From Rhodospirillaceae bacterium (GTDB lineage Bacteria; Pseudomonadota; Alphaproteobacteria; CACIAM-22H2): a stretch of DNA of 64,000 bases. Each line of letters starts with the position of its first letter. Within the stretch, counting starts at the first letter, position 1. Below are positions 1-64,000 of this stretch, in pieces. Made by a program: the position numbers and the translations under genes. The DNA lies in contig JALHMR010000024.1 in the NCBI GenBank assembly GCA_022843945.1, forward strand, positions 1-64,000, given 5' to 3'. The notes below the pieces were generated by a model. That model ran no database searches. It was not told the origin of the DNA and worked only from the letters and a program-made list of their open reading frames with translations.

Positions 1-921
1 GGTTCGGGCAGTCCTTCGCCGTCATCGCGCGCCTCGTCGTCACCGCCCGAACGCTCGCCCTCCGCGGGCAGCGGCAGCGGTGGCGGCAGCAGTTCAGGAG
101 GCGGCGGTGCTGAATCCTCGGGCAGTGGCGCCGGTTCGCCGCCGGCCCGCGGCCGTCCGTCGGCGAGTGCAGCGAGTGGGGGCGGCGGCGAGCAGCAGCC
201 GCAGCGCCAACGCCAGCCGCCGCCGCAGCGCACGCCGCCAAACGAGCCGCCGCCGCCAGATTCGGACTGCCCGACGGCGCCGCCGGAGGGCCGTGTGGTC
301 TTCATCTTCGACGGTTCGATCAGCATGGGCCTGCCGCTCGGCCTCGATCCGGCGGAGGAGGACAGGCTCGACGAAGGCACGCGCCGCAAGGATCCCGAGG
401 CGCGCCGCGAGTATCGCGAGCTGCTCTGGGAGCCCGGCCCCAAGCGCATGGGCCGCGCCCAGGACGCCTTTGCCGAGGCGAGCAGGGATCTACCCGAGCC
501 GGTCGAGCTCGGTCTCGTGGTCTTCCAGGAATGCCGCGACATCCGCCAGGTCGGCATCTTCGACGCCGGAAGGCGGGGCAGCGCTATCGACTACGTGCGC
601 AAGATGATCCCGCACGGCCGCACGCCGCTCGCCCAGAGCCTGATGGTGGCGCAGGAGATGCTCGGCGATAAACCCTCGTCGATCGTGCTGCTCACCGACG
701 GACGCGAGTTCTGCAGCGGCGATCCGTGCGCCGTCGCCGAGCAAGTCAAGAAGACCAGGCCTGGCACGCCGATCCACATCATCGACATCGCCGGCCAGGG
801 CCGCACCGAATGCGTGGCCGAGATCACCGGCGGGCGCAGCTACGCGCCGGCCGAGACCGAGGACCTCACGAAAGTGATCCGCGCCGCCTTCCGCGGGGCG
901 GCGGCGCACTGCCCCGAATAG
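1..921 (+). CDS. VWA-domain protein, 5' end missing
   Basis: The frame is open from the first base, so the start lies outside the window. The first ~95 visible codons are a Ser/Gly/Pro/Gln-rich low-complexity stretch, then a von Willebrand factor A fold begins at about codon 99. The MIDAS metal-binding motif DxSxS is visible as DGSISMG (about residues 104-110), and a later LLTDGREF stretch fits the T/D strand of the fold. VWA domains bind protein ligands through a divalent metal. The disordered segment looks like a linker to an anchor or another domain upstream. Cellular location and partners cannot be told from this fragment. It is convergent with the downstream GST gene, 7 bp apart. Confidence 0.8.
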   Translation, partial: GSGSPSPSSRASSSPPERSPSAGSGSGGGSSSGGGGAESSGSGAGSPPARGRPSASAASGGGGEQQPQRQRQPPPQRTPPNEPPPPDSDCPTAPPEGRVVFIFDGSISMGLPLGLDPAEEDRLDEGTRRKDPEARREYRELLWEPGPKRMGRAQDAFAEASRDLPEPVELGLVVFQECRDIRQVGIFDAGRRGSAIDYVRKMIPHGRTPLAQSLMVAQEMLGDKPSSIVLLTDGREFCSGDPCAVAEQVKKTRPGTPIHIIDIAGQGRTECVAEITGGRSYAPAETEDLTKVIRAAFRGAAAHCPE

Positions 922-928
922 CCCCTGA

Positions 929-1552
929 TCAGGTCAGAGGAATCCCGTCGACATGCGTCTTGAAGCCCGGGCGCTGCTTGAAGCGCGCCAGGAGCTTCTC
1001 GACGTTGGGCAGGGCCGGCCGTTCGATCGGCAGCTTGTACCAGCGGCAGACATAGACCCCGAGCGGGATGTCGCCGACGGTGAAGGACGATCCCGTCACG
1101 TAGTCGCGGCCGTTGAGATGCTTGTCGAGAAGGGTCAGCGCCGCGGCCGACTTTGTCCGGCTATCCTCGATTACCTTCATGTCGCGTTTCTCGGGCGGCG
1201 TGCGCACCAGTCCCCAGAAGACGTCGCGCATGGCAGGGCCGAGCACGGTGAGCAGCCAGTCCATCCAGCGCTCGGCATCGGCGCGGGCCTTCAGCTCGGT
1301 CGGCAGCAGCCCGCCCTTGTCGTGCTTGGCCGCGAGGTAGCGCACGATCGAGTTCGATTCCCAGAGGACGAAGCCGTCGTCGTCGATCGTCGGCACGACC
1401 GAGTTGGGGTTCATCTTCACGTACCAGTCCTCTTTGGTCTTGCCGAACTGGCCGCCGACATCCTCGCGGGTGTGCGGGATATCGACATCGCCGATGATCC
1501 ACATGACCTTCTGCACGTTGATCGAGTTGGCGCGACCATAGACCTTGAGCAT
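929..1552 (-). CDS. glutathione S-transferase family protein
   Basis: 207 aa, the usual size for a cytosolic GST. The N-terminal thioredoxin-like domain (about 1-80) has the S/N-containing loop near residues 9-12 and the cis-proline motif VVPTI followed by the E-S pair (WESNSIVRYL) that binds the gamma-glutamyl part of glutathione. The helical C-terminal domain follows (about 90-200). Family members conjugate or reduce electrophiles with glutathione; the substrate cannot be predicted. The gene lies 12 bp downstream of the puuE-like gene on the same strand and could be the last gene of that operon. Confidence 0.85.
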   Translation of the reverse strand: MLKVYGRANSINVQKVMWIIGDVDIPHTREDVGGQFGKTKEDWYVKMNPNSVVPTIDDDGFVLWESNSIVRYLAAKHDKGGLLPTELKARADAERWMDWLLTVLGPAMRDVFWGLVRTPPEKRDMKVIEDSRTKSAAALTLLDKHLNGRDYVTGSSFTVGDIPLGVYVCRWYKLPIERPALPNVEKLLARFKQRPGFKTHVDGIPLT

Positions 1553-1564
1553 CGGCGGGTTCCT

Positions 1565-2503
1565 CTATTCCTGGTGAGCTGTCTTGGCGTCGTAGGGATG
1601 CACGTCGCGCCAGTGGCGCGCAATATCGGCGCGCCGAGCCACCCAGACATTCTTGTGGTTCTGCACGTAGTCGAGAAAGCGGGCGAGCGCCGCCGCCCGG
1701 CCCGGCCGGCCGACCAGCCGGCAATGCAGGCCGACCGACATCATCTTGGGCGCCGTCTCTCCCTCGCGGTAGAGCGTGTCGAAGGCGTCGCGCAGGTAGG
1801 TGAAGAAATCGTCGCCCTGGTTGAAGCCCTGGGCGGTGCCGAACTTCATGTCGTTGTTGTCGAGAGTGTAGGGGATGACCAGGTGCCCCTTGCCGCCGAC
1901 GTTCAGCCAATAGGGCAGGTCGTCGTTGTAGGCATCCGAGTCATAGAGGAAGCCGCCTTCCTCGACGACCAGCTTGCGGGTGTTTGAGCTGAGACGCCCC
2001 GTGTACCAGCCGACCGGACGCTCGCCGCAGACCTGCTTGATGGTGTCGATCGCCAGCTTCATCTGCCGCCGCTCCTCGGCGATGCCCATCTTCTGGTAGT
2101 CGATCCATCGCCAGCCGTGGCTGGCGATCTCGTGCCCCGCCTCGGCCATGGCTTTCGCCGCCTCGGAATTGCGCATCACCGCCATGCCCACGGCATAGGA
2201 GGTGAACGGCAGGTGGCGCTCGCCGAACAGGCGCATGATGCGCCAGAAGCCGGCCCGCATGCCGTACTCGTAGACGGACTCGACACTCTCGTCGCGCTTG
2301 CCCTGGCGGGGCGTCAGGCCGACGACCTCGTAGAGATAGACCTCGGATTCCTTGTCGCCGTGCAGGACCGAGCGCTCGCCGCCCTCCTCGAAATTGAGCA
2401 CGAAAGACACCGCGACGCGCGCCTCGCCCGGCCAGCGCGGATGCGGCGGCTGGGCGCCGTAACCTTTGAGGTCGCGCGGATAGGCCGTCTGCTTTTTGGC
2501 CAT
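1565..2503 (-). CDS. puuE: PuuE-type allantoinase (polysaccharide deacetylase fold)
   Basis: 312 aa. The opening YPRDLKGYG, the phrase NFEEGGERSVLHGD and the later HGWRWIDYQ are hallmarks of the cofactor-independent PuuE allantoinase branch of the polysaccharide-deacetylase (NodB-like) superfamily, which hydrolyses allantoin to allantoate in the cytoplasm. The reading frame stays open far upstream, but the ATG at 2503 is chosen because family homology begins there and it follows the amidase stop by 8 bp. It is co-oriented with the amidase and GST. Other ureide genes within 20 kb support a purine-catabolic role. Other PuuE-like enzymes act on related cyclic amides, so the exact substrate is inferred. 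Confidence 0.82.
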   Translation of the reverse strand: MAKKQTAYPRDLKGYGAQPPHPRWPGEARVAVSFVLNFEEGGERSVLHGDKESEVYLYEVVGLTPRQGKRDESVESVYEYGMRAGFWRIMRLFGERHLPFTSYAVGMAVMRNSEAAKAMAEAGHEIASHGWRWIDYQKMGIAEERRQMKLAIDTIKQVCGERPVGWYTGRLSSNTRKLVVEEGGFLYDSDAYNDDLPYWLNVGGKGHLVIPYTLDNNDMKFGTAQGFNQGDDFFTYLRDAFDTLYREGETAPKMMSVGLHCRLVGRPGRAAALARFLDYVQNHKNVWVARRADIARHWRDVHPYDAKTAHQE

Positions 2504-2511
2504 GCTGCGGA

Positions 2512-3693
2512 TCAGCCCATGACCTGCGCGGCGAGGCGCATCAGCATCGCATCGGTCCCCGGGCCGCCGAGCAGCGACAGGCCGACCGGCGCGCCGTCGA
2601 CCGTCCCGGCCGGGACGGTGATCTGCGGCAGCCGGGCGAGGCCGGAGGGGCAGCACAGGACATGCGAGCGGAAGCGCGCCGCCTCGTGGTTCTCGCGGTC
2701 GGCGCGCTTGGGCGCGGGGCCGGGGGCGGTGGGGAAGCAGAGCACCACGCCGTCGGCCAGCAGAGCGGTCAGGTGCCTGGTCGCCGCCTCGCGTCGCGGC
2801 AGGGCGGCGTTGTAGTCGGCGTCGCTGATCTTGCTGGCGATGTCGAAGCGCTTGGCCACATCGATGCCAAAGCGCGGCTTGTGGGCGGTGATCCACGGTC
2901 CCTGCGCCCGCCAGGCTTCGTGCGCCATCAAGGTGCGGAAATCCTGCGCCCAATCCTCGAGCGAGCCGGGGCAGGCCTTCACCGTCTCCAGCCTGCCCAT
3001 GCGGCCGGCGAACTTCTCGGCCAGCGGCATGACCTGGGCGACCGTGCTGGTGTCGGCGCTGGCCGCGACGTCCTCGGCCCAGATCAGGCGCTTGGCCGCC
3101 GCCGGCTCTCCAGTTTCGCGCAGCAGCACCCGGCCGACCCGCTCGAAGGTCACGGCGTCGCGCGCGAAATGGCCGACCGTGTCGAAGCTGGCCGAAAGCG
3201 GCACCACGCCGTCGAGCGGGATGCGCCCGTGGGTCGGCCGCAGGCCATAGAGACCGCAATAGCTGCCCGGGATACGGACCGAGCCGCCGGTATCGGAGCC
3301 CAGCGCCGTATCGCAGAGCTTGCCGGCCACCGCCGCGGCCGAGCCGCAGGACGAACCGCCGGGCACCCGGTCGGGGGCCGCCGGGTTGATCGGCATGCCG
3401 TAATGGATGTTGTCGCCGGCCATGCCGAAGGCCATCTCGACCGTAATGGCGCGCCCGACCAGCGTGGCCCCGCCAGCGAGCAGCGCCTGCACGGCCCAGG
3501 CATGCCGGGCCGCCGGCTTCTGCAGGCTGAGGTAGTCGGGATTGCCGGCCCCCGTGCGCTGGCCCTCGATATCGTAAAGATCCTTGGCGCCGAAGGTCAG
3601 GCCCGACAGCGGCCCGCCCTCCTTGCCCTCGATGCGGAAGGCGGGGCCGGGCATCCAGGCGCCGAAGGTCTCGCGGGCGGTAGCGTCGTTCAT
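2512..3693 (-). CDS. amidase (amidase-signature family)
   Basis: 393 aa. The Ser-cisSer-Lys triad of the amidase-signature family is visible: Lys37 in GAKDLYD, Ser114 in the GGSSCGSAA loop, and the nucleophile Ser138 in SDTGGSVRIPGS. These enzymes hydrolyse carboxamides to acid plus ammonia. The short length fits the compact branch (near AtzF or mandelamide hydrolase catalytic domains) rather than GatA. It is the first gene of a minus-strand group amidase-puuE-GST, so an allantoin- or ureide-derived amide is a reasonable but unproven substrate. The start ATG at 3693 has a purine-rich stretch (GGGAGACACTG) just upstream. Confidence 0.85.
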   Translation of the reverse strand: MNDATARETFGAWMPGPAFRIEGKEGGPLSGLTFGAKDLYDIEGQRTGAGNPDYLSLQKPAARHAWAVQALLAGGATLVGRAITVEMAFGMAGDNIHYGMPINPAAPDRVPGGSSCGSAAAVAGKLCDTALGSDTGGSVRIPGSYCGLYGLRPTHGRIPLDGVVPLSASFDTVGHFARDAVTFERVGRVLLRETGEPAAAKRLIWAEDVAASADTSTVAQVMPLAEKFAGRMGRLETVKACPGSLEDWAQDFRTLMAHEAWRAQGPWITAHKPRFGIDVAKRFDIASKISDADYNAALPRREAATRHLTALLADGVVLCFPTAPGPAPKRADRENHEAARFRSHVLCCPSGLARLPQITVPAGTVDGAPVGLSLLGGPGTDAMLMRLAAQVMG

Positions 3694-3848
3694 TCAGTGT
3701 CTCCCTCGGGGTTACGGCCACGATGCCTTCCCCCGGACCCCTCCCGCAAGGGGTAGAGGCTTTTTTGTCCGCCTGCGAACGTTGGCGCCCGGAACTATCG
3801 GCGCTGCCGATCTTTCATACCCCGGGAGTTGACCGGAAACCGCCGCGT

Positions 3849-4457
3849 ATGGGTCGTCTTGCAGCTTGGCTTCTGGCAACGGCCGTCGTGACGGTCGTGG
3901 GCTGCGCATCTCCGGACCGATGGCATTCCCTGCAGGCGGCGGAAGCGCCGCCCGGCGGCACCCTCCCCCAGACCGTGACCCTGAACGACGGCAAGGGCCA
4001 GACGCTCGATCTGCGCCTGGCGGGTGTGGTCGAGGGCGGGCAGCTGGTCTCGCGCTTCGGCATGCGCAACCATCCCATGGGCGGTGGCGGCGTCAGCCAC
4101 GCCGGCATCGACATCAAGGCGCCGCGCGGCTCGCCGGTGCGACCCGCGGCGGCGGGGGTGGTGGTTGAACGCAGCTGGGGCGCCGATTTCGGACGCTATG
4201 TGCGCATCCGGCACGGCGACCGGATGGAGACCGTTTACGCGCATCTGACACGCTTCGCCAAGCCGCTGGAGATCGGGCAGGCGGTGACGCCGGACGATAT
4301 CATCGGTTATCTCGGCTCGACGGGGCGCAGCACCGGCCCGCACGTGCATTTCGAGGTGCGGCGGGCGGGCAAGCCGATCGATCCTCTTCCCAAGCCGGTG
4401 CGCGCTAAGCCAGAGCGCAGATCGAAACCGGCTGCGACGAAAGCCACCGGAAGTTAA
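3849..4457 (+). CDS. M23 peptidase lipoprotein (LytM domain)
   Basis: 202 aa. A lipoprotein signal peptide ends in VVGC (Cys19). The LytM domain carries the zinc ligands His84 and Asp88 (HAGID) and the HVHFE motif with His165 and His167. M23 enzymes cut peptidoglycan cross-bridges; here the protein should sit at the periplasmic face of a membrane. The catalytic set looks complete, so it is probably an active endopeptidase rather than a degenerate activator. The ATG at 3849 is preferred over an in-frame one at 3723 because it directly precedes the signal peptide. The C-terminal ~25 residues are basic and probably disordered. It is divergent from the amidase gene. Confidence 0.85.
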   Translation: MGRLAAWLLATAVVTVVGCASPDRWHSLQAAEAPPGGTLPQTVTLNDGKGQTLDLRLAGVVEGGQLVSRFGMRNHPMGGGGVSHAGIDIKAPRGSPVRPAAAGVVVERSWGADFGRYVRIRHGDRMETVYAHLTRFAKPLEIGQAVTPDDIIGYLGSTGRSTGPHVHFEVRRAGKPIDPLPKPVRAKPERRSKPAATKATGS

Positions 4458-4798
4458 GCAGGCAAATCGCATCCCGATACCGGGCAGCGGCGGATGTCGC
4501 CGTTCGTTAACCATCGCGCGCCACTTCGGTGCGATTCCACCCATTCGCATTACCAAATTGTGGGTAACTGCCGCATCGGGTCTTGGTCCGCCGCCGAGAC
4601 ATGCTATTTGACGATGGCGCAGAAACAATCGGTTAACGACCTGTTGAATAAACTGTGTGTCGACGCGAATCGACGCGGTCGTTAACGGCACCGTGCCTCG
4701 GCGAGAGTGGCTGCTCTCCAGTTGGCACGGATCGCGCAAGCTCTGATTCAAAGAGGCGCGAGGTCGGCAGGGCAACAAGGTGTTCGGGGGCACAGCGT
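4458..4798 (+). other. 341-bp intergenic region with TTAAC-type motifs and an inverted repeat
   Basis: No convincing gene is present. The sequence is less GC-rich than its surroundings. It contains TTAACCAT at 4506-4513, TTAA-N7-TTGA at 4633-4647 (close to the CtrA consensus TTAA-N7-TTAA), and an exact 10-bp inverted repeat GTTAACGACC (4632-4641) / GGTCGTTAAC (4677-4686). It probably carries the promoter of the 574-aa gene that follows. CtrA control is inference from the motif only. Confidence 0.4.
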
Positions 4799-6523
4799 AT
4801 GGCGGGCGAGCAGTTCGAGATTCAGGTCTGTCGGGGCGGCCGGTGGCTGATCGAAGGGGTCAGCACCAATGAGAAAGAGGCGATAGAGGACGCCCGGCGT
4901 CGCGTCGGGCAGTCCGGGGTCGAAAGCGTCAAGGTCCTCAAGGAGGCGCGGAGCCGCTTCGGCCAGCCCACCGTCGTCTTCGAGCAGAAGGGGCGGACGG
5001 CGGACGGCGAGGTCATCACCCTCGCCTCGATCGAAGCCACCCCGGAGCGCTGCGAAAAGCCCAACGATCTGTTCCGCGGCGACGCGCGCCAGGCGATGGC
5101 CAAGCTGTTCAAGAACTACTCCTCGAAGATGAACATCACCGTCAGCGAGGTGCTTTACAACGCCCGCGAGCTCAAGCGCGTGATGGAGAAGGACAACCTC
5201 GTCAACTCGGCGGTCTCGCGGGTGGCGAGCCTGCAGTCGTCAGGCGAAAGCGCGCAGGCGGCCAAGGCCCGGCGCGATGGTCTCTTCACCATGCTCGACC
5301 AGGTGCTGGCCAAGGCCTATGCGGCCGAGAAGGCCGATCTGCCGTCGATCAATGCCGTCGGCTTTGCCGCGCTGGAGGAGGCCGTGGCCCTGCACGCCCC
5401 CGATCCGGACGAGGCGGAATATCTCAAGCGCGTGGCCATCAGCCGCGAGCTGATCGACGAGCGCAGCTTCCTCGGCAAGCTCGACAACGCCATCCGCTGG
5501 GTCGAAGGTGCGGCTCCCGACATCGCGGTGAGTGCCCTCGACGATTTCATCGCCGACGCGCTCAACGACGCGGACCTTGTGCAGGACCTGCTCGGCCCCC
5601 GCGAAAACCTGCTGGCGGCGATCCTCGCCATGCTCGATCTGCTCGATGGCCAGATGGCCCTGGCCAAGGGCCAGGAGGAGCAGCGCAAGGAGGTCAACGC
5701 CACCGGCGAACGGCTCAACAAGCTGATCGGCGCCTCGCGCCTGCCGGGCGCGGTCGAGGTTCTGTCCGAGCGTATCCGCTCGATGGTGGCCAGCAAGAAT
5801 CCGCTGGTTCGCGACGGCACGCCGGACAAGGAAAAGGCGGCGCTCAGCGCCCTGGTTGAGCGCCTGGTGCCGGCCGAAGGGCCGGTGCGGGCGAGCGCGG
5901 AGCTGCTGGACGGGCTGATCGAGCGCGGCGCGCGCATGCTGAACATGGGCGGTGCCGCCGGCCGCAACGAGGCGCTGGCCTACATCTCCAATCTTCTGCC
6001 CGATCCGCCGCGCCGGCTGCGTTTCCTGATCGCCGTCTATGAATCCAGCCTGCGTGAGCCGCTTGAGGCGAGGCTCGACGAGCTGATGAAGATCTGGATC
6101 GCCGAGGTGCCGACGGCCGCCACGGTCCATCCGGCGAGCAAGAACCCCGCCCTGATCATGCGCGCGGTGACCAACCTGTTCTACCGGGTCCGGGACTCCC
6201 AGCTGGCCGGCGAGATCAAGGGCCACCTGACCGGCCATCTCGACACCGTGCTCCACAAATACATCGTGCAGGCGCAGATCCTGGAGAAGATCGACGATCC
6301 GGCAAAGCCCCTGCGCCAGCGCGCCCGCATGCTGATGAGCATGTGCCTGCCCGACATGCTGCCCCCGGGCAAGGCGGTCGAGGCGGCGCGACCACGCGTC
6401 GTGACCTACCTGCGCCAGCCCAATTTCACCCTCGAGGTGGTTGCCGACATCACCGATCCGACGGAAAAGGAAAAGGCGCTACGCGAGCTCTTTGACCTGA
6501 TGCGCAAGGCGGGATTCAAGTAG
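4799..6523 (+). CDS. uncharacterised 574-aa protein
   Basis: I do not recognise a named domain. The first ~85 residues look like a small alpha/beta module (EQFEIQVCRGGRWLIEGV, then a helix and two strands). The remaining ~480 residues are predicted largely helical, rich in Ala, Leu, Asp and Glu, with no signal peptide or membrane segment, suggesting a cytoplasmic helical-repeat or scaffold protein. Codon usage matches its neighbours, so it is a real gene. The ATG at 4799 is chosen over upstream in-frame starts because the preceding residues are low-quality sequence. It stands alone between the M23 lipoprotein and the allG-like gene. The upstream region has CtrA-like motifs, which would fit a cell-cycle or motility regulon, but that is speculation. 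Confidence 0.75.
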   Translation: MAGEQFEIQVCRGGRWLIEGVSTNEKEAIEDARRRVGQSGVESVKVLKEARSRFGQPTVVFEQKGRTADGEVITLASIEATPERCEKPNDLFRGDARQAMAKLFKNYSSKMNITVSEVLYNARELKRVMEKDNLVNSAVSRVASLQSSGESAQAAKARRDGLFTMLDQVLAKAYAAEKADLPSINAVGFAALEEAVALHAPDPDEAEYLKRVAISRELIDERSFLGKLDNAIRWVEGAAPDIAVSALDDFIADALNDADLVQDLLGPRENLLAAILAMLDLLDGQMALAKGQEEQRKEVNATGERLNKLIGASRLPGAVEVLSERIRSMVASKNPLVRDGTPDKEKAALSALVERLVPAEGPVRASAELLDGLIERGARMLNMGGAAGRNEALAYISNLLPDPPRRLRFLIAVYESSLREPLEARLDELMKIWIAEVPTAATVHPASKNPALIMRAVTNLFYRVRDSQLAGEIKGHLTGHLDTVLHKYIVQAQILEKIDDPAKPLRQRARMLMSMCLPDMLPPGKAVEAARPRVVTYLRQPNFTLEVVADITDPTEKEKALRELFDLMRKAGFK

Positions 6524-6560
6524 CGCGTAGTTAGTCGCGCAGCGTTGACGAGAGAACGTT

Positions 6561-6607
6561 GTCACCCGGGATCGCGCCGCGCTGGAGCGCGGCTTGTCCG
6601 GGATGAC
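6561..6607. repeat. REP-like imperfect palindrome
   Basis: A 47-bp extragenic palindrome. The inner arms GCCGCGC (6576-6582) and GCGCGGC (6587-6593) pair exactly around a TGGA loop; the outer arms GTCAcCCGGGA and TCCGGGATGAC pair with one bulge. The GTCA..CCGG / CCGGGATGAC ends resemble the dispersed extragenic palindromes found in many copies in alphaproteobacterial genomes. Only one copy was seen in this window. Confidence 0.55.
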
Positions 6608-6715
6608 GGTGTCCTTTGAGGCAAGGTTCCGGCACTCCCTCCTTGCCCGTCAATTGCCGGCTTGGCGGCTGCGTGCCGCTCCCCTATGTTCCGGCGGCCA
6701 TCCGATCGGAGTTCC

Positions 6716-8134
6716 ATGGCCGCCAACTCGCTTCTGCGCCCGCCGCTCAAGGTGGTGAATATCGGGCTCGCCGGATTCGCCCGCGATCTCGAGGCGCGGG
6801 GCGTGCCGGTGGCCGAGGTCGAGTGGACCCCACCGGCGCGCGGTGACGCGCGGGCGGCCGCTCTGCTCGCCAGGCTCTACGCCTCCGACGTGGTCGAAGC
6901 CGCCAACCAGGAGGCGCTGGGGCGCTTCCTCAAGGCCGAGCCGGTACTGGTCGACGTGCGCCCCGCCTCCGAGGTGATCAAGGGCCTCACGGACCGCATG
7001 ATCCTGCATGCCGGTCCGCCGATCGGCTGGGAGCGGATGTGCGGGCCGCTGCGCGGCGCCATCCAGGGCGCCATCGTGCTCGAAGGCTGGGCGCCCGATC
7101 TGGCCGCCGCCGAGAAACTCGCCGCCTCGGGCGGCATCGCCTTCGAGCCCAACCACCACCACGACGCGGTCGGGCCGATGACCGGCATGATCACCCGCTC
7201 GATGCCGGTGATGATCGTCGAGAACCGGACGTTCGGAAACCGCGCTTTCTGCCCGCTCAACGAGGGCCTGGGCAAGGTGATGCGCTTCGGCGGCAACGAT
7301 GCCGAGGTGCTGAAACGCCTGCGCTGGCTTGAATCGACGCTTGGCCCGGCGCTGGCCGGGGCCTTGCGCAAATCCGGCGGCCTGGCGCTCAAGCCGATCA
7401 TCGCCCGCGGGCTGTCGATGGGCGACGAGATGCATCAGCGCAACGTCGCCTGTTCCAGCCTGTTCATCCGCCAGATGGCGCCCTGGCTGGCGCGCGCGGT
7501 GGCTGAGTCGGAGACGCTGGCCAAGGTCTGCGAGTTCATTGGCGCCAACGACCAGTTCTTCCTCAACATCGCCATGGCCATGGGCAAGGCCATCGCCGAC
7601 CCGGCCAAGGGCCTCGCCGGCTCGACCTTGGTCACCGCCATGTGTCGCAACGGCACCGATTTCGGCATCCGCGTCGCCGGGACAGGCGAGCGCTGGTTCA
7701 CCGCCCCGGTCGAGCAGCCCAAGGGTCTCTACTTCCCCGGCTATAGCGAGAAAGACGCTAATCCCGACATCGGCGATTCGGCCATCGTCGAGACCATCGG
7801 CCTGGGCGGCTTCGCCATGGCCGCTTCGCCGGCGGTCGCCGGGTTCGTGGGCGCGGGTTCCGCGGCGGAGGCGCTCAACTACACCCGCGCCATGTACGAC
7901 ATCACCCTCGGCCGCAATCCCGACTGGACCATGCCCGGTCTGGACTTCGCCGGCGTGCCGACCGGCATCGACGTGCGCAAGGTGGTGGAGACCGGTATCG
8001 CGCCGACCATCAACACGGGCATCGCGCATCGCCTGCCGGGTATCGGCCAGGTCGGGGCGGGCACGGTGAAGGCGCCGCTCGCCTGTTTCGAGCAGGCGCT
8101 GGCGGCGATGGCCGAGCAGATGGGGGTCGCCTAG
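6716..8134 (+). CDS. allG: DUF1116 protein, YlbE/AllG-like
   Basis: 472 aa, the usual length of DUF1116 (YlbE/YahG) proteins. In E. coli the homologue lies beside fdrA, ylbF and a carbamate kinase in the allantoin operon, and FdrA/YlbE/YlbF have been proposed to form the oxamate carbamoyltransferase that splits oxalurate into oxamate and carbamoyl phosphate. Conserved-looking patches are GPPIGWERMCGP and FEPNHHHDAVGPMTGM. The ATG at 6716 begins the conserved region; an earlier in-frame start at 6662 would only add unconserved residues. Its stop overlaps the GTG of the FdrA gene by one base (TAGTG), indicating translational coupling. Confidence 0.8.
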   Translation: MAANSLLRPPLKVVNIGLAGFARDLEARGVPVAEVEWTPPARGDARAAALLARLYASDVVEAANQEALGRFLKAEPVLVDVRPASEVIKGLTDRMILHAGPPIGWERMCGPLRGAIQGAIVLEGWAPDLAAAEKLAASGGIAFEPNHHHDAVGPMTGMITRSMPVMIVENRTFGNRAFCPLNEGLGKVMRFGGNDAEVLKRLRWLESTLGPALAGALRKSGGLALKPIIARGLSMGDEMHQRNVACSSLFIRQMAPWLARAVAESETLAKVCEFIGANDQFFLNIAMAMGKAIADPAKGLAGSTLVTAMCRNGTDFGIRVAGTGERWFTAPVEQPKGLYFPGYSEKDANPDIGDSAIVETIGLGGFAMAASPAVAGFVGAGSAAEALNYTRAMYDITLGRNPDWTMPGLDFAGVPTGIDVRKVVETGIAPTINTGIAHRLPGIGQVGAGTVKAPLACFEQALAAMAEQMGVA

Positions 8135-9633
8135 TGGCCCACGTCGCCAATCGCATACGCCGCGGCTTCTATCTCGACAGTGTCGCCCTGATGCGCCTGT
8201 CGCAGATCGTGGCGGCGCTGCCCGGCGTGACCAACGCCGCGCTGATGATCGGCAGTGTCTCCAACCGCGGCATCCTGAAAGAGGCGGGCCTGCTGGCCGC
8301 CGGCAACGAGGCCGGGGCCAATGACCTGATCATCGCCGCCGCCGCCGGCTCCGACAAGGAGGCCAATGACGCGGTGGCCCGCGCCGAGCAGCTTCTCGAC
8401 CAGCCGCAGGGCGGCGGCGCTGTGGCCGGCACGCGGCGCCCGCGTTCAACCGGGGCGGCCGCCAGGGAGCTGGGCGGCGCCAACCTGGCGATCGTTTCCG
8501 TGCCGGGCGAGTTCGCGGCCGGCGAGGCGCGCAAGGCGCTGGCGCTCGGTCTCAACGTCCTCATCTTCAGCGACAACGTCTCTTACGAGGACGAGCGCTC
8601 GCTGAAGGAGGAGGCGGGCCGGCGCGGCCTGCTGGTCATGGGGCCGGATTGCGGCACGGCGCTGATCGGCGGCGTGCCCATCGCTTTCGCCAACCTGGTG
8701 CCCACGGGCGACATCGGCATCGTCGCCGCCTCGGGCACGGGCCTGCAGGAAGTCTCGACCCTGATCGCACGCGGCGGCGGGGGCGTGTCGCACGGCATCG
8801 GCACCGGCGGGCGCGACCTGTCGGAAAAAATTGGCGCGCTGACCACGCTGGCCGCCATCGAGGCGCTCGACGCCGACGACGGTACGAAGCGCATCGTGCT
8901 CATCTCCAAGCCGCCGGCCGCATCGGTGGCGCAGGCGGTGATGGCGCGCGTCGCCAGGAGCAAAAAGCCCTTCGTCGTCTGCTTCCTCGGCGCCAGGGAT
9001 CTCCAGCTGCCGGCCAACGCCAGCCTGGCGCCGACCTTGGCCGCGGCGGCGCAGGCCGCCCTGGGCGGCAAGCCGGCGGCCGGCGCTCTGGACATTCCGT
9101 CGGTCGCGGCGGCGGCACGACGCGAATTCGACCGCCAGCGCCGCTGGATCCGCGGCGTCTATACCGGCGGCACGCTGTGCGGCGAGGCGCAGATCGTTCT
9201 GCGCGAGGCCGGTGAACGCTATTGGTCCAACGCGCCGATCCCCGGCGCCTTGCCCGAGCGCTCGGCCATGGCACACAGCCTGGTCGATTACGGCGCCGAC
9301 GAATACACCCGCGGCCGGCCTCACCCGATGATCGATCCGGCCCTCCGCAACCAGGCGCTGGTCGAGGCGCTCGACGATCCGACGGCCGCCGCCGTGCTGC
9401 TCGACTGCGTCATCGGCTACGGCGCGCACGACGATCCGGCGGGCGAGGTGGCGCGGGTGATCCCGGGGGCGGCGCGCAACCGGCCCACGCTCGTGGCCTC
9501 GGTCACCGGCACCGATGCCGATCCGCAGAACCGCGCCGCGCAGGTGGAAAAGCTGAAAGAGGCCGGCGTCCTCGTCGCCGCCTCCAACGCCGAGGCGGCG
9601 GCGCTGGCGCTGGCGATCGCCCAGCCGCGCTAA
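8134..9633 (+). CDS. fdrA: FdrA family acyl-CoA-synthetase-like protein (AllF)
   Basis: 499 aa with GTG start overlapping the previous stop. FdrA resembles the alpha and beta halves of succinyl-CoA synthetase: a CoA-binding-like Rossmann region with MGPDCGTALIGG (about 165-180), the phosphohistidine-loop-like segment GGVSHGIGTGGRDLS (His near residue 219), and a ligase-like C-terminal half containing DYGADEYTRGRPHPMIDP. In the allantoin pathway it is thought to be the catalytic part of oxamate carbamoyltransferase together with the DUF1116 and DUF2877 proteins. All three partners occur here, but the DUF2877 gene is on the opposite strand, converging 10 bp away. Confidence 0.82.
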   Translation: MAHVANRIRRGFYLDSVALMRLSQIVAALPGVTNAALMIGSVSNRGILKEAGLLAAGNEAGANDLIIAAAAGSDKEANDAVARAEQLLDQPQGGGAVAGTRRPRSTGAAARELGGANLAIVSVPGEFAAGEARKALALGLNVLIFSDNVSYEDERSLKEEAGRRGLLVMGPDCGTALIGGVPIAFANLVPTGDIGIVAASGTGLQEVSTLIARGGGGVSHGIGTGGRDLSEKIGALTTLAAIEALDADDGTKRIVLISKPPAASVAQAVMARVARSKKPFVVCFLGARDLQLPANASLAPTLAAAAQAALGGKPAAGALDIPSVAAAARREFDRQRRWIRGVYTGGTLCGEAQIVLREAGERYWSNAPIPGALPERSAMAHSLVDYGADEYTRGRPHPMIDPALRNQALVEALDDPTAAAVLLDCVIGYGAHDDPAGEVARVIPGAARNRPTLVASVTGTDADPQNRAAQVEKLKEAGVLVAASNAEAAALALAIAQPR

Positions 9634-9643
9634 AGAGGGCGCG

Positions 9644-10495
9644 CTAGGCGGCCAACAGCGCCGCGACCGATCCCGCCAACGCGTCCCAGCCGGAGCTGTG
9701 GCCGATGCGGTCGAGGCGGGCGACACAACCCGGCAGGGCGGTGTCGTCATCGGCGAGCGCGGCCAACGTGTCGTGCAGCGCCGCCGCACCCTCGCCGTCG
9801 GCCGCCGCCTCGAGATGGGCGAAGGAGATGTCGCTGGTGGCGCCGCGCGCCCGTGGCAGCAGCCAATGGGCCAACCGGTCCGCCAGGCCGGCGCGGTCGA
9901 ACAGGCGCAGCGCGATCAGCGCCCCGCCGAGCGCGTCGTCGCCGGCCGGCGTCAGGCCCGGCCCGAGCCCGATCAGCTTTTCGAGCGCCGCTGGCGGCTC
10001 GTCGTTCGGTTGCCTCAGCCAGCCGGCCAGGAGGGCGATACCGGCAAAGGCCGCGGCTTCGAAGCGATCGGCGGGCGCGACGGAGGCGTCGCCGATCAGC
10101 GTTGGAATCATCCGGCCGAGGCCGCGTGCCGGCAACGCGGCGAGACGCTGGAGTCCTTGTTTCACGTCAGCCGGATTCACGGGCCCGGCCGGTCGCGCGC
10201 CGCGCCAGTCGGCGGCAGCGCCCGCCTCGATGACCAGGTCACCGACCGACAGGGTCCGTGCGCGCCATGCCGTGCGGGTGCCGGGCGCCACCGCGCTCTC
10301 CGGCCAGTCAGTGCAGAGGCCATTGAGCGGCCCCGCGCCCAGGCCCATGCCGCCGAGGCAGGCGATGCGACCTTCGTCGTCGCGCAGGTAGAGGCTGCGC
10401 TGGAACACGGCGATCACCGTCGCCTCGCGCCCGGCCTCGATCAGCCGCCGCACCCGGGACCCGACGGTCACCAGCACGGCCCCGCGCTCAGCCAT
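9644..10495 (-). CDS. allH: DUF2877 protein, YlbF/AllH-like
   Basis: 283 aa. The core motif GLGPGLTPAGDD (about residues 165-177) followed by a Gly/Ala-rich helix is diagnostic for DUF2877 (E. coli YlbF/AllH), the third component found with FdrA and DUF1116 in allantoin/oxalurate catabolism. The gene starts 5 bp after the carbamate kinase stop, so the two form an operon on the minus strand that converges on the fdrA pair. No membrane segment or signal peptide is visible, so a cytoplasmic role in the carbamoyltransferase complex is likely. Confidence 0.8.
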   Translation of the reverse strand: MAERGAVLVTVGSRVRRLIEAGREATVIAVFQRSLYLRDDEGRIACLGGMGLGAGPLNGLCTDWPESAVAPGTRTAWRARTLSVGDLVIEAGAAADWRGARPAGPVNPADVKQGLQRLAALPARGLGRMIPTLIGDASVAPADRFEAAAFAGIALLAGWLRQPNDEPPAALEKLIGLGPGLTPAGDDALGGALIALRLFDRAGLADRLAHWLLPRARGATSDISFAHLEAAADGEGAAALHDTLAALADDDTALPGCVARLDRIGHSSGWDALAGSVAALLAA

Positions 10496-10500
10496 GATCG

Positions 10501-11472
10501 TCAGGCATGGTCGTCGGCGACGATGTGGGTGCCGGTCTCGCCGCGCAGCGCCGGCAGCGCCTCGTTGAGATGCGCGATGATGCAGCGCTTGCCGCCCATC
10601 TCGAGGAAGCGGATGGCGGCGTCGACCTTGGGACCCATGCTGCCGGGCGGGAACTGGCCGGCCGCGTGCAAGGCCTTGAGCTCCGACACCGTGACGCGAT
10701 CGAGGTCGCGCTGCTGGGGTGTGCCGTAATCGACGGCGACGCGCGACACGGCGGTCAGGATCATCATGTCGTCGATGCCCAGCACGCGGGCCATATGCGC
10801 CGAGGTCAGGTCCTTGTCGATCACCGCTTCGATGCCACGGCGCGTGCCGTCGGGCTGGCGCACCACCGGGATGCCGCCGCCGCCGCCGGCGATGACCACG
10901 GCGCCGTGCTTGGCCAGCGCCCGGACCAGGGAAATGTCGACGATGTGCTTGGGGCGCGGCGAGGGGACGACATGGCGCCAGCCCCGGCCTTTCTCTTCCC
11001 GCATCTCCCAGCCCAGCTCGGCGGCCAGCGCCTTTGCCTCCGCCTCGTCATAGGCCGCGCCGATCGGCTTGGTCGGATTCTGGAATGCCGGATCCTGGGG
11101 ATCGACCTCGACCTGGGTCAGCAGGCAGACGACGTGGCGCTTGTTGCCGACCTTGCGCAGCGCGTTCTCCAGCGCCTGCATGAGGAGATACGCGATGCCG
11201 CCCTGGCTGTGCGCGACGCAGATATCGAGCGACATCGGTTCGACGCGATGGCGGGCCAGCGCCTGGCGCAGATGAATCTTGCCGACGACCGGTCCGTTGC
11301 CATGCGTGACGATCAGCTCGCTGCCCAGCGCCATGATCGGTACCAGGGCACGGCCCGTGGCCATGGCGATGTCGATCTGCTCTTCGGGCGTGCCGCGGAT
11401 GTTGTCCGGATGGATCGCATTGCCGCCGATGGCGATCAGCAATCGTTCAGGTATCGCGCGGGAATCGTTCAT
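10501..11472 (-). CDS. arcC: carbamate kinase
   Basis: 323 aa, typical length. The N-terminal IAIGGNAI, GNGPVVGKI and IAGGGGGIPV motifs are those of carbamate kinase in the amino-acid-kinase superfamily. The enzyme converts carbamoyl phosphate plus ADP to ATP, ammonia and CO2. With the AllF/G/H homologues next door, its carbamoyl phosphate should come from oxalurate rather than from citrulline; no arginine deiminase or ornithine carbamoyltransferase gene is visible. In E. coli the equivalent gene is ybcF/allK. It is the first gene of the minus-strand pair and faces a 445-bp intergenic region. Confidence 0.88.
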   Translation of the reverse strand: MNDSRAIPERLLIAIGGNAIHPDNIRGTPEEQIDIAMATGRALVPIMALGSELIVTHGNGPVVGKIHLRQALARHRVEPMSLDICVAHSQGGIAYLLMQALENALRKVGNKRHVVCLLTQVEVDPQDPAFQNPTKPIGAAYDEAEAKALAAELGWEMREEKGRGWRHVVPSPRPKHIVDISLVRALAKHGAVVIAGGGGGIPVVRQPDGTRRGIEAVIDKDLTSAHMARVLGIDDMMILTAVSRVAVDYGTPQQRDLDRVTVSELKALHAAGQFPPGSMGPKVDAAIRFLEMGGKRCIIAHLNEALPALRGETGTHIVADDHA

Positions 11473-11917
11473 CGTTCGAGGTAGGCGTGAAGAGCCGGCA
11501 ACGGGCCGTCTTGCTCACATTGCCTTGCCTGATTCGCATGCAAGACACGCGACGCCGTGCCGTTGCAGGCTCGGCTCCGCTGCCGTCTGGGCAGCGACGC
11601 GAATTTTTCAAAAACTATCCACATATCCACATGATTAACGTTAATGCGCGACCTTTGAATCATGCTTATGAGCCTTGAAGCAGAGGAATTATCCCGCACT
11701 CTAGGACGATCGTTACGCCATGGGGAAGACCATCCCATACCCCACGATCCCGCCTTGACCCTGTTGCTACCGACTCCGCATTATCACGATACAGCGCCTG
11801 CGAAGGCTGGGGTCAGCCGTCGCGACGCAACGTTGGTACGGATTGCGCGGGGCGACAACAAGAAGAAGAACAGTATGCGCCTGCCGTGATCTGGGGTTTG
11901 GGTCGTCAGGGGGGTTC
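11473..11917. other. 445-bp intergenic region with AT-rich DnaA-box-like and palindromic segment
   Basis: No convincing gene is present; short frames here have poor composition. The part at 11600-11690 is strikingly AT-rich for this genome. It holds two tandem 9-mers, CTATCCACA (11615-11623) and ATATCCACA (11623-11631), each one base from the DnaA box TTATCCACA, followed by a perfect 12-bp palindrome ATTAACGTTAAT (11634-11645). It must also hold the promoters of the divergent carbamate kinase and M23/bactofilin operons. Confidence 0.5.
11755..11784 (+). promoter_or_regulatory. possible sigma70-type promoter for M23/bactofilin operon
   Basis: TTGACC (11755-11760, 5 of 6 matches) is followed after 18 bp by CATTAT (11779-11784, 4 of 6). 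This would give a leader of roughly 125 nt before the TTG start at 11918. Sequence match only. Confidence 0.35.
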
Positions 11918-13207
11918 TTGCAGCGCATCTCACACTTGGTCGGACGTGTGTTCCGGCAGCGCGAGATCATCCTGCGTTCGGGAACGAACGTGCGTTACGT
12001 CGTGCTGTCGTCGACGCTGCAGCGCGCCGTGGCGGCCGCCGGTCTTGGCATGCTTGTCGCCGGCGCCTGGACGATGGCCGGCCATCACCGGGCCTGGACG
12101 CTGGTCGATCTCAAGAGTCACGAAGTGGCGCGGGTCGAGGAGGCGTATCGCCTGGCCATCGACAGTCTCGGCGCCGCGGTCGACGGCGCGACCGAGGCCG
12201 GCCGGGCCGAAGGCGCCTCGGCCATCCTGGCCCTCGTGGCCCAGAATGAAAGCCTGCAGCGCCACCTCACCGAGGTCGAGCGGCGGCTGCTCTCGGCGGA
12301 AACCGAGCGCGAACGCGCCTCGGCCAACCATGAAAATCTCGTGGAGCGTCTGCGGCTGCTCGATCGCCAGGTGCGGCAGCACGCTTCGAAGAACGTCGAG
12401 CTCGGCGCCGTCGTCACCAGCCTCGAGCAGGGCCTGACCGATGCCATGGCCGAGCGCGGCCGTCTCGCGGTCGAGCGCGATCGGCTGGCCCGCGAGCGCA
12501 ACGCGCTGCGCGCCGAGATCCAGGAGCTCGAGCGTCGCCAGGGTACGCTGACGGTCACCCACGAACAGACCATTGCCCAGCTCTCCGAGCGCACCCAGGC
12601 TGGCATCGACGGCCTGAAGCGCGTTATCGCGCGCACCGGCCTTGATCCCGACCGTGTCCTCGCGGCGCAGACGCCCGGCGGACAGGGCGGCCCTCTGGTG
12701 CCGGCGGTCGGCCCGGACAAAGTCCACGCCAATCTCGTCGGTCTCGGCTCGCAGATCGGCAGGCTCGAGGAAATGCGCCGGCTGCTGCGAGCCTTGCCCG
12801 TTGGAGCGCCGCTCGAAAGTTTCAATCTGATGAGCAACTTCGGCGTGCGCCGGGATCCCTTCACCGGCCAGCTCGCCATGCATAGCGGGATGGACCTTTC
12901 GGCGCCGGCGCGTACACCTGTACATTCGACCGGCGGCGGTACGGTGGTATCGGCAGGATGGAACGGGGAGTTCGGCAATCTGATCGAGATCGATCACGGC
13001 TACGGCCTGGTCACGCGCTACGGACATCTGTCACGGATTCATGTTAAGGTCGGGCAGCGGGTGGCCCAGCACCAGCCGATCGGCCTTGTTGGCTCGACCG
13101 GGCGGAGCACCGGGCCGCACGTGCATTACGAGATCTTGATCGAAGGCAAGAATCTCAACCCCGCCAAATTCCTGGAGGCAGCGAGATATGTTTCGAAAAG
13201 CCAATAG
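11918..13207 (+). CDS. M23 family peptidase with coiled coil
   Basis: About 429 aa. One membrane-spanning segment (about residues 35-55) is followed by a long coiled coil rich in Glu, Arg, Ala and Leu (about 70-230) and a C-terminal LytM/M23 domain with HSGMD and HVHYE zinc motifs. The layout resembles periplasmic cell-shape endopeptidases anchored in the inner membrane. The start is uncertain: the TTG at 11918 is chosen because AGGGGGG sits at a proper distance, but in-frame TTG 11936 or GTG 11948 are alternatives. The 3' end overlaps the bactofilin gene by 20 bp. Bactofilin-M23 pairs are known shape modules in which the bactofilin positions the hydrolase. Confidence 0.85.
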   Translation: MQRISHLVGRVFRQREIILRSGTNVRYVVLSSTLQRAVAAAGLGMLVAGAWTMAGHHRAWTLVDLKSHEVARVEEAYRLAIDSLGAAVDGATEAGRAEGASAILALVAQNESLQRHLTEVERRLLSAETERERASANHENLVERLRLLDRQVRQHASKNVELGAVVTSLEQGLTDAMAERGRLAVERDRLARERNALRAEIQELERRQGTLTVTHEQTIAQLSERTQAGIDGLKRVIARTGLDPDRVLAAQTPGGQGGPLVPAVGPDKVHANLVGLGSQIGRLEEMRRLLRALPVGAPLESFNLMSNFGVRRDPFTGQLAMHSGMDLSAPARTPVHSTGGGTVVSAGWNGEFGNLIEIDHGYGLVTRYGHLSRIHVKVGQRVAQHQPIGLVGSTGRSTGPHVHYEILIEGKNLNPAKFLEAARYVSKSQ

Positions 13208-13691
13208 AAACGGGGCGCGCGAACATACCGACGGCTCGGGGAGACAAGGCATGCCCACCATCATCGGAGCGGACTTCCGCGTCAAAGGCGACATCTCGTG
13301 CGAGGGCGACATCCAGCTCGAAGGCACCGTCGACGGGAACGTGAAGAGCCTGCGACTGACGGTCGGTGAGAGCGGCGCCGTGCACGGCGACGTCAATGCC
13401 GAATCTGTCCGGGTGCAGGGCAAGATCGTCGGCACGATCCGCGCCAAGAGTGTCGAGCTCGCAGGCAGCGGTCACGTCACGGGCGACATCCTGCACGAGA
13501 CGCTGACCGTCGATAACGGTGCTTTCCTCAACGGCCATTGCCGCCGCCTGACGGCCGCGGAGATTCTCGCCGAAGCTGAAGCCCGCGACAGGGCCAAGGA
13601 CAAGGTTGAAGACGCGAAGACCGAAGACAAGAAGCCCGAGGAGAAAAAGGACATCAAGGCGGATCTGCTGGTCGTCTCCGGCGGCCGCTGA
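13188..13691 (+). CDS. bactofilin (polymer-forming cytoskeletal protein)
   Basis: 167 aa. A central right-handed beta-helix of short repeating turns (FRVKGDISCEGDIQLEGTVDG and onward, about residues 25-125) identifies a bactofilin. These proteins polymerise into membrane-associated filaments and recruit cell-wall enzymes. The N-terminal tail is short and polar; the C-terminal ~40 residues are a highly charged Lys/Glu/Asp tail. The gene overlaps the M23 peptidase by 20 bp and is followed by a strong terminator, so the two are a two-gene operon. Confidence 0.92.
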   Translation: MFRKANRNGAREHTDGSGRQGMPTIIGADFRVKGDISCEGDIQLEGTVDGNVKSLRLTVGESGAVHGDVNAESVRVQGKIVGTIRAKSVELAGSGHVTGDILHETLTVDNGAFLNGHCRRLTAAEILAEAEARDRAKDKVEDAKTEDKKPEEKKDIKADLLVVSGGR

Positions 13692-13707
13692 CCGAGGCGA
13701 TTTCCAG

Positions 13708-13744
13708 CGGCGCGGGCCCTCGCGGCTCGCGCCGTTTTCTTTTT
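13708..13744 (+). terminator. rho-independent terminator of M23/bactofilin operon
   Basis: Arms CGGCGCGGGCC (13708-13718) and GGCTCGCGCCG (13724-13734) pair over 11 bp (one G-T) around a five-base loop, followed by TTTTCTTTTT. It lies 16 bp after the bactofilin stop. Confidence 0.82.
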
Positions 13745-13768
13745 CGCGCCGCTTGTCTTCGCCGGAAT

Positions 13769-13798
13769 GCGCCGTATACGGCGCGTCTTTGTGGATAA
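13769..13798. promoter_or_regulatory. 16-bp perfect palindrome followed by a perfect DnaA box
   Basis: GCGCCGTATACGGCGC (13769-13784) is a perfect palindrome. Six bases later, TGTGGATAA (13790-13798) is the exact complement of the DnaA box TTATCCACA. Both lie upstream of the small gene at 13880, behind the bactofilin terminator. A protein-binding site is plausible; function unknown. Confidence 0.4.
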
Positions 13799-13879
13799 GT
13801 GCCTGTCCGGTTGGCGTTGCACCCGGGCGACAGGGCTCGTAGGCTTGTTCCCGGTTCGTTGCCGCGCGAGGGGGTGACG

Positions 13880-14092
13880 ATGCAAGACGCTCAAGATCAG
13901 GCCGACCGCTGGCGCCTGCGCGCCGAGGAAATCCGCCGTATCGCCGCGAGTATGACGCGCTCGTCCGCGAAGTGGGCCTTGCTCGATCTCGCCGACCAGT
14001 GGGACGAGATGGCGAGCCGCGCCGAAGTCCGGGCCGCCCGCCACGATCCGTCGCTCCGCACGCGCGCTCCGGGAACCTTGAGCCGCCACTAG
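13880..14092 (+). CDS. small conserved-type protein, 70 aa
   Basis: The ATG at 13880 follows a good ribosome-binding site (GAGGGGGTGA). The protein is mostly two helices, with LRAEEIRRIAASM and KWALLDLADQWDEMA. This pattern is seen in many short alphaproteobacterial proteins of unknown function, where a helical hairpin carries Arg/Glu-rich positions. No signal peptide or metal site is present. It is monocistronic or loosely linked to the M20 gene 100 bp downstream. Confidence 0.65.
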   Translation: MQDAQDQADRWRLRAEEIRRIAASMTRSSAKWALLDLADQWDEMASRAEVRAARHDPSLRTRAPGTLSRH

Positions 14093-14191
14093 CCGCCTTC
14101 GGATGTTGGCCTTGCAGGATTGTCGTTCTCGGGCTTAGGTGCCGTCCAGGAGCGCCGCCCGTACTCGCGCGGCGCCAACGCAGGTGACGGC

Positions 14192-15454
14192 ATGACAGCG
14201 CACGGCACGGTTTCCTCGAAACGGCCCTCGATGGCGATCCGCGAGGATCGTCTCTGGCAGCGACATGTGGAGATGGCGAAGCTGGGGGCGACCGCCAAGG
14301 GCGGCGTCAACCGCCAGGCGCTCTCGGCCGAGGATATCGCCGCGCGCCGGTTGCTCGCCTCATGGGCGGGCGCCCGCGGATTCACGGTGACCACCGATCC
14401 CATCGGCAACGTCTTCGTGCGACGGGCCGGCAGCGAGGCCGATGCCGAGCCGGTGATGACCGGCTCCCACATGGACAGCCAGCCGACGGGTGGGCGTTTC
14501 GACGGTATCTACGGCGTGCTGGCCGGTTTCGAGGCGCTGGAGGCGCTGGAGGATGCGGGCATCGCCACCCGCCGCCCGGTCGAGGTCGTCGCCTGGATGA
14601 ACGAGGAAGGCAGTCGCTTTCCCGTGGGCGCCATGGGCTCGGCGGTATACGCCGGTCGCCTGGCGCTCGACAAGGCGCTCGCCGTCGCCGATCCGAAGGG
14701 AGTGACCGTCGCCAGCGCGCTGGCCGAGACGCTGGCCGCCCTGCCGCTGCCGGGCGTGAAGCTCGGGGGCAAGGTCGCCGCCTATGTCGAGGCGCATATC
14801 GAGCAGGGGCCGCGGCTCGAAGCGGAGGGCCGCACCATCGGCGTGGTCACCGCCATCCAGGGCTCGCGGCGCTATGCCGTGGAGGTCGTCGGCGAGGAGG
14901 CCCATGCCGGCACCACGCCGCGCGCCGCGCGCAAGGATGCCTTGTCGAGCGCGGTCGGCATCGTCACGGCGCTGGAAAAGCTGATGGACGATCCCACCGA
15001 CACCGTGCGCTTCACGGTCGGCCGCTTCGAGGTCTTCCCCGGCTCGCCCAACACGGTTCCGGGCCGGGTCTACTTCACCATCGATTTCCGTCATCCCGAG
15101 ATCGCCGTTCTCGACGAGCGCGGCGGGCGCATCGCTGCGGTCGCGGCGGCCCATGCCCGTGGCTGCGCGGTCAGCGTCACGCCGCTGACCGATGTGCCGC
15201 CCTGCGTCTTCGCGCCGCGGATCATCGACCTGGTGCGCGACAGCGCGGCCCGCCTCGGCCTGCCGCACATGGACATGCCCTCGGGTGCGGGCCATGACGC
15301 GATGCACATCGCCACGCTGTGTCCCGCCGGCATGATTTTCGTGCCTTGCTTGCGCGGCATCAGCCACAACGAGGCGGAGAGCGCGACGCCCGCCGATCTG
15401 GCTGCCGGGGCGCGCGTGCTGGCCGATGTCCTGGGGGCGCTGGCGGACCGCTAG
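14192..15454 (+). CDS. M20 family Zn-dependent hydrolase, allantoate amidohydrolase / N-carbamoylase-like
   Basis: 420 aa. The di-metal site of the M20 amidohydrolase branch is visible: GSHMDSQPTGGRFDG (His, Asp), NEEGSRF (the Glu pair) and HIEQGP (His); the lid/dimer domain follows (EAHAGTTP), and the C-terminal SGAGHDAMHIA and ISHNEAE motifs complete the set. The family includes allantoate amidohydrolase (AllC), ureidoglycolate amidohydrolase and N-carbamoyl-L-amino-acid hydrolase, which cannot be told apart safely by eye. The neighbouring allantoin genes favour allantoate or ureidoglycolate. The ATG at 14192 has an AGGTGA site; an in-frame ATG at 14231 is a possible later start. Confidence 0.83.
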   Translation: MTAHGTVSSKRPSMAIREDRLWQRHVEMAKLGATAKGGVNRQALSAEDIAARRLLASWAGARGFTVTTDPIGNVFVRRAGSEADAEPVMTGSHMDSQPTGGRFDGIYGVLAGFEALEALEDAGIATRRPVEVVAWMNEEGSRFPVGAMGSAVYAGRLALDKALAVADPKGVTVASALAETLAALPLPGVKLGGKVAAYVEAHIEQGPRLEAEGRTIGVVTAIQGSRRYAVEVVGEEAHAGTTPRAARKDALSSAVGIVTALEKLMDDPTDTVRFTVGRFEVFPGSPNTVPGRVYFTIDFRHPEIAVLDERGGRIAAVAAAHARGCAVSVTPLTDVPPCVFAPRIIDLVRDSAARLGLPHMDMPSGAGHDAMHIATLCPAGMIFVPCLRGISHNEAESATPADLAAGARVLADVLGALADR

Positions 15455-15459
15455 CGGGC

Positions 15460-15993
15460 TCAGACCTCGGTGCCGTCGCGGCGATAGATCACCCCGACGA
15501 CGATAATCATGTCGACCGTCTTGCCGTCGCTGGCGAAGGGAGCGACGAGGTTCTCGGCGCTCTGGTGCTCGCGATGGCGGATCGCCAGCACCTGTCCCTT
15601 GCGATAGCTCATGACGCCGCGCTCCGCGGCGTCGGTCAGGCGCTTGTAGCCGTTCTCGGTCTTGGCGTTGCGCGGACGAACTTCGTCGTACCAGCGCCCC
15701 GTCGGATCATGGCCGTAGAGCTCGGCCTCCTTGGTGCCGACCAGCCGGTACTTGTAGCGCAGGGGCGCACGATGGACGTCGAGAAGGACGAGGCGCGGCA
15801 GGACCGCAGGAACGTCCTGGGGTCGGAAATGCTGGCGGCCGGGCATCAGCCCGGTCGGCGCGATCTTGTCGTAGTAGGCGAGCAGTTCGCGAAGGATCGG
15901 ATGCCAGTTCGCCGGATCGGCGGGGCGCGGTGGGTCTTGCGAATAGTCGAGTGCCTGCAAGTCGTAATCCTCCCCGCATGCGAATCTTAGCAC
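15460..15993 (-). CDS. single-domain PAS protein (PAS_5-like)
   Basis: 177 aa, convergent with the M20 gene. The pattern of a short variable N-terminus, then GLMPGRQHFRPQDVPAVLPRLVLLDV and a five-stranded sheet ending in DMIIVVGVIYR, is that of the PAS_5-type sensor-like proteins that occur in many copies in Rhodospirillales. There is no attached output domain. The start is a GTG (15993). A second paralogue lies at 57086-57586. Ligand and partner are unknown. Confidence 0.75.
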   Translation of the reverse strand: MLRFACGEDYDLQALDYSQDPPRPADPANWHPILRELLAYYDKIAPTGLMPGRQHFRPQDVPAVLPRLVLLDVHRAPLRYKYRLVGTKEAELYGHDPTGRWYDEVRPRNAKTENGYKRLTDAAERGVMSYRKGQVLAIRHREHQSAENLVAPFASDGKTVDMIIVVGVIYRRDGTEV

Positions 15994-16036
15994 GAGGGGC
16001 GCGCCGGCCGTCCAGCGCGCGGGCGACCTTGGCCAT

Positions 16037-16068
16037 AAAAAAGGGGCGGCCGTTGCCAGCCGCCCCTT
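16037..16068 (-). terminator. rho-independent terminator of ABC receptor gene
   Basis: On the minus strand a perfect 10-bp stem (16041-16050 with 16059-16068, AAGGGGCGGC / GCCGCCCCTT) with an 8-base loop is followed by a run of six T. It lies 29 bp past the stop of the receptor gene that ends at 16097. Confidence 0.88.
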
Positions 16069-16096
16069 GTTCGTGACTACGTTTGTGTACCAAAAG

Positions 16097-17125
16097 TTAC
16101 ATCAGCTTGCGCTCGACGGCGGGCGGCAGGAAGCTCGGGTTGAATACCTGGTCGGGCGTCAGCTTGCGCGGCAGCGCGAAGCCTTCGGTCGCCAGATCGA
16201 TGTTCTTCGCCAGGCGCGCCGCATCGACGCCGCCCATGCCGCCGTTGTGAACCGCGGGCGTCATGACGAAACCCTTGATCGCCAGGTTGAGGCGCTCGAG
16301 CTCCAGCGCCTCGTTGATCAGGGGCTCGCGCTTCTTGAGGGCGGCGATGGCCGAGGCGGGGTTCTTGACCGCATCCTGCCAGGCCTTGATCGACGCCTTG
16401 ACGAAGCCGGCAACCGCTTTCGGGTTGTTCTTCACCAGCTCGGGGGAGGCGATCACGGTGTTGGAATAGAGATCGAGGCCGTAGTCGCTGTACATGAAGA
16501 CCTGGATGTCGCTCTCCGGCACGCCGAGGCCCTTGAGCGCCATCACCGCGGTGAAGCTGAAGGCCGAGATGGCGTCGGTCTCGTTGCGCGCCAGCATCGG
16601 CTCGCGCAGCTGCGGCGCGACGTTGGCCCACTCGACCTTGCTGGCGTCGATGCCGTTCGTCTTGGCGAACAGGTTGAACAGGCGGAAGCCGGCATCGAAG
16701 GAGGGTGCCGCGGCCTTCTTGCCCATGAGATCGGTCGGCTTGCTGATGTTCTTGCTCTTGCGCGAGAGGATGGCGAAGGGCGCCTTGTCGTAGACCATCA
16801 TAACGGCCGGGATTTCCTTGCCCGGGTTCTTGGCGTTGAACTCGATCAGGGCGTTGAGGTCGCCGAAGCCGATATCGTAGACGCCGCTGGCCACGCGGCC
16901 GATCGTGTCGGCCGAGCCGCGGCCGGCATCGAGCGCCGTCAGGTTGAGGCCCTCGGCCTTGTAGTAGCCCTTCTCATCGGCGAGGAAGAACGGCGCCTGC
17001 GGCCCCTGCAGCACGAAATCGAGCGAGAACTTGATATTCGTTTGCGCGACGGCGGGCGTGATAGCCGCCAGGCCGAGCGCGGCCGCGGCCGTCAGGCCGA
17101 GCGAGATCTTCGACAGTCGAGACAT
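16097..17125 (-). CDS. ABC transporter substrate-binding protein (NMT1/THI5-like, SsuA/TauA type)
   Basis: 342 aa. A Sec signal peptide (about 1-28, cleaved near AVAQT) is followed by the periplasmic type II receptor fold of the NMT1/SsuA/TauA group, with KFSLDFVLQGPQAPFFLA at the start and GVYDIGFGDLNALIEF as the second-strand signature. Such receptors deliver sulfonates, pyrimidine precursors or riboflavin-type compounds to an ABC permease. No permease or ATPase gene is adjacent, so it is an orphan receptor here. The ATG at 17125, with GGGAGAATT just upstream, is preferred over the longer frame. Its own terminator lies downstream. Confidence 0.85.
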   Translation of the reverse strand: MSRLSKISLGLTAAAALGLAAITPAVAQTNIKFSLDFVLQGPQAPFFLADEKGYYKAEGLNLTALDAGRGSADTIGRVASGVYDIGFGDLNALIEFNAKNPGKEIPAVMMVYDKAPFAILSRKSKNISKPTDLMGKKAAAPSFDAGFRLFNLFAKTNGIDASKVEWANVAPQLREPMLARNETDAISAFSFTAVMALKGLGVPESDIQVFMYSDYGLDLYSNTVIASPELVKNNPKAVAGFVKASIKAWQDAVKNPASAIAALKKREPLINEALELERLNLAIKGFVMTPAVHNGGMGGVDAARLAKNIDLATEGFALPRKLTPDQVFNPSFLPPAVERKLM

Positions 17126-17248
17126 TGAATTCTCCCGGTTGAATGCTTTAGCCGCGTGGCGCGGCGAGACCCCAGAGGCGCTGTTCGATACGCCGGTGAC
17201 TAAAGTATCCGGGCGGACAAGAAGCCAAGTCAAATGCTGGCCCTCGCC

Positions 17249-17257
17249 TGTGGATAA
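17249..17257 (-). promoter_or_regulatory. DnaA-box-like 9-mer
   Basis: TGTGGATAA is the exact complement of TTATCCACA. It lies in the 212-bp spacer upstream of the ABC receptor gene. It may be a chance match. Confidence 0.3.
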
Positions 17258-17337
17258 CTCGCGCGGCTAGGGCGAAAATCCAAGCAACTTCCGGGCCATG
17301 CGTGCGAAACGCGAGTGGGCTCCCTGAGGGGCGCCGC

Positions 17338-18258
17338 TCAAAGTCTGGTTTTCGACTTCGGCCGGGTCAAGCCTGTCTCGCTGACAACAGCGTGAAGAAT
17401 GCCGGAAAATTCTTGGGCCAGCCGCGTCACCGGACGATGCCGGGGATGCAGTATTCGGGCGACGATCTGGGTGGCGGGTTTGAGCGGACGCAGGACAAGG
17501 TCACGGCTATTCGCGCCGAGCAAGGCAAAGTCATCCAGTAGCGCCACCCCCGCTGCCGCGCGGACAAGGGAAAGGGCTATGACGGTTTGGGTCACCTCGA
17601 TCGCCAGGCGCAGCGGCACATTGGCCTCGGAAAACGCCCGTACAACCTGGACCCCGAGGGGCAGGTGAGGGCTCAAACCGATCAGGGGCTCGCCTTGCAG
17701 GTCAGCGGGCCGGAGCTCTGCTTTTCTGGCCAAGGGGTGTTTCTTCGGCAGAACGCAGGCAAGTCTCACCGCGCAGAGTTCCGACATCACTACATCGGAG
17801 TGAGTCATCGGGCCAATGATGAGGCCGAGATCGGCTCTCTGATCGGCAACCAGATTGGCGCTCTCATGAGCGCTCACGGCTAGCATTCGTACCGATACAC
17901 CGGTGCGGGCAGCCCGGAAGCGTTGGATGGCTGCCGGCAGCAGGACATTTGCCAGCGCCGGGATCGTAGCGATCGTTAACAAGCCGGATCGGCCGGATTT
18001 CAACCCGTCGGCCAGCCGGAGCACCGAATCAATCGCGGCGAACGCGCCAATGGTTTCGGGGAAAAGTGCTTTCGCTTCGGTCGTCGGGATCAACCGCTTC
18101 TTCTGGCGAACAAACAGCGGAAAGCCGAGACGCTGCTCCGCCTGTTTGATCAGCCGGCTCGCGGCCGGTTGCGAAATCCTTAGCTGATTTGCCGCGCCCG
18201 TAATGGAACCAAGCTCCATCACGCGCCGGAAAACGTCCATCTCCCGCAGGCTCAGCAT
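17338..18258 (-). CDS. LysR family transcriptional regulator
   Basis: 306 aa. The N-terminal winged helix-turn-helix (about 1-60, with GSITGAANQLRISQPAASRLIKQAE) and C-terminal effector-binding domain are typical. The gene is divergent from the enolase-superfamily and Bug receptor genes starting at 18355, with a 96-bp shared promoter region, the classic LysR arrangement. It therefore probably activates that operon in response to its substrate. Confidence 0.92.
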   Translation of the reverse strand: MLSLREMDVFRRVMELGSITGAANQLRISQPAASRLIKQAEQRLGFPLFVRQKKRLIPTTEAKALFPETIGAFAAIDSVLRLADGLKSGRSGLLTIATIPALANVLLPAAIQRFRAARTGVSVRMLAVSAHESANLVADQRADLGLIIGPMTHSDVVMSELCAVRLACVLPKKHPLARKAELRPADLQGEPLIGLSPHLPLGVQVVRAFSEANVPLRLAIEVTQTVIALSLVRAAAGVALLDDFALLGANSRDLVLRPLKPATQIVARILHPRHRPVTRLAQEFSGILHAVVSETGLTRPKSKTRL

Positions 18259-18354
18259 CGGTCATAACCTGAAAGCATGAAGTCAGAAGAAACAAGCATT
18301 TGAATATATGAACAGGCCGGGCGCAAATGTTAAGTAACGAAGAAGGAAACGCCC

Positions 18355-19539
18355 GTGAAGATTGTCGAGATTCGCGGCTTCCAGGTCGGCTTTACACCCG
18401 CCGTCGCGCTGGGGAACGCGAGAACCTTCATCCGCCGCCGGGATTTCCTGCTGCTGCAGGTCATCGCCGATAACGGCATGGCCGGCTGGGGTGAGGTCTT
18501 CTCGTCGCCGCATGCGGCCGGAGCGCTCATCCAGGCGCGCCTCGCATCATTGATCTTGAACGAGTCACCGCTGCACTACCGCCGGCTCTGGGACCGGATG
18601 ATGGGGACGCTCGGCTATGATCGCCGGGGAGTCGCCATGATGGCCGTTTCCGCGATCGATATGGCGCTCCACGACATGGCCGCGAGGGCCCAGGGTATCA
18701 GTGTGGCCTCCCTGCTGGGCGGCGCCTTGCGAGACCGGGTCTTGGCCTATGCCAGTGGGCCGTTCATTGCGGCGGGGGCTTCGCCTTACGCGCACTACGA
18801 GGGTGAGGTCGAGAATTACCTCGCGAAGGGCTATCGCGCGATCAAGCCGCGAGCGGGTGTCGAGCCTAAGTCCGATGGGCGAATGGCCGGCGCCGTGCGC
18901 AAGCAGATCGGCGCCGATATGGGCCTGATGATCGACATGAATCAGGGCTATTCGGCCCGCGCGGCGATCGCCTCGGCCCGTCGCATGGAAGAGGCTGATC
19001 TCCTGTGGATTGAGGAGCCGGTGGGGCCGGAGGATATCGGTGGCTACCAGACCGTCGCGGCGGCCGTGCCGATGGCGGTTGCGGGCGGAGAGGCGCTCGG
19101 AAGCCTTGCCGCCTTTCGCGACTTCCTCGCGGCAAAGACCTTCTCGGTGCTCCAACCCGACCTGACCGTATGCGGCGGCTATACCGGCTTTGCCAAAATC
19201 GCAGCACTTGCCGAAGCCTACGATCTGCCGGTGATGCCGCACGCGTTCGGTACCATCGTCAACCAAAGGGCGGCCCTGCAGATGGCTGCCCTTCTGCCGG
19301 CCCACAAAGGAGGCGGACCCGCCGCTTACCCCTATGTCGAGATCGATGGAACGGAGAACCCGCTCCTCGCGATTGCTGGCGAGATCAGCCTTGAGCAGGA
19401 CGGCACGATCGCCATCCCGGACGAGCCAGGGACGGGTCTTGACCTCGATGCCGAACGACTTAAGCCCTGGATCACACAGACCTGGCGTTGTGTCGCCGAT
19501 GACAGCGGCGAGAAGATAAAGCTATGGAGGAAACAATGA
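18355..19539 (+). CDS. mandelate racemase/muconate lactonizing enzyme family protein, MR subgroup
   Basis: 394 aa, GTG start with AGAAGGAAAC upstream. The metal ligands of the enolase superfamily align as Asp194 (MIDMNQG), Glu221 (IEEP) and Glu246 (GGEA); the His-Asp dyad is His296 (MPHAFGT) with Asp269 (QPDLT). The second catalytic motif reads K164-P-R166 instead of the usual K-x-K, so the base on that face may be altered. Family members racemise or dehydrate sugar acids and related alpha-hydroxy or carboxylate substrates. The gene is translationally coupled (ATGA) to a Bug receptor and divergent from LysR, suggesting uptake and catabolism of one organic acid. Confidence 0.85.
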   Translation: MKIVEIRGFQVGFTPAVALGNARTFIRRRDFLLLQVIADNGMAGWGEVFSSPHAAGALIQARLASLILNESPLHYRRLWDRMMGTLGYDRRGVAMMAVSAIDMALHDMAARAQGISVASLLGGALRDRVLAYASGPFIAAGASPYAHYEGEVENYLAKGYRAIKPRAGVEPKSDGRMAGAVRKQIGADMGLMIDMNQGYSARAAIASARRMEEADLLWIEEPVGPEDIGGYQTVAAAVPMAVAGGEALGSLAAFRDFLAAKTFSVLQPDLTVCGGYTGFAKIAALAEAYDLPVMPHAFGTIVNQRAALQMAALLPAHKGGGPAAYPYVEIDGTENPLLAIAGEISLEQDGTIAIPDEPGTGLDLDAERLKPWITQTWRCVADDSGEKIKLWRKQ

Positions 19540-20525
19540 ACGCTCTTACCCGGCGCGGCTTTCTGTTGTCCGCCGCAGCAGGTAGTGCCGCCGCGGCCCT
19601 CTATGCGCGGCCCGGTTTCGCCGCCGAGTGGCCCGAGCGACCCGTGACCATCGTGGTCCCGTTCCCGCCCGGCGGCAGCAACGACGTCATCGCGCGACTG
19701 TTCGCCCAGGTATTCTCGGAGAAATTCGGCAAGTCCTTTGTCGTGGAGAACCGTCCGGGTGCCAACGGCAACATCGGCGCCAATGCCGTGGCGCGCGCGG
19801 CCCCCGACGGTCACACGCTTCTGCTCTCCGGCAACGGCCAGAACGCGATGAACCACGGCCTCTTTGCCAAAATGCCCTACGATTCGCGGACGGATTTCAC
19901 GCATATCGGCCAGATGGGCGCGATCTCGAATGCCCTTCTGGTCTCGCCGGGTTTCCCGGCGCAGACCTTCAAGGCCTATCTGGATCTGGCGAAGTCGAAG
20001 CCCGAGGCGGTGGCGTGTGCGAGCCCCGGCAACGGCTCGTCACCGCACATGGCGATGGCCATGCTGCAGCACGCTGTGGGGATGAAGCTTCTCCATATCC
20101 CGTATCGCGGCGCCTCGCCGGCGATCACCGATGCGCTGGGCGGCCAGGTGCCGTCGATCATGATCAACGTCGATATCCCGCTGCCGCATGTGCGGGCCGG
20201 GAAGCTCAATGTCCTCGCGGTCACGAGCCCGGAGCGCAATCCCCTCTATCCCGACGCGCCGACCGTCGCCGAGTCCGGCTTCCCCGGCTTCTCCGCGACC
20301 GGCTGGATGGGGCTTTCCGGTCCCGCCGGCCTGCCGGCCGACATCGTCACGCGCTTGAACAGGGCGATCAACGACACGCTGGACGATCCGAAGATCAAGG
20401 AGCGCTACGCCGCCGGCGGTTATGTCCGCGTCGGGGGCTCGCCGGAGCAATACGCGAGATTCATATCGTCCGAGATCGACAAGTGGACGAAGGTCGCCAA
20501 GGACACGGGGGCTTCGATCGAGTGA
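19536..20525 (+). CDS. Bug/TctC-type tripartite tricarboxylate transporter receptor (first of pair)
   Basis: 329 aa. A Tat-like signal (TRRGFLLSAAAG) precedes the Bug fold with the family signatures VPFPPGGSNDVIAR and VVENRPGANGNIGANAVA, and later LLHIPYRGASPAITDALGG. Bug proteins are periplasmic receptors for carboxylates and other small acids that work with TctAB permeases. The start at 19536 is chosen because ATGA overlaps the preceding stop and GGAGG sits six bases upstream. No TctAB genes are adjacent; the only TctAB pair in the window is at 47-49 kb. Confidence 0.9.
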   Translation: MNALTRRGFLLSAAAGSAAAALYARPGFAAEWPERPVTIVVPFPPGGSNDVIARLFAQVFSEKFGKSFVVENRPGANGNIGANAVARAAPDGHTLLLSGNGQNAMNHGLFAKMPYDSRTDFTHIGQMGAISNALLVSPGFPAQTFKAYLDLAKSKPEAVACASPGNGSSPHMAMAMLQHAVGMKLLHIPYRGASPAITDALGGQVPSIMINVDIPLPHVRAGKLNVLAVTSPERNPLYPDAPTVAESGFPGFSATGWMGLSGPAGLPADIVTRLNRAINDTLDDPKIKERYAAGGYVRVGGSPEQYARFISSEIDKWTKVAKDTGASIE

Positions 20526-20568
20526 GCTGCAGTCATGAATAACGATGAATAACCTCACGGAGGCACGC

Positions 20569-21534
20569 ATGCGCATCTTCAAATCTGTACTGCTGGCCAT
20601 AGCCGCCGTCGTTGCCGGCGCGCCGGCCTACGCCGCCTATCCCGAGCGGCCGGTGACCGTCATCGTGCCGTTCCCGCCGGGCGGCGCCTCGGACAACACG
20701 GCGCGCATCCTGTCGATCAAGCTCAATGAATATCTGGGCCAGCCGGTGGTCATCGAGAATCGCGGCGGCGCCAATGGCGGTATCGGGGCCGGGCTGCTCG
20801 CGCGGGCGAAGCCGGACGGCTACACCATCATGGTCGGGTCCATCGGCGTCTACGCCATCAACCCGGTGCTCTACAAGGAGCTGCAGTACCACCCGCAGCG
20901 GGACTTCGACCTGCTGACGGTCGCCGTACGCACCCCCAACGTGCTGGTCACGCGCCCGAACTTCCCGGCGAAGACCGTGGCGGAGCTTGTCGACTACCTG
21001 AAGAAGAACCCCGACAAGGTCTCCTTCGCCTCGTCGGGCATCGGTTCCTCCGACCACCTCACCGCGGCGCTGCTCTGGCAGAAGACCGGGACCACCGGCG
21101 TGCACGTGCCGTACCGCGGCGGCGGGCCGGCGGTTCAGGATCTCATGGGCGGCCACGCCGATGTTTCGTTCCAGAATCTCGGGACCGTGGCCAACCACAT
21201 TCGCGGCGACAAGATGAAGCTGCTGGCGGTCACCGGAGAGAAGCGCGACGCCGGTTTCGATGCGCCGACGATGGCGGAAGCGGGTGTGCGCGATCTCGTC
21301 GTCTATTCGTGGCAGGCGATCGCGGCGCCCAAGGGGTTGCCGGCCGACGTCAAGGCGAAGCTGGATTCGGCGCTGGCCTCAACGCTCAAGGACCCTGACG
21401 TCGTCAAGCGCCTGACCGACATCGGCTTCGAGATTGTCGGCAACACCAGCGCCCAGTTCGGCGAATTCCTGGCGGCCGAGCTGGCGCGCTGGAAGAGCGT
21501 GATCGAGACCGGGAAGATCACCGCCGATCCCTAG
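20569..21534 (+). CDS. Bug/TctC-type tripartite tricarboxylate transporter receptor (second of pair)
   Basis: 321 aa, Sec signal peptide (about 1-22, ending PAYA). Bug signatures VPFPPGGASDNTAR and VVIENRGGANGGIGA are clear. It follows the first Bug gene by 43 bp and belongs to the same LysR-linked group. The ATG at 20569 has ACGGAGG upstream and starts the signal peptide; an earlier in-frame ATG at 20545 would add eight polar residues. Two adjacent but divergent Bug receptors suggest two ligands or duplication followed by specialisation. Confidence 0.9.
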   Translation: MRIFKSVLLAIAAVVAGAPAYAAYPERPVTVIVPFPPGGASDNTARILSIKLNEYLGQPVVIENRGGANGGIGAGLLARAKPDGYTIMVGSIGVYAINPVLYKELQYHPQRDFDLLTVAVRTPNVLVTRPNFPAKTVAELVDYLKKNPDKVSFASSGIGSSDHLTAALLWQKTGTTGVHVPYRGGGPAVQDLMGGHADVSFQNLGTVANHIRGDKMKLLAVTGEKRDAGFDAPTMAEAGVRDLVVYSWQAIAAPKGLPADVKAKLDSALASTLKDPDVVKRLTDIGFEIVGNTSAQFGEFLAAELARWKSVIETGKITADP

Positions 21535-21599
21535 GCGGCCGGCTGCTCGGCTTCGGTCGGTCGCCCGGTGGAGCGGAGGCGTTCCCCGGGCGTCGACGC

Positions 21600-22142
21600 T
21601 TACAGCCGCTGACGCATCGCCTCGTCCCACTCGCAGATGGCTTTTGTCCCTTTGGCCGTCTGATCCGCGGCGAATTTCTGCTGCGCCGAATTCATCTCCT
21701 TCCAGATCTCCTGGCGGCTCTCTTCGCCTTCCGCCACGCCATGGGCCTGGGCATTGGCGAACCAGGCGTAGGAAATCGGGAGGTTCTGGGAGACGCCGAC
21801 AAGGCTGTTGACGGCGCGGCGCGCCAGCCGCACGCCGTCCACGGTGTCGCCGGCATAAATCCGTCCGAGCTTGAACATGGCGGGTCCGTACCCTTGCGCC
21901 GCCGAGGCGCAGAGCCAGGCGACCGACTGCTTGGTGTTGTAGAAGCCCGCCCGGTCGTCGAACCCGCAGCACAGCGCCTCGCCGACCTTGAACTGGGCTT
22001 CGGGATTCCCCTGCCGGGCCGCCGGCATGTTCTGGTCGAGCGTTACTTTGGCCGCCGCACCCCGCGCGCTTTCCGACACGGCGCTGACGCACCCCGAGGT
22101 TGCCAGTCCAGTCATCATCATCAGGATCGTCGCGTAACGCAT
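21600..22142 (-). CDS. putative lipoprotein with Sel1-like repeat
   Basis: 180 aa. The signal peptide ends in a lipobox-like TSGC (Cys near 17). Residues ~45-130 contain tetratricopeptide-related Sel1-like units (GNPEAQFKVGEALCCG, AAQGYGPAMFKLGRIYAG). Such repeats mediate protein contacts, often in the periplasm. ATG 22142 has GGGGAAAC upstream and is preferred to an upstream in-frame start. It is divergent from uraH by 91 bp, and no functional link is evident. Confidence 0.7.
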   Translation of the reverse strand: MRYATILMMMTGLATSGCVSAVSESARGAAAKVTLDQNMPAARQGNPEAQFKVGEALCCGFDDRAGFYNTKQSVAWLCASAAQGYGPAMFKLGRIYAGDTVDGVRLARRAVNSLVGVSQNLPISYAWFANAQAHGVAEGEESRQEIWKEMNSAQQKFAADQTAKGTKAICEWDEAMRQRL

Positions 22143-22233
22143 ATTGTTTCCCCAAGACAAGACAGAAAAGACTCGTGACGCATGATGCGTTATAGGTCGT
22201 TAACAAGGTATAGAAAAAAGTCGAGGGATCAAC

Positions 22234-22584
22234 ATGGGCCGCCTGACGACACATGTGCTGGATACGGCGCGCGGGGTGCCGGCCGTGGGTCTGAGTATCG
22301 AGCTCTTCTCGCTGCATGACGGCCGCACGCGGCTCAAGCAGGTGACGACCAACAAGGACGGGCGTTGCGATGCGCCGCTGCTCGAGGGAGCGGCGCTAAC
22401 ATCGGGGCGCTACGAGCTGGTCTTCGCGGTCGGCGAATATTTCCGCCTCGCCCGTGTGGCGACCTCGGACCCGCCCTTCCTCGACTATGTGCCGATTCAG
22501 TTCCAGGTCGCCGATCCGGCCGCGCATTACCACGTGCCGCTGCTGGTCTCGCCCTTCGGCTACACGACCTATCGCGGCAGCTAG
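22234..22584 (+). CDS. uraH: 5-hydroxyisourate hydrolase (transthyretin-like)
   Basis: 116 aa, family length. The diagnostic N-terminal THVLDTARGVPA and C-terminal YTTYRGS motifs are both present. It hydrolyses 5-hydroxyisourate, the product of urate oxidation, to OHCU. No uricase or OHCU decarboxylase gene is visible next to it, but a PuuE-type allantoinase and the allF/G/H/K set lie in the same window. The last 4 bp overlap the convergent DUF1501 gene. Confidence 0.94.
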   Translation: MGRLTTHVLDTARGVPAVGLSIELFSLHDGRTRLKQVTTNKDGRCDAPLLEGAALTSGRYELVFAVGEYFRLARVATSDPPFLDYVPIQFQVADPAAHYHVPLLVSPFGYTTYRGS

Positions 22585-23837
22585 GCGCGTAAGGTGTCGC
22601 GTAGCATCGGCGCCTCGCGGCTGTCGGGGAAGACGACCCGCTCGATGGCCTCGGCCGGCAGGCCGAGATGGTCGCTCAGCACGCCTTTCATCACCGAGCG
22701 CAGGTCGAGCGTGGGGGCGAGGTCGCGGCCCTCGTAGAGCTGATTGGCGGCGAGGCCCGGCCAGCGCGCGATCACCCGCCCGCCGGTGACCGCGCCGCCG
22801 AGCAGGAACGCCGCCCCGCCGGTGCCGTGGTCGGTACCGCCCGTACCGTTGACCGCCACGGTCCGGCCGAACTCCGTGGCCACGGCGACGACCGTGTGCC
22901 GCCAGGCCGGCCCGAGCGAGTCCTGGAGCGCCTTGAGGCCGCCGGCGAGATCGGCGAGGCGGTTGGCCAGCGGGCCGTTGAGTACGCCCTGGTTGGCGTG
23001 GGTGTCCCAGCCGCCGACCTCGAGCACGGCGACGCGCGCGCCATTCTCGGCGGCGAGCAATCGACCCGCGGCCTCAGCCACAACGCGCATCGGCTGGGGC
23101 CCGCGATTGGCGACGTAGACCTTCTCGCCCGACATGCGGCCTTGCGCCCGGCGCGGATCGCCCAGCGCCTCGTCGGCCATGGCCTGGGCCTGGCGGCCCT
23201 GGGCCAGGGCGGGGCCGAGAATCGCGTCACGCTCGTAGAGGGTGGCGAGACGCGACAGGAAATCGCCGTCGAGGCCCGGCATGTCGGCCGGCGCCCACGA
23301 GGCCACCGGGATATCGCCGCGCAGGATCAAGGGGATCGACTGGCCAACCGCGAGGCCCAGGCGCTCGCCGCCCAGCAGCGACAGGGCGCGGTTGAGCCAG
23401 CCATCCTTGAGCGCGCGGGCCGAGGTCACGCCGTTCTCCAGCACATCCTGCCCGTCGAAATGCGAGCGCGACCGGTAAGGCGTTGCCACGGCATGGAAAA
23501 CCGTCATCTCGCCGGCGCGGTACATGGCGTGCAGGGGCGCCAGCGCCGGATGCAGGCCGAACCGCCCGTTGAGATCGAGCGCCCCGTCAGCACTGCCCGG
23601 AGCCGCCAAGGCTAAAGGCCCGCGCAGGCGGCGATAATCTGGATCGGCATAGGGCGGTACGGCAGCCAGGCCGTCGAGCGCGCCGCGCAGGATGACCACC
23701 ACGAACCGCGCCTCGCCGCCGAGGCGCGCCGCAGCCAGCGACAGGCCCGGGCCGAAGAGCGGGCCACAGAGGCCGCAGCCGAGCGTCCCCCCGAGAAGCC
23801 CGCCGAGAGCGGCACGCCGCGTGATTGTCTTGCCCAT
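22581..23837 (-). CDS. DUF1501 domain protein (exported)
   Basis: 418 aa. A twin-arginine-type signal (TRRAALGGLLGG) precedes a DUF1501 domain with FVVVILRGALDGLAAVPPY, SRSHFDGQDVLENG and a Thr-Glu-Phe-Gly-Arg motif near GTGGTDHGTGGAAFLLGG. The fold is related to the alkaline phosphatase/sulfatase superfamily; function is unknown. The ATG at 23837 lies 2 bp behind the DUF1800 stop, so the two are coupled. DUF1800-DUF1501 pairs are widespread in bacteria. The 3' end overlaps uraH on the opposite strand. Confidence 0.88.
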   Translation of the reverse strand: MGKTITRRAALGGLLGGTLGCGLCGPLFGPGLSLAAARLGGEARFVVVILRGALDGLAAVPPYADPDYRRLRGPLALAAPGSADGALDLNGRFGLHPALAPLHAMYRAGEMTVFHAVATPYRSRSHFDGQDVLENGVTSARALKDGWLNRALSLLGGERLGLAVGQSIPLILRGDIPVASWAPADMPGLDGDFLSRLATLYERDAILGPALAQGRQAQAMADEALGDPRRAQGRMSGEKVYVANRGPQPMRVVAEAAGRLLAAENGARVAVLEVGGWDTHANQGVLNGPLANRLADLAGGLKALQDSLGPAWRHTVVAVATEFGRTVAVNGTGGTDHGTGGAAFLLGGAVTGGRVIARWPGLAANQLYEGRDLAPTLDLRSVMKGVLSDHLGLPAEAIERVVFPDSREAPMLRDTLRA

Positions 23838-23839
23838 GG

Positions 23840-25171
23840 TCAGCGCCTCTGGAATTCGGGGGCGGCGAACAGAGTCGCCACCGCCTCGCCGGCCGAGGGG
23901 GCGCGGCTGATGGCCAGCGCCGTGCTGCGCGCCGCCACCGGCTCGATGGTGCCGGCGAAAAGCTGCCGCGGCTCGCGGATCGCCGCGACGCGCAGGCCCA
24001 TGGCCATCGCCCATTCGGCGCGGCGCAGGACCGCCTCGGGGCCGATCCAGCGCTCGGCCGTATCGGGCCAGCCGGCCGGCGAGGGCGCGGCGAAGGACAG
24101 CTGGCCCAGCGTGCGCAGGGTGCCGAGCATGCTCTCGCCCGCGCCGTTGAACTCGACGGCGCGCAAGGCGGCGACCACGAATTCGTGCGGCGTGCGCAGC
24201 TTGGGCAGGGCCTCGTCCCAGGCCTCCGGCTGCTCGACGATCGCCTCGCTCAGCGCCGCGAGATTGCCGTCGGTGTCGCGGAAGATCCGCGCCAGCCGCT
24301 CGATCGCCGCGGCCGGCGGATTGTCGGCGATGAAATGCCGCGCCAGCTTGGTGGCGATATGCCGCGCCGTGGCCGGGTGGCGGGCCAGCAGGGCCAGCAC
24401 CTCCTCGCCTTCGTTGATCAGGCCCGGGCCGACGCGCCGACCCAGGAAGGTCTTGGCGCCTGGCTCGTGAATGCCGACCGCGAAGCGGAAATGTCCGGCC
24501 TGGGGATCCTCGGGCGGGGCCATCGTCCAGCCGGTGAGGATCTTGGCGAACTCGCGCACGTCGTCTTGCGTATAGCCGCCCTCGACGCCCAGCGTGTGCA
24601 GTTCGAGGATCTCGCGCGCCAGGTTCTCGTTGAGGCCGCGGCCGCGGCGCAGGCCGCCCGGCGAGTTGGGTCCGAAGGACTGGCCGTTGTCGAGATAGGT
24701 GAGCATCGCCGGGTGGCGGACCACAGCGGTGAGCAGGTCGAGGAAACGGCCGGCGACGTTCGGGCGGATCGCCTCGCGCTCGAAGGCGCCGGCCAGGCCG
24801 AGGACGATCGGCCGCTGCACTGACACGGTGAAGTGGTTCGACCAGAAGGCGACCAGCCGCTCACGGAACGGCATCTCGCTCTCGACATGGACACGCAGCC
24901 GCGCCGCCGCCTCCTCGCGGAAGGTCTGACGGAAGGATTCGCGAAACAGCTGCTGCACGCCGCCGTCGCCCCGCCGCTGGCGGGCGTGGAGAAAATCGGC
25001 CATCCGCGAGGGGCCCGACGGAAGGCCGGCGAAGGCCGCGGGCAGCGATGGCGGGGCGTGGATCTGCCGCTTGGCCCAGCCGACCGGGTCGCGGGCCGCG
25101 CGCTCCAGCTCGCCGGGGCGCGCGCCGAGGCCGAAGCGGTTGACGGCGATGAAGGCGGCGCGGGTCGTCAC
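23840..25171 (-). CDS. DUF1800 domain protein
   Basis: 443 aa, near the normal length. Recognisable patches are FGLGARPGELERAARDP, FWSNHFTVS, LTYLDNGQSFG, NENLAREILELHTLGV and GGYTQDDVREFAKILTGW. No clear signal peptide is seen at the N-terminus, unlike its DUF1501 partner. The molecular role is unknown. The gene follows the Spy-like gene by 17 bp, so it may be in one operon with the ECF sigma factor. Confidence 0.88.
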   Translation of the reverse strand: MTTRAAFIAVNRFGLGARPGELERAARDPVGWAKRQIHAPPSLPAAFAGLPSGPSRMADFLHARQRRGDGGVQQLFRESFRQTFREEAAARLRVHVESEMPFRERLVAFWSNHFTVSVQRPIVLGLAGAFEREAIRPNVAGRFLDLLTAVVRHPAMLTYLDNGQSFGPNSPGGLRRGRGLNENLAREILELHTLGVEGGYTQDDVREFAKILTGWTMAPPEDPQAGHFRFAVGIHEPGAKTFLGRRVGPGLINEGEEVLALLARHPATARHIATKLARHFIADNPPAAAIERLARIFRDTDGNLAALSEAIVEQPEAWDEALPKLRTPHEFVVAALRAVEFNGAGESMLGTLRTLGQLSFAAPSPAGWPDTAERWIGPEAVLRRAEWAMAMGLRVAAIREPRQLFAGTIEPVAARSTALAISRAPSAGEAVATLFAAPEFQRR

Positions 25172-25188
25172 GGCGTCAGTCTAGCAAG

Positions 25189-25680
25189 TCAGTGCGGTGG
25201 ACGGTCGCGTTCCGAGCGCGGGCGGCCAGCGGCGGCGATCTTCTGGCGCGCCGGCGGCGGCAGGGCGGCGGCGGCCTCGATCAGCGCCCCGTGCAGCGTC
25301 CGCTGGAACTCGGCGTTGCGCTCGCGCAGCTCGGTCATCGCTGCGTCGAGGGCGGGGCGATCGAACTTCTCCGCGCCCATCATCTCGATCGAACGGCGGC
25401 GCGACTCGCGCAGCTCGTTGCCCAGGGCCGTCAGCCGCGGCCGGTGGCGCTCCATCGAGGCCTCGAACAGGGCCCGGTCGTCAGCGTCGAGCGAGGCGGC
25501 CATGCGGTTCATCATCGCCTGGACCGGGCGCTCGGCGCCGCGCGGGCCGCGCTCCGCCATCACCGGCGACGGGCCGAGCCAGCGGCCGACGAACAGGCCG
25601 CCCAGGAACAGGTTGACGGCGAGCGAGGCGGTCAGCGCCAGCGCCAGCCATTTTCCCGTGCGGGTTTCGAAGCTCACCAC
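25189..25680 (-). CDS. Spy/CpxP-like periplasmic protein (heavy-metal-resistance domain)
   Basis: 163 aa. One membrane segment (about 11-32) followed by an Arg/Glu/Met-rich helical domain of the periplasmic metal-sensor/Spy type (LDADDRALFEASMERHRP). Such proteins act as periplasmic chaperones or metal-responsive modulators of envelope-stress regulators. It overlaps the anti-sigma gene by 7 bp and forms an operon with it and the ECF sigma factor. Confidence 0.78.
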   Translation of the reverse strand: MVSFETRTGKWLALALTASLAVNLFLGGLFVGRWLGPSPVMAERGPRGAERPVQAMMNRMAASLDADDRALFEASMERHRPRLTALGNELRESRRRSIEMMGAEKFDRPALDAAMTELRERNAEFQRTLHGALIEAAAALPPPARQKIAAAGRPRSERDRPPH

Positions 25681-26090
25681 AGCGTGTCCTCCAGGGTCGG
25701 CGTCGGCGCCAGCAGGTCGGCGGCATCGGTCGCGGCCAGGCCGGGACCGATATTGAGGCCCGACCAGCCGATCATCAGCCCGGCGACGCCGGCGGCGGCC
25801 AGCGCCGTCCAGTTCGGCCAGCCGAAACGCAGGTCAGTCTGCGGCCGGGTGACCGGCAGGGCATCCATGATGCGCGAGACCAGCGCCGCGCTTTCGCCCG
25901 AGGAGGGCAGGTTCAGCGGCGTCGCGTCGAGCAGGTCATCGATCTCCGCGGCGCGGCGCGCCAGGGCCCGGGCCTCGCTCGAGCGCGCCAGCAGCTCCGT
26001 CGCGCCGACCCGATCCTCGAGCGGCCAGCGCTCGGGGTCGGCGCCATAGGCGTCGAGCAATTCGTTGAGGCGGATGAGACTCATGGTCAT
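25674..26090 (-). CDS. putative anti-sigma factor
   Basis: 138 aa. An N-terminal acidic helical region (LNELLDAYGADPERWPLEDR) is followed by a single membrane segment (about 93-113) and a short C-terminal tail. It lacks an obvious zinc His-Cys motif. The overlapping ATGA junction with the ECF sigma gene, and the layout of cytoplasmic helix, one TM, short periplasmic tail, identify it as a membrane anti-sigma factor by context rather than by strong sequence motif. Confidence 0.72.
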   Translation of the reverse strand: MTMSLIRLNELLDAYGADPERWPLEDRVGATELLARSSEARALARRAAEIDDLLDATPLNLPSSGESAALVSRIMDALPVTRPQTDLRFGWPNWTALAAAGVAGLMIGWSGLNIGPGLAATDAADLLAPTPTLEDTLW

Positions 26091-26680
26091 GGCACGATCC
26101 GGAGCTTGGGGAGGGTGACGACGTTATCGGGAGCGAGATCGGCAAGTCCGGCGCGCAGCGTGCGGCGCGCGCGTACCAGAAGCGATTCAAGCGCGCCGAC
26201 GCTGAGGCTCAGCGCCTCGGCGGCTTCGATGTTGGTCATGCCCTCCCAGTGGCAGAGCGTGAGCGCGGCCCGCTGGCGCTCGGGCAACTTGGCCAGCGCC
26301 GCCAGGACGCGGCCCTGGGTTTCGTTGCGGGCCACCGAGTCGAAGCCGCTGAGCTCGGCCGATATCACGTCGCCGGCGGCCTCGAGCGGCGCCAGGGGTG
26401 CGCGCCGGCGGCGATCGATGCACAGGTTGACGACCACCCGGGTGAACCAGGTGCTGAAGCGCGCGCCGCCCGGCGCGCTTTCGTCGCGCCAGTCCGGGGC
26501 TTTGAGCCAAGTGCGCAAAAAAGCTTCCTGCACGATCTCCTCCGCATCGCTGCGGCTGCCTGACACGCGCGTGGCCAGGGCCACGGCGCGGGGCAGGTGG
26601 CGGGCCATCAGACGCGCGAAGGCGTCCCGGTCTCCGCTTCCGGCGCGGCGCATCAAGTCGTCGTCAGATCCGTCGCGCAT
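26087..26680 (-). CDS. ECF-type RNA polymerase sigma factor
   Basis: About 197 aa. Region 2 (YxxxA-type helices with SDAEEIVQEAFLRTW and RFSTWFTRVVVNLCIDRRR) and region 4 (LPERQRAALTLCHWEGMTNIEAAEALSLSVGALESLLVRARRTL, split by a turn) are clear. The ATG at 26680 is chosen because family homology starts there; the frame extends to 26758. It heads an operon with an anti-sigma factor and a Spy-like protein, pointing to an envelope or metal stress response. No auto-regulatory promoter motif could be assigned with confidence. Confidence 0.88.
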   Translation of the reverse strand: MRDGSDDDLMRRAGSGDRDAFARLMARHLPRAVALATRVSGSRSDAEEIVQEAFLRTWLKAPDWRDESAPGGARFSTWFTRVVVNLCIDRRRRAPLAPLEAAGDVISAELSGFDSVARNETQGRVLAALAKLPERQRAALTLCHWEGMTNIEAAEALSLSVGALESLLVRARRTLRAGLADLAPDNVVTLPKLRIVP

Positions 26681-26947
26681 CGAGTGTTCCGGGTATTCCA
26701 CGCCAGGGGCGGCGTTTTCCTGCGCTTGCCACGGCAACGGCCGGCGCCCACCCCTCATTCCTTAATCCCTTGATCCGACAGGGCCTATGACTGGCGTCAC
26801 ACTCCGACTTTGTGGTCTTACGGTACCGCGCTTTGAGCGATCCGGTTGCCATGTTAAGAAGCGCAGGACGCCCGGGGATCACCTGTCGCATGAGCCTTCA
26901 AACGCAGTATCCCCGGACGTGACAGCCTCCCGGCTCCGCGCGCGGCC

Positions 26948-27844
26948 ATGACGTCCACGCCCGCGACCGGCCGGCCGGCGTCGTCGACCATGGCCGGCAT
27001 CGTCCTTTTCCTGTCGGCCGGCGTCTGCTTCACCATCCTCGATATCATCGCCAAGTATCTCAGCCGCGACTACTCGATCGTGCAGATCGCCTGGGCGCGC
27101 TACGTCTTCGCCATCGTCGCGGTGATGGCCCTGCTGCCCAAGGCCCATCGCCGCCGGCCCTTCGTCTCGGCCAAGCCGTTGCTCCAGACGGTCCGGGCGG
27201 CGCTGCTGGTCATGGTGACCCTGATGTTCTTCCTCGCGGTCTCCTATCTGCCGCTGGCCGACGTGACCTCGGTCGGCTTTGCCACGCCGCTGATCGTCAC
27301 GGCCTTGGGCGCGCTACTGCTCGGCGAGACGGTCGGGCCGCGGCGCTGGGCCGCGGTGATCATCGGCTTCTGCGGCGTGCTGATCATCGTGCGGCCGACC
27401 GGCACGATTCACTGGGCGGTGTTCGTCACCCTGGCGATGGCGACCGGCAATGCGGTGTTCCAGCTCATGACACGCGTGCTCAGCCGCCATGATTCACCGC
27501 ACGTGGCCGCCTCCTATGTGGCGTTCGTCGGCGGCATCGGCCTGACACTCATCGTGCCGTTCGTCTGGAAGTCGCCTGACCTGTTCGGCTGGGTCCTGCA
27601 CGTGACGATCGGCCTGACCGCCGGGGTCGGCCACTATGCGCTGGCCTCGGCCTTCAACCAGGCGCCGGCCTCGACCCTGGCCCCCTTCGCCTATATCCAG
27701 CTCATCTGGATCACCATCGGCGGGCTGCTCGTGTTCGGTGACTTTCCCGACCTGTGGACGATCATCGGCGCCGGCATCGTGGTGGCCAGCGGCATCTACA
27801 TCTTCTATCGGGAAGCGAAGCGCCGGGAGCCCGGCTCCTCCTAG
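26948..27844 (+). CDS. DMT family transporter (EamA)
   Basis: 298 aa with about ten hydrophobic helices arranged as two five-helix EamA halves. The start of the second half is around residue 155 (HWAVFVTLAMATGNAVFQ). Conserved patches include SYLPLADVTSVGFATPL and the final APFAYIQLIWITIGGLLVFGD. These proteins export metabolites or amino acids across the inner membrane; the substrate is unknown. It is divergent from the ECF sigma gene with a 267-bp spacer. Confidence 0.9.
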   Translation: MTSTPATGRPASSTMAGIVLFLSAGVCFTILDIIAKYLSRDYSIVQIAWARYVFAIVAVMALLPKAHRRRPFVSAKPLLQTVRAALLVMVTLMFFLAVSYLPLADVTSVGFATPLIVTALGALLLGETVGPRRWAAVIIGFCGVLIIVRPTGTIHWAVFVTLAMATGNAVFQLMTRVLSRHDSPHVAASYVAFVGGIGLTLIVPFVWKSPDLFGWVLHVTIGLTAGVGHYALASAFNQAPASTLAPFAYIQLIWITIGGLLVFGDFPDLWTIIGAGIVVASGIYIFYREAKRREPGSS

Positions 27845-28021
27845 AGTCTGATCCAGTCAGATATCAGGCTTCTTCTTCGAGACCCCCGCCCTAGCACTCC
27901 CCGGCGGGCAGGACGGATTCCGGGACAAGAGGCCCCATAATCCGGCGCGCCAGACCGCGAACAGACAAGCGCTGGGACCGCGGCCCCACGACAAGAGCCG
28001 GCACGGCCCTAGTCTGGAGTG

Positions 28022-28105
28022 ATGCGTGATTCGCCCGAGGCCTGGGAGAAATTTGTCGCCGATGTCGTGGCGGCAATTCCGGACCTGCGCCCCTACGACG
28101 CCCTA
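28022..28105 (+). other. possible gene remnant (N-terminal fragment)
   Basis: An ATG at 28022 with TGGAG upstream opens about 28 codons of protein-like composition (MRDSPEAWEKF, then VADVVAAIPDLRP) before the frame runs into the antisense of the DUF3303-type gene. Either a degenerate remnant or chance. No further support. Confidence 0.2.
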
Positions 28106-28381
28106 GGGACCCAGCTGCGACGCCAGGGCCGCGGCGGTGTCCTTGCCCGGAGTCACGGGCACGATCTCGAACTCCACGAGGTCGCTGGCTTCAGCCACCC
28201 ATCTCTGCAGCAGCGTCACGTCGTCGCATTGCATGAGCTGGAAGCAGCGGCCGCAATCGGCCGTCACCCAGCTGCCGACGAACTCGAGTCCCTGCGGCAG
28301 CATCCGGCCCCGGTCGCGAAAGCGCCGGTAGACGGCCTTGACGTTCTGGTTGCGAAACGTTTCGACGACCATGAAAAGCAT
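28103..28381 (-). CDS. DUF3303-type small protein
   Basis: 92 aa. The sequence pattern LFMVVETFRN, AVYRRFRDRGRMLPQGLEFVGSW, CFQLMQCDD and LVEFEIVPV is that of the small dimeric alpha/beta-barrel-like DUF3303 family. Function unknown; such proteins resemble stress-responsive ferredoxin-fold monooxygenase-like modules. The ATG at 28381 with GGGGG eight bases upstream is chosen; a GTG three codons earlier is possible. It stands alone, divergent from the histidine phosphatase. Confidence 0.78.
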   Translation of the reverse strand: MLFMVVETFRNQNVKAVYRRFRDRGRMLPQGLEFVGSWVTADCGRCFQLMQCDDVTLLQRWVAEASDLVEFEIVPVTPGKDTAAALASQLGP

Positions 28382-28518
28382 GCTGAACACCCCCGTGTAT
28401 CGCTGATCGATTGTTCAAAATTTACACGAATTGCAAGGGGTTACGAATGGGTGAATTTAAGAAATTCTTATCCTACGTCTGTAAAAACAAAGAACACTAT
28501 TCGAGTAGGAGGCAAACC

Positions 28519-29148
28519 ATGCAGATGAAATCCTTAGTCAGTGTTCTCGCGCTGAGTGCCGCTCTGATCGCCGCGACGGGTGATTCGCGCGCCACCGCAT
28601 CCGAATTGACCGGCGAAGCGATGCTCACCGCGCTCAAGAGCGGCGGCTACATCGTCTACTTCCGCCATGCCATTTCGGACACGACCCAGAACGACGCCGA
28701 TCCGATCAAGATCGAGGACTGCGCCACCCAACGCAACCTGTCGGATGCCGGCCGTGCGCAGTCCAAGAAGATCGGCAGCGCCTTCCAGGCCTTCGGCATC
28801 GGCGTCGACAAGGCCCTGGCGAGCCCGTATTGCCGCACCAAGGAAACCGCCAAGCTGGCCTTCGATAAGGCAGAGCAAAGCATCGCCGGCGCGCTCTATT
28901 ACAGTCTCGGCCTGTCGAAAGACGACGCGGCCAAGGCGGCTGACGATCTCAAGAAGCTCCTGGCTACGGCACCCAAGAGCGGCAGCAACACGGTCCTGGT
29001 CGGCCATACCTCGAACCTCAAGGAAGTGGCCGGCGTGTGGCCCAAGAAGGAAGGCGGCGCTTATGTCTTCCAGCCGGACGGCAACGGCGGTTTCAAGCTC
29101 GTTGGCTCGCTGGATCCGGCCGATTTCGACAAGAAGCCGGCCAGCTGA
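28519..29148 (+). CDS. exported histidine phosphatase family protein
   Basis: 209 aa. A Sec signal peptide (about 1-25) precedes a histidine-phosphatase fold. The catalytic motif is RHA in VYFRHAIS rather than RHG, and the second His lies in VGHTSNL, so the catalytic pair is present. The ATG at 28519 follows TAGGAGG at optimal distance. The upstream 100 bp are unusually AT-rich and contain an inverted repeat TAAGAA-A-TTCTTA (28458-28470). The substrate is probably a phosphate ester in the periplasm. A hairpin follows the gene. Confidence 0.85.
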   Translation: MQMKSLVSVLALSAALIAATGDSRATASELTGEAMLTALKSGGYIVYFRHAISDTTQNDADPIKIEDCATQRNLSDAGRAQSKKIGSAFQAFGIGVDKALASPYCRTKETAKLAFDKAEQSIAGALYYSLGLSKDDAAKAADDLKKLLATAPKSGSNTVLVGHTSNLKEVAGVWPKKEGGAYVFQPDGNGGFKLVGSLDPADFDKKPAS

Positions 29149-29172
29149 GATCTGACAATCGATAATGCGCGC

Positions 29173-29200
29173 ACCGTCGCCGGCGGAAGCCGGCGACGGT
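29173..29200. terminator. strong hairpin with GGAA loop between histidine phosphatase and chemoreceptor
   Basis: Perfect 12-bp stem (ACCGTCGCCGGC, 29173-29184, with 29189-29200) closed by a GGAA tetraloop. No T-run follows on the plus strand, so it may terminate inefficiently or act as an mRNA stabiliser. Confidence 0.55.
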
Positions 29201-29222
29201 TGACTCGATAGCGGAGACAACG

Positions 29223-30923
29223 ATGCGACTTTCCGACGTAAGCCTGCGAACGCGATTGATGGCGGGGCCGATGCTGGCCGTCGTCATCCTGCTCACCGTC
29301 TGCGTGGTCTTCCTGCAGACCTTCCACAACCAGCAGGACACCGTCGCGGAGATCAGCGAGGTCGAAATCGGCCGTTCGGTCGTCGTAACCGGCTTCCTTG
29401 CCAAGCTTTCCGAGAATCAAGGCGCGCTGTCCGACATTCTTGCCGACGCGATCAGCGGCAAGGCCAAGGAAGAGGTGATCTTCGAGAAAGGCCGCAAGAC
29501 CATCGACAACGTCCGCGAGCTGGCCAAGCAGTTCTCGGAGTACCGCCCCCATTTTGCCGCCGATCCCGGCCTGCTCCAGGTTTTCGAGACGGCCGAAAAG
29601 GAAATGACCACCTATCGCGGCACCATCGTTTCCGTGGTGCAGATGGCCACCGCCGACGCGGACCTCGCGGGCGGTCAGATGCTCAAGGCGAGCGGCAGCT
29701 ATATCCGCCTCGTCGGCCAGATGAGCCGCGTGCTCTCGCGGACGGACGAGAAGATCGTCGGTGAGCTGGCCGCCATGATGACCGCCTCCGAGCGGACGAC
29801 GATCTACCTGACGGCAGGCGCGGCGGTGGCTCTTGTCGGGCTCCTGGCGCTGTCGTTCCTGTTCTATCGCAGCATTTCTCTCACCATCAGGCGCATCGTG
29901 GGTGTCATGGATCGCCTGGCCGGTAACGACCTTCAGGTCGAGGTCCCCAATCAGGCGCGCAAGGACGAGATTGGCGCGATCGCGCGCTCCGTCCAGGTCT
30001 TCAAGAACAACGCCCTCGAGATGCAGACGCTGCGCGCCGAGCAGTCGGCGGCGGATGCCCGCGCCGCCTCGGAAAAGAAGCAGGCCCTGCTCGATATGGG
30101 CGCCCGGCTCGAGGCGCGTGTCGGGACGATCGCCAGCACGCTATCGAGCTCGGCTGAGGAGATGCAGCGCACGGCGCAGGCGTTGCTCGACAGCGCCGAA
30201 CAGACCGCCCGCCAGACCCAGGCGGCGGCACAGGCCTCGGAACAGACATCGAGCAATGTTCAGACGGTCGCTGCGGCTTCCGAGGAGCTTTCGACCTCCA
30301 TCTCCGAGATCAACCAGCAGGTCACCCGGTCGGCCTCGATCTCGCAGCAGGCGAGCAACGAAGCCACCCAGACCAACACGCTGATGGAAGGCCTAAACGC
30401 GGCTGCGGTGAAGATCGGCGACGTGGTGAAGCTGATCAACGACATCGCCGGCCAGACCAACCTCCTGGCGCTCAATGCGACGATCGAGGCCGCGCGCGCC
30501 GGTGAAGCCGGCAAGGGATTTGCCGTCGTCGCCTCCGAGGTGAAGTCGCTCGCCACCCAGACGGCGAAAGCCACTGAAGACATTGCCGCCCAGGTCAACG
30601 AGATCCAGGCGTCGACCCGGTCGTCGGTCTCCGCGATACGGACGATCGGCGAGACGATCCGCTCGGTCAACGAGATCGCGACCTCCATCGCGGCTGCGAT
30701 GGAGGAGCAGGGCGCCGCGACGCAGGAGATCACGCGCAATATCCAGCAGGCGTCGGTCGGCGCGGGCGAGGTCTCGAGCAATGTGCGGGCCGTCAACGAG
30801 GAGGCGGCCGGTACCGGCAGTGCGGCGCGCCAGGTCCTGGGGATGGCAGGCAGCCTCGCCGAGAACGGCGCCGCGCTGCGCACCGAGGTCGACCAGTTCC
30901 TCGCCGAGGTGCGGGCCGCCTGA
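29223..30923 (+). CDS. methyl-accepting chemotaxis protein
   Basis: 566 aa. TM1 (about 13-33), a ~160-residue periplasmic helical sensor, TM2 (about 194-216), HAMP (about 217-270) and a cytoplasmic signalling hairpin with the tip sequence [20 protein letters not shown]. It binds an extracytoplasmic ligand and controls CheA. There is no C-terminal CheR-docking pentapeptide; it ends EVRAA. No other chemotaxis gene is adjacent, so it is an orphan receptor feeding a pathway elsewhere. Confidence 0.93.
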
Positions 30924-31047
30924 CAGATCGCGGGGACGTGAGTCTCCGCTCTATGGTTACGCTTGTCCGCAGATCGTTTCGGGGACACTCTGTCCCGGCA
31001 ATTTGCCGGTGCCGCACTTTCGTGGCCCGCTCCTGCCGAGGACAACG

Positions 31048-31499
31048 ATGCTTCCACGGGTTTCACACGGCCTGTTCCTGATCTTAGCCGCGGCGCTGCT
31101 GGCTCCCTCCGCGGCGTCGGCCCAGGCCAAAGAGCCGCCGTCCTGCGCCGCCATTACCTTCCGCCCGCTGACCGCCGATAGCGGCGATGGCGAGCATGAT
31201 GCCGGCGTCTACAAGTGCGGTTCGGCCGGATCGTCGTGAAAGGTGTCGCCAAGGGCGGCCGGGTCGAGAACCATTTCGTGACCGTCAACAACAGCAAGCC
31301 GCCGGCCGCCGGCGCCCTGCCGGCGAGCGTCGCCGCCTGCGCGGCGGAAAAGAAGCTGCCGGCTCCGGGCCGGGCGGTGGAAATCTGCAACGGCGACCGG
31401 CTGCAGGTCCTGGTCAACCGGGCAGGCGACCGGCGCTACGTACTGCTCTACGCGCGCCAGGGCAGCCAGTGGCAGCTATGCAGCGCCGGAGCGGCCTAG
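31048..31499 (+). pseudogene. small secreted protein gene interrupted by a frameshift
   Basis: A start at 31048 (GAGGACAACG upstream) encodes a Sec signal peptide (MLPRVSHGLFLILAAALL, cleaved near ASA) and a mature start with PPSCAAITFRPL. The frame then reads a stop at 31239. Shifting frame near 31216 gives an uninterrupted continuation (RFGRIVVKGVAKGG, then YVLLYARQG and WQLCSAGAA) to 31499 that looks like the rest of the same secreted domain with two pairs of cysteines. One missing base around 31216-31217 explains both halves. It may be a true pseudogene, a sequencing or assembly error, or, less likely, programmed frameshifting. Confidence 0.7.
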
Positions 31500-31605
31500 A
31501 GCCCGTGAACCTGAGCCCTCCGACCTCGGCATGACCTGAACCTCCGCCCGACTCGGCGCCGCGCGTTATGCTGGCCGCTCGCATCGCGAAAGCGGAGAGG
31601 GTGGC

Positions 31606-32310
31606 ATGTTCGGGTTCGTGTTTCGGCTGGTCGGGCGGGTTATCGGCTTTGCCTTCAAGGCAACGATCTTCGTCGTCGCCATCGCCGCGGTCGGTGTCGG
31701 GACGATGTACGCGCTGTTCGACGCGGAGCAGTACAAGCGGGTCGCCACCCAGCGCCTCGTCGACCTGACCGGCCGGGCGGTCAGCATCGGCGGCCCGGCC
31801 CAGCTGGAACTGACCCTGCCGCCGCGCATCATCCTGAACGACGTGCGCATCGGCAATGCCCGCTGGGGGACGCGGCCGGACATGGCCCGTATCCGCCGGG
31901 TGGAGATGCGCCTCAACCCGCTGCGGGCGATCGCCGGTGACAGCGGCACGACCGACGTGCGGCTGGCCGGCGTCGATCTCTACCTGGAGACCGGCCCGGC
32001 GGGCATCGGCAATTGGGAATTCGGAACAGTTCTGTCCGGCGCCGCGGCGGCCGCGACCGGTGCCCTGGCCGTGTTCGATGCGCTGGGCGTCCTGTCTCCG
32101 GTCGGGGGCTCGGTCTCGGTGTCGGACGTCAATGTGACCTTCCGCGACGGCACCTCGGGCCGTACCCAGACGGCCGGCCTGGGCAATACCGCGGTCGAGG
32201 TCGCGGGCCAGGGGGCGCGCAGCGCGGCATCGATTAATCCTTCTGTGGCGGCAATCACAGACAGGCGCGACGATCCGTGCGAGAAAGACGGGACGCTCGT
32301 CATCCGTTGA
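31606..32310 (+). CDS. AsmA-like membrane-anchored protein
   Basis: 234 aa. One N-terminal membrane segment (about 12-34) is followed by a domain resembling the N-terminal part of AsmA-family proteins (RVATQRLVDLTGRAVSIGGPAQLEL, then PRIILNDVRIGNA). AsmA proteins are elongated periplasmic bridges linked to lipid transport, but this protein is much shorter than a full AsmA and probably represents only the first domain. It ends 16 bp before the CHAT gene and may be co-transcribed. Confidence 0.7.
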   Translation: MFGFVFRLVGRVIGFAFKATIFVVAIAAVGVGTMYALFDAEQYKRVATQRLVDLTGRAVSIGGPAQLELTLPPRIILNDVRIGNARWGTRPDMARIRRVEMRLNPLRAIAGDSGTTDVRLAGVDLYLETGPAGIGNWEFGTVLSGAAAAATGALAVFDALGVLSPVGGSVSVSDVNVTFRDGTSGRTQTAGLGNTAVEVAGQGARSAASINPSVAAITDRRDDPCEKDGTLVIR

Positions 32311-32326
32311 CGCGAGGACTGAGCCT

Positions 32327-35300
32327 ATGCCCGCATCCCGCCTGTTAATCATTGTTACCCAGCTCGGTCTGGCGGCGCTCGTAGCGCTGGTTACCGCGAC
32401 GGCCGACGCCCAGCAGCAGCCCCGCGGCCAGGGCGGCGGGCCGGGTGGCCGCCCTCCCGCTCATCAGGGCGGCGGATCACCGGGCGCTGCTCCCGGCGGT
32501 GCCGCCCCGATGCAGCGGCAGGCCACCGAAGCCGATGCGGACTCGCTGCTGGACCAGGGCCTGATCGCCGATCCGGCGCGCATCGAGGCAGCCAAGCAGA
32601 AAGCGGCCGAAGCCCCGCCGCAGACCCAGGATCCGGCGGTTCTCGCCCGCTTCTATTTCGAACGCGGCACCGCGGCGGTCGCCGCGACCCTGCAGCGCCA
32701 GGCGCTGGAGGATTTCCGCCGTGCGGCCGATTACGCGCGCCAGGCGCCGGACCTCGACAAGAGCGCGTTCCTCATGCGCCTGTCGGCCATCGAGTCCGAC
32801 AGCGGCCGGCAATCGGTTGCGGTGAAGCTCGCCGAGGAAGCCATCCAGTTGAACCCGCCGAGCATGCGCCCCCGCCTGCTCTCGTTTTACGCGACGCTGG
32901 CTCAGCGTCAGCTCGGCGCCGGCAATGTCGAGGGCGCCGACGCGGCATTGACCCAGATGCGCGCCCAGCGGCGCGAGCTCGAGAACAATCCGCGCTTCAT
33001 GTCGAATCCGAATTCGAAGCGCAACCTGAATGAGTCGGTATGGGCCTCGGCGCGGGTGCTCGAGCGCAAGGGGCAGCTCACCGAAGCCGAGGCGCAGTTC
33101 CGCGAGGCGCATCGCGCGATGCTGGCGATGAACGACCCTCGGGATTCGGGCCGCCTGACCCAGGTGACCGGCGCGCTGGCCAACAACCTGCGCCTGCAGA
33201 ACCGCCTGGCCGAGGCCGAGAACGAGGCGCGTGCAACCCTGGTCGAGGTGCAGCGCCGGTTCGGCGCCAGCGGTCTGCCCGTGGCCCGCTCGCTGATGAA
33301 TCTCGCCGGGATCCTGATGGCGCAGGGACGGTTTGCCGAGGCCGAAGGCCTGGCGCGCCGGGCCATCACCATGCTGACGCAGCTTAATCAGGGAGTCGGC
33401 GGAGCGCGCCAGCTTCTCGCCAGTTCCCTCGCTGCCCAAGGCAAATGGACGGACGCGCATCGCGAGTTCGAAACCATGCGCACGCAGATGACGCGGGGCG
33501 GCTTCACCGACCAATACGAGAACCTGACGCGCCGCAACCCGTTGATCGGCATCGCCATGCTGCGCGCCGGCCAGCCTGCCGAGGGGTTGCAGCGGCTGCA
33601 GCGCGTCTACGAGGAGACGCGCAAGGAGCTGGGTGAGCGCCACTACGCCACGGCCGAAGCGCGCGGCTTCTATGCCATGGCGCTGGCGCAGACGGGTTCG
33701 CGCGACCCGGCGCTGGCCGAGTTCCGCGGCGCCTCCGAGATTCTGCTGTCGCGCTCGCGCGAAAGCAGCGATTCGGAGGAGAGCCAGACCTCGACCGCGC
33801 TCGATCAGCGCGTGCGCCTGGTGCTCGACGGCTATATCGATCTCCTGGCCGACGCCGCGGCCGGCGGCAATGCCGATGCGGCGGCCGAAGCCTTCCGCCT
33901 GGCCGATGCGGCGCGCGGGCGCAGCGTGCTGCGCGCCCTGGCTGCTTCGGCGGCGCGTTCGGCGGCGAGCGATCCAGCGCTGGGCGACGTGGCGCGCCGG
34001 GTGCAGGACGCCGAGAAGCAGATCGCCGCCCTCAACGGTCTGCTGGCCAATGCCATCAGCGCCCGCGCCGCGGATCGCGACGAGAACGCCATCAAGGCGC
34101 TGCGCACGCGCATCGACAGCTTGCGCACCGAGCGCGGCCGGCTCTCGGCGGAAATCGATCGCAAATTCCCGGACTATGCGCGCCTGGTCAGCCCCGATCC
34201 GGCGACCATCGCCGACGTGCAGAAGTCGCTGCGACCCGGCGAGGCCATGCTCGCCGTATTCAGCGGCGAGCGCCGCACCTACACCTGGGCCGTGCCCAAG
34301 AGCGGCCGCGCGGTGATGAGTGCTGCGGCTCTCGACGGGCCGGCGCTCGCCGAATCCGTGACCAAGCTGCGCAAGGCGCTGGATCCCAATGCCGCCACGC
34401 TCGAGGACATCCCGGCCTTCGATCTGGCCGAGGCGAACCGGCTCTACGCTGCCCTGCTGGGCGGCGTCGAGGCGGGCTGGAAGGACGCCTCGGTGCTGTT
34501 CACCGTGCCGGATGGCGCGCTGGGGCAGCTGCCGCTGGCGCTGCTGGTGACGGCACCCACGCCGCCGGTGCGCGCGGTCGCCGGCGCAAGCCCGTTCTCC
34601 GAGTATCGCGCCGTGCCCTGGCTGGCGCGCAAGGTGGCGGTGGCCCAGCTGCCCTCGGTCTCGTCGCTGGCGGCGCTACGCGCCGTGCCGGCACCGCGCG
34701 GCGAGCGGCGGGCCTTCATCGGCTTCGGCGATCCCTGGTTCAGCAAGGAGCAGGCCGAGGAGGCGAAACGCGAGAGCGCCGCCGTCCAGACCGCCGGCCT
34801 GACCACGCGCGGCATTCCCATCCGGCTGCGCAGCGCCCCGAAAGGCGGCGCCGATTTCTCGGCCGAGTACGGCCAGCTGCCGCGCCTCCCGGACACCGCC
34901 GACGAGGTCAAGTCGATCGCCGCCGCGCTGCGCGCCGGGCCGGACGACGTGGTGCTCGGCCTCAAGGCGAGCCCGACCACGGTCAAGCAGATGGACCTGC
35001 GCAATCGCCGCATCGTCATGTTCGCCACGCACGGCCTGGTGCCGGGTGACCTGGCGGGGCTGGGCCAGCCGGCGCTGGCGCTGTCGGCGCCCGATGTCAC
35101 CGGCAATCCCGCCGACGGGCTGCTGACGGTCGAGGACATTCTGGCCCTCAAGCTCAATGCCGACTGGGTCGTGCTGTCCGCCTGCAACACGGCGGCGGCG
35201 CAAGGGCAGGGGGCCGAAGCGGTCTCGGGCCTCGGCCGGGCGTTCTTCTACGCCGGCACGCGCGCCCTGCTGGTCAGCAACTGGCCGGTGGAGAGCACCT

Positions 35301-35503
35301 CGGCGCGCGCCCTGACCACCGACCTCTTCCGCCGGCAGGTCGAGACACCGGCCATCACGCGGGCCGAGGCGATGCGTCAGGCGATGCTCGCCCTGATCGA
35401 CGGCCCGGGCCTCGCCGGGGCGGACGGCAAGGCGCTGTTCACCTATGCGCACCCCATCTTCTGGGCGCCCTTCAGCCTGGTCGGTGACGGCGGCGGCAGC
35501 TAA
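32327..35503 (+). CDS. exported TPR-CHAT (caspase-fold) protein
   Basis: 1058 aa. A signal peptide (about 1-27, cleaved near ADAQQ) and a Gln/Gly/Pro-rich linker precede a long tetratricopeptide region (about 100-480). A helical region follows, then a C-terminal CHAT domain (about 700-1058). The caspase-like catalytic dyad is visible as His902 (FATHG) and Cys953 (LSACNTA), so it should be an active cysteine peptidase. CHAT proteins usually act on partner proteins selected by the repeats. The signal peptide makes this one periplasmic or surface-directed. No partner substrate gene could be identified next to it; the short AsmA-like gene precedes it. Confidence 0.9.
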   Translation: MPASRLLIIVTQLGLAALVALVTATADAQQQPRGQGGGPGGRPPAHQGGGSPGAAPGGAAPMQRQATEADADSLLDQGLIADPARIEAAKQKAAEAPPQTQDPAVLARFYFERGTAAVAATLQRQALEDFRRAADYARQAPDLDKSAFLMRLSAIESDSGRQSVAVKLAEEAIQLNPPSMRPRLLSFYATLAQRQLGAGNVEGADAALTQMRAQRRELENNPRFMSNPNSKRNLNESVWASARVLERKGQLTEAEAQFREAHRAMLAMNDPRDSGRLTQVTGALANNLRLQNRLAEAENEARATLVEVQRRFGASGLPVARSLMNLAGILMAQGRFAEAEGLARRAITMLTQLNQGVGGARQLLASSLAAQGKWTDAHREFETMRTQMTRGGFTDQYENLTRRNPLIGIAMLRAGQPAEGLQRLQRVYEETRKELGERHYATAEARGFYAMALAQTGSRDPALAEFRGASEILLSRSRESSDSEESQTSTALDQRVRLVLDGYIDLLADAAAGGNADAAAEAFRLADAARGRSVLRALAASAARSAASDPALGDVARRVQDAEKQIAALNGLLANAISARAADRDENAIKALRTRIDSLRTERGRLSAEIDRKFPDYARLVSPDPATIADVQKSLRPGEAMLAVFSGERRTYTWAVPKSGRAVMSAAALDGPALAESVTKLRKALDPNAATLEDIPAFDLAEANRLYAALLGGVEAGWKDASVLFTVPDGALGQLPLALLVTAPTPPVRAVAGASPFSEYRAVPWLARKVAVAQLPSVSSLAALRAVPAPRGERRAFIGFGDPWFSKEQAEEAKRESAAVQTAGLTTRGIPIRLRSAPKGGADFSAEYGQLPRLPDTADEVKSIAAALRAGPDDVVLGLKASPTTVKQMDLRNRRIVMFATHGLVPGDLAGLGQPALALSAPDVTGNPADGLLTVEDILALKLNADWVVLSACNTAAAQGQGAEAVSGLGRAFFYAGTRALLVSNWPVESTSARALTTDLFRRQVETPAITRAEAMRQAMLALIDGPGLAGADGKALFTYAHPIFWAPFSLVGDGGGS

Positions 35504-35832
35504 CCCTGCTGTTCAGGCACGGGTACCAGCCGGTACCCCTTGTTGCGCATGCAGTAGTCGGCCAGCCTCGCCTCGTCCATCCACGGGTCGTAACGGCGCG
35601 ACGAGCCCCAGGGATCGTAGATCAGCCGCCCATCGTTACCGCGGTAGTAGCGCGGCGGCTCCCACACCCGCATCGACGACTGGTAGCGCCAGGATTCGGC
35701 CCGGGCCGACTGTCGGCAGGCGATGGAATCCTCCTGGGCCCCGGCCAGTCCATATTGCGGGTGCTCCCAGCGCATCGGCGTGCAGGCACCGAGCACCGCG
35801 ACCAGCAACAGGGGGGCGAAAGCGCGCATCAT
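35500..35832 (-). CDS. small lipoprotein
   Basis: 110 aa. A lipoprotein signal with lipobox LGAC (Cys17) is followed by a Tyr/Trp/Arg-rich mature part (PRYYRGNDGRLIYDPWGSS) with two Cys. Function unknown. Its last 4 bp overlap the CHAT gene convergently. Confidence 0.7.
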   Translation of the reverse strand: MMRAFAPLLLVAVLGACTPMRWEHPQYGLAGAQEDSIACRQSARAESWRYQSSMRVWEPPRYYRGNDGRLIYDPWGSSRRYDPWMDEARLADYCMRNKGYRLVPVPEQQG

Positions 35833-35884
35833 CGTGATAAACGGCCAAGCCGCCGGGAGAATTCCCTAATTACATACCCCAGTC

Positions 35885-36584
<700 letters not shown>

Positions 36585-36592
<8 letters not shown>

Positions 36593-37340
36593 GCTCGTCT
36601 TCCCCGAGATAGGCCTGGCGGACCTCCGGGTTGGCGCGGATCTCGGCCGGCGTGCCGGAGGCGATGGCCCTTCCGTAGACCAGCACGGTGATGCGGTCGG
36701 CCAGGGCGAAGACCACGTCCATGTCGTGCTCGATCAGCAGGATGGTCTCCGACTGCTTGAGCTCGCGCAGGAAGCCGGTCATGCGCACGGCCTCGTCGCG
36801 GCCCATGCCGGCCATCGGTTCGTCGAGCAGCAGCATCCGCGGGCCGGTGGCCAACGCCATGGCGATCTCGAGCTGGCGCTGCTCGCCATGGGCGAGCTCG
36901 GCAGCGGCGACGCCGGCGCGCGGGCCGAGGCCGACCTGGTCGAGCATGCGGCGGGCCGGCTCGATCAGCGCCGGGTCGCTTGTGGCGTCCTTCCAGAACC
37001 TGAACGAGTGGCCGTCATGGGCCTGTAGCGCCAGGGCGACGTTCTCCAGTGCCGTGAAGGCGCGAAAGACGCTGGTGATCTGAAAGGAGCGGGCGAGGCC
37101 GCGGCGCGAACGGTCGTAGACCGGCAGGCCAGTGATATCCTCGCCGGCGAAGCGGATCGAGCCGGAATCCGAGCGCAGCTCGCCGGAAAGCTGGGCGATC
37201 AGGGTGGTCTTGCCCGCCCCGTTGGGGCCGATGACGGCATGGATCTCGCCGGGATGCACGGCGAGCGAGACATTGTCGGTCGCCACGATGCCGCCGAAAC
37301 GCTTCACCAGTCCGCTGGTTTCGAGGAGCGGTTCAGCCAT
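36585..37340 (-). CDS. livG: branched-chain-type ABC transporter ATP-binding protein LivG
   Basis: 251 aa. Walker A (GPNGAGKTT), a LivG-type signature (AHGEQRQLEIAMAL) and Walker B (LLLDEPMAGM) are present. Overlaps livF by 8 bp and livM by 8 bp, so all are translationally coupled. With LivF it forms the ATPase dimer energising LivHM. Confidence 0.93.
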
Positions 37341-38331
37341 GGCCGCGCCCTCCGGCGCGCGCCGGCAGGACCCAGCCGAAAACCCCGCGCCGGGCGAAGA
37401 GCACGATCAGCACCAGCACCGGGCCGAAGACGATCTGCCAGTGCTGCGTATAGTCGGGCAGGAACTTCTCCATCAGCATGAAGACCACGGCGCCGACCAG
37501 CGGCCCGTAGAGCGTGCCCATGCCGCCGAGGATGACCATGATGATCAGGTCGCCCGAGCGGGTCCAATGCATGATCGACGGGCTGATATAGGCCTCGTGC
37601 GTGGCGAACAGCCCGCCGGCCAGGCCGGCGACGGCGCCGGCGATGGTGAAGGCGGCGAGCTTGTAGCGATAGCTGGGGAAGCCCAGCGCGCGCATGCGGC
37701 GCTCGTTCTCGCGACAGCCCTCGATCACCCGGCCGAAGCGTGACTTGACCAGGCGCCGGCCGAGATAGAGAACCGCCAGCAGCACGGCGAAGACCACGTA
37801 ATAGAACGTCAGGTCGTCACCGAGATCGATGAAGCCGGCCAGCGTATCGCCGCCGCGAAAGCGCAGACCGTCATCGCCGCCATAGGTCCGCCAGCTGACG
37901 AAGACGTAGTAGACCATCTGGGCGAAGGCGAGCGTGATCATGATGAAGTAGACGCCCGAGGTGCGCAGGCTGATCAGGCCGATGACGAAGGCGAAGGCGC
38001 CCGCCACCAGCATGGCCAGCGGCCAGGTGATCAGCGGCTCGAAGGTGCCGGGGATGAAGCCGAGGAACAGCGTCTCCTCGTTGGCATGATGCACCAGGAT
38101 GGCCACGACATAGGCGCCGACGCCGACGAAGGCGGCGTGGCCGAGGCTGACCATGCCGCCATAACCCAGGATCAGATCGAGGCTGATGGCGGCGATGGCG
38201 AAGATCAGAATCCGGCGGAACTGGCCGATGTAGAACTCCTCGCCGCCCAGCGTGGCGACGATCGGCAACAGGGCGAGGGCCGCGAGCAGCACCAGCACGA
38301 AGATCCGCGAGCGGTCGAGCGAGAGGATCAT
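37333..38331 (-). CDS. livM: branched-chain-type ABC transporter permease LivM
   Basis: 332 aa with about 9-10 hydrophobic helices and LivM-type conserved segments (LGYGGMVSLGHAAFVGVGAY, ENERRMRALGF, ATHEAYISPSIMHWTRSGD). It abuts livH exactly and overlaps livG. Forms the inner-membrane channel with LivH. Confidence 0.93.
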   Translation of the reverse strand: MILSLDRSRIFVLVLLAALALLPIVATLGGEEFYIGQFRRILIFAIAAISLDLILGYGGMVSLGHAAFVGVGAYVVAILVHHANEETLFLGFIPGTFEPLITWPLAMLVAGAFAFVIGLISLRTSGVYFIMITLAFAQMVYYVFVSWRTYGGDDGLRFRGGDTLAGFIDLGDDLTFYYVVFAVLLAVLYLGRRLVKSRFGRVIEGCRENERRMRALGFPSYRYKLAAFTIAGAVAGLAGGLFATHEAYISPSIMHWTRSGDLIIMVILGGMGTLYGPLVGAVVFMLMEKFLPDYTQHWQIVFGPVLVLIVLFARRGVFGWVLPARAGGRGHG

Positions 38332-39219
38332 CTAGCCGGCCGCCGGGAACAGGCCGCGCGGCTTCCAGAACAGCACCGCGGCCATGAGGATGTAGATGGC
38401 AAGCTCGGCGATAGTTGCCGAGAGCCCGAACTGCGAGGGCAGGATGCGGCCGAAGGTGTCGACCATGCCGACGATAATCGCCGCCACGAAGGCACCGCGC
38501 ACCGAGCCGATGCCGCCGATGACGATGACCACGAAGGTCTTGATCAGGATGTCGTCGCCCATGCCGATATCGACGACATAGAGCGGGCCGGCCATGACGC
38601 CGGCCAGCGCGGCGAGCGCGCAACCCAGGGCGAAGACCAGGGTGTAGAGCCGCTTGATGTCGACACCCAGCGCCCCGACCATCTCGCGGTTGGAGGCGCC
38701 GGCGCGGATCAGCATGCCCAGGCGGGTGCGGGTGATCAGCCACCAGAGGAAGCCGCCGACGGTGACGCCCACGGCCAGGACCAGCAGGCGGTAAACGGGA
38801 TAGGGCGCGCCGGGCACGATCTCGACCCGACCGGAGAACAGGTCGGGGACGTCCATGAAGATGGCAATCGGCCCCCAGACGATCTTGACCAGCTCGCGGA
38901 AGAACAAGATCAGGCCGAAGGTGGCCAACACCTGGTCGAGATGGTCGCGGCTGTAGAGGGTGCGCAGCGCCACCATCTCGGTGAGCAGGCCGACGGCGGC
39001 GGCCCCGGCCAGGGCCAGCACGACCGACATGAAAAAACTGCCGGTAATCGGCACCAGGGTCGCGGCGAAATAGGCGCCCAGCATGTAGAAGGCACCGTGC
39101 GCCAGGTTGACCATGTTCATGATGCCGAGCACGAGCGTTAGGCCCGCGGCCATCAGGAACAGGGTTACGCCGAACTGCAGGCCGTTGAGGGTCTGCTCGA
39201 GGAAGAGAAGCAGGGGCAT
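38332..39219 (-). CDS. livH: branched-chain-type ABC transporter permease LivH
   Basis: 295 aa with about eight helices and LivH-type motifs (GIMNMVNLAHGAFYMLGAY, IRAGASNREMVGALGVD, GGIGSVRGAF). It follows the receptor gene after a 61-bp spacer with a strong hairpin, which probably gives more receptor than permease mRNA. Confidence 0.93.
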   Translation of the reverse strand: MPLLLFLEQTLNGLQFGVTLFLMAAGLTLVLGIMNMVNLAHGAFYMLGAYFAATLVPITGSFFMSVVLALAGAAAVGLLTEMVALRTLYSRDHLDQVLATFGLILFFRELVKIVWGPIAIFMDVPDLFSGRVEIVPGAPYPVYRLLVLAVGVTVGGFLWWLITRTRLGMLIRAGASNREMVGALGVDIKRLYTLVFALGCALAALAGVMAGPLYVVDIGMGDDILIKTFVVIVIGGIGSVRGAFVAAIIVGMVDTFGRILPSQFGLSATIAELAIYILMAAVLFWKPRGLFPAAG

Positions 39220-39228
39220 GAAACGAAT

Positions 39229-39259
39229 GGGGCCGCCGAGGGAGTGCCGCGGCGGCCCC
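39229..39259 (-). terminator. intercistronic hairpin between liv receptor and livH
   Basis: Perfect 10-bp GC stem (GGGGCCGCCG at 39229-39238 with 39250-39259) and an 11-base loop, no T-run. It probably acts as a partial terminator or 3' mRNA stabiliser, raising receptor level over permease level. Confidence 0.6.
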
Positions 39260-39280
39260 GCGCTGAAGGCTAGCGGTTGC

Positions 39281-40468
39281 TTACCACTTCATCTTGCATT
39301 CCGACGCGTAGACGTCGGCATGGCTGGCGAAGATCACGCCTTTCAGGTCCATGACCAGGCGACCCTGCTGATCCTTGGCGATCTGGGTCAGGTAGTAGTT
39401 CTGGATCGGCATGTGGTTCTTGTTGAACTTGAACGGCCCGCGGATCGAGGTGAAGTTGGCGGCGCGCACCGCGTCGCGGAACTTGTCCTTGTTGGCGATA
39501 CCGCCGGACTGCTTGAGAGCGGAGTCGATGAGCATCGCCGTGTCATAGGACTGGGCGGCGTAGGGGCTGGGGATGCGCTTGTACTCAGCCTCGAAGTCCC
39601 GCACGAACTTCTCGTTGCCCGGGTTCTGCAGCTTCTCCGACCAGTAGGTGCTGGCGTAGACGCCGAGTGCGGCATCGCCGATGCCCGGCAGGATGGTCTG
39701 GTCGAGGCTGAAGGACGGCCCGAAGAGCGGGATCTGCTGCACCAGGCCGGCCTGGGCGTACTGGCGCACGAAGGCGATGCCCATGCCGCCGGGGTAGAAG
39801 AAGTACACTGCCTCCGGCCGCGCGGCGCGCAGCGCGGCGAGCTCGGCGGCATAGTCGGTCTGGCCGAGCTGGGTGTAGACCTCGCCCACGACCTCGCCCT
39901 TGAAGTAGCGCTTCACGCCGGTGAGCGCGTCCTTGCCCGCCGGGTAGTTGGGCGCCATCAGGTAGGCGCGTTTCACGCCGGCGCTGGTCATGTGCTGACC
40001 CATCGCCTCGTGCACGTTGTCGTTCTGCCACGACACCGAGAAGAAGTTGCGGTCGCAACCCGCACCGGAGAGCTGCGAGGGGGCCGCGTTCGAGTTGATC
40101 AGGAAGACGCCGCGGCGGTCCTTGAGAACGGTGTCGGACAGCGCCAGCAGGATGTTCGAGAACACGACGCCGGTCACGATGTCGACGCGGTCGCGCTGGA
40201 CCATGCGCTCGGCCACCGACTTGCCTGTGTCCGGGCGGAACTGATCGTCGCCGACCAGCACCTCGGTTGGCATGTTGCCCAGGCGGCCACCCGCATGCTT
40301 GATGCCCAGGTTGAAGCCGTCCACCATCTCGCGGCCGGTACCGGCCTGCGGGCCCGACAGGGTGGTGATCAGGCCGATCTTCACGCCTTGCTGGGCATGG
40401 GATGGAGCGGTCAATGCGACCATGCTCAAGGCCACGGCCCCAGCCGCAAAAAATGCTGCTCTTTTCAT
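39281..40468 (-). CDS. Liv-type ABC transporter substrate-binding protein
   Basis: 395 aa. A Sec signal peptide (about 1-24, ending SHAQ) precedes a type I periplasmic receptor (LivJ/LivK fold) with VKIGLITTLSGPQAGTGREM at the start. Members bind branched-chain amino acids, amides or aromatic carboxylates. First gene of the liv operon. The ATG at 40468 with GGGGAGCAACCC upstream is preferred to the longer frame. A 41-bp palindromic operator-like element lies 85-125 bp upstream and is shared with the CoA-ligase operon. Confidence 0.92.
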   Translation of the reverse strand: MKRAAFFAAGAVALSMVALTAPSHAQQGVKIGLITTLSGPQAGTGREMVDGFNLGIKHAGGRLGNMPTEVLVGDDQFRPDTGKSVAERMVQRDRVDIVTGVVFSNILLALSDTVLKDRRGVFLINSNAAPSQLSGAGCDRNFFSVSWQNDNVHEAMGQHMTSAGVKRAYLMAPNYPAGKDALTGVKRYFKGEVVGEVYTQLGQTDYAAELAALRAARPEAVYFFYPGGMGIAFVRQYAQAGLVQQIPLFGPSFSLDQTILPGIGDAALGVYASTYWSEKLQNPGNEKFVRDFEAEYKRIPSPYAAQSYDTAMLIDSALKQSGGIANKDKFRDAVRAANFTSIRGPFKFNKNHMPIQNYYLTQIAKDQQGRLVMDLKGVIFASHADVYASECKMKW

Positions 40469-40552
40469 GGGTTGCTCCCCTGTTTTGCCGGCAGTGAAGC
40501 CGACTGGAATCGATGTTAGCGGACAGCCGAGGTGTTGCAAGGTTCTCCGGCT

Positions 40553-40593
40553 GAATTACTTTAAGCTTAAAATAATCCGCAGAGGCGGGCAAG
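40553..40593 (-). promoter_or_regulatory. operator-promoter element, copy 1 (upstream of liv operon)
   Basis: Core ATTA-C-TTTAAGCTTAAA-A-TAAT (40555-40576): a 22-bp palindrome with one mismatched pair, with a perfect 12-bp centre at 40560-40571. The flank AGGCGGGCAAG (40583-40593) reads TTGCCC on the minus strand, a possible -35 element. 35 of 41 bases match copy 2 at 57000-57040 in the same orientation. It sits between the liv receptor gene and the divergent VOC gene. Confidence 0.75.
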
Positions 40594-40662
40594 GAGGGGT
40601 GACGACGGTCATAGGTGGCCGCATATCCGTACGGTAAACCGGGGCAAAGGCGGGAGGTGACC

Positions 40663-41052
40663 ATGCCCAGGATGTTTGTCAGCTGCCCTCATTTCCTGGT
40701 CGCCGATGTGCGCCGGGCCGCGGAGTATTACCGGGACAAGCTTGGCTTCCGGATCATCGGCTATTTCTTCGAGGAGCCGCCGGTCTTCGGCATGGTCGAC
40801 CGGGATGGGGCGGAAATCCATCTCCGCCGCGCCGACGACGGACTCAAAGGCTCGAACCGGGAACGGGTCGGCGATGCCCTCGACTGCTATATCCGGGTCA
40901 AAGACGTCGAGGCCCTTCATGCGGAATTCGTCGCGAAGGGGGCTGACATCATCGAGCCGCCGACCCTGCGCATCTACGGCATGAAGGAGATCGAGGTGCG
41001 GGACCTCGACGGTTTTGTGACCTGCTTCGGCCAGGACATGGAAGGCAGCTAG
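40663..41052 (+). CDS. VOC (glyoxalase/bleomycin-resistance) family protein
   Basis: 129 aa, one VOC module with two beta-alpha-beta-beta-beta halves (FVSCPHFLVADVRRAAEYYRD... and DCYIRVKDVEALHAEFV). Metal-ligand candidates are His11 and Glu near residue 47 (EIHLRR). Substrate unknown; VOC enzymes isomerise, epimerise or open rings. The start at 40663 has GGGAGGTG upstream. It diverges from the liv operon across the operator element and overlaps pdxA convergently by 4 bp. Confidence 0.82.
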   Translation: MPRMFVSCPHFLVADVRRAAEYYRDKLGFRIIGYFFEEPPVFGMVDRDGAEIHLRRADDGLKGSNRERVGDALDCYIRVKDVEALHAEFVAKGADIIEPPTLRIYGMKEIEVRDLDGFVTCFGQDMEGS

Positions 41053-42038
41053 GCGCGCCCGACACCGGCCAGCCGCTGGATCGCCTCGACCATCGCGTTG
41101 TGGTCGGCCTTGTCCTGGCCGGCGATGTCGTGGGCGCTGCCATGCGCCACCGAGCTGAAGAGGATCGGCGTGCCGATGGTCAGGCCGGCGGTGCGATAGG
41201 GGGCGAGCAGCTTGGCCGCGATATGCCCCTGGTCGTGATACATGACGACAAAGGCATCGTAGCCCTTGCGGCCGAACATGATGTCGCAGCCGAACGGGCC
41301 TTCGGCGGTGATGCCGTCTTTCTTTGCGTCGGCGATCGCCGGCGCGATCACGTCCTGGTCCTCGTCGCCGAACAGCCGGTCTTCTCCGGCATGCGGGTTG
41401 AGGCCCGAGACGGCGATGCGCGGGGACTGGGAGACGCCGAGCCGCCGCAGAGCCGTGTGAGCCGAGGCGATGGCATGGTGCACGCGCTCGCGGGTGATCA
41501 GGTCGAGCGCCCTACGCAGGCCGATATGCAGGGTCGTGTGCACGATGCGCGTCTCGCCGAAACAGATCATCAGGTAGGCGTCGTTGGGATCGGTGCCGGT
41601 GCAGCGCGCGACGAAGGTCGGGTAGCCGTCGAAATGCACACCGGCCAGGGCGATGGACTTCTCAGTCTGGGGGGCGGCGATCACCGCCTCGACCGCGCCG
41701 CTCATCGCCGCCTCGACGGCGGCCTTTGCCGCATCAAGTGAGGCCCGGCCGTGGATGGCGCCGACCTGACCGAATGCGAACTCGCCCGGCTTGTAGTGAT
41801 GACGCTGGAGAAGGCTGACGGTGCCATCCTTCCAGGCCGCTTTATCGGCGGACTCGCAGGCAAGCATGTCGGGGTGAAGGCCGATGGCCTTGGCGTGGGT
41901 TTCCAGCGCCGTGCGGTCGCCGACCAGCAGCGGCCGGCACACGGCTCGCACCCGCGCATCGAGCGCTGTCTTGAGCGCGATCTCCGGGCCGATGCCCGAA
42001 GGATCGCCCAGCGCGATGGCGATGCGCGGCAGGGCCAT
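41049..42038 (-). CDS. pdxA: PdxA-family dehydrogenase
   Basis: 329 aa. The metal-binding histidines are visible in TTLHIGLR, GLNPHAGE and YHDQGH; the N-terminal IALGDPSGIGPEI is the family start. PdxA oxidises 4-hydroxythreonine 4-phosphate in vitamin B6 synthesis, but the same family includes TphB, the dihydrodiol dehydrogenase of terephthalate catabolism. It is fourth in an operon with a Bug receptor, a Rieske oxygenase and a decarboxylase-like gene, overlapping the latter by one base (TGATG). A role in an aromatic dihydrodiol step is therefore more likely than B6 synthesis. Confidence 0.83.
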   Translation of the reverse strand: MALPRIAIALGDPSGIGPEIALKTALDARVRAVCRPLLVGDRTALETHAKAIGLHPDMLACESADKAAWKDGTVSLLQRHHYKPGEFAFGQVGAIHGRASLDAAKAAVEAAMSGAVEAVIAAPQTEKSIALAGVHFDGYPTFVARCTGTDPNDAYLMICFGETRIVHTTLHIGLRRALDLITRERVHHAIASAHTALRRLGVSQSPRIAVSGLNPHAGEDRLFGDEDQDVIAPAIADAKKDGITAEGPFGCDIMFGRKGYDAFVVMYHDQGHIAAKLLAPYRTAGLTIGTPILFSSVAHGSAHDIAGQDKADHNAMVEAIQRLAGVGRA

Positions 42039-43027
42039 CAGATCTTGAAAGCTTCCAGCGTTTCGGGCGCGAACAGCTCTTCAGGCTTGAGCAGGCGCTT
42101 CGACAGACCCTGCACGTGGTGATAGCGCAGGAAGGTCTCCAGCACGGCGCGGTTGGGCGCGAGGCCGTAGGGCCACCAGTCGGCGCCCATTTCCTTGCGC
42201 GTTTCCTCCGCCCAGGCCGCCTGGAAGGGCAGCATGGTCTTCAGGGCGGCGACTTCCTCGAGGTCCTCGTAGACGAATTTCTGCGCCTCGACGAAGGCCT
42301 TGTAGAGCGAGGTCGCCATCCACGGATTGGCCTTGTAGAGCTCGCGGCGGATGACCAGCGTGTGCATGATCGGGAAGAGCTTGGTCTTCCGGTAATAGGC
42401 TTTCTCCACCGGCACGTAGTCGGGGAACAGGCGCTGCACGTCCTTCGGTCTTGTGCGCAGGGTGGACGGCGCGCGCGGCGCGAACATCGCATCGATCTCG
42501 CCCTCGGCCAGCATCTGCGAAAGGGTCTGGGTCGGGCCGATGGGCTGGATCTTGATGTCGGGCGGCAGCGAGAGCTTTACCTTCTCCTCGCGGCCCGGCG
42601 TGTCCTCGCCGCCGGTGAAGTAGTTCATGCTGCGGTGATCGATGCCGTACTCGTCCGCCAGGATGCCGCGGATCCAGACCTGCGCCGTGAGCTGGTATTC
42701 GGGGTTGCCGACCCGCTTGCCGACCAGGTCCTTCGGCTCCTTGATGCCGCTTTTGGTCGAGACGTAGATGCCCGAGTGGCGGAACATGCGCGACGGGAAG
42801 ATGGGGATGGCGATGAACGGCGGATCGTCGCGCATCAGCGACACGGAATAGGATGACAGCGACATCTCGCAGGCGTCGAATTCCTTGTAGCGCAGCATGC
42901 GGAAGAAGGTCTCTTCCACCGGCAGCGTGATGTAGTTGAGATCGATGCCGTCCGGCTTGACGCGGCCATCGGCCAGCGCGCGGGTGCGGTCGTAGTTCCA
43001 GCAGGACAGGGTGACGCGAAGGGACAT
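42038..43027 (-). CDS. 4,5-dihydroxyphthalate decarboxylase-like protein (Pht5 family)
   Basis: 329 aa, similar to proteins annotated as 4,5-dihydroxyphthalate decarboxylase, which have a periplasmic-receptor-like two-domain fold without a signal peptide. Motifs are NYDRTRALADGRVKPDGID, SLSSYSVSLM, IPIFPSRMFRHSGIYV and VGNPEYQLTAQVWIRG. Many family members are of unproven activity. Context (Rieske oxygenase, PdxA-type dehydrogenase) supports a decarboxylase or substrate-handling role in aromatic dicarboxylate breakdown. Confidence 0.78.
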   Translation of the reverse strand: MSLRVTLSCWNYDRTRALADGRVKPDGIDLNYITLPVEETFFRMLRYKEFDACEMSLSSYSVSLMRDDPPFIAIPIFPSRMFRHSGIYVSTKSGIKEPKDLVGKRVGNPEYQLTAQVWIRGILADEYGIDHRSMNYFTGGEDTPGREEKVKLSLPPDIKIQPIGPTQTLSQMLAEGEIDAMFAPRAPSTLRTRPKDVQRLFPDYVPVEKAYYRKTKLFPIMHTLVIRRELYKANPWMATSLYKAFVEAQKFVYEDLEEVAALKTMLPFQAAWAEETRKEMGADWWPYGLAPNRAVLETFLRYHHVQGLSKRLLKPEELFAPETLEAFKI

Positions 43028-43039
43028 GAGCGCTTCCGG

Positions 43040-44323
43040 TTAGACGGTAACGGGATCGGTATTAGGGGGGGCAAACAGCCCGTGGCGCGCACCCTGGCGG
43101 AAATCCTCCGACTTGGGCAGCTCGATCGACACCGAGCGCACGCGTTGCGACGCGACATCGAGGGCGGGCGGCGTGCCGCCGTCGCGCACCGCCTCGGCCG
43201 CCTTGAGCAGCAGGCGGCGGGTCATGACGATGCCCTTGTCGGTGGAGCAGAGATGCTCCCGGGTGCGGTCCTGGATCGGGCCCATGCTTTCCTGCAGCGA
43301 GGCGTCCTGCATGGCGATGCCCTCGATGCCGCTATAGGTCTCGCCGGCTTTCTGGCCGTTGCGGTCCATCAGGTAGTCGTTGCGCTTGTTGGCCTCGGGG
43401 ATGAAGGTGCCCGGCACGTATTTCACGTGGATGCCGTGGCCGTCTTCCATCGCCTGGCGTTCGGCAGCACTCAGCGGTCGTTTGGGGTGGTAGTTGATGC
43501 TCCAGGCCCAGCAATTCTCGTCGTCGATCGGCACCCAGGCATGCGCGCCCAGCGGATGGCCGGCGCGCGGCGGAATGATCGTGTACCAGGGCATGATCCA
43601 GGGCGTGATGCGCCAGTAGTAGCGGTCGTCGCCGGCATTGCGCCGCGCCCCGATCAGCAGGCCGCCCTCGTACTCCACGACCTCGAAATGCGGCATGCGG
43701 TCGGCGAGGTTGTACTCGTTGCCCTTGCTGCCCTTGAACAGCGGGTCTTTTTGCAGGGCGCGGCTGTGCAGAAAGGAGACGTGGCTTGAGTCGATTCCCC
43801 CTTCCATAGCTTGCAGGTAATTGCATTCCTGCAGCCGCTTCGACACGTAGCGGCGCTCCGCTGGCACCTCGACCCATTCGAGCGCGGGCGGGGCGGGCTG
43901 CAGCTCGGGCGGGCCCATGTAGGTCCAGATCACGCCGCCGCGCTCGACGCACGGATAGGACTTGAGCCTGATGCGCTGGCGCAGGCCGGACTCGTCGGGC
44001 TCCGAGGGCAGGTCGACGCACTGGCCGGTCACGTCGTACTTCCAGCCGTGATAGGGGCAGCGCAGGCCGCATTCCTCGTTGCGCCCGAACCACAGCGACA
44101 CGCCGCGATGGGCGCAGAACTCGTCGACCAGGCCGACGCGGCCCATGGAATCGCGGAAGCAGACCAGCTTCTCGCCCATGAGCTGCACGCGCACCGGCGG
44201 GCCGTCCTTCTCCGCCACCTCCCAGGCCTGCAGGGCCGGGATCCAGTAGCGCCGGAACAGGTTGCCCATCAGGGTGCCGGCGCCGGTGCGACAGAGCTCC
44301 TCGTTGCGTTCCTGGCTCAGCAT
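43040..44323 (-). CDS. Rieske aromatic ring-hydroxylating oxygenase, phthalate 4,5-dioxygenase-like alpha subunit
   Basis: 427 aa. Rieske [2Fe-2S] ligands Cys70, His72 (CAHRG) and Cys89, His92 (CPYHG) and the mononuclear iron facial triad candidates Asp178, His181, His186 (DSSHVSFLH) are intact. The layout matches single-component phthalate 4,5-dioxygenase-type and related O-demethylase enzymes, which need a separate reductase. No reductase gene is visible nearby. It directly abuts the Bug receptor stop and is 12 bp from the decarboxylase-like gene, so it is in one operon. Confidence 0.9.
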   Translation of the reverse strand: MLSQERNEELCRTGAGTLMGNLFRRYWIPALQAWEVAEKDGPPVRVQLMGEKLVCFRDSMGRVGLVDEFCAHRGVSLWFGRNEECGLRCPYHGWKYDVTGQCVDLPSEPDESGLRQRIRLKSYPCVERGGVIWTYMGPPELQPAPPALEWVEVPAERRYVSKRLQECNYLQAMEGGIDSSHVSFLHSRALQKDPLFKGSKGNEYNLADRMPHFEVVEYEGGLLIGARRNAGDDRYYWRITPWIMPWYTIIPPRAGHPLGAHAWVPIDDENCWAWSINYHPKRPLSAAERQAMEDGHGIHVKYVPGTFIPEANKRNDYLMDRNGQKAGETYSGIEGIAMQDASLQESMGPIQDRTREHLCSTDKGIVMTRRLLLKAAEAVRDGGTPPALDVASQRVRSVSIELPKSEDFRQGARHGLFAPPNTDPVTV

Positions 44324-45289
44324 TCAGTTGGCTTTCGCACCAGAGGCCTTGGCGATCGGCACCCAGATTTTGGTCTCGGCCTCGATGAATTTGACAAAGG
44401 CGGCGGGATCGAGCGGCTCCGGATCGATGGCGTCGCGGGCCAGGCGCTGGCGGATATCGGGCTGGGCCAGGGCCTTGATCACTTCGGCGTTAAGCTTCTT
44501 CACAATGGCCTCGGGCATGCCGGCCGGCCCTGACAGCGAGAACCAGGTGACCGTCACCAGCTCCGGGAAGCCGAGCTCGGTATAGGTCGGCACGTCGGGG
44601 TACTCAGGCAGGCGCTTGGGCGAGCTCACCGCCAGGGCGCGCATGCTGCCGGCGCGGATGTGCTCGGAGGCCGAGGTCAGGGTGAAGGAGCCGGCGGCGA
44701 TCTGGTTGCCGACGATGTCGCCCACGGCCTGGCCGGCACCGCGATAAGGCACGTGCTCCATCTTGAAGTTGGCGCGCTGCTGCAGCAGCTCGGCGACCAG
44801 GTGGCCGTGCGTGCCGATGCCCGGCGTGGCGTAGCTCAGCTTGCCCGGGTTCGCCTTGCCGTAGGCGATGAACTCGGCCAGCGTCCGAGCCGGCGTCGGG
44901 TTGCTGACCACCAGCACGTCGGGCGGCCCGCCGAACAGCGCGATATGGGTGAAGTCCTTGAGCGGATCGAAGCTCAGATTGGGGTTGAGGGCCGGCGCCA
45001 CGACATGCGAGGCGACACCCGAGACCACCAGCGTGTAGCCATCGGGGGCGGCGCGGGCCACCATCTCCGAGCCGAGCAGGCCGCCGGCCCCGGGGCGGTT
45101 CTCGACCACGAACTGCTGGCCGAGGGATTCGGTGAGCTTGATGGCGACCAGCCGGCCGAGCGTGTCGGCGGTGCCGCCGGGCGCGAATGGCGCAATGATC
45201 TTGACCGGCTTGGCCGGCCATTCCTGCGCGCCGGTGGGCGCCACAGCTAATGCCAGAAGCGCCGCCGCGACTGCGAACTTGTAACGCAT
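44324..45289 (-). CDS. Bug/TctC-type tripartite tricarboxylate transporter receptor, TphC-like by context
   Basis: 321 aa, signal peptide (about 1-21, cleaved near APTGA) and Bug signatures IAPFAPGGTADTLGR and VVENRPGAGGLLG. First gene of the Rieske operon. TphC, the terephthalate receptor of Comamonas, belongs to the same family and stands in the same kind of operon. The TctAB permease needed may be the one at 47.3-49.3 kb just upstream on the same strand. Confidence 0.9.
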   Translation of the reverse strand: MRYKFAVAAALLALAVAPTGAQEWPAKPVKIIAPFAPGGTADTLGRLVAIKLTESLGQQFVVENRPGAGGLLGSEMVARAAPDGYTLVVSGVASHVVAPALNPNLSFDPLKDFTHIALFGGPPDVLVVSNPTPARTLAEFIAYGKANPGKLSYATPGIGTHGHLVAELLQQRANFKMEHVPYRGAGQAVGDIVGNQIAAGSFTLTSASEHIRAGSMRALAVSSPKRLPEYPDVPTYTELGFPELVTVTWFSLSGPAGMPEAIVKKLNAEVIKALAQPDIRQRLARDAIDPEPLDPAAFVKFIEAETKIWVPIAKASGAKAN

Positions 45290-45349
45290 GGTTTCCTCCG
45301 TATACGGACTATGCCACGCCGAGCTCCCCGGAGGGAGTGTCCCTAGGCT

Positions 45350-46159
45350 TTACAGGGCGGCGGCGATCTTGGCCAGCGCGTCCCGGCCGGCCAGCATGTC
45401 GTCGAGCGAGCCGAAGGCGTTCATGTAGTGGCCGCGATACCCGGCCCCTTCGATGCGGCTAAACATCTTCTTGAAGTCGATATTGCCCTTGCCGATCTGC
45501 AGGTGCTGCTCCTTGTCGCCCTTGTTGTCAGCTAGCCGCACCTCGCCGAGGCGCTTCATGTCGATCCAGTCGAGATGACCGTCGATGCCCTCAGGCACCA
45601 GGTGCGCATGATTGACCGTGAACGACATGCCGATGGCGGGCGACTGGACGGCGCTGAAGAAGGTTTTGCATTCCTCGAGGTTGTAGACGAGGTAATGCAC
45701 CTCGGCGTCGTCGGGCTCCTTGTTGAGGTTCTCGAGCAGCAGCCTGGCGCCTTTCTTCTCGGCATAGTCGCCGGCTCGCTTCAGCCGCTCGATGCCGGCC
45801 GCGACGCGCGCCTTGTAGTCGCCGCCGAAGTGGTAGCCGCCGTGGACTGTGATCCACTCGGCGTTGAGACGCTTGGCGATGTCGATGTACTTGCGCAAGT
45901 AAGCGTCGGCGGCATCCGTCATGATCGGCGAGGTCTCGGCGACGTTGACCGCCGAAAGCGTGTGCAGGCCGAGATGGATGCCGTGCTTGGCCAGGGCGTC
46001 GCGGATCGGCTTGGCGCGCTCCTCGGTATCGAAGGACAGCAGCTCCCTGTCGAGCTCGCTGTCGATGAATTTCACGCCGTTCTTCGCCGCCCAGGCGATA
46101 CCGTCCTCGAGACGGATCTTGCTGCTGAGATCGATGCCGATGCGGTCTTTCAAGTCCAT
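45350..46159 (-). CDS. sugar phosphate isomerase/epimerase-like TIM barrel (AP endonuclease 2 fold)
   Basis: 269 aa. The xylose-isomerase-like TIM-barrel fold is suggested by ITVHGGYHFGGD, LLLENLN, FTVNHAHLV and RLADNKGDKEQHLQIGKGNIDF, where His and Glu/Asp pairs form the metal site. Family members isomerise or epimerise sugars or inositols, or act on hydroxy-acids. The ATG at 46159 is the first start inside the conserved region. It lies 26 bp after the enolase-superfamily gene. Confidence 0.82.
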   Translation of the reverse strand: MDLKDRIGIDLSSKIRLEDGIAWAAKNGVKFIDSELDRELLSFDTEERAKPIRDALAKHGIHLGLHTLSAVNVAETSPIMTDAADAYLRKYIDIAKRLNAEWITVHGGYHFGGDYKARVAAGIERLKRAGDYAEKKGARLLLENLNKEPDDAEVHYLVYNLEECKTFFSAVQSPAIGMSFTVNHAHLVPEGIDGHLDWIDMKRLGEVRLADNKGDKEQHLQIGKGNIDFKKMFSRIEGAGYRGHYMNAFGSLDDMLAGRDALAKIAAAL

Positions 46160-46185
46160 GTGCGTGTCACTCGTGTCGCTGTTGT

Positions 46186-47325
46186 TCAGGCGGCCTTGCC
46201 GCGCCGGCCGTCGGTGCGCAGCGCGTCGATGCGGTCCCAGTCGAGGGTGACGCCCAGGCCGGGCCCGTTCGGCACTGTGATGAAGCCGGGCTTGGGCTGC
46301 AGGTCCTCGCGGATGATGTCGATGGTGGTGCCCATCGGCCGCATCGAGCCGATCTCGCAGGGGAAGACGAGATTGCGCGCCGTGGCGGCCATGTGGGCCT
46401 CGGCGGCTCCGGCCAGGCCCATCTCGAAGACATGGCCGAGAACGGCGGCAAGGCCGGCGGCCTCCAGCATGGCGACAATGGCCAGCGCGCCGTCGAGGCC
46501 GTGTTTGGTGACCTTGACCTTCATGCGGTCGGCCGCCTGCAGGCGGATGACGTTCATCGCATCGATCGGCGAGGCCACCATGTCGTCGGTCATCAGCGGC
46601 ACGCCGATGTTCCGCTTGACCTCGGCCATGCCCAGGATGTCGTAGCGCGGCAGCGGCTGCTCGACATGCTCGATGTCGAGGCGTTCGATGGCCCGCACCA
46701 GGCGGATGCAGTCGGCCGGGCGGTAGTGATCGTTGGCGTCGACGCGCAGTTTCACTTTCGGGCCGATGGCCTCGCGCACCGCTTCGACGCGGGCGATGTC
46801 GGCTGCCACCGTCTCGCCGACCTTGATCTTGATGGCCGTGAAGCCGGCCTTGGCCTCCTCGGCGGCGATCTTGGCCATCTCGTCGGGCGAGGTCATGCCG
46901 ACCACCGGGCCGATGACCGGCACCTGGTCGAGCGCCCGGCCGCCGAGCAGCGCCGCGACGGGAGCACCCAGTAGCTTGGCCTGCAGGTCGAAGAGCGCGT
47001 TGTTGACCGCCGCCTTGGTCCAGATGCGACCCTTGAGCACGGCTTCGAGCCTGGCCATCGCCGCGCGCCGGTCGGTCGCTGAGGCGCCGGTCAGGGCGGG
47101 GATCACGTAGCGCTGGACCGCGCCCATGACCTCCTCGGGGAACTCCTCGGGCTTGCCGGGCGGGGCGCAGACGATCTCGGCATTGCCTTCGACGCCGCGG
47201 TCGGAGATCAGGCGCAGGATGACGGAAGTGTGCACCGCTGTCTGACCCTCCGAGATGCGGAAGGGCCGCGGACCCGTGACGTTCACGGGGATGGCGTCGA
47301 CTGTGACGATCTTGGCGGTGTTCAT
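46186..47325 (-). CDS. mandelate racemase/muconate lactonizing enzyme family protein, MLE-like subgroup
   Basis: 379 aa. K166-I-K168 catalytic motif, metal ligands Asp196 (RVDAND), Glu222 (VEQP) and Asp247 (TDD), and a Lys near 271-274 (KVTKHG) on the opposite face mark an MLE-type enzyme. The two-sided Lys arrangement fits muconate cycloisomerase, dipeptide epimerase or OSBS-like chemistry. Start ATG 47325. It is 3 bp from tctA and in one operon with the transporter; a role in isomerising or lactonising an imported carboxylate is plausible. Confidence 0.85.
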   Translation of the reverse strand: MNTAKIVTVDAIPVNVTGPRPFRISEGQTAVHTSVILRLISDRGVEGNAEIVCAPPGKPEEFPEEVMGAVQRYVIPALTGASATDRRAAMARLEAVLKGRIWTKAAVNNALFDLQAKLLGAPVAALLGGRALDQVPVIGPVVGMTSPDEMAKIAAEEAKAGFTAIKIKVGETVAADIARVEAVREAIGPKVKLRVDANDHYRPADCIRLVRAIERLDIEHVEQPLPRYDILGMAEVKRNIGVPLMTDDMVASPIDAMNVIRLQAADRMKVKVTKHGLDGALAIVAMLEAAGLAAVLGHVFEMGLAGAAEAHMAATARNLVFPCEIGSMRPMGTTIDIIREDLQPKPGFITVPNGPGLGVTLDWDRIDALRTDGRRGKAA

Positions 47326-47328
47326 GTG

Positions 47329-48825
47329 TCAGGTTCCGGGCAGGCTGATCTGACGCTGCCGGAGGATAAGGGCGGTGATGGCCGGCACGGCGATGGCCAG
47401 GACGGCGGCCGCGAGCAGACCCGCCGAGATCGGCCGGGAGAGGAAGATCATGCCGCTGCCATGCGACAGGGTGAGCGACTGGCGCAGCGTGTTCTCGAAC
47501 AGGGGCCCGAGGACGAGACCGAGCACCATGGGGGCCGCCGGCCAGTCGTAGCGCTTCATCAGCCAGCCGAGCACGCCGAAGCCGAGCATCACCCACGCAT
47601 CCTCGACGCTGTTGGCGTTCGCGATGGCGCCGGTCAGGCAGATGGCCAGGATCGGCGGGTAGATCCAGCTATAGGGGATCTGCAGCATGCGGGCGAACAG
47701 GCTGGCCAGCGGCAGGTTCATCAGCAGCAGGATGAGGTTGCCGATATACATACTGGCGATCACCGCCCAGACCAGGCTGGAATTGGTGGTGAACATCTCC
47801 GGGCCCGGGCGCAGGCCGAACATGATCAGGGCACCGAGCATGACGGCGGTGGTGTTGGAGCCGGGCACGCCGAGCGAGAACATCGGCACCATGGCGCCGG
47901 CCGAGGCGGCGTTGTTGGCGGATTCAGGCCCGGCGACGCCTTCGATGGCGCCCTTGCCGAAGCGTGACGGGTCCTTGGCGACCTTTTTCTCGATGATGTA
48001 GCCGACGAACGAGGCGATGGTGGCGCCCGCCGCTGGCAGGATGCCGATGAAGAAGCCGACGCCGGTCCCGCGCAGGATGGCCAGGCGCGCCTGGCGCCAT
48101 TCCTGGCGGTTGGGCAGCACGCGCCCGATATTGAGGATCGGCTTGACCGCCGGCATGCCGGTGGTGGCCAGCACCTCGCCAAGCCCGAACAGGGCGACCG
48201 CCAGGATGATGAAGTCGACGCCGTCGAAGAGCCACATCTGGTCGAAGGTGAAGCGCGGCACGCCGACCTGCGGGTCGATGCCGATCGAGCCGATGATCAG
48301 GCCAGCCACACCGGTAGCCAGTCCCTTGAGCACGGAGCCGCCGACTGCCGCCAGGGCCGTCAGGCCGAGCGCCACGAGGGCGAAGTACTCCGGCGGCCCG
48401 AAGGCGAGGGCGGCGAAGGCCAGCAGGGGTGCGAGCAGCATCAGTCCCAGCGTGCCCAGGGTGCCGGCGATGAAGGAGCCGATGGCCGCAATGCCCAGCG
48501 CGACACCCGCGCGACCCTGCTTGGCCATCTCGTGGCCGTCGATGGCCGTCATCACCGAGGTCGATTCACCGGGCACGTTGATCAGGACCGAGGTGAGCGT
48601 GCCGCCGTACTGCGCGCCGTAATAGAGACCGGCGAACATGATGATGGCGCCGGTCGGGCTGGAGCCGAAGGTCAGGGGCAGCAGCAGGGCGATCGCCGCT
48701 GAGGGGCCGATGCCCGGCAGCACGCCGATGATCTGTCCCAGCAGGACGCCCAGCAGGCACATCAGGAGATTGGCCGGCGTGGCGGCTGTGACAAAGCCCT
48801 GGGCCAGGTTGTAGAACGCGTCCAC
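47329..48825 (-). CDS. tctA: TctA large membrane subunit of tripartite tricarboxylate transporter
   Basis: 498 aa from a GTG at 48825, the usual TctA size, with about 11-12 helices. Signature segments GVLPGIGPSAAIALLLPLTF, LPAAGATIASFVGY and GVPGSNTTAVMLG are present. It forms the channel with TctB and receives substrate from TctC. The GTG is placed two bases after the tctB stop; a longer upstream start would overlap tctB. Confidence 0.92.
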   Translation of the reverse strand: MDAFYNLAQGFVTAATPANLLMCLLGVLLGQIIGVLPGIGPSAAIALLLPLTFGSSPTGAIIMFAGLYYGAQYGGTLTSVLINVPGESTSVMTAIDGHEMAKQGRAGVALGIAAIGSFIAGTLGTLGLMLLAPLLAFAALAFGPPEYFALVALGLTALAAVGGSVLKGLATGVAGLIIGSIGIDPQVGVPRFTFDQMWLFDGVDFIILAVALFGLGEVLATTGMPAVKPILNIGRVLPNRQEWRQARLAILRGTGVGFFIGILPAAGATIASFVGYIIEKKVAKDPSRFGKGAIEGVAGPESANNAASAGAMVPMFSLGVPGSNTTAVMLGALIMFGLRPGPEMFTTNSSLVWAVIASMYIGNLILLLMNLPLASLFARMLQIPYSWIYPPILAICLTGAIANANSVEDAWVMLGFGVLGWLMKRYDWPAAPMVLGLVLGPLFENTLRQSLTLSHGSGMIFLSRPISAGLLAAAVLAIAVPAITALILRQRQISLPGT

Positions 48826-48827
48826 CG

Positions 48828-49277
48828 TCAGATACCCAGCGGTCCAGTGGGCAGCGGGATGCGCAGCCACGCCTTGAAGATCAGCAGCAGCACGGCGGTC
48901 GTTGCCGCCGCGACCGCCGCCGATCTAGCGACCGGCAGGCGCTCGACGACGGCGAAGAGGAACAGCAGCAGCAGGAAGACCGACGGGCCGAAGCCCGCGA
49001 GGTCGAGGCCCAGGATTCCGCCGGCAAGAGCGGCGAGCACGATCAGCGGCTTGCCGATGGGCGGCTCCGCCGCCGCTTCCGTCTGCCGCACGAGATTGAC
49101 CACGATCGCCGCCGACAGGCCGACGAGGATGACGCCGTACCAGAACGGCACGAAGCCCGATTGCGGCGCGAAGCCCTGCCAGAATGGCATTCCGAAGGCC
49201 GTGGCGATCCACAGAATGCCTAATGCTGCGAAGAGCAGGGCGAGGATGACCTCGCCCTGCCCGAACCGAATGTGCAT
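48828..49277 (-). CDS. tctB: TctB small membrane subunit of tripartite tricarboxylate transporter
   Basis: 149 aa, four hydrophobic helices, typical TctB. The ATG at 49277 starts at MHIRFGQG just before TM1; a longer frame upstream would cover the tctC end and is rejected. It lies 13 bp after tctC. Confidence 0.85.
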   Translation of the reverse strand: MHIRFGQGEVILALLFAALGILWIATAFGMPFWQGFAPQSGFVPFWYGVILVGLSAAIVVNLVRQTEAAAEPPIGKPLIVLAALAGGILGLDLAGFGPSVFLLLLFLFAVVERLPVARSAAVAAATTAVLLLIFKAWLRIPLPTGPLGI

Positions 49278-49290
49278 AGATAAGAAAGCC

Positions 49291-50253
49291 TTACTTGCCG
49301 AGCAGCTCGCGATAGAGCTTCTCTTGATTGGCGAGAAAGGCCTCGAACTGCGCACCGGCGATCGGCGCTTCGGACGCCGCGTTGTCCTTCAAGTACGCCT
49401 TGAAGGCCGGCGTGGCGACGACCTTCTGCATGATGCCTTCCCAGTACTTGGCGGCATCGGCCGGGGCACCCTTGGGAATGCCGATCCCGCGCCACATCTG
49501 GAAGTTCGGGGCGTTGATCCCCTGTTCCTTCACGGTGGGCACGTCCGACAGCAGGGCGAAGCGGTTGTCGCGGAACACACCGATCGCCCGCACCGCCTTC
49601 TGGTTCAAATGACCCATGAACTCGAGCGGATTGCCGAGTGTGCCGTGGACATGCCCGCCGAGCAGGGCGGTCAGGGCCTCGCCGCCGCTGTTGAAGTTGA
49701 TCGTGTTCAGTTCCGTACCGGTCGACTTGCCGAGCACGGTCACGGCCATCACGTCGGTCGTGCCGCCCGTGGCGAAGGCATAGGTCTTGGCCGGCTTCGA
49801 CTTCGCATCCTTGACGAAATCGGCCATGTTCTTCCACGGCGAGTCCGCCTTCACGAAGAAGACGAAGTCGTCGAGCATGGTGTTCATGACCGGCTGGATC
49901 TCGCTGAGCGTGCGGACCTGCGGGTTGAGAATCGGCGTGATCTGCACGCTGCCATTGACCAGCACGAGGGTGTGCGGATCGGCCCGGCGGCTGCCGGTGA
50001 CATAGCCGACGCCGACCGCGCCGCCGCCGCCCGGCTTGTTCACCAGGGCGACCGGGACTGGCACCAGCTTCTCCTCGACGATGATCTTGTGAATGACGCG
50101 CGCCAGGAGATCGGCGCCGCCGCCGACGGCGAACGGGATGACGAATTCGACGTCGCGTGTCGGCTTCCATTGGGCCGAGGCCGGCAGCGCGACGATCGAT
50201 GTGGCGATGAATGAAAGGACGGCAAGAACCCGTCCCCACGCAGTGTGAGACAT
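49291..50253 (-). CDS. tctC: TctC (Bug) receptor of tripartite tricarboxylate transporter
   Basis: 320 aa. Sec signal peptide (about 1-27, ending PASAQ) and a Bug fold with IPFAVGGGADLLAR and VNKPGGGGAVGVGYV. It is more divergent than the other Bug proteins here. It heads the tctC-tctB-tctA-MLE-isomerase gene set. Confidence 0.9.
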   Translation of the reverse strand: MSHTAWGRVLAVLSFIATSIVALPASAQWKPTRDVEFVIPFAVGGGADLLARVIHKIIVEEKLVPVPVALVNKPGGGGAVGVGYVTGSRRADPHTLVLVNGSVQITPILNPQVRTLSEIQPVMNTMLDDFVFFVKADSPWKNMADFVKDAKSKPAKTYAFATGGTTDVMAVTVLGKSTGTELNTINFNSGGEALTALLGGHVHGTLGNPLEFMGHLNQKAVRAIGVFRDNRFALLSDVPTVKEQGINAPNFQMWRGIGIPKGAPADAAKYWEGIMQKVVATPAFKAYLKDNAASEAPIAGAQFEAFLANQEKLYRELLGK

Positions 50254-50366
50254 GGCGTACTCCTCCCCGAACCAGATGAAAGCCGTTATCGGATTATTGA
50301 ACGGCGGACTTTAGCAGCAGGCAACAGGGTAGGCAACGCAGGGTGCCGGTTGCACTGCACAACAAC

Positions 50367-52013
50367 TTAGCGTGGCTGCTGCGTCGCTTTCTGGTGCTCC
50401 TGTTCGCGCAGCTTGAAGCGCTGCACCTTGCCGGTCTCGGTCCGCGGCAGGGCTTCGACGAACTCGACGGCGCGCGGATACTTGTACGGCGCGATCTGGT
50501 TCTTCACGAAATCCTGCAGCTCCTTGGCCGTCGAGGCGCTGCCCTCGTCCGGCTTTCGTAGTACGACGAAAGCCTTGACCAGCATGCCGCGATCGGGGTC
50601 CGGCGCGCCGACCACGGCGCATTCCTTGACCTTGGGATGCTCGAGCAGCACGCCTTCGACTTCCGGTCCGGAGATATTGTAGCCGGCGGAAATGATCATG
50701 TCGTCGGAACGCGCCTGGTACCAGAAGTAGCCGTCCGCATCCATGCGGTAGGTATCGCCGGTGACGTTCCAGCCGTTCTGGGCGTATTTGCGCTGGCGTT
50801 CCGCGTCGGCGAGATAGCGGCAGCCGGTCGGCCCGCGCACGGCGAGCCGGCCCATCTCGCCCGCCGGCAAGGGATCGCCGTTCTCGTCGACGATTATCGC
50901 CTCGTAGCCGGGGATGGCGCGGCCGGTGGCGCCGGGCCGGATGGCGTCGCCCTCCGACGAGATGAAGATGTGCAGCATCTCCGTCGAGCCGAGCCCGTCG
51001 ATCAGCTTGATGCCGGTCTTCTCCCGCCAGCCTTCGAAGATGGCCAACGGCAGGTGCTCGCCCGCCGACACGCCCTTGCGCAAGGACGCGAGGTGGCGTG
51101 CCTCGGCGTTGTCGGCCATCACGCGATAGGCGGTCGGCGCGGTGAAGACGATGGTCGCCTTGTGATCGTAGATGATCTGCGGCAGCACGTCGGGTGTCGC
51201 CTTCTCGGCCAGCGCGGTCGAGGCGCCGAAGCGGAAGGGAAAAAGAGCGAGACCGCCGAGGCCGAAGGTGAAGGCGAGCGGTGGCGAGCCGCAGAAGATA
51301 TCGTCGGCCGAGGGCTTCAGGGTCGAGCGCGGGAAACAGTCGCAGATTGCCAGAACGTCGCGGTGGAAATGCACGGTGCCCTTGGCGGGCCCCGTGGTGC
51401 CGGAGGTGAAGGCGATCAGCGCCACGTCGTCAGCGGCCGTATCGCAGTTGGCGAACGCAGCGCCCTGGCGGGCCATGCGCGCCTCGAGACTGTCCGAAGC
51501 GTCGCTGTTGAAGTAGAGGACCTGCTGCAGGGCCGGTGCCTGGCCGGCAGCGCTCTTGAGCTCGTCGGCCAGACGCGCATCGCACAGGGCGAACTTCACC
51601 TGCGCCTTGTTGAGGATGTAAGCCAGCTCGCGGGCCCGGTAGAGCGGCATGGTGCCGACGGCGATGCCACCGGCTTTGAACACCGCCAGCCAGCAGGCCA
51701 CCATGATCGGGTTGTTGGCCGAGCGCAGCAGCACGCGGTTGCCGGGGACCAGGCCGAGGTCGTTGACCAGCACGCCGGCGATGCGGTTCGCGGTCTCCAG
51801 CAGATGGCGATAGGTCCACATCTTGGCGCCGAACCAGATGCAGGGCCGGTCACCGTGGCCGGCGGCCACCATCCGGTCGAGCAGCTCGACCCCGCAATTG
51901 AGGCGGCCCGGATACTGCAACTCCGGCAGCGTCAATTTGATCTCCGGCCAGTCGCCCGCTGCGGGCAGATTCTCGCGGGCGAAGGTGTCTGTGTGGGCGG
52001 TTCGTTCAGGCAT
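50367..52013 (-). CDS. aryl-CoA ligase (benzoate/2-aminobenzoate-CoA ligase type)
   Basis: 548 aa. ANL-superfamily motifs: P-loop FTSGTTGPAKGT (about 208-219), a GLGSTEM motif for the adenylate, the hinge Asp region (ARSDDMIISAGYNISGPEVE), and the C-terminal catalytic Lys in ETGKVQRFKLR. This pattern is typical of benzoate-CoA and 2-aminobenzoate-CoA ligases, which activate an aromatic acid with ATP and CoA. Last gene of a seven-gene overlapping operon; overlaps the OYE gene by 8 bp. Likely substrate an aromatic acid taken up by the Liv importer, by inference from the shared operator. Confidence 0.88.
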   Translation of the reverse strand: MPERTAHTDTFARENLPAAGDWPEIKLTLPELQYPGRLNCGVELLDRMVAAGHGDRPCIWFGAKMWTYRHLLETANRIAGVLVNDLGLVPGNRVLLRSANNPIMVACWLAVFKAGGIAVGTMPLYRARELAYILNKAQVKFALCDARLADELKSAAGQAPALQQVLYFNSDASDSLEARMARQGAAFANCDTAADDVALIAFTSGTTGPAKGTVHFHRDVLAICDCFPRSTLKPSADDIFCGSPPLAFTFGLGGLALFPFRFGASTALAEKATPDVLPQIIYDHKATIVFTAPTAYRVMADNAEARHLASLRKGVSAGEHLPLAIFEGWREKTGIKLIDGLGSTEMLHIFISSEGDAIRPGATGRAIPGYEAIIVDENGDPLPAGEMGRLAVRGPTGCRYLADAERQRKYAQNGWNVTGDTYRMDADGYFWYQARSDDMIISAGYNISGPEVEGVLLEHPKVKECAVVGAPDPDRGMLVKAFVVLRKPDEGSASTAKELQDFVKNQIAPYKYPRAVEFVEALPRTETGKVQRFKLREQEHQKATQQPR

Positions 52014-53472
52014 GGCTGGTTTCGGCGGGGTTCTCCTTCGCGCTGAAATCCGGCAGCGGCAGGTCGAGGCGCACCGCGTTCGATGGCGGGCTGTGGCGGC
52101 CGGACTTGTCGAAGGCCATCACGTGATAGGTGTAGGAAAGGCCGCCGAGCACCAGCCGGTCGGTGAATTTCGGCGCCTTCACCGCCTCGACGATGCCGGC
52201 CGGGCCGCCATCCTCGGCGCGGAACACGTCGTAGCCGACGATCTCGCTCCCTTCAGCGCGTTTCCAGGTGAGCTGGACGGTGCCGTTCTTGGTCGCGGCC
52301 GACAGAACCGGAACGCCGCTCGGCCAGCGCGGGCGCTCGGTGGATGGGTCGTCCTGTGGCGCCTGGGTGGCGCCCTTGGGCCAGAGGAAGCAGGTGACCA
52401 GCTTGAAATTCTCGTCGAGCTGCTTGCAGACGTTGCAGTAGATGCAGCGCACGATGGCGTCCGGGCGCTTCTCCTCGACCTTCTTGACCCAGTCGGGATC
52501 AGAGAGCAGCTGGCGCGCCATACCGATCATGTCGGCCTTGCCTTCGGCCAGCAGGCGCTCGGCATCCGCGGGATCGCTGATCTTGCCGACCGAGATCACC
52601 GGCACGGTGAAACCCTTGCCGTTGATGTAGTCCTTGATCCCGGCCGCCAGGTGCGCGTGCGGCAGCGGCGGATACGAATCACCGGGCATGCAGCGGTCGC
52701 CGGAATAGCCGGTGTAAGGGTAAAGCGGCTGGCCGGGCTTGTGCACGGCGTCCTCGAACTTGCCGCCGATCGACAGCGAGATGTAGTCGACGCCCATCTG
52801 GGCGAGGCGCAGCGCGATGCGCTGCGAATCGGGCAGCGCGTAGCCGTCCTTGATCGCCTCCTCGGCCAGGAAGCGCACGCCGACCGGGAAGTCCTGGCCC
52901 ACGACCTGACGCACCCGGGTCATCACCTTGCCGAACATGCGTAAGCGGCCTTCGAGCGTGCGGCCGTCGTATTCGTCGCGGCGCTTGTTGTGTCGCGAGA
53001 GGAACGAGGACAGCGTGTAGGCGTGGGCGGAGTGGAGCTCGACACCGTCATAGCCGGCGTCGCGGGCGCGGCCCGCGGCGGCTCCGAACTGCTCGATGAT
53101 CAGGTCGATCTCGGCAGTCGACAGCTGGTCGATGGTCTGGCGCCAGCCCGAGCGCGCCACCTTCATGAAATGGATGATCTGCGGGACGATCATCGACGGC
53201 CCCGCATCGTGCACGCGCTGCACCAGCGCGGCGTGACCGGGAATGAAGCTCTCGTCCGAGATGCGCAGCAGCGGCCCGGACTTCGATCCGTGGATGGCCA
53301 TGGCCTCGACCACGATCAGGCCGACATGGCCCTGGGCATAGCGCACGTAGCGGTCGATGATGCCCTGGTTGATGTAGCCGTCTTCGCCGGACAGGCGTGT
53401 CACCATGGCCGGCACGACCACGCGGTTCGGCACGGTCATGGAGTTCATGCGCAGCGGCTCGAGGAGCTTCAT
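52006..53472 (-). CDS. OYE-type FMN/Fe-S oxidoreductase with C-terminal FN3-like domain
   Basis: 488 aa. An N-terminal old-yellow-enzyme TIM barrel (about 1-335) has VELHSAHAYTLSSFLS (His147/His150) and SVGKISDPADAERLLAEGKADMIG as FMN-binding parts. Four cysteines, Cys343, Cys346, Cys349 and Cys361 (CIYCNVC), form a [4Fe-4S]-type set like that in trimethylamine dehydrogenase and dienoyl-CoA reductase. The C-terminal ~100 residues (about 385-475) look like a fibronectin type III domain (VQLTWKRAEG, YDVFRA, YTYHVMAFDKSG). The barrel is closest to the C-terminal half of 2-aminobenzoyl-CoA monooxygenase/reductase and salicylyl-CoA hydroxylase proteins, but no monooxygenase half is present. Probably reduces an aromatic-CoA intermediate. 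Confidence 0.85.
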   Translation of the reverse strand: MKLLEPLRMNSMTVPNRVVVPAMVTRLSGEDGYINQGIIDRYVRYAQGHVGLIVVEAMAIHGSKSGPLLRISDESFIPGHAALVQRVHDAGPSMIVPQIIHFMKVARSGWRQTIDQLSTAEIDLIIEQFGAAAGRARDAGYDGVELHSAHAYTLSSFLSRHNKRRDEYDGRTLEGRLRMFGKVMTRVRQVVGQDFPVGVRFLAEEAIKDGYALPDSQRIALRLAQMGVDYISLSIGGKFEDAVHKPGQPLYPYTGYSGDRCMPGDSYPPLPHAHLAAGIKDYINGKGFTVPVISVGKISDPADAERLLAEGKADMIGMARQLLSDPDWVKKVEEKRPDAIVRCIYCNVCKQLDENFKLVTCFLWPKGATQAPQDDPSTERPRWPSGVPVLSAATKNGTVQLTWKRAEGSEIVGYDVFRAEDGGPAGIVEAVKAPKFTDRLVLGGLSYTYHVMAFDKSGRHSPPSNAVRLDLPLPDFSAKENPAETSHA

Positions 53473-53650
53473 GGTTTCTGCCCCGCCGCCGCCGCGCGCA
53501 GGCACTTCGGGCACAGGCAGGTCGCGGCATCCGATACAGGCATCGGCACGCGGAAGCTTTCCTCCTTGCACCAGCAATCGCCGGCGGGGTTGCAGCCGAA
53601 CGCCGCGCCGCAGCGGCTGCAGCGGAGCTCGGCGGCCTGTGAATTCGCTG

Positions 53651-53654
<4 letters not shown>
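53469..53654 (-). CDS. cysteine-rich CWC family mini-protein
   Basis: 61 aa with seven cysteines; [18 protein letters not shown] is the defining pattern of the CWC family, probably a small zinc- or iron-binding ribbon. Function unknown. It starts at 53654 within the acyl-CoA dehydrogenase stop (4-bp ATGA overlap) and its stop overlaps the OYE start likewise. Being embedded in the operon suggests a role as an electron-transfer, metal-insertion or stabilising partner of the Fe-S oxidoreductase. Confidence 0.82.
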
Positions 53655-54846
<1,192 letters not shown>

Positions 54847-54847
<1 letters not shown>

Positions 54848-55677
54848 CAGTTGCCCTCGAACTTCGGCTTTTCCTTGGCCACGAAGGCGCGGTAGGCGCG
54901 CTCGAAATCGCCGGTATCCATGCAGATCGCCTGGGCCTGCGCCTCGGCCTCGATCGCCTCGTCGACGCCCATGCTCCACTCCTGGTGCAGCGTCTTCTTG
55001 GTCATGGCATGGGCGAAGCTCGGGCCGCTGGCCAGCTCGCGCGCCATGCCTTGCGCCGCGTCGAGCACCGCCTCGGGCGCGCAGAGCCGGTTGAAGAAGC
55101 CCCAGCGCTCGGCCTCGTCGCCTGGCATCGAGCGGCCGGTGAACAGGAGTTCCGAGGCGCGGCCCTGGCCGATGAGGCGCGGCAGGATGGCGCAGGCCCC
55201 CATGTCGCAGCCGGCGAGTCCGACTCGGGTGAAGAGAAACGCCACCTTGGCGCGCGCGGTGCCGAAGCGCAGGTCCGAGGCCATGGCGATGCAGGCACCC
55301 GCGCCGGCGCAGATACCGTCGATGGCGGCGACGATCGGTTGCGGGCAGGCGCGCATGGCTTTGACCAGGTCGCCGGTCATGCGGGTGAAGCGCAGCAGGT
55401 CTGGCATCTCCATGCCCACCAGCGGGCCGATGATCTCGTGCACGTCGCCGCCGGAGCAGAAATTGCCGCCGGCGCCGGTCACCACCACGGCGCGGACATC
55501 GGGCACGTAGACCAGGTCGCGAAAGAGATCGCGCAGCTCGGCATAGCTCTCGAAGGTGAGGGGGTTCTTGCGCTCCGGCCGGTTGAGCGTGACGGTCGCC
55601 ACGCGGTCGGCCACCGACCAGCCGAAGTGCTTCGGCTTGAAGCGGTCGGGGCTATAGGTGGTCAAGGGCGCGCTCAC
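54847..55677 (-). CDS. enoyl-CoA hydratase/isomerase family protein
   Basis: 276 aa. Crotonase fold with the oxyanion-hole segments NPLTFESY and [13 protein letters not shown] and [15 protein letters not shown]. At the usual catalytic Glu region the sequence is [16 protein letters not shown], so the standard general base may be replaced by Asp, as in several aromatic-pathway relatives. Overlaps marR by 4 bp. Confidence 0.88.
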
Positions 55678-56180
55678 GGCTTGGCTCCCGTGCGTCCCAC
55701 GGACTGCTTGAGCTTGCCGAGGAGCTCCATCATCTGGGCCATCTCGGCCCGCGACAGGCCGGCGAACATCTCGTCGATCCAGCGCTCGTGCTGCGGCGTC
55801 ATGGCGTCGAAGGCGCGTTTGCCGGCAGGCGTCAGGGCAACGCGGCTCTGGCGGCGGTCGCTGGCGGAGGGCGCACGGCTGATCAGCCCTTCCTCGACCA
55901 GGCGATCGACCAGGCCGGTGACGTTGCCGTTGGAGACCATCAGCCGGTCCGACAATTCGCCCATCGACAGGCCGTCGGCGGCGCGGTCGAGCTGGGCGAG
56001 CACGTCGAAGCGCGGCAGCGTGACGCCGAAGGCCTCGCGCAGCCCGGCGCGCACGCGCGTCTCGATCAGGCTGGCGCAGGTCAGAAGCCGCAGCCAGACT
56101 CGCAGCTCGAGCTTGTCGCCCCGGGCGACCGCGCTTTCACGATCGACGACAGTGCCGTCGGCCGGGTGGATGTCGTCCAT
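55674..56180 (-). CDS. MarR family transcriptional regulator
   Basis: 168 aa. The winged-helix core ([30 protein letters not shown], then [15 protein letters not shown] as the wing) with flanking dimerisation helices is typical. MarR regulators embedded in aromatic-acid CoA operons (BadR, CouR and similar) usually repress their own operon and are released by the CoA thioester. The palindromic element at 57000-57040, 11 bp upstream of the first gene of this operon, is the natural candidate operator; an almost identical copy lies before the liv operon. Confidence 0.9.
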
Positions 56181-56989
56181 CAGATCTCTCCGCCGGCGAT
56201 GGGGATGGCCTGTCCGGTAATGGCCGAGGCCTCCGGCCGGCAGAGCCAGCCGACCGTCGCCGCGACCTCGTCGGGCGTCACCAGCCGGCCCATCGGGTTG
56301 GTGCTGGCCAGCGCGGCCTTGGCCTCGTCGTGGCTCTTCTTCGTCTTGGCGGCGATGGTGGCGATCGCCCCTTCGAGCATCGGCGTATCGGTGTAGCCCG
56401 GGCAGACGGCGTTGATGGTGACGCCCGTGGTCGCGTATTCGAGGGCGAGGGCCCGCGTCAGGCCGACCACGCCGTGCTTGGCCGCGACGTAGGCGCTGAC
56501 ATAGGGATAGCCCTTGAGCCCGGCGGTCGAGGCCACGTTGATGATCCGGCCCCAGCCCGATTTCGCCATGGCGGGCACGAGGGCGTGCGTCAGCCGGTAG
56601 ACGCTGGTCAGGTTGAGATCGAGCATGCGCTGCCAGAGGGCTGCGTCGGTCCGCGCGAAGGAAGCCGATTCAGCGCCGCCGGCATTGTTGACCAGGATCT
56701 GCACCGGCGGCGTGTCGGCAATCAGCTTTTCCAGGGCAGCGGTATCCGCGATGTCGGTGGGGCATTCGCGTACATGCGTCCCCTCGTGGCGGAGGGCATT
56801 GGCGGCGGAGTGCAGGGTGGCGGCCTGGCGGGCCACCAGGGTGAGGTCGGCGCCCAGCCGCGCCAGCTCGCGGGCCACCGCCGCGCCGATACCGCGCGAG
56901 GCACCGGTAATGAGCGCGTGCCGGCCGGCGAGCGGCCGGCTCCCCGGCGCTTGCCCGACTGTCTGTGCCGTCTTGAACGCCTGGGCCAT
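56180..56989 (-). CDS. short-chain dehydrogenase/reductase
   Basis: 269 aa. TGASRGIG NAD(P)-binding motif (about 29-36), NNAG, the catalytic Ser-Tyr-Lys set with YVAAKHG, and PGYTDTPM are present. The classical SDR probably oxidises a 3-hydroxyacyl-CoA or alcohol intermediate. First gene of the operon; GGAG lies 7-10 bases upstream of the ATG and the operator element overlaps the predicted promoter. Overlaps marR by one base. Confidence 0.9.
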   Translation of the reverse strand: MAQAFKTAQTVGQAPGSRPLAGRHALITGASRGIGAAVARELARLGADLTLVARQAATLHSAANALRHEGTHVRECPTDIADTAALEKLIADTPPVQILVNNAGGAESASFARTDAALWQRMLDLNLTSVYRLTHALVPAMAKSGWGRIINVASTAGLKGYPYVSAYVAAKHGVVGLTRALALEYATTGVTINAVCPGYTDTPMLEGAIATIAAKTKKSHDEAKAALASTNPMGRLVTPDEVAATVGWLCRPEASAITGQAIPIAGGEI

Positions 56990-56999
56990 GGCCTGCTCC

Positions 57000-57040
57000 G
57001 AATTAGTTTAAGTTTAAAATAATTGGCCCAGGCGGGCAAG
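57000..57040 (-). promoter_or_regulatory. operator-promoter element, copy 2 (upstream of SDR-MarR-CoA operon)
   Basis: Core ATTA-G-TTTAAGTTTAAA-A-TAAT (57002-57023) is a near-palindrome extended to AATTA...TAATT. Minus-strand TTGCCC (57034-57039) and, after 17 bp, TAAACT (57011-57016) could be -35 and -10, placing the operator over the -10. 35 of 41 bases match copy 1 at 40553-40593. Confidence 0.75.
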
Positions 57041-57085
57041 CCGCCCTAACTCGGCTATGCTTGGCCCCGATCGAAGGGGTGGCGA

Positions 57086-57586
57086 ATGGCGGGGCGCTAC
57101 GAAGTCACCGGAGAGGGCGCGACGCGCCGGGAGATGTGGAACCCCTACATCGCCCGCTTCTACGACTACTGGCGCTCGATCCATCCCCCGGCCGGCTTGC
57201 CGGGCCGCCAGCATTTCCGCCCCATGGATATCCCCGACCTGCTGCCCAGCGTCTGGCTGCTGGAGGTCCAGCGCGAGCCGTTTCGCCTGCGCTACCGCCT
57301 GGCCGGTACGCGCATCGAGGAAGTCCGCGGCCGGGCGCTGACCGGGATGTGGCTCGACGAGACGAGTCCCGAGATCCGCGATATGGAGGTCTACTACCGC
57401 CGCTACCGGGCGGCCGTCGAGACGCGCCAGCCGCAATGGCGGCGCGGGCCGTCGCAGATGCAGCATCTGCGCGACATCGAGGACCTGGAGAACATTCTCC
57501 TGCCGATGGCCAGCGACGGGTCGACGGTCGACCTGCTGCTCTGCAAGACGATCTTCTACGACCGCTTCGGCCGCACGCTGCTCTAG
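57086..57586 (+). CDS. single-domain PAS protein (PAS_5-like)
   Basis: 166 aa, paralogue of the protein at 15460-15993, sharing GLPGRQHFRPMDIPDLLPSVWLLEV and a similar strand order. No output domain. It diverges from the MarR operon across the operator-like element, 45 bp from its end, and could be co-regulated. It overlaps the thiol dioxygenase gene convergently by 4 bp. Confidence 0.75.
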   Translation: MAGRYEVTGEGATRREMWNPYIARFYDYWRSIHPPAGLPGRQHFRPMDIPDLLPSVWLLEVQREPFRLRYRLAGTRIEEVRGRALTGMWLDETSPEIRDMEVYYRRYRAAVETRQPQWRRGPSQMQHLRDIEDLENILLPMASDGSTVDLLLCKTIFYDRFGRTLL

Positions 57587-58152
57587 CTCTCGTTGTGCGC
57601 GACGTTGATCAGCCGGCGAGTGCCGGCCTCGACGTCGTAGACGTGGAACGAGCTCATCGTCCGGCCGTAGAGGTGCAGGCTGACGGCGCGCGGCCGGTCG
57701 TCGGGCACGCCGGTATGGTGGATATGGTCGGGATTGGGCACGAAGGTGGTCACCGCGCCGGGCGGCAGCAGGACGTTGCCGCCGCGCTTCAGGCGGATGC
57801 CTTGGTTGGCCCGGATCTCGCCGTCGAGGGCCATGTAGGCGCGCTCCTCCAGCAACCCCTCGACGATGCCGACCACACCCCAGCTGCCGTGGTCGTGCAC
57901 CGGCGTCCACTGGCCAGGCAGCCAGACGAGCGCGTAGAGCGAGAGATCGGCTTCCGGCGCGATGTAGATGGCGTTGCGCGCGTAGTGCGCGGGATCAGAC
58001 CGGAAATGCGCCGGCTCGAGGAAATCGCGGACCGAGGAGAGCAGCCGGAGCATCAGTGGCGTGATGGCCGTCACGCAATCCGCCGGATCGGGACAGCCGG
58101 CGGCCGCTTTGCGGCAGTCGGCGATGAAGGCGTCGAGACTGTAGGGCGTCAC
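57583..58152 (-). CDS. cysteine dioxygenase-like (thiol dioxygenase) cupin
   Basis: 189 aa. The cupin HxH motif HDHGSWGVVG and a third His in the IHHTG region fit the iron 3-His site of the cysteine/3-mercaptopropionate dioxygenase family, which oxidises a thiol to a sulfinic acid. Start is a GTG at 58152 with AGGAG at optimal distance, just behind the adenosine deaminase stop (8 bp), so the two genes are coupled. Substrate uncertain. Confidence 0.82.
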   Translation of the reverse strand: MTPYSLDAFIADCRKAAAGCPDPADCVTAITPLMLRLLSSVRDFLEPAHFRSDPAHYARNAIYIAPEADLSLYALVWLPGQWTPVHDHGSWGVVGIVEGLLEERAYMALDGEIRANQGIRLKRGGNVLLPPGAVTTFVPNPDHIHHTGVPDDRPRAVSLHLYGRTMSSFHVYDVEAGTRRLINVAHNES

Positions 58153-58160
58153 TCGATCTC

Positions 58161-59693
58161 CTAGCGGCGCGGCGCGGCAACGACGCTGCGCTCGAAAGCG
58201 GCGAAATCCGTTTCCAGCCGCCACTGCAGGGCTGCCTTCTCGCTGGCCGCCAGGAACGCGGCGCAGGGTGCCGACGGCGCGACAGTGCCCGGCGGGTCGC
58301 CGGCGCAGGCTGCGATCGGCCGGGCTTCGCGCGGATCGCGCCACAGGCTTTCGCCCGTGAGGAAGCTGTAGGTCAGGCTGTTGCGCACCATCGCCTTGAT
58401 CTCGCCGTAGCTCAGCCGGTAGGTCTCGACGGCGCGGCGATACTCGTTGCTGAGATCGATGCGCGACACGCCTTCGTCGTCGGTCGACAGGGCCACCGGC
58501 ACGCCGTGGCGCTGGTAGAGCGGCAGCGGGTGCTGCGCGCCGCGCACGTCGAGGATGACGTCGTTGCTGGTCAGGTTGATCTCGACCAGCACATTGCGTC
58601 GGGCCATCTCGGCCAGGAGCTGCTCGGCGCCGTCCTCGAAGGCGATGGCCACGCCATGGCCGATGCGCCTTGCGCCGGCCACTTCGACCGCCTCGCGGAT
58701 GTGGAAGCGTAGTGCTTCGGGCGGCACCAGGCCGAGCCACAGCTCGCCGGCATGCAAGCTAACCGGCACCTCGGGCATGAGCGCCGAGAGATCGCGGATC
58801 ATGCGCATCTGGGCGCTGTAGTCGGCCAGAGCCGTGCGGTCGTCCTCGGGCTGCACGAAGTTGAGGCCGACGATGCGCTTCTCGCGGCGCACCAGCTCGA
58901 AAGCCAGGGCCGTCTGGGCGAAGACCTCGGCCGCCGGCAGCGTGCGGGAGATCTGGGCGATGTAGCGGATGGTGACGGCGCAGGCCGGCGGTTGCGGCGT
59001 TGCGCCGCAGCCGAGGACAGCGCGCAGGCGGGCCTCGGCCGCGTCGATATCCTGGCTGGCGCGCGGCACGCTATCGGCGAGACCGGCCTCGCGCAGCTTC
59101 GCCAGCGTGTCGGCGGCGTTCCCGTCCCAGCCGATGCGCGCCCCCAAGGGACGGGCCTCCCAGGTCCGCGGCGAGAGCATGAGCTCGAGATAGGCGATGT
59201 TCTGGCCGGCGGCGCGGGTGGCGACCTCGGCCAGCATGTCGCCGGCCCGCTTTTCGGTGGCGGCGCCGAATCGGCCGAAGGTGGCGAAGAACTGATCGTG
59301 GCCCGAGCGTGACCCTTGCGTGTAGTTGCGGGTCGACAGGGCGTCGATCAGCGCGTTGTAGGCGCTGCTGCTCCGCGCGTGCTCGGCGACCGGTGGCTTG
59401 CCCGCGCCCGGATCGCAGGGAGGAGGGACGAAGGTATTGCTGACCACGATGAGACAGAGGCCATCCTCCGCCGCCCAGCGGATGAGACTCTCGGCGTAGA
59501 TCGCGCCGCTCAGGTGGTTGTGAAGATCGCCGCCCTTGGGCATGCGCCGCAGGAACATCACCAGCTCGGGCGGGCGGTCGCGCAGCGATTCGAAATGAGT
59601 GGCGACGGCACGCTCGTCGCCCGGAGATACGGCGGTGCACGCAGCCAGCGCCAGTGTTGCCAGCGCGGCTGCAAGCCGGGCGATCCGGGACAT
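58161..59693 (-). CDS. adenosine deaminase-family lipoprotein
   Basis: 510 aa. A lipoprotein signal (LAAC, Cys19) precedes an adenosine/AMP deaminase-type TIM barrel with HNHL (the HxH metal pair), SLHAGE (His and catalytic Glu), GHGV and TDDEG (Asp). The metal and catalytic residues look intact. The family includes exported, ADGF-like adenosine deaminases. This one should deaminate extracellular or periplasmic adenosine or related nucleosides. It is followed by the thiol dioxygenase gene in the same operon. Confidence 0.87.
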   Translation of the reverse strand: MSRIARLAAALATLALAACTAVSPGDERAVATHFESLRDRPPELVMFLRRMPKGGDLHNHLSGAIYAESLIRWAAEDGLCLIVVSNTFVPPPCDPGAGKPPVAEHARSSSAYNALIDALSTRNYTQGSRSGHDQFFATFGRFGAATEKRAGDMLAEVATRAAGQNIAYLELMLSPRTWEARPLGARIGWDGNAADTLAKLREAGLADSVPRASQDIDAAEARLRAVLGCGATPQPPACAVTIRYIAQISRTLPAAEVFAQTALAFELVRREKRIVGLNFVQPEDDRTALADYSAQMRMIRDLSALMPEVPVSLHAGELWLGLVPPEALRFHIREAVEVAGARRIGHGVAIAFEDGAEQLLAEMARRNVLVEINLTSNDVILDVRGAQHPLPLYQRHGVPVALSTDDEGVSRIDLSNEYRRAVETYRLSYGEIKAMVRNSLTYSFLTGESLWRDPREARPIAACAGDPPGTVAPSAPCAAFLAASEKAALQWRLETDFAAFERSVVAAPRR

Positions 59694-59714
59694 GCCGAAC
59701 CCCCGAGACCGGAC

Positions 59715-59954
59715 CTAGGAGAAAGCCTTGAAGGTGATCATCGTGAAGGTGTCCTTCACGCCGGGCAGCTTCTGCACGTTCATGACGAAATGGCCGATAT
59801 CCTGGTCATCGGTCAGATAGCACTTCATCAGGAGGTCGTACTGGCCGGAGGTCGAGTAGACCTCCGAGACCTGCTCGATGGTCTGCACGGCTTCGTCGGC
59901 GACGTCGTACGCCTTGCCGAGCTCGCATTTGACCATGATGAAGATGGTCTGCAT
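59715..59954 (-). CDS. stand-alone Lrp/AsnC ligand-binding (RAM) domain protein
   Basis: 79 aa, a single RAM domain without the DNA-binding helix-turn-helix: IFIMVKCELGKAYDVADEA, SEVYSTSGQYDLLMKCY and a final strand FTMITF. Such stand-alone RAM proteins bind amino acids and may modulate partner Lrp regulators. Lies 21 bp upstream of the adenosine deaminase gene and on its strand, so it may be transcribed with it. Confidence 0.82.
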   Translation of the reverse strand: MQTIFIMVKCELGKAYDVADEAVQTIEQVSEVYSTSGQYDLLMKCYLTDDQDIGHFVMNVQKLPGVKDTFTMITFKAFS

Positions 59955-60006
59955 CGCCGAGTCCTCGCCGGTTCGTGGGCGTCGGGACTCTACCCGTCCC
60001 CAGTCT

Positions 60007-60040
60007 TCAAACCAAGATGGGCCTCAAACCAAGATGGGCC
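60007..60040. repeat. 17-bp tandem duplication
   Basis: TCAAACCAAGATGGGCC is present twice in exact tandem (60007-60023, 60024-60040), followed by a degenerate third CGAACCAAGCCGG. It lies in the 103-bp spacer between the helicase and RAM genes. Confidence 0.8.
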
Positions 60041-60057
60041 CGAACCAAGCCGGCGTC

Positions 60058-61743
<1,686 letters not shown>

Positions 61744-61975
61744 ATATCCTTGTTTCGCATGGAATCCCGTGCGCCGGTGGCATCCTTGGCGAACAATTCG
61801 CTCGGCCGGGGCGCGTCGTTAATGCGAGGGTGGCTCTCTGCCCGGAGCTTTGCCGGGGCGGGCCATAAACCCACTCGCGACCTTTCATATAGGGTAAGTA
61901 TCCTTAAAAGTCAATGAATCCACGATGTTTTCAGGAGCTTGCCGCAATGCAAAAACAACATGACGGGTGGACAGG

Positions 61976-62677
61976 ATGACCCCCAAAACACCCCTGATTC
62001 TGCTGCCGGGCCTGATTTGTGACCGGGCTCTCTGGGAGCCGCAGCTGGCCGATCTGGCCGATATCGCCGAGATGACGGTCGGCGACCTGACACAGTCGGA
62101 TACCATGGCCGGCATGGCCGAGGACGTGCTCCGCATCGCCCCGGAGCGTTTCGCCCTGGCCGGGCTGTCGATGGGCGGCTACGTGTCCTTCGAGATCATG
62201 CGTCGGGCGCCGGAGCGGGTAACCCGTCTGGCCCTGCTCGACACCTCGGCCCGGGCGGACAAGCCCGAGCAGACCAAGGAGCGGCGGGAGATGATCGCCC
62301 TGGCCAAGCAGGGGAAGTTCAAGGGCGTGACACCGGTGCTTCTGCCGCGCTGGGTGCATCGCCTGGACGAGCCGGCGATCGTCGCGACCGTCACCGCGAT
62401 GACCCAGCGTGTCGGCGGCGAGACCTTCATCCGCCAGCAGACCGCGATCATGGGCCGGCCGGACAGCCGGCCGGGCCTGTCGCGCATCCACTGTTCGACG
62501 CTCGTTCTCTTCGGTCACGAGGACAAAGGCACGCCGCCCGAGGTCAATCGCGAGATCGCCGCCGACATTCCCAACGCGCGGCTGGTGATCGTGCCCGATT
62601 GTGGCCACCTGTCGACGCTCGAGCGGCCCGAGGCGGTCAACCGCGAGCTGCGGCGCTGGCTGACTGAACAGGACTAG
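61976..62677 (+). CDS. alpha/beta hydrolase
   Basis: 233 aa. Nucleophile Ser in GLSMGG (about 63-68), a Glu/Asp region around EDKGTP, and catalytic His in DCGHLS. Opening LLPGLICDRALWEPQ is typical of small esterase/hydrolase proteins. Start ATG 61976 with GGGTGG upstream; an in-frame GTG at 61967 is an alternative. Substrate unknown. Confidence 0.85.
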   Translation: MTPKTPLILLPGLICDRALWEPQLADLADIAEMTVGDLTQSDTMAGMAEDVLRIAPERFALAGLSMGGYVSFEIMRRAPERVTRLALLDTSARADKPEQTKERREMIALAKQGKFKGVTPVLLPRWVHRLDEPAIVATVTAMTQRVGGETFIRQQTAIMGRPDSRPGLSRIHCSTLVLFGHEDKGTPPEVNREIAADIPNARLVIVPDCGHLSTLERPEAVNRELRRWLTEQD

Positions 62678-62693
62678 TCAGCAGAACGGCCAA

Positions 62694-63221
62694 TCAGCAG
62701 AACGGGAAGCGGCAGCGATACTGGTAGGCCAGCGGATCGTGGATCGGGAGCAGAGCTGCGAGTAGATCGCCCGTCATGCGGTAGAAGGACGGATCGTAAG
62801 GGGACTGGATCGTCGGGGCCCGGGCAGACGCCTCGCTGAGCAGCGTGTCGCCGAGGCAGAAGGCGCCGTACATCTCGGTCTTGCCGGCCGGCGGCGACCC
62901 CGCCTGCTGGTTGAAGACGGAGCAATTGGCTGAGCCACCCGGCGGCCGGCTGCCGAAGCCCAGCACGATGCGATAGGCGTACAGCCCGCCGGTCACGGCA
63001 GTGGAGTAGGTCATATGCGGGCGCGGGTTATGCACCCGCATGGCCGCCAGCACGTCCTGATCGGCGAACGGGCTGTGGTAGAGGTTCACCAGGGTCGGGC
63101 CTTGCGACGCCGCCAGCTCGACATGCGAGGGGATGCCGAGCTGCGTGTAGTGGGTCCGGGAAACGGCAACGCCGTTCCCGCAACCCGCCAGCAGCAGAAC
63201 CAAGGCCAGGGCAATGCGCAT
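62694..63221 (-). CDS. putative lipoprotein
   Basis: 175 aa. Lipobox LAGC (Cys14). The mature part has three to four cysteines (ANCSVF, AFCLGD, YRCRFPFC) and no recognised domain. Two copies of TCAGCAGAACGG lie around its 3' end (62678-62689, 62694-62705). Function unknown. Confidence 0.7.
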   Translation of the reverse strand: MRIALALVLLLAGCGNGVAVSRTHYTQLGIPSHVELAASQGPTLVNLYHSPFADQDVLAAMRVHNPRPHMTYSTAVTGGLYAYRIVLGFGSRPPGGSANCSVFNQQAGSPPAGKTEMYGAFCLGDTLLSEASARAPTIQSPYDPSFYRMTGDLLAALLPIHDPLAYQYRCRFPFC

Positions 63222-63262
63222 CGCCCTATATAAACGCCGGCGCGCGGATTTTTATTCGGGGC

Positions 63263-64000
<738 letters not shown>

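Follow-up and report, generated by a model that had tools for sequence, protein, structure and literature searches.

A predicted exported TPR-CHAT cysteine peptidase of a Rhodospirillaceae bacterium, with homologues encoded beside CHASE2-cyclases

Bacterial caspase-fold proteases have mostly been considered in the context of cell death or immunity. Among the described proteins that resemble the one reported here, those of the DdvA type carry a cytoplasmic anti-sigma part and a membrane segment ahead of a TPR-CHAT part, which in DdvA is periplasmic. Craspase (Csx29) shares the order of TPRs followed by CHAT, with a caspase-like fold, and works with a CRISPR effector partner; separase, which is eukaryotic and related only remotely, also joins helical repeats to a caspase-fold protease. 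The founding CHAT protein is HetF of Anabaena. DdvA is described as an anti-sigma factor that acts on an ECF sigma factor (PMC4374960), while HetF is described as a putative protease with CHAT, TPRs and one predicted transmembrane segment, which differs from our protein in its N-terminal CHAT (residues 1-555) and its role in division and heterocyst formation (PMC8406250). Caspase-fold proteins have already been tied to signalling in print, through a metacaspase-CHASE2 fusion of Trichodesmium erythraeum that joins a caspase-fold domain to CHASE2 (PMC3501461, PMC2853523) and through CHAT proteins in ECF54 sigma-factor neighbourhoods, for which a control of signalling by proteolysis was proposed (PMC8999054). 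As portrayed in those sources, the fusion contains C14 rather than CHAT, is predicted to be cytoplasmic and is a single protein without a cyclase, and the output in the ECF54 case is a sigma factor, not a CHASE2-cyclase. Within the open-access literature searched (subscription papers lay outside its scope), no paper held both "CHAT domain" and "CHASE2", none held both "CHAT domain" and "DUF928", and the combination of CHAT, CHASE2-cyclase and the small protein that we call c4 was not found.

Here, we analyzed a window of 64,000 nucleotides (contig JALHMR010000024.1, assembly GCA_022843945.1, positions 1 to 64,000 of the forward strand). A stop-free ORF at 32327-35503 (+) encodes a TPR-CHAT protein of 1058 aa, whose domain order runs from a signal peptide through a low-complexity linker and a TPR solenoid to a C-terminal CHAT domain with His902 and Cys953. 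GC by codon position (0.74/0.53/0.88) is like that of a coding frame, and the chance of so long a stop-free frame is about 4e-11 at the window's base composition. The features of the locus are the following.

32327..35503, + strand: exported TPR-CHAT protein, 1058 aa (ORF translation, Pfam and codon-position GC)
32327..32410, + strand: predicted type-I signal peptide, residues 1-28, cleavage between ADA and QQ (by eye and a crude rule; orthologue L059 is likewise type-I)
32411..32521, + strand: Gly/Pro/Gln-rich linker, residues 29-65 (sequence; low model confidence)
32528..34165, + strand: helical TPR region, residues 68-613 (Pfam TPR_12/TPR_10 and model helices)
34430..35488, + strand: CHAT domain, residues 702-1054 (PF12770, 157 bits)
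35030..35032, + strand: predicted catalytic His902 (present in 48/49 homologue rows)
35183..35185, + strand: predicted catalytic Cys953 (present in 48/49 homologue rows)
31606..32310, + strand: short AsmA-family gene, 16 nt 5' of the CHAT gene (PF05170; its 3' part also precedes orthologue L059)

The CHAT match compares with a curated Pfam cut-off of 24 bits, and the other Pfam matches of the protein were TPR_12 in three stretches and TPR_10. Peptidase_C14 (PF00656) was absent from these matches, which sets the protein apart from the metacaspase profile. An NCBIfam match to FxSxx_TPR was rejected, as it reached 57 bits against a cut-off of 300 and covered the TPR part only.

Inspection by eye and a home-made rule both take the N-terminus, MPASRLLIIVTQLGLAALVALVTATADA followed by QQ, for a Sec signal peptide that has an A-x-A site. 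A sequence-only reading of this DNA had proposed a signal peptide in front of the TPRs and CHAT, and the proposal is supported as a prediction, with export signals recurring in 41 of 49 homologue rows by the crude home-made rule. Of these, 27 carried a lipobox (lipoprotein-type) and 14 did not, a group that includes L053 and L084, whose sites resemble a lipobox, the fused frame L058, and L096, which is truncated at a contig edge. The eight rows without an export call comprise six truncated at contig ends, L054, which lacks a basic residue despite its lipobox, and L088, which represents the second part of a split gene. A type-I signal in place of a lipobox is seen both in the window protein and in its orthologue from the same genus (G001, L059). 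The same reading had held that CHAT proteins known from defence systems are cytoplasmic and that a secreted one is therefore of interest; this contrast was overstated, because export signals are common in the window's bacterial family and DdvA, the top Foldseek match by E-value, is transmembrane. Its claim of an intact His/Cys pair was borne out, and the pair is conserved; a lack of conservation among orthologues was one outcome that it had named as refuting. His902 (within FATHGL) and Cys953 (within VVLSACNTA) were both present in 48 of the 49 aligned homologue rows, the remaining one being the upstream fragment of that split gene, which lacks the region, as well as in 27/27 rows of alignment A1 and 33/33 rows of alignment A5. 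The 49-row set behind the dyad and export counts excludes L037 and L038, which duplicate L059 and L058. Comparison of the window gene with the same-genus orthologue (68% identity) gave a dN of 0.27 and a dS of 1.06 (dN/dS of about 0.25), indicating purifying selection. Peptidase activity is a prediction.

Immediately upstream, the AsmA-family gene at 31606-32310 matches the N-terminal part only of the PF05170 model and stops 16 nt short of the start codon of the CHAT gene, and the two genes probably share one transcript. Its 3' part also precedes the same-genus orthologue (51% identity over 106 aa), and branched-chain amino-acid transporter genes lie downstream at both loci. The earlier observations that the CHAT gene follows an AsmA-like gene and that a broken secreted-protein gene lies upstream both hold, the former with the gene conserved at the orthologue and the latter as a reading at 31048-31499 split over two frames. 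As to conserved neighbours, which that reading had suggested looking for, the AsmA-like gene recurs at the orthologue, but the telling neighbours, namely c4, CHASE2-cyclase, C14 caspase, a cNMP-binding protein and ShlB, adjoin homologues and none of them lies beside the window copy. The split reading consists of a signal peptide and then a conserved-looking body, in two frames, and reflects either disruption of the gene or an error in sequencing. An AsmA-like reading was also seen by eye at L082:2-478, where it points away from the linked CHAT operon in another relative (G006), and may be a coincidence. PADLOC also matched the neighbouring transporter genes, but these matches resemble those of ATPases in general and were not taken as defence genes.

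Around the homologues, our comparisons revealed two gene orders. In type 1, TPR-CHAT, c4 and CHASE2-cyclase follow one another on the same strand in 12 loci (L046, L049, L050, L051, L052, L055, L056 and L082-L086), four of which (L046, L051, L055 and L083) have a C14 caspase between CHAT and c4, and two of which (L085 and L086) have the CHAT gene cut by a contig end. The small c4 protein seems to carry a signal peptide and matches no Pfam family; nothing in the PDB matched its structure model (pLDDT 70, pTM 0.42) at an E-value of 0.001 or lower. In type 2, which has a divergent CHAT, the order is x225, a cNMP-binding protein, a TPR-CHAT lipoprotein, y234 and CHASE2-cyclase, and a ShlB-type secretion gene is divergently oriented; this order was found in 10/10 loci (L062-L071) of the window's bacterial family by tblastn, with Pfam checked in L062 and L066. 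The small exported protein y234 thus lies between the type-2 CHAT and the cyclase, and its hhalign comparison with c4, at 33.9% over 55 columns with the signal peptide among them, did not establish the two as one family. In the cyclase alignment, two metal-binding Asp residues (D471 and D515) together with N592/R596 were invariant in 14/14 rows. The position that we take to set the substrate is Lys in the type-1 rows, L072 and L108, and Gln in L062, L065 and L067, so that 'adenylate' is a prediction, and a weaker one for type 2.

In two other genomes, the caspase-fold gene next to c4 was a different one. At L116, a C14 caspase lies directly upstream of c4, near a cyclase without a CHASE2 domain. 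At L115, the order is a 2124-aa two-partner-secretion (TPS) exoprotein (L115:7450-13821; PF05860, GLUG repeats and a C-terminal caspase domain, PF00656), then c4, then CHASE2-cyclase. The c4-cyclase pair was also seen without an adjoining CHAT gene, in L110, L111 and four opened genomes of one genus (L112-L114 and L119; five had c4).

Across 61 relatives, 28 of 61 CHAT matches lay within 5 kb of a CHASE2 match, against 0.37 expected on either strand under uniform placement, a figure that ignores descent, and 24 of 61 lay just upstream of the CHASE2 gene on the same strand. These 61 rows remained after 12 rows below 76 bits were dropped, eight of which overlap C14 caspases; they include some contig-edge fragments, and one gene may yield two rows. 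The 28 linked matches are spread over 19 genomes, and within the window's family 22/49 matches, in 13/23 genomes, were linked. In the loci examined, the CHASE2 gene encoded a CHASE2-cyclase and was separated from CHAT by c4 or y234, the small exported proteins; frequent additions were a caspase or a cNMP-binding protein. Related genomes are not independent and the linkage events are far fewer than 24, yet the arrangement recurs in two CHAT types that have diverged from each other. The c4 gene occurred in 24/29 relatives with CHAT versus 0/32 without, with weak or partial c4 matches in G002, G010 and G029, and within the window's family in 19/19 versus 0/4 (Fisher p 1.1e-4, which ignores descent). 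In the class as a whole, CHAT was found in 41/190 genomes and CHASE2 in at least 89/190.

The window genome encodes all components of this module, i.e. CHAT, c4, CHASE2-cyclase and exported C14 caspases, with the CHAT gene of the window unlinked from c4 and the cyclase. The c4 and CHASE2-cyclase genes stand together on another contig (G000:C6, L090), near a ccmH-like gene, and the linked CHAT-c4-cyclase operon of G006 likewise lies near a ccmH-like gene by eye. In the tree, the window and G001 proteins fall among linked members, in a polytomy with the G006 protein. The ccmH context and the tree position fit, short of proof, a window gene that is the relocated peptidase of the c4-cyclase module. 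A second TPR-CHAT paralogue at C17 of the window genome (49% identity) could instead be the partner of the c4-cyclase pair. A C17-type CHAT ORF of G001 (L058:3329-7225) continues in frame from a multi-helix N-terminus resembling that of the histidine kinase encoded just upstream of the C17-type gene in the window genome (L042:6927-8336), which represents either a real fusion or an assembly error. At C3 of the window genome (L045:4578-7960), two tandem C14 caspase genes with signal peptides also graze the CHAT model.

The unlinked position of the window copy could also suit a stand-alone envelope protease that processes or clears exported proteins, perhaps with the AsmA-like gene, and that has no cyclase link in the window's genus. 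The upstream AsmA-like gene and downstream transporter genes common to the orthologue locus agree with such a role, as do the many CHAT homologues without a cyclase neighbour (22/43 CHAT tree rows are labelled as lacking a cyclase). However, homologues lie near CHASE2 far more often than chance would give, and c4 tracks CHAT across the 61 relatives; both argue against it, and we regard it as rather unlikely.

We tentatively favour a reading in which the gene product is exported and acts as a TPR-CHAT cysteine peptidase of the periplasm, where it may well supply the proteolytic input to a CHASE2-cyclase switch. Its activity, its substrate and its coupling to the cyclase are inferred, the last of these from gene context. 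In the proposed mechanism, the TPR solenoid would bind an envelope protein, and the CHAT domain would cleave either this protein or a partner of it. Our best guess for the target is c4 or the CHASE2 ectodomain, whose cleavage would change the output of the cyclase. By analogy with family members, the relay probably would pass from the peptidase to the small exported c4 and on to a CHASE2 receptor whose class III cyclase lies in the cytoplasm. More broadly, and more speculatively, such loci might represent undescribed, widespread envelope signalling modules in which an exchangeable exported caspase-fold peptidase (a TPR-CHAT lipoprotein, a C14 caspase or a two-partner-secreted exoprotein with a caspase domain) switches a CHASE2-cyclase by cleaving either a small exported protein or the ectodomain of the receptor, the window protein being an unlinked peptidase of this kind. 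If true, exported caspase-fold proteases beside transmembrane cyclases would have a testable function in extracytoplasmic signalling, and a possible input for CHASE2 receptors would be suggested.

The structure model of the window protein (mean pLDDT 83.1, pTM 0.80) was compared with known folds. DdvA (PDB 8rot and 8rw5) was the top Foldseek match by E-value (1.1e-11) at low TM-scores (0.23/0.27), and VIA-align gave a Z of 19.6 and an rmsd of 5.5 over 608 residues spanning TPR and CHAT. Both are thus alike over most of the length, and DdvA is a membrane protein in signalling; it differs as an anti-sigma factor, whereas the window ORF begins with a signal peptide and linker ahead of the TPRs and has no anti-sigma domain in Pfam, and so falls outside the DdvA type. 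For separase (5fby), VIA gave a Z of 25.2 and an rmsd of 3.4 over 323 residues. Plain TPR proteins scored as high or higher (TSK/BRU1, Z 27.0), so that fold matches of the TPR part weigh little. At the sequence level, phmmer with the CHAT half found no match among PDB sequences, and a CHAT profile search reached Craspase only at E 1.4-1.7, below a chance-like match to ArtJ. The likeness to DdvA could point to a non-proteolytic sensor or scaffold, in which TPR-CHAT has a periplasmic ligand or binding partner, as it may in DdvA; we consider this improbable, since a scaffold would need neither His902 nor Cys953, both of which are strictly conserved. A defence protease like the type III-E Craspase, guided by a CRISPR effector, shares the TPR-CHAT fold (VIA Z of about 21 to 26 against Csx29) but is most improbable for a protein that is predicted to be exported and has no PADLOC match, in a 97% complete genome with 0 RAMP (PF03787) matches.

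Outside the window's family, the CHAT gene adjoins CHASE2-cyclase and ShlB on a Sphingobium plasmid, and CHAT genes lie near a gene annotated as CHASE2 on a Tolypothrix plasmid. A DUF928-like match in a cyanobacterial neighbour was set aside at 18.6 bits, under the cut-off of 26. By tblastn, 128 plasmid records were matched, and eight were opened. Among the genes listed for them in an incomplete gene table, CHASE2 occurred in at least two (L107 and L108), a caspase-family gene in at least three (L102, L103 and L107), and neither in four (L101 and L104-L106). One of the eight, a Pseudosulfitobacter plasmid (L102:1117-9362), carries an operon-like run of a caspase C14, a serine protease, a TPR protein, a small protein and a CHAT protein.
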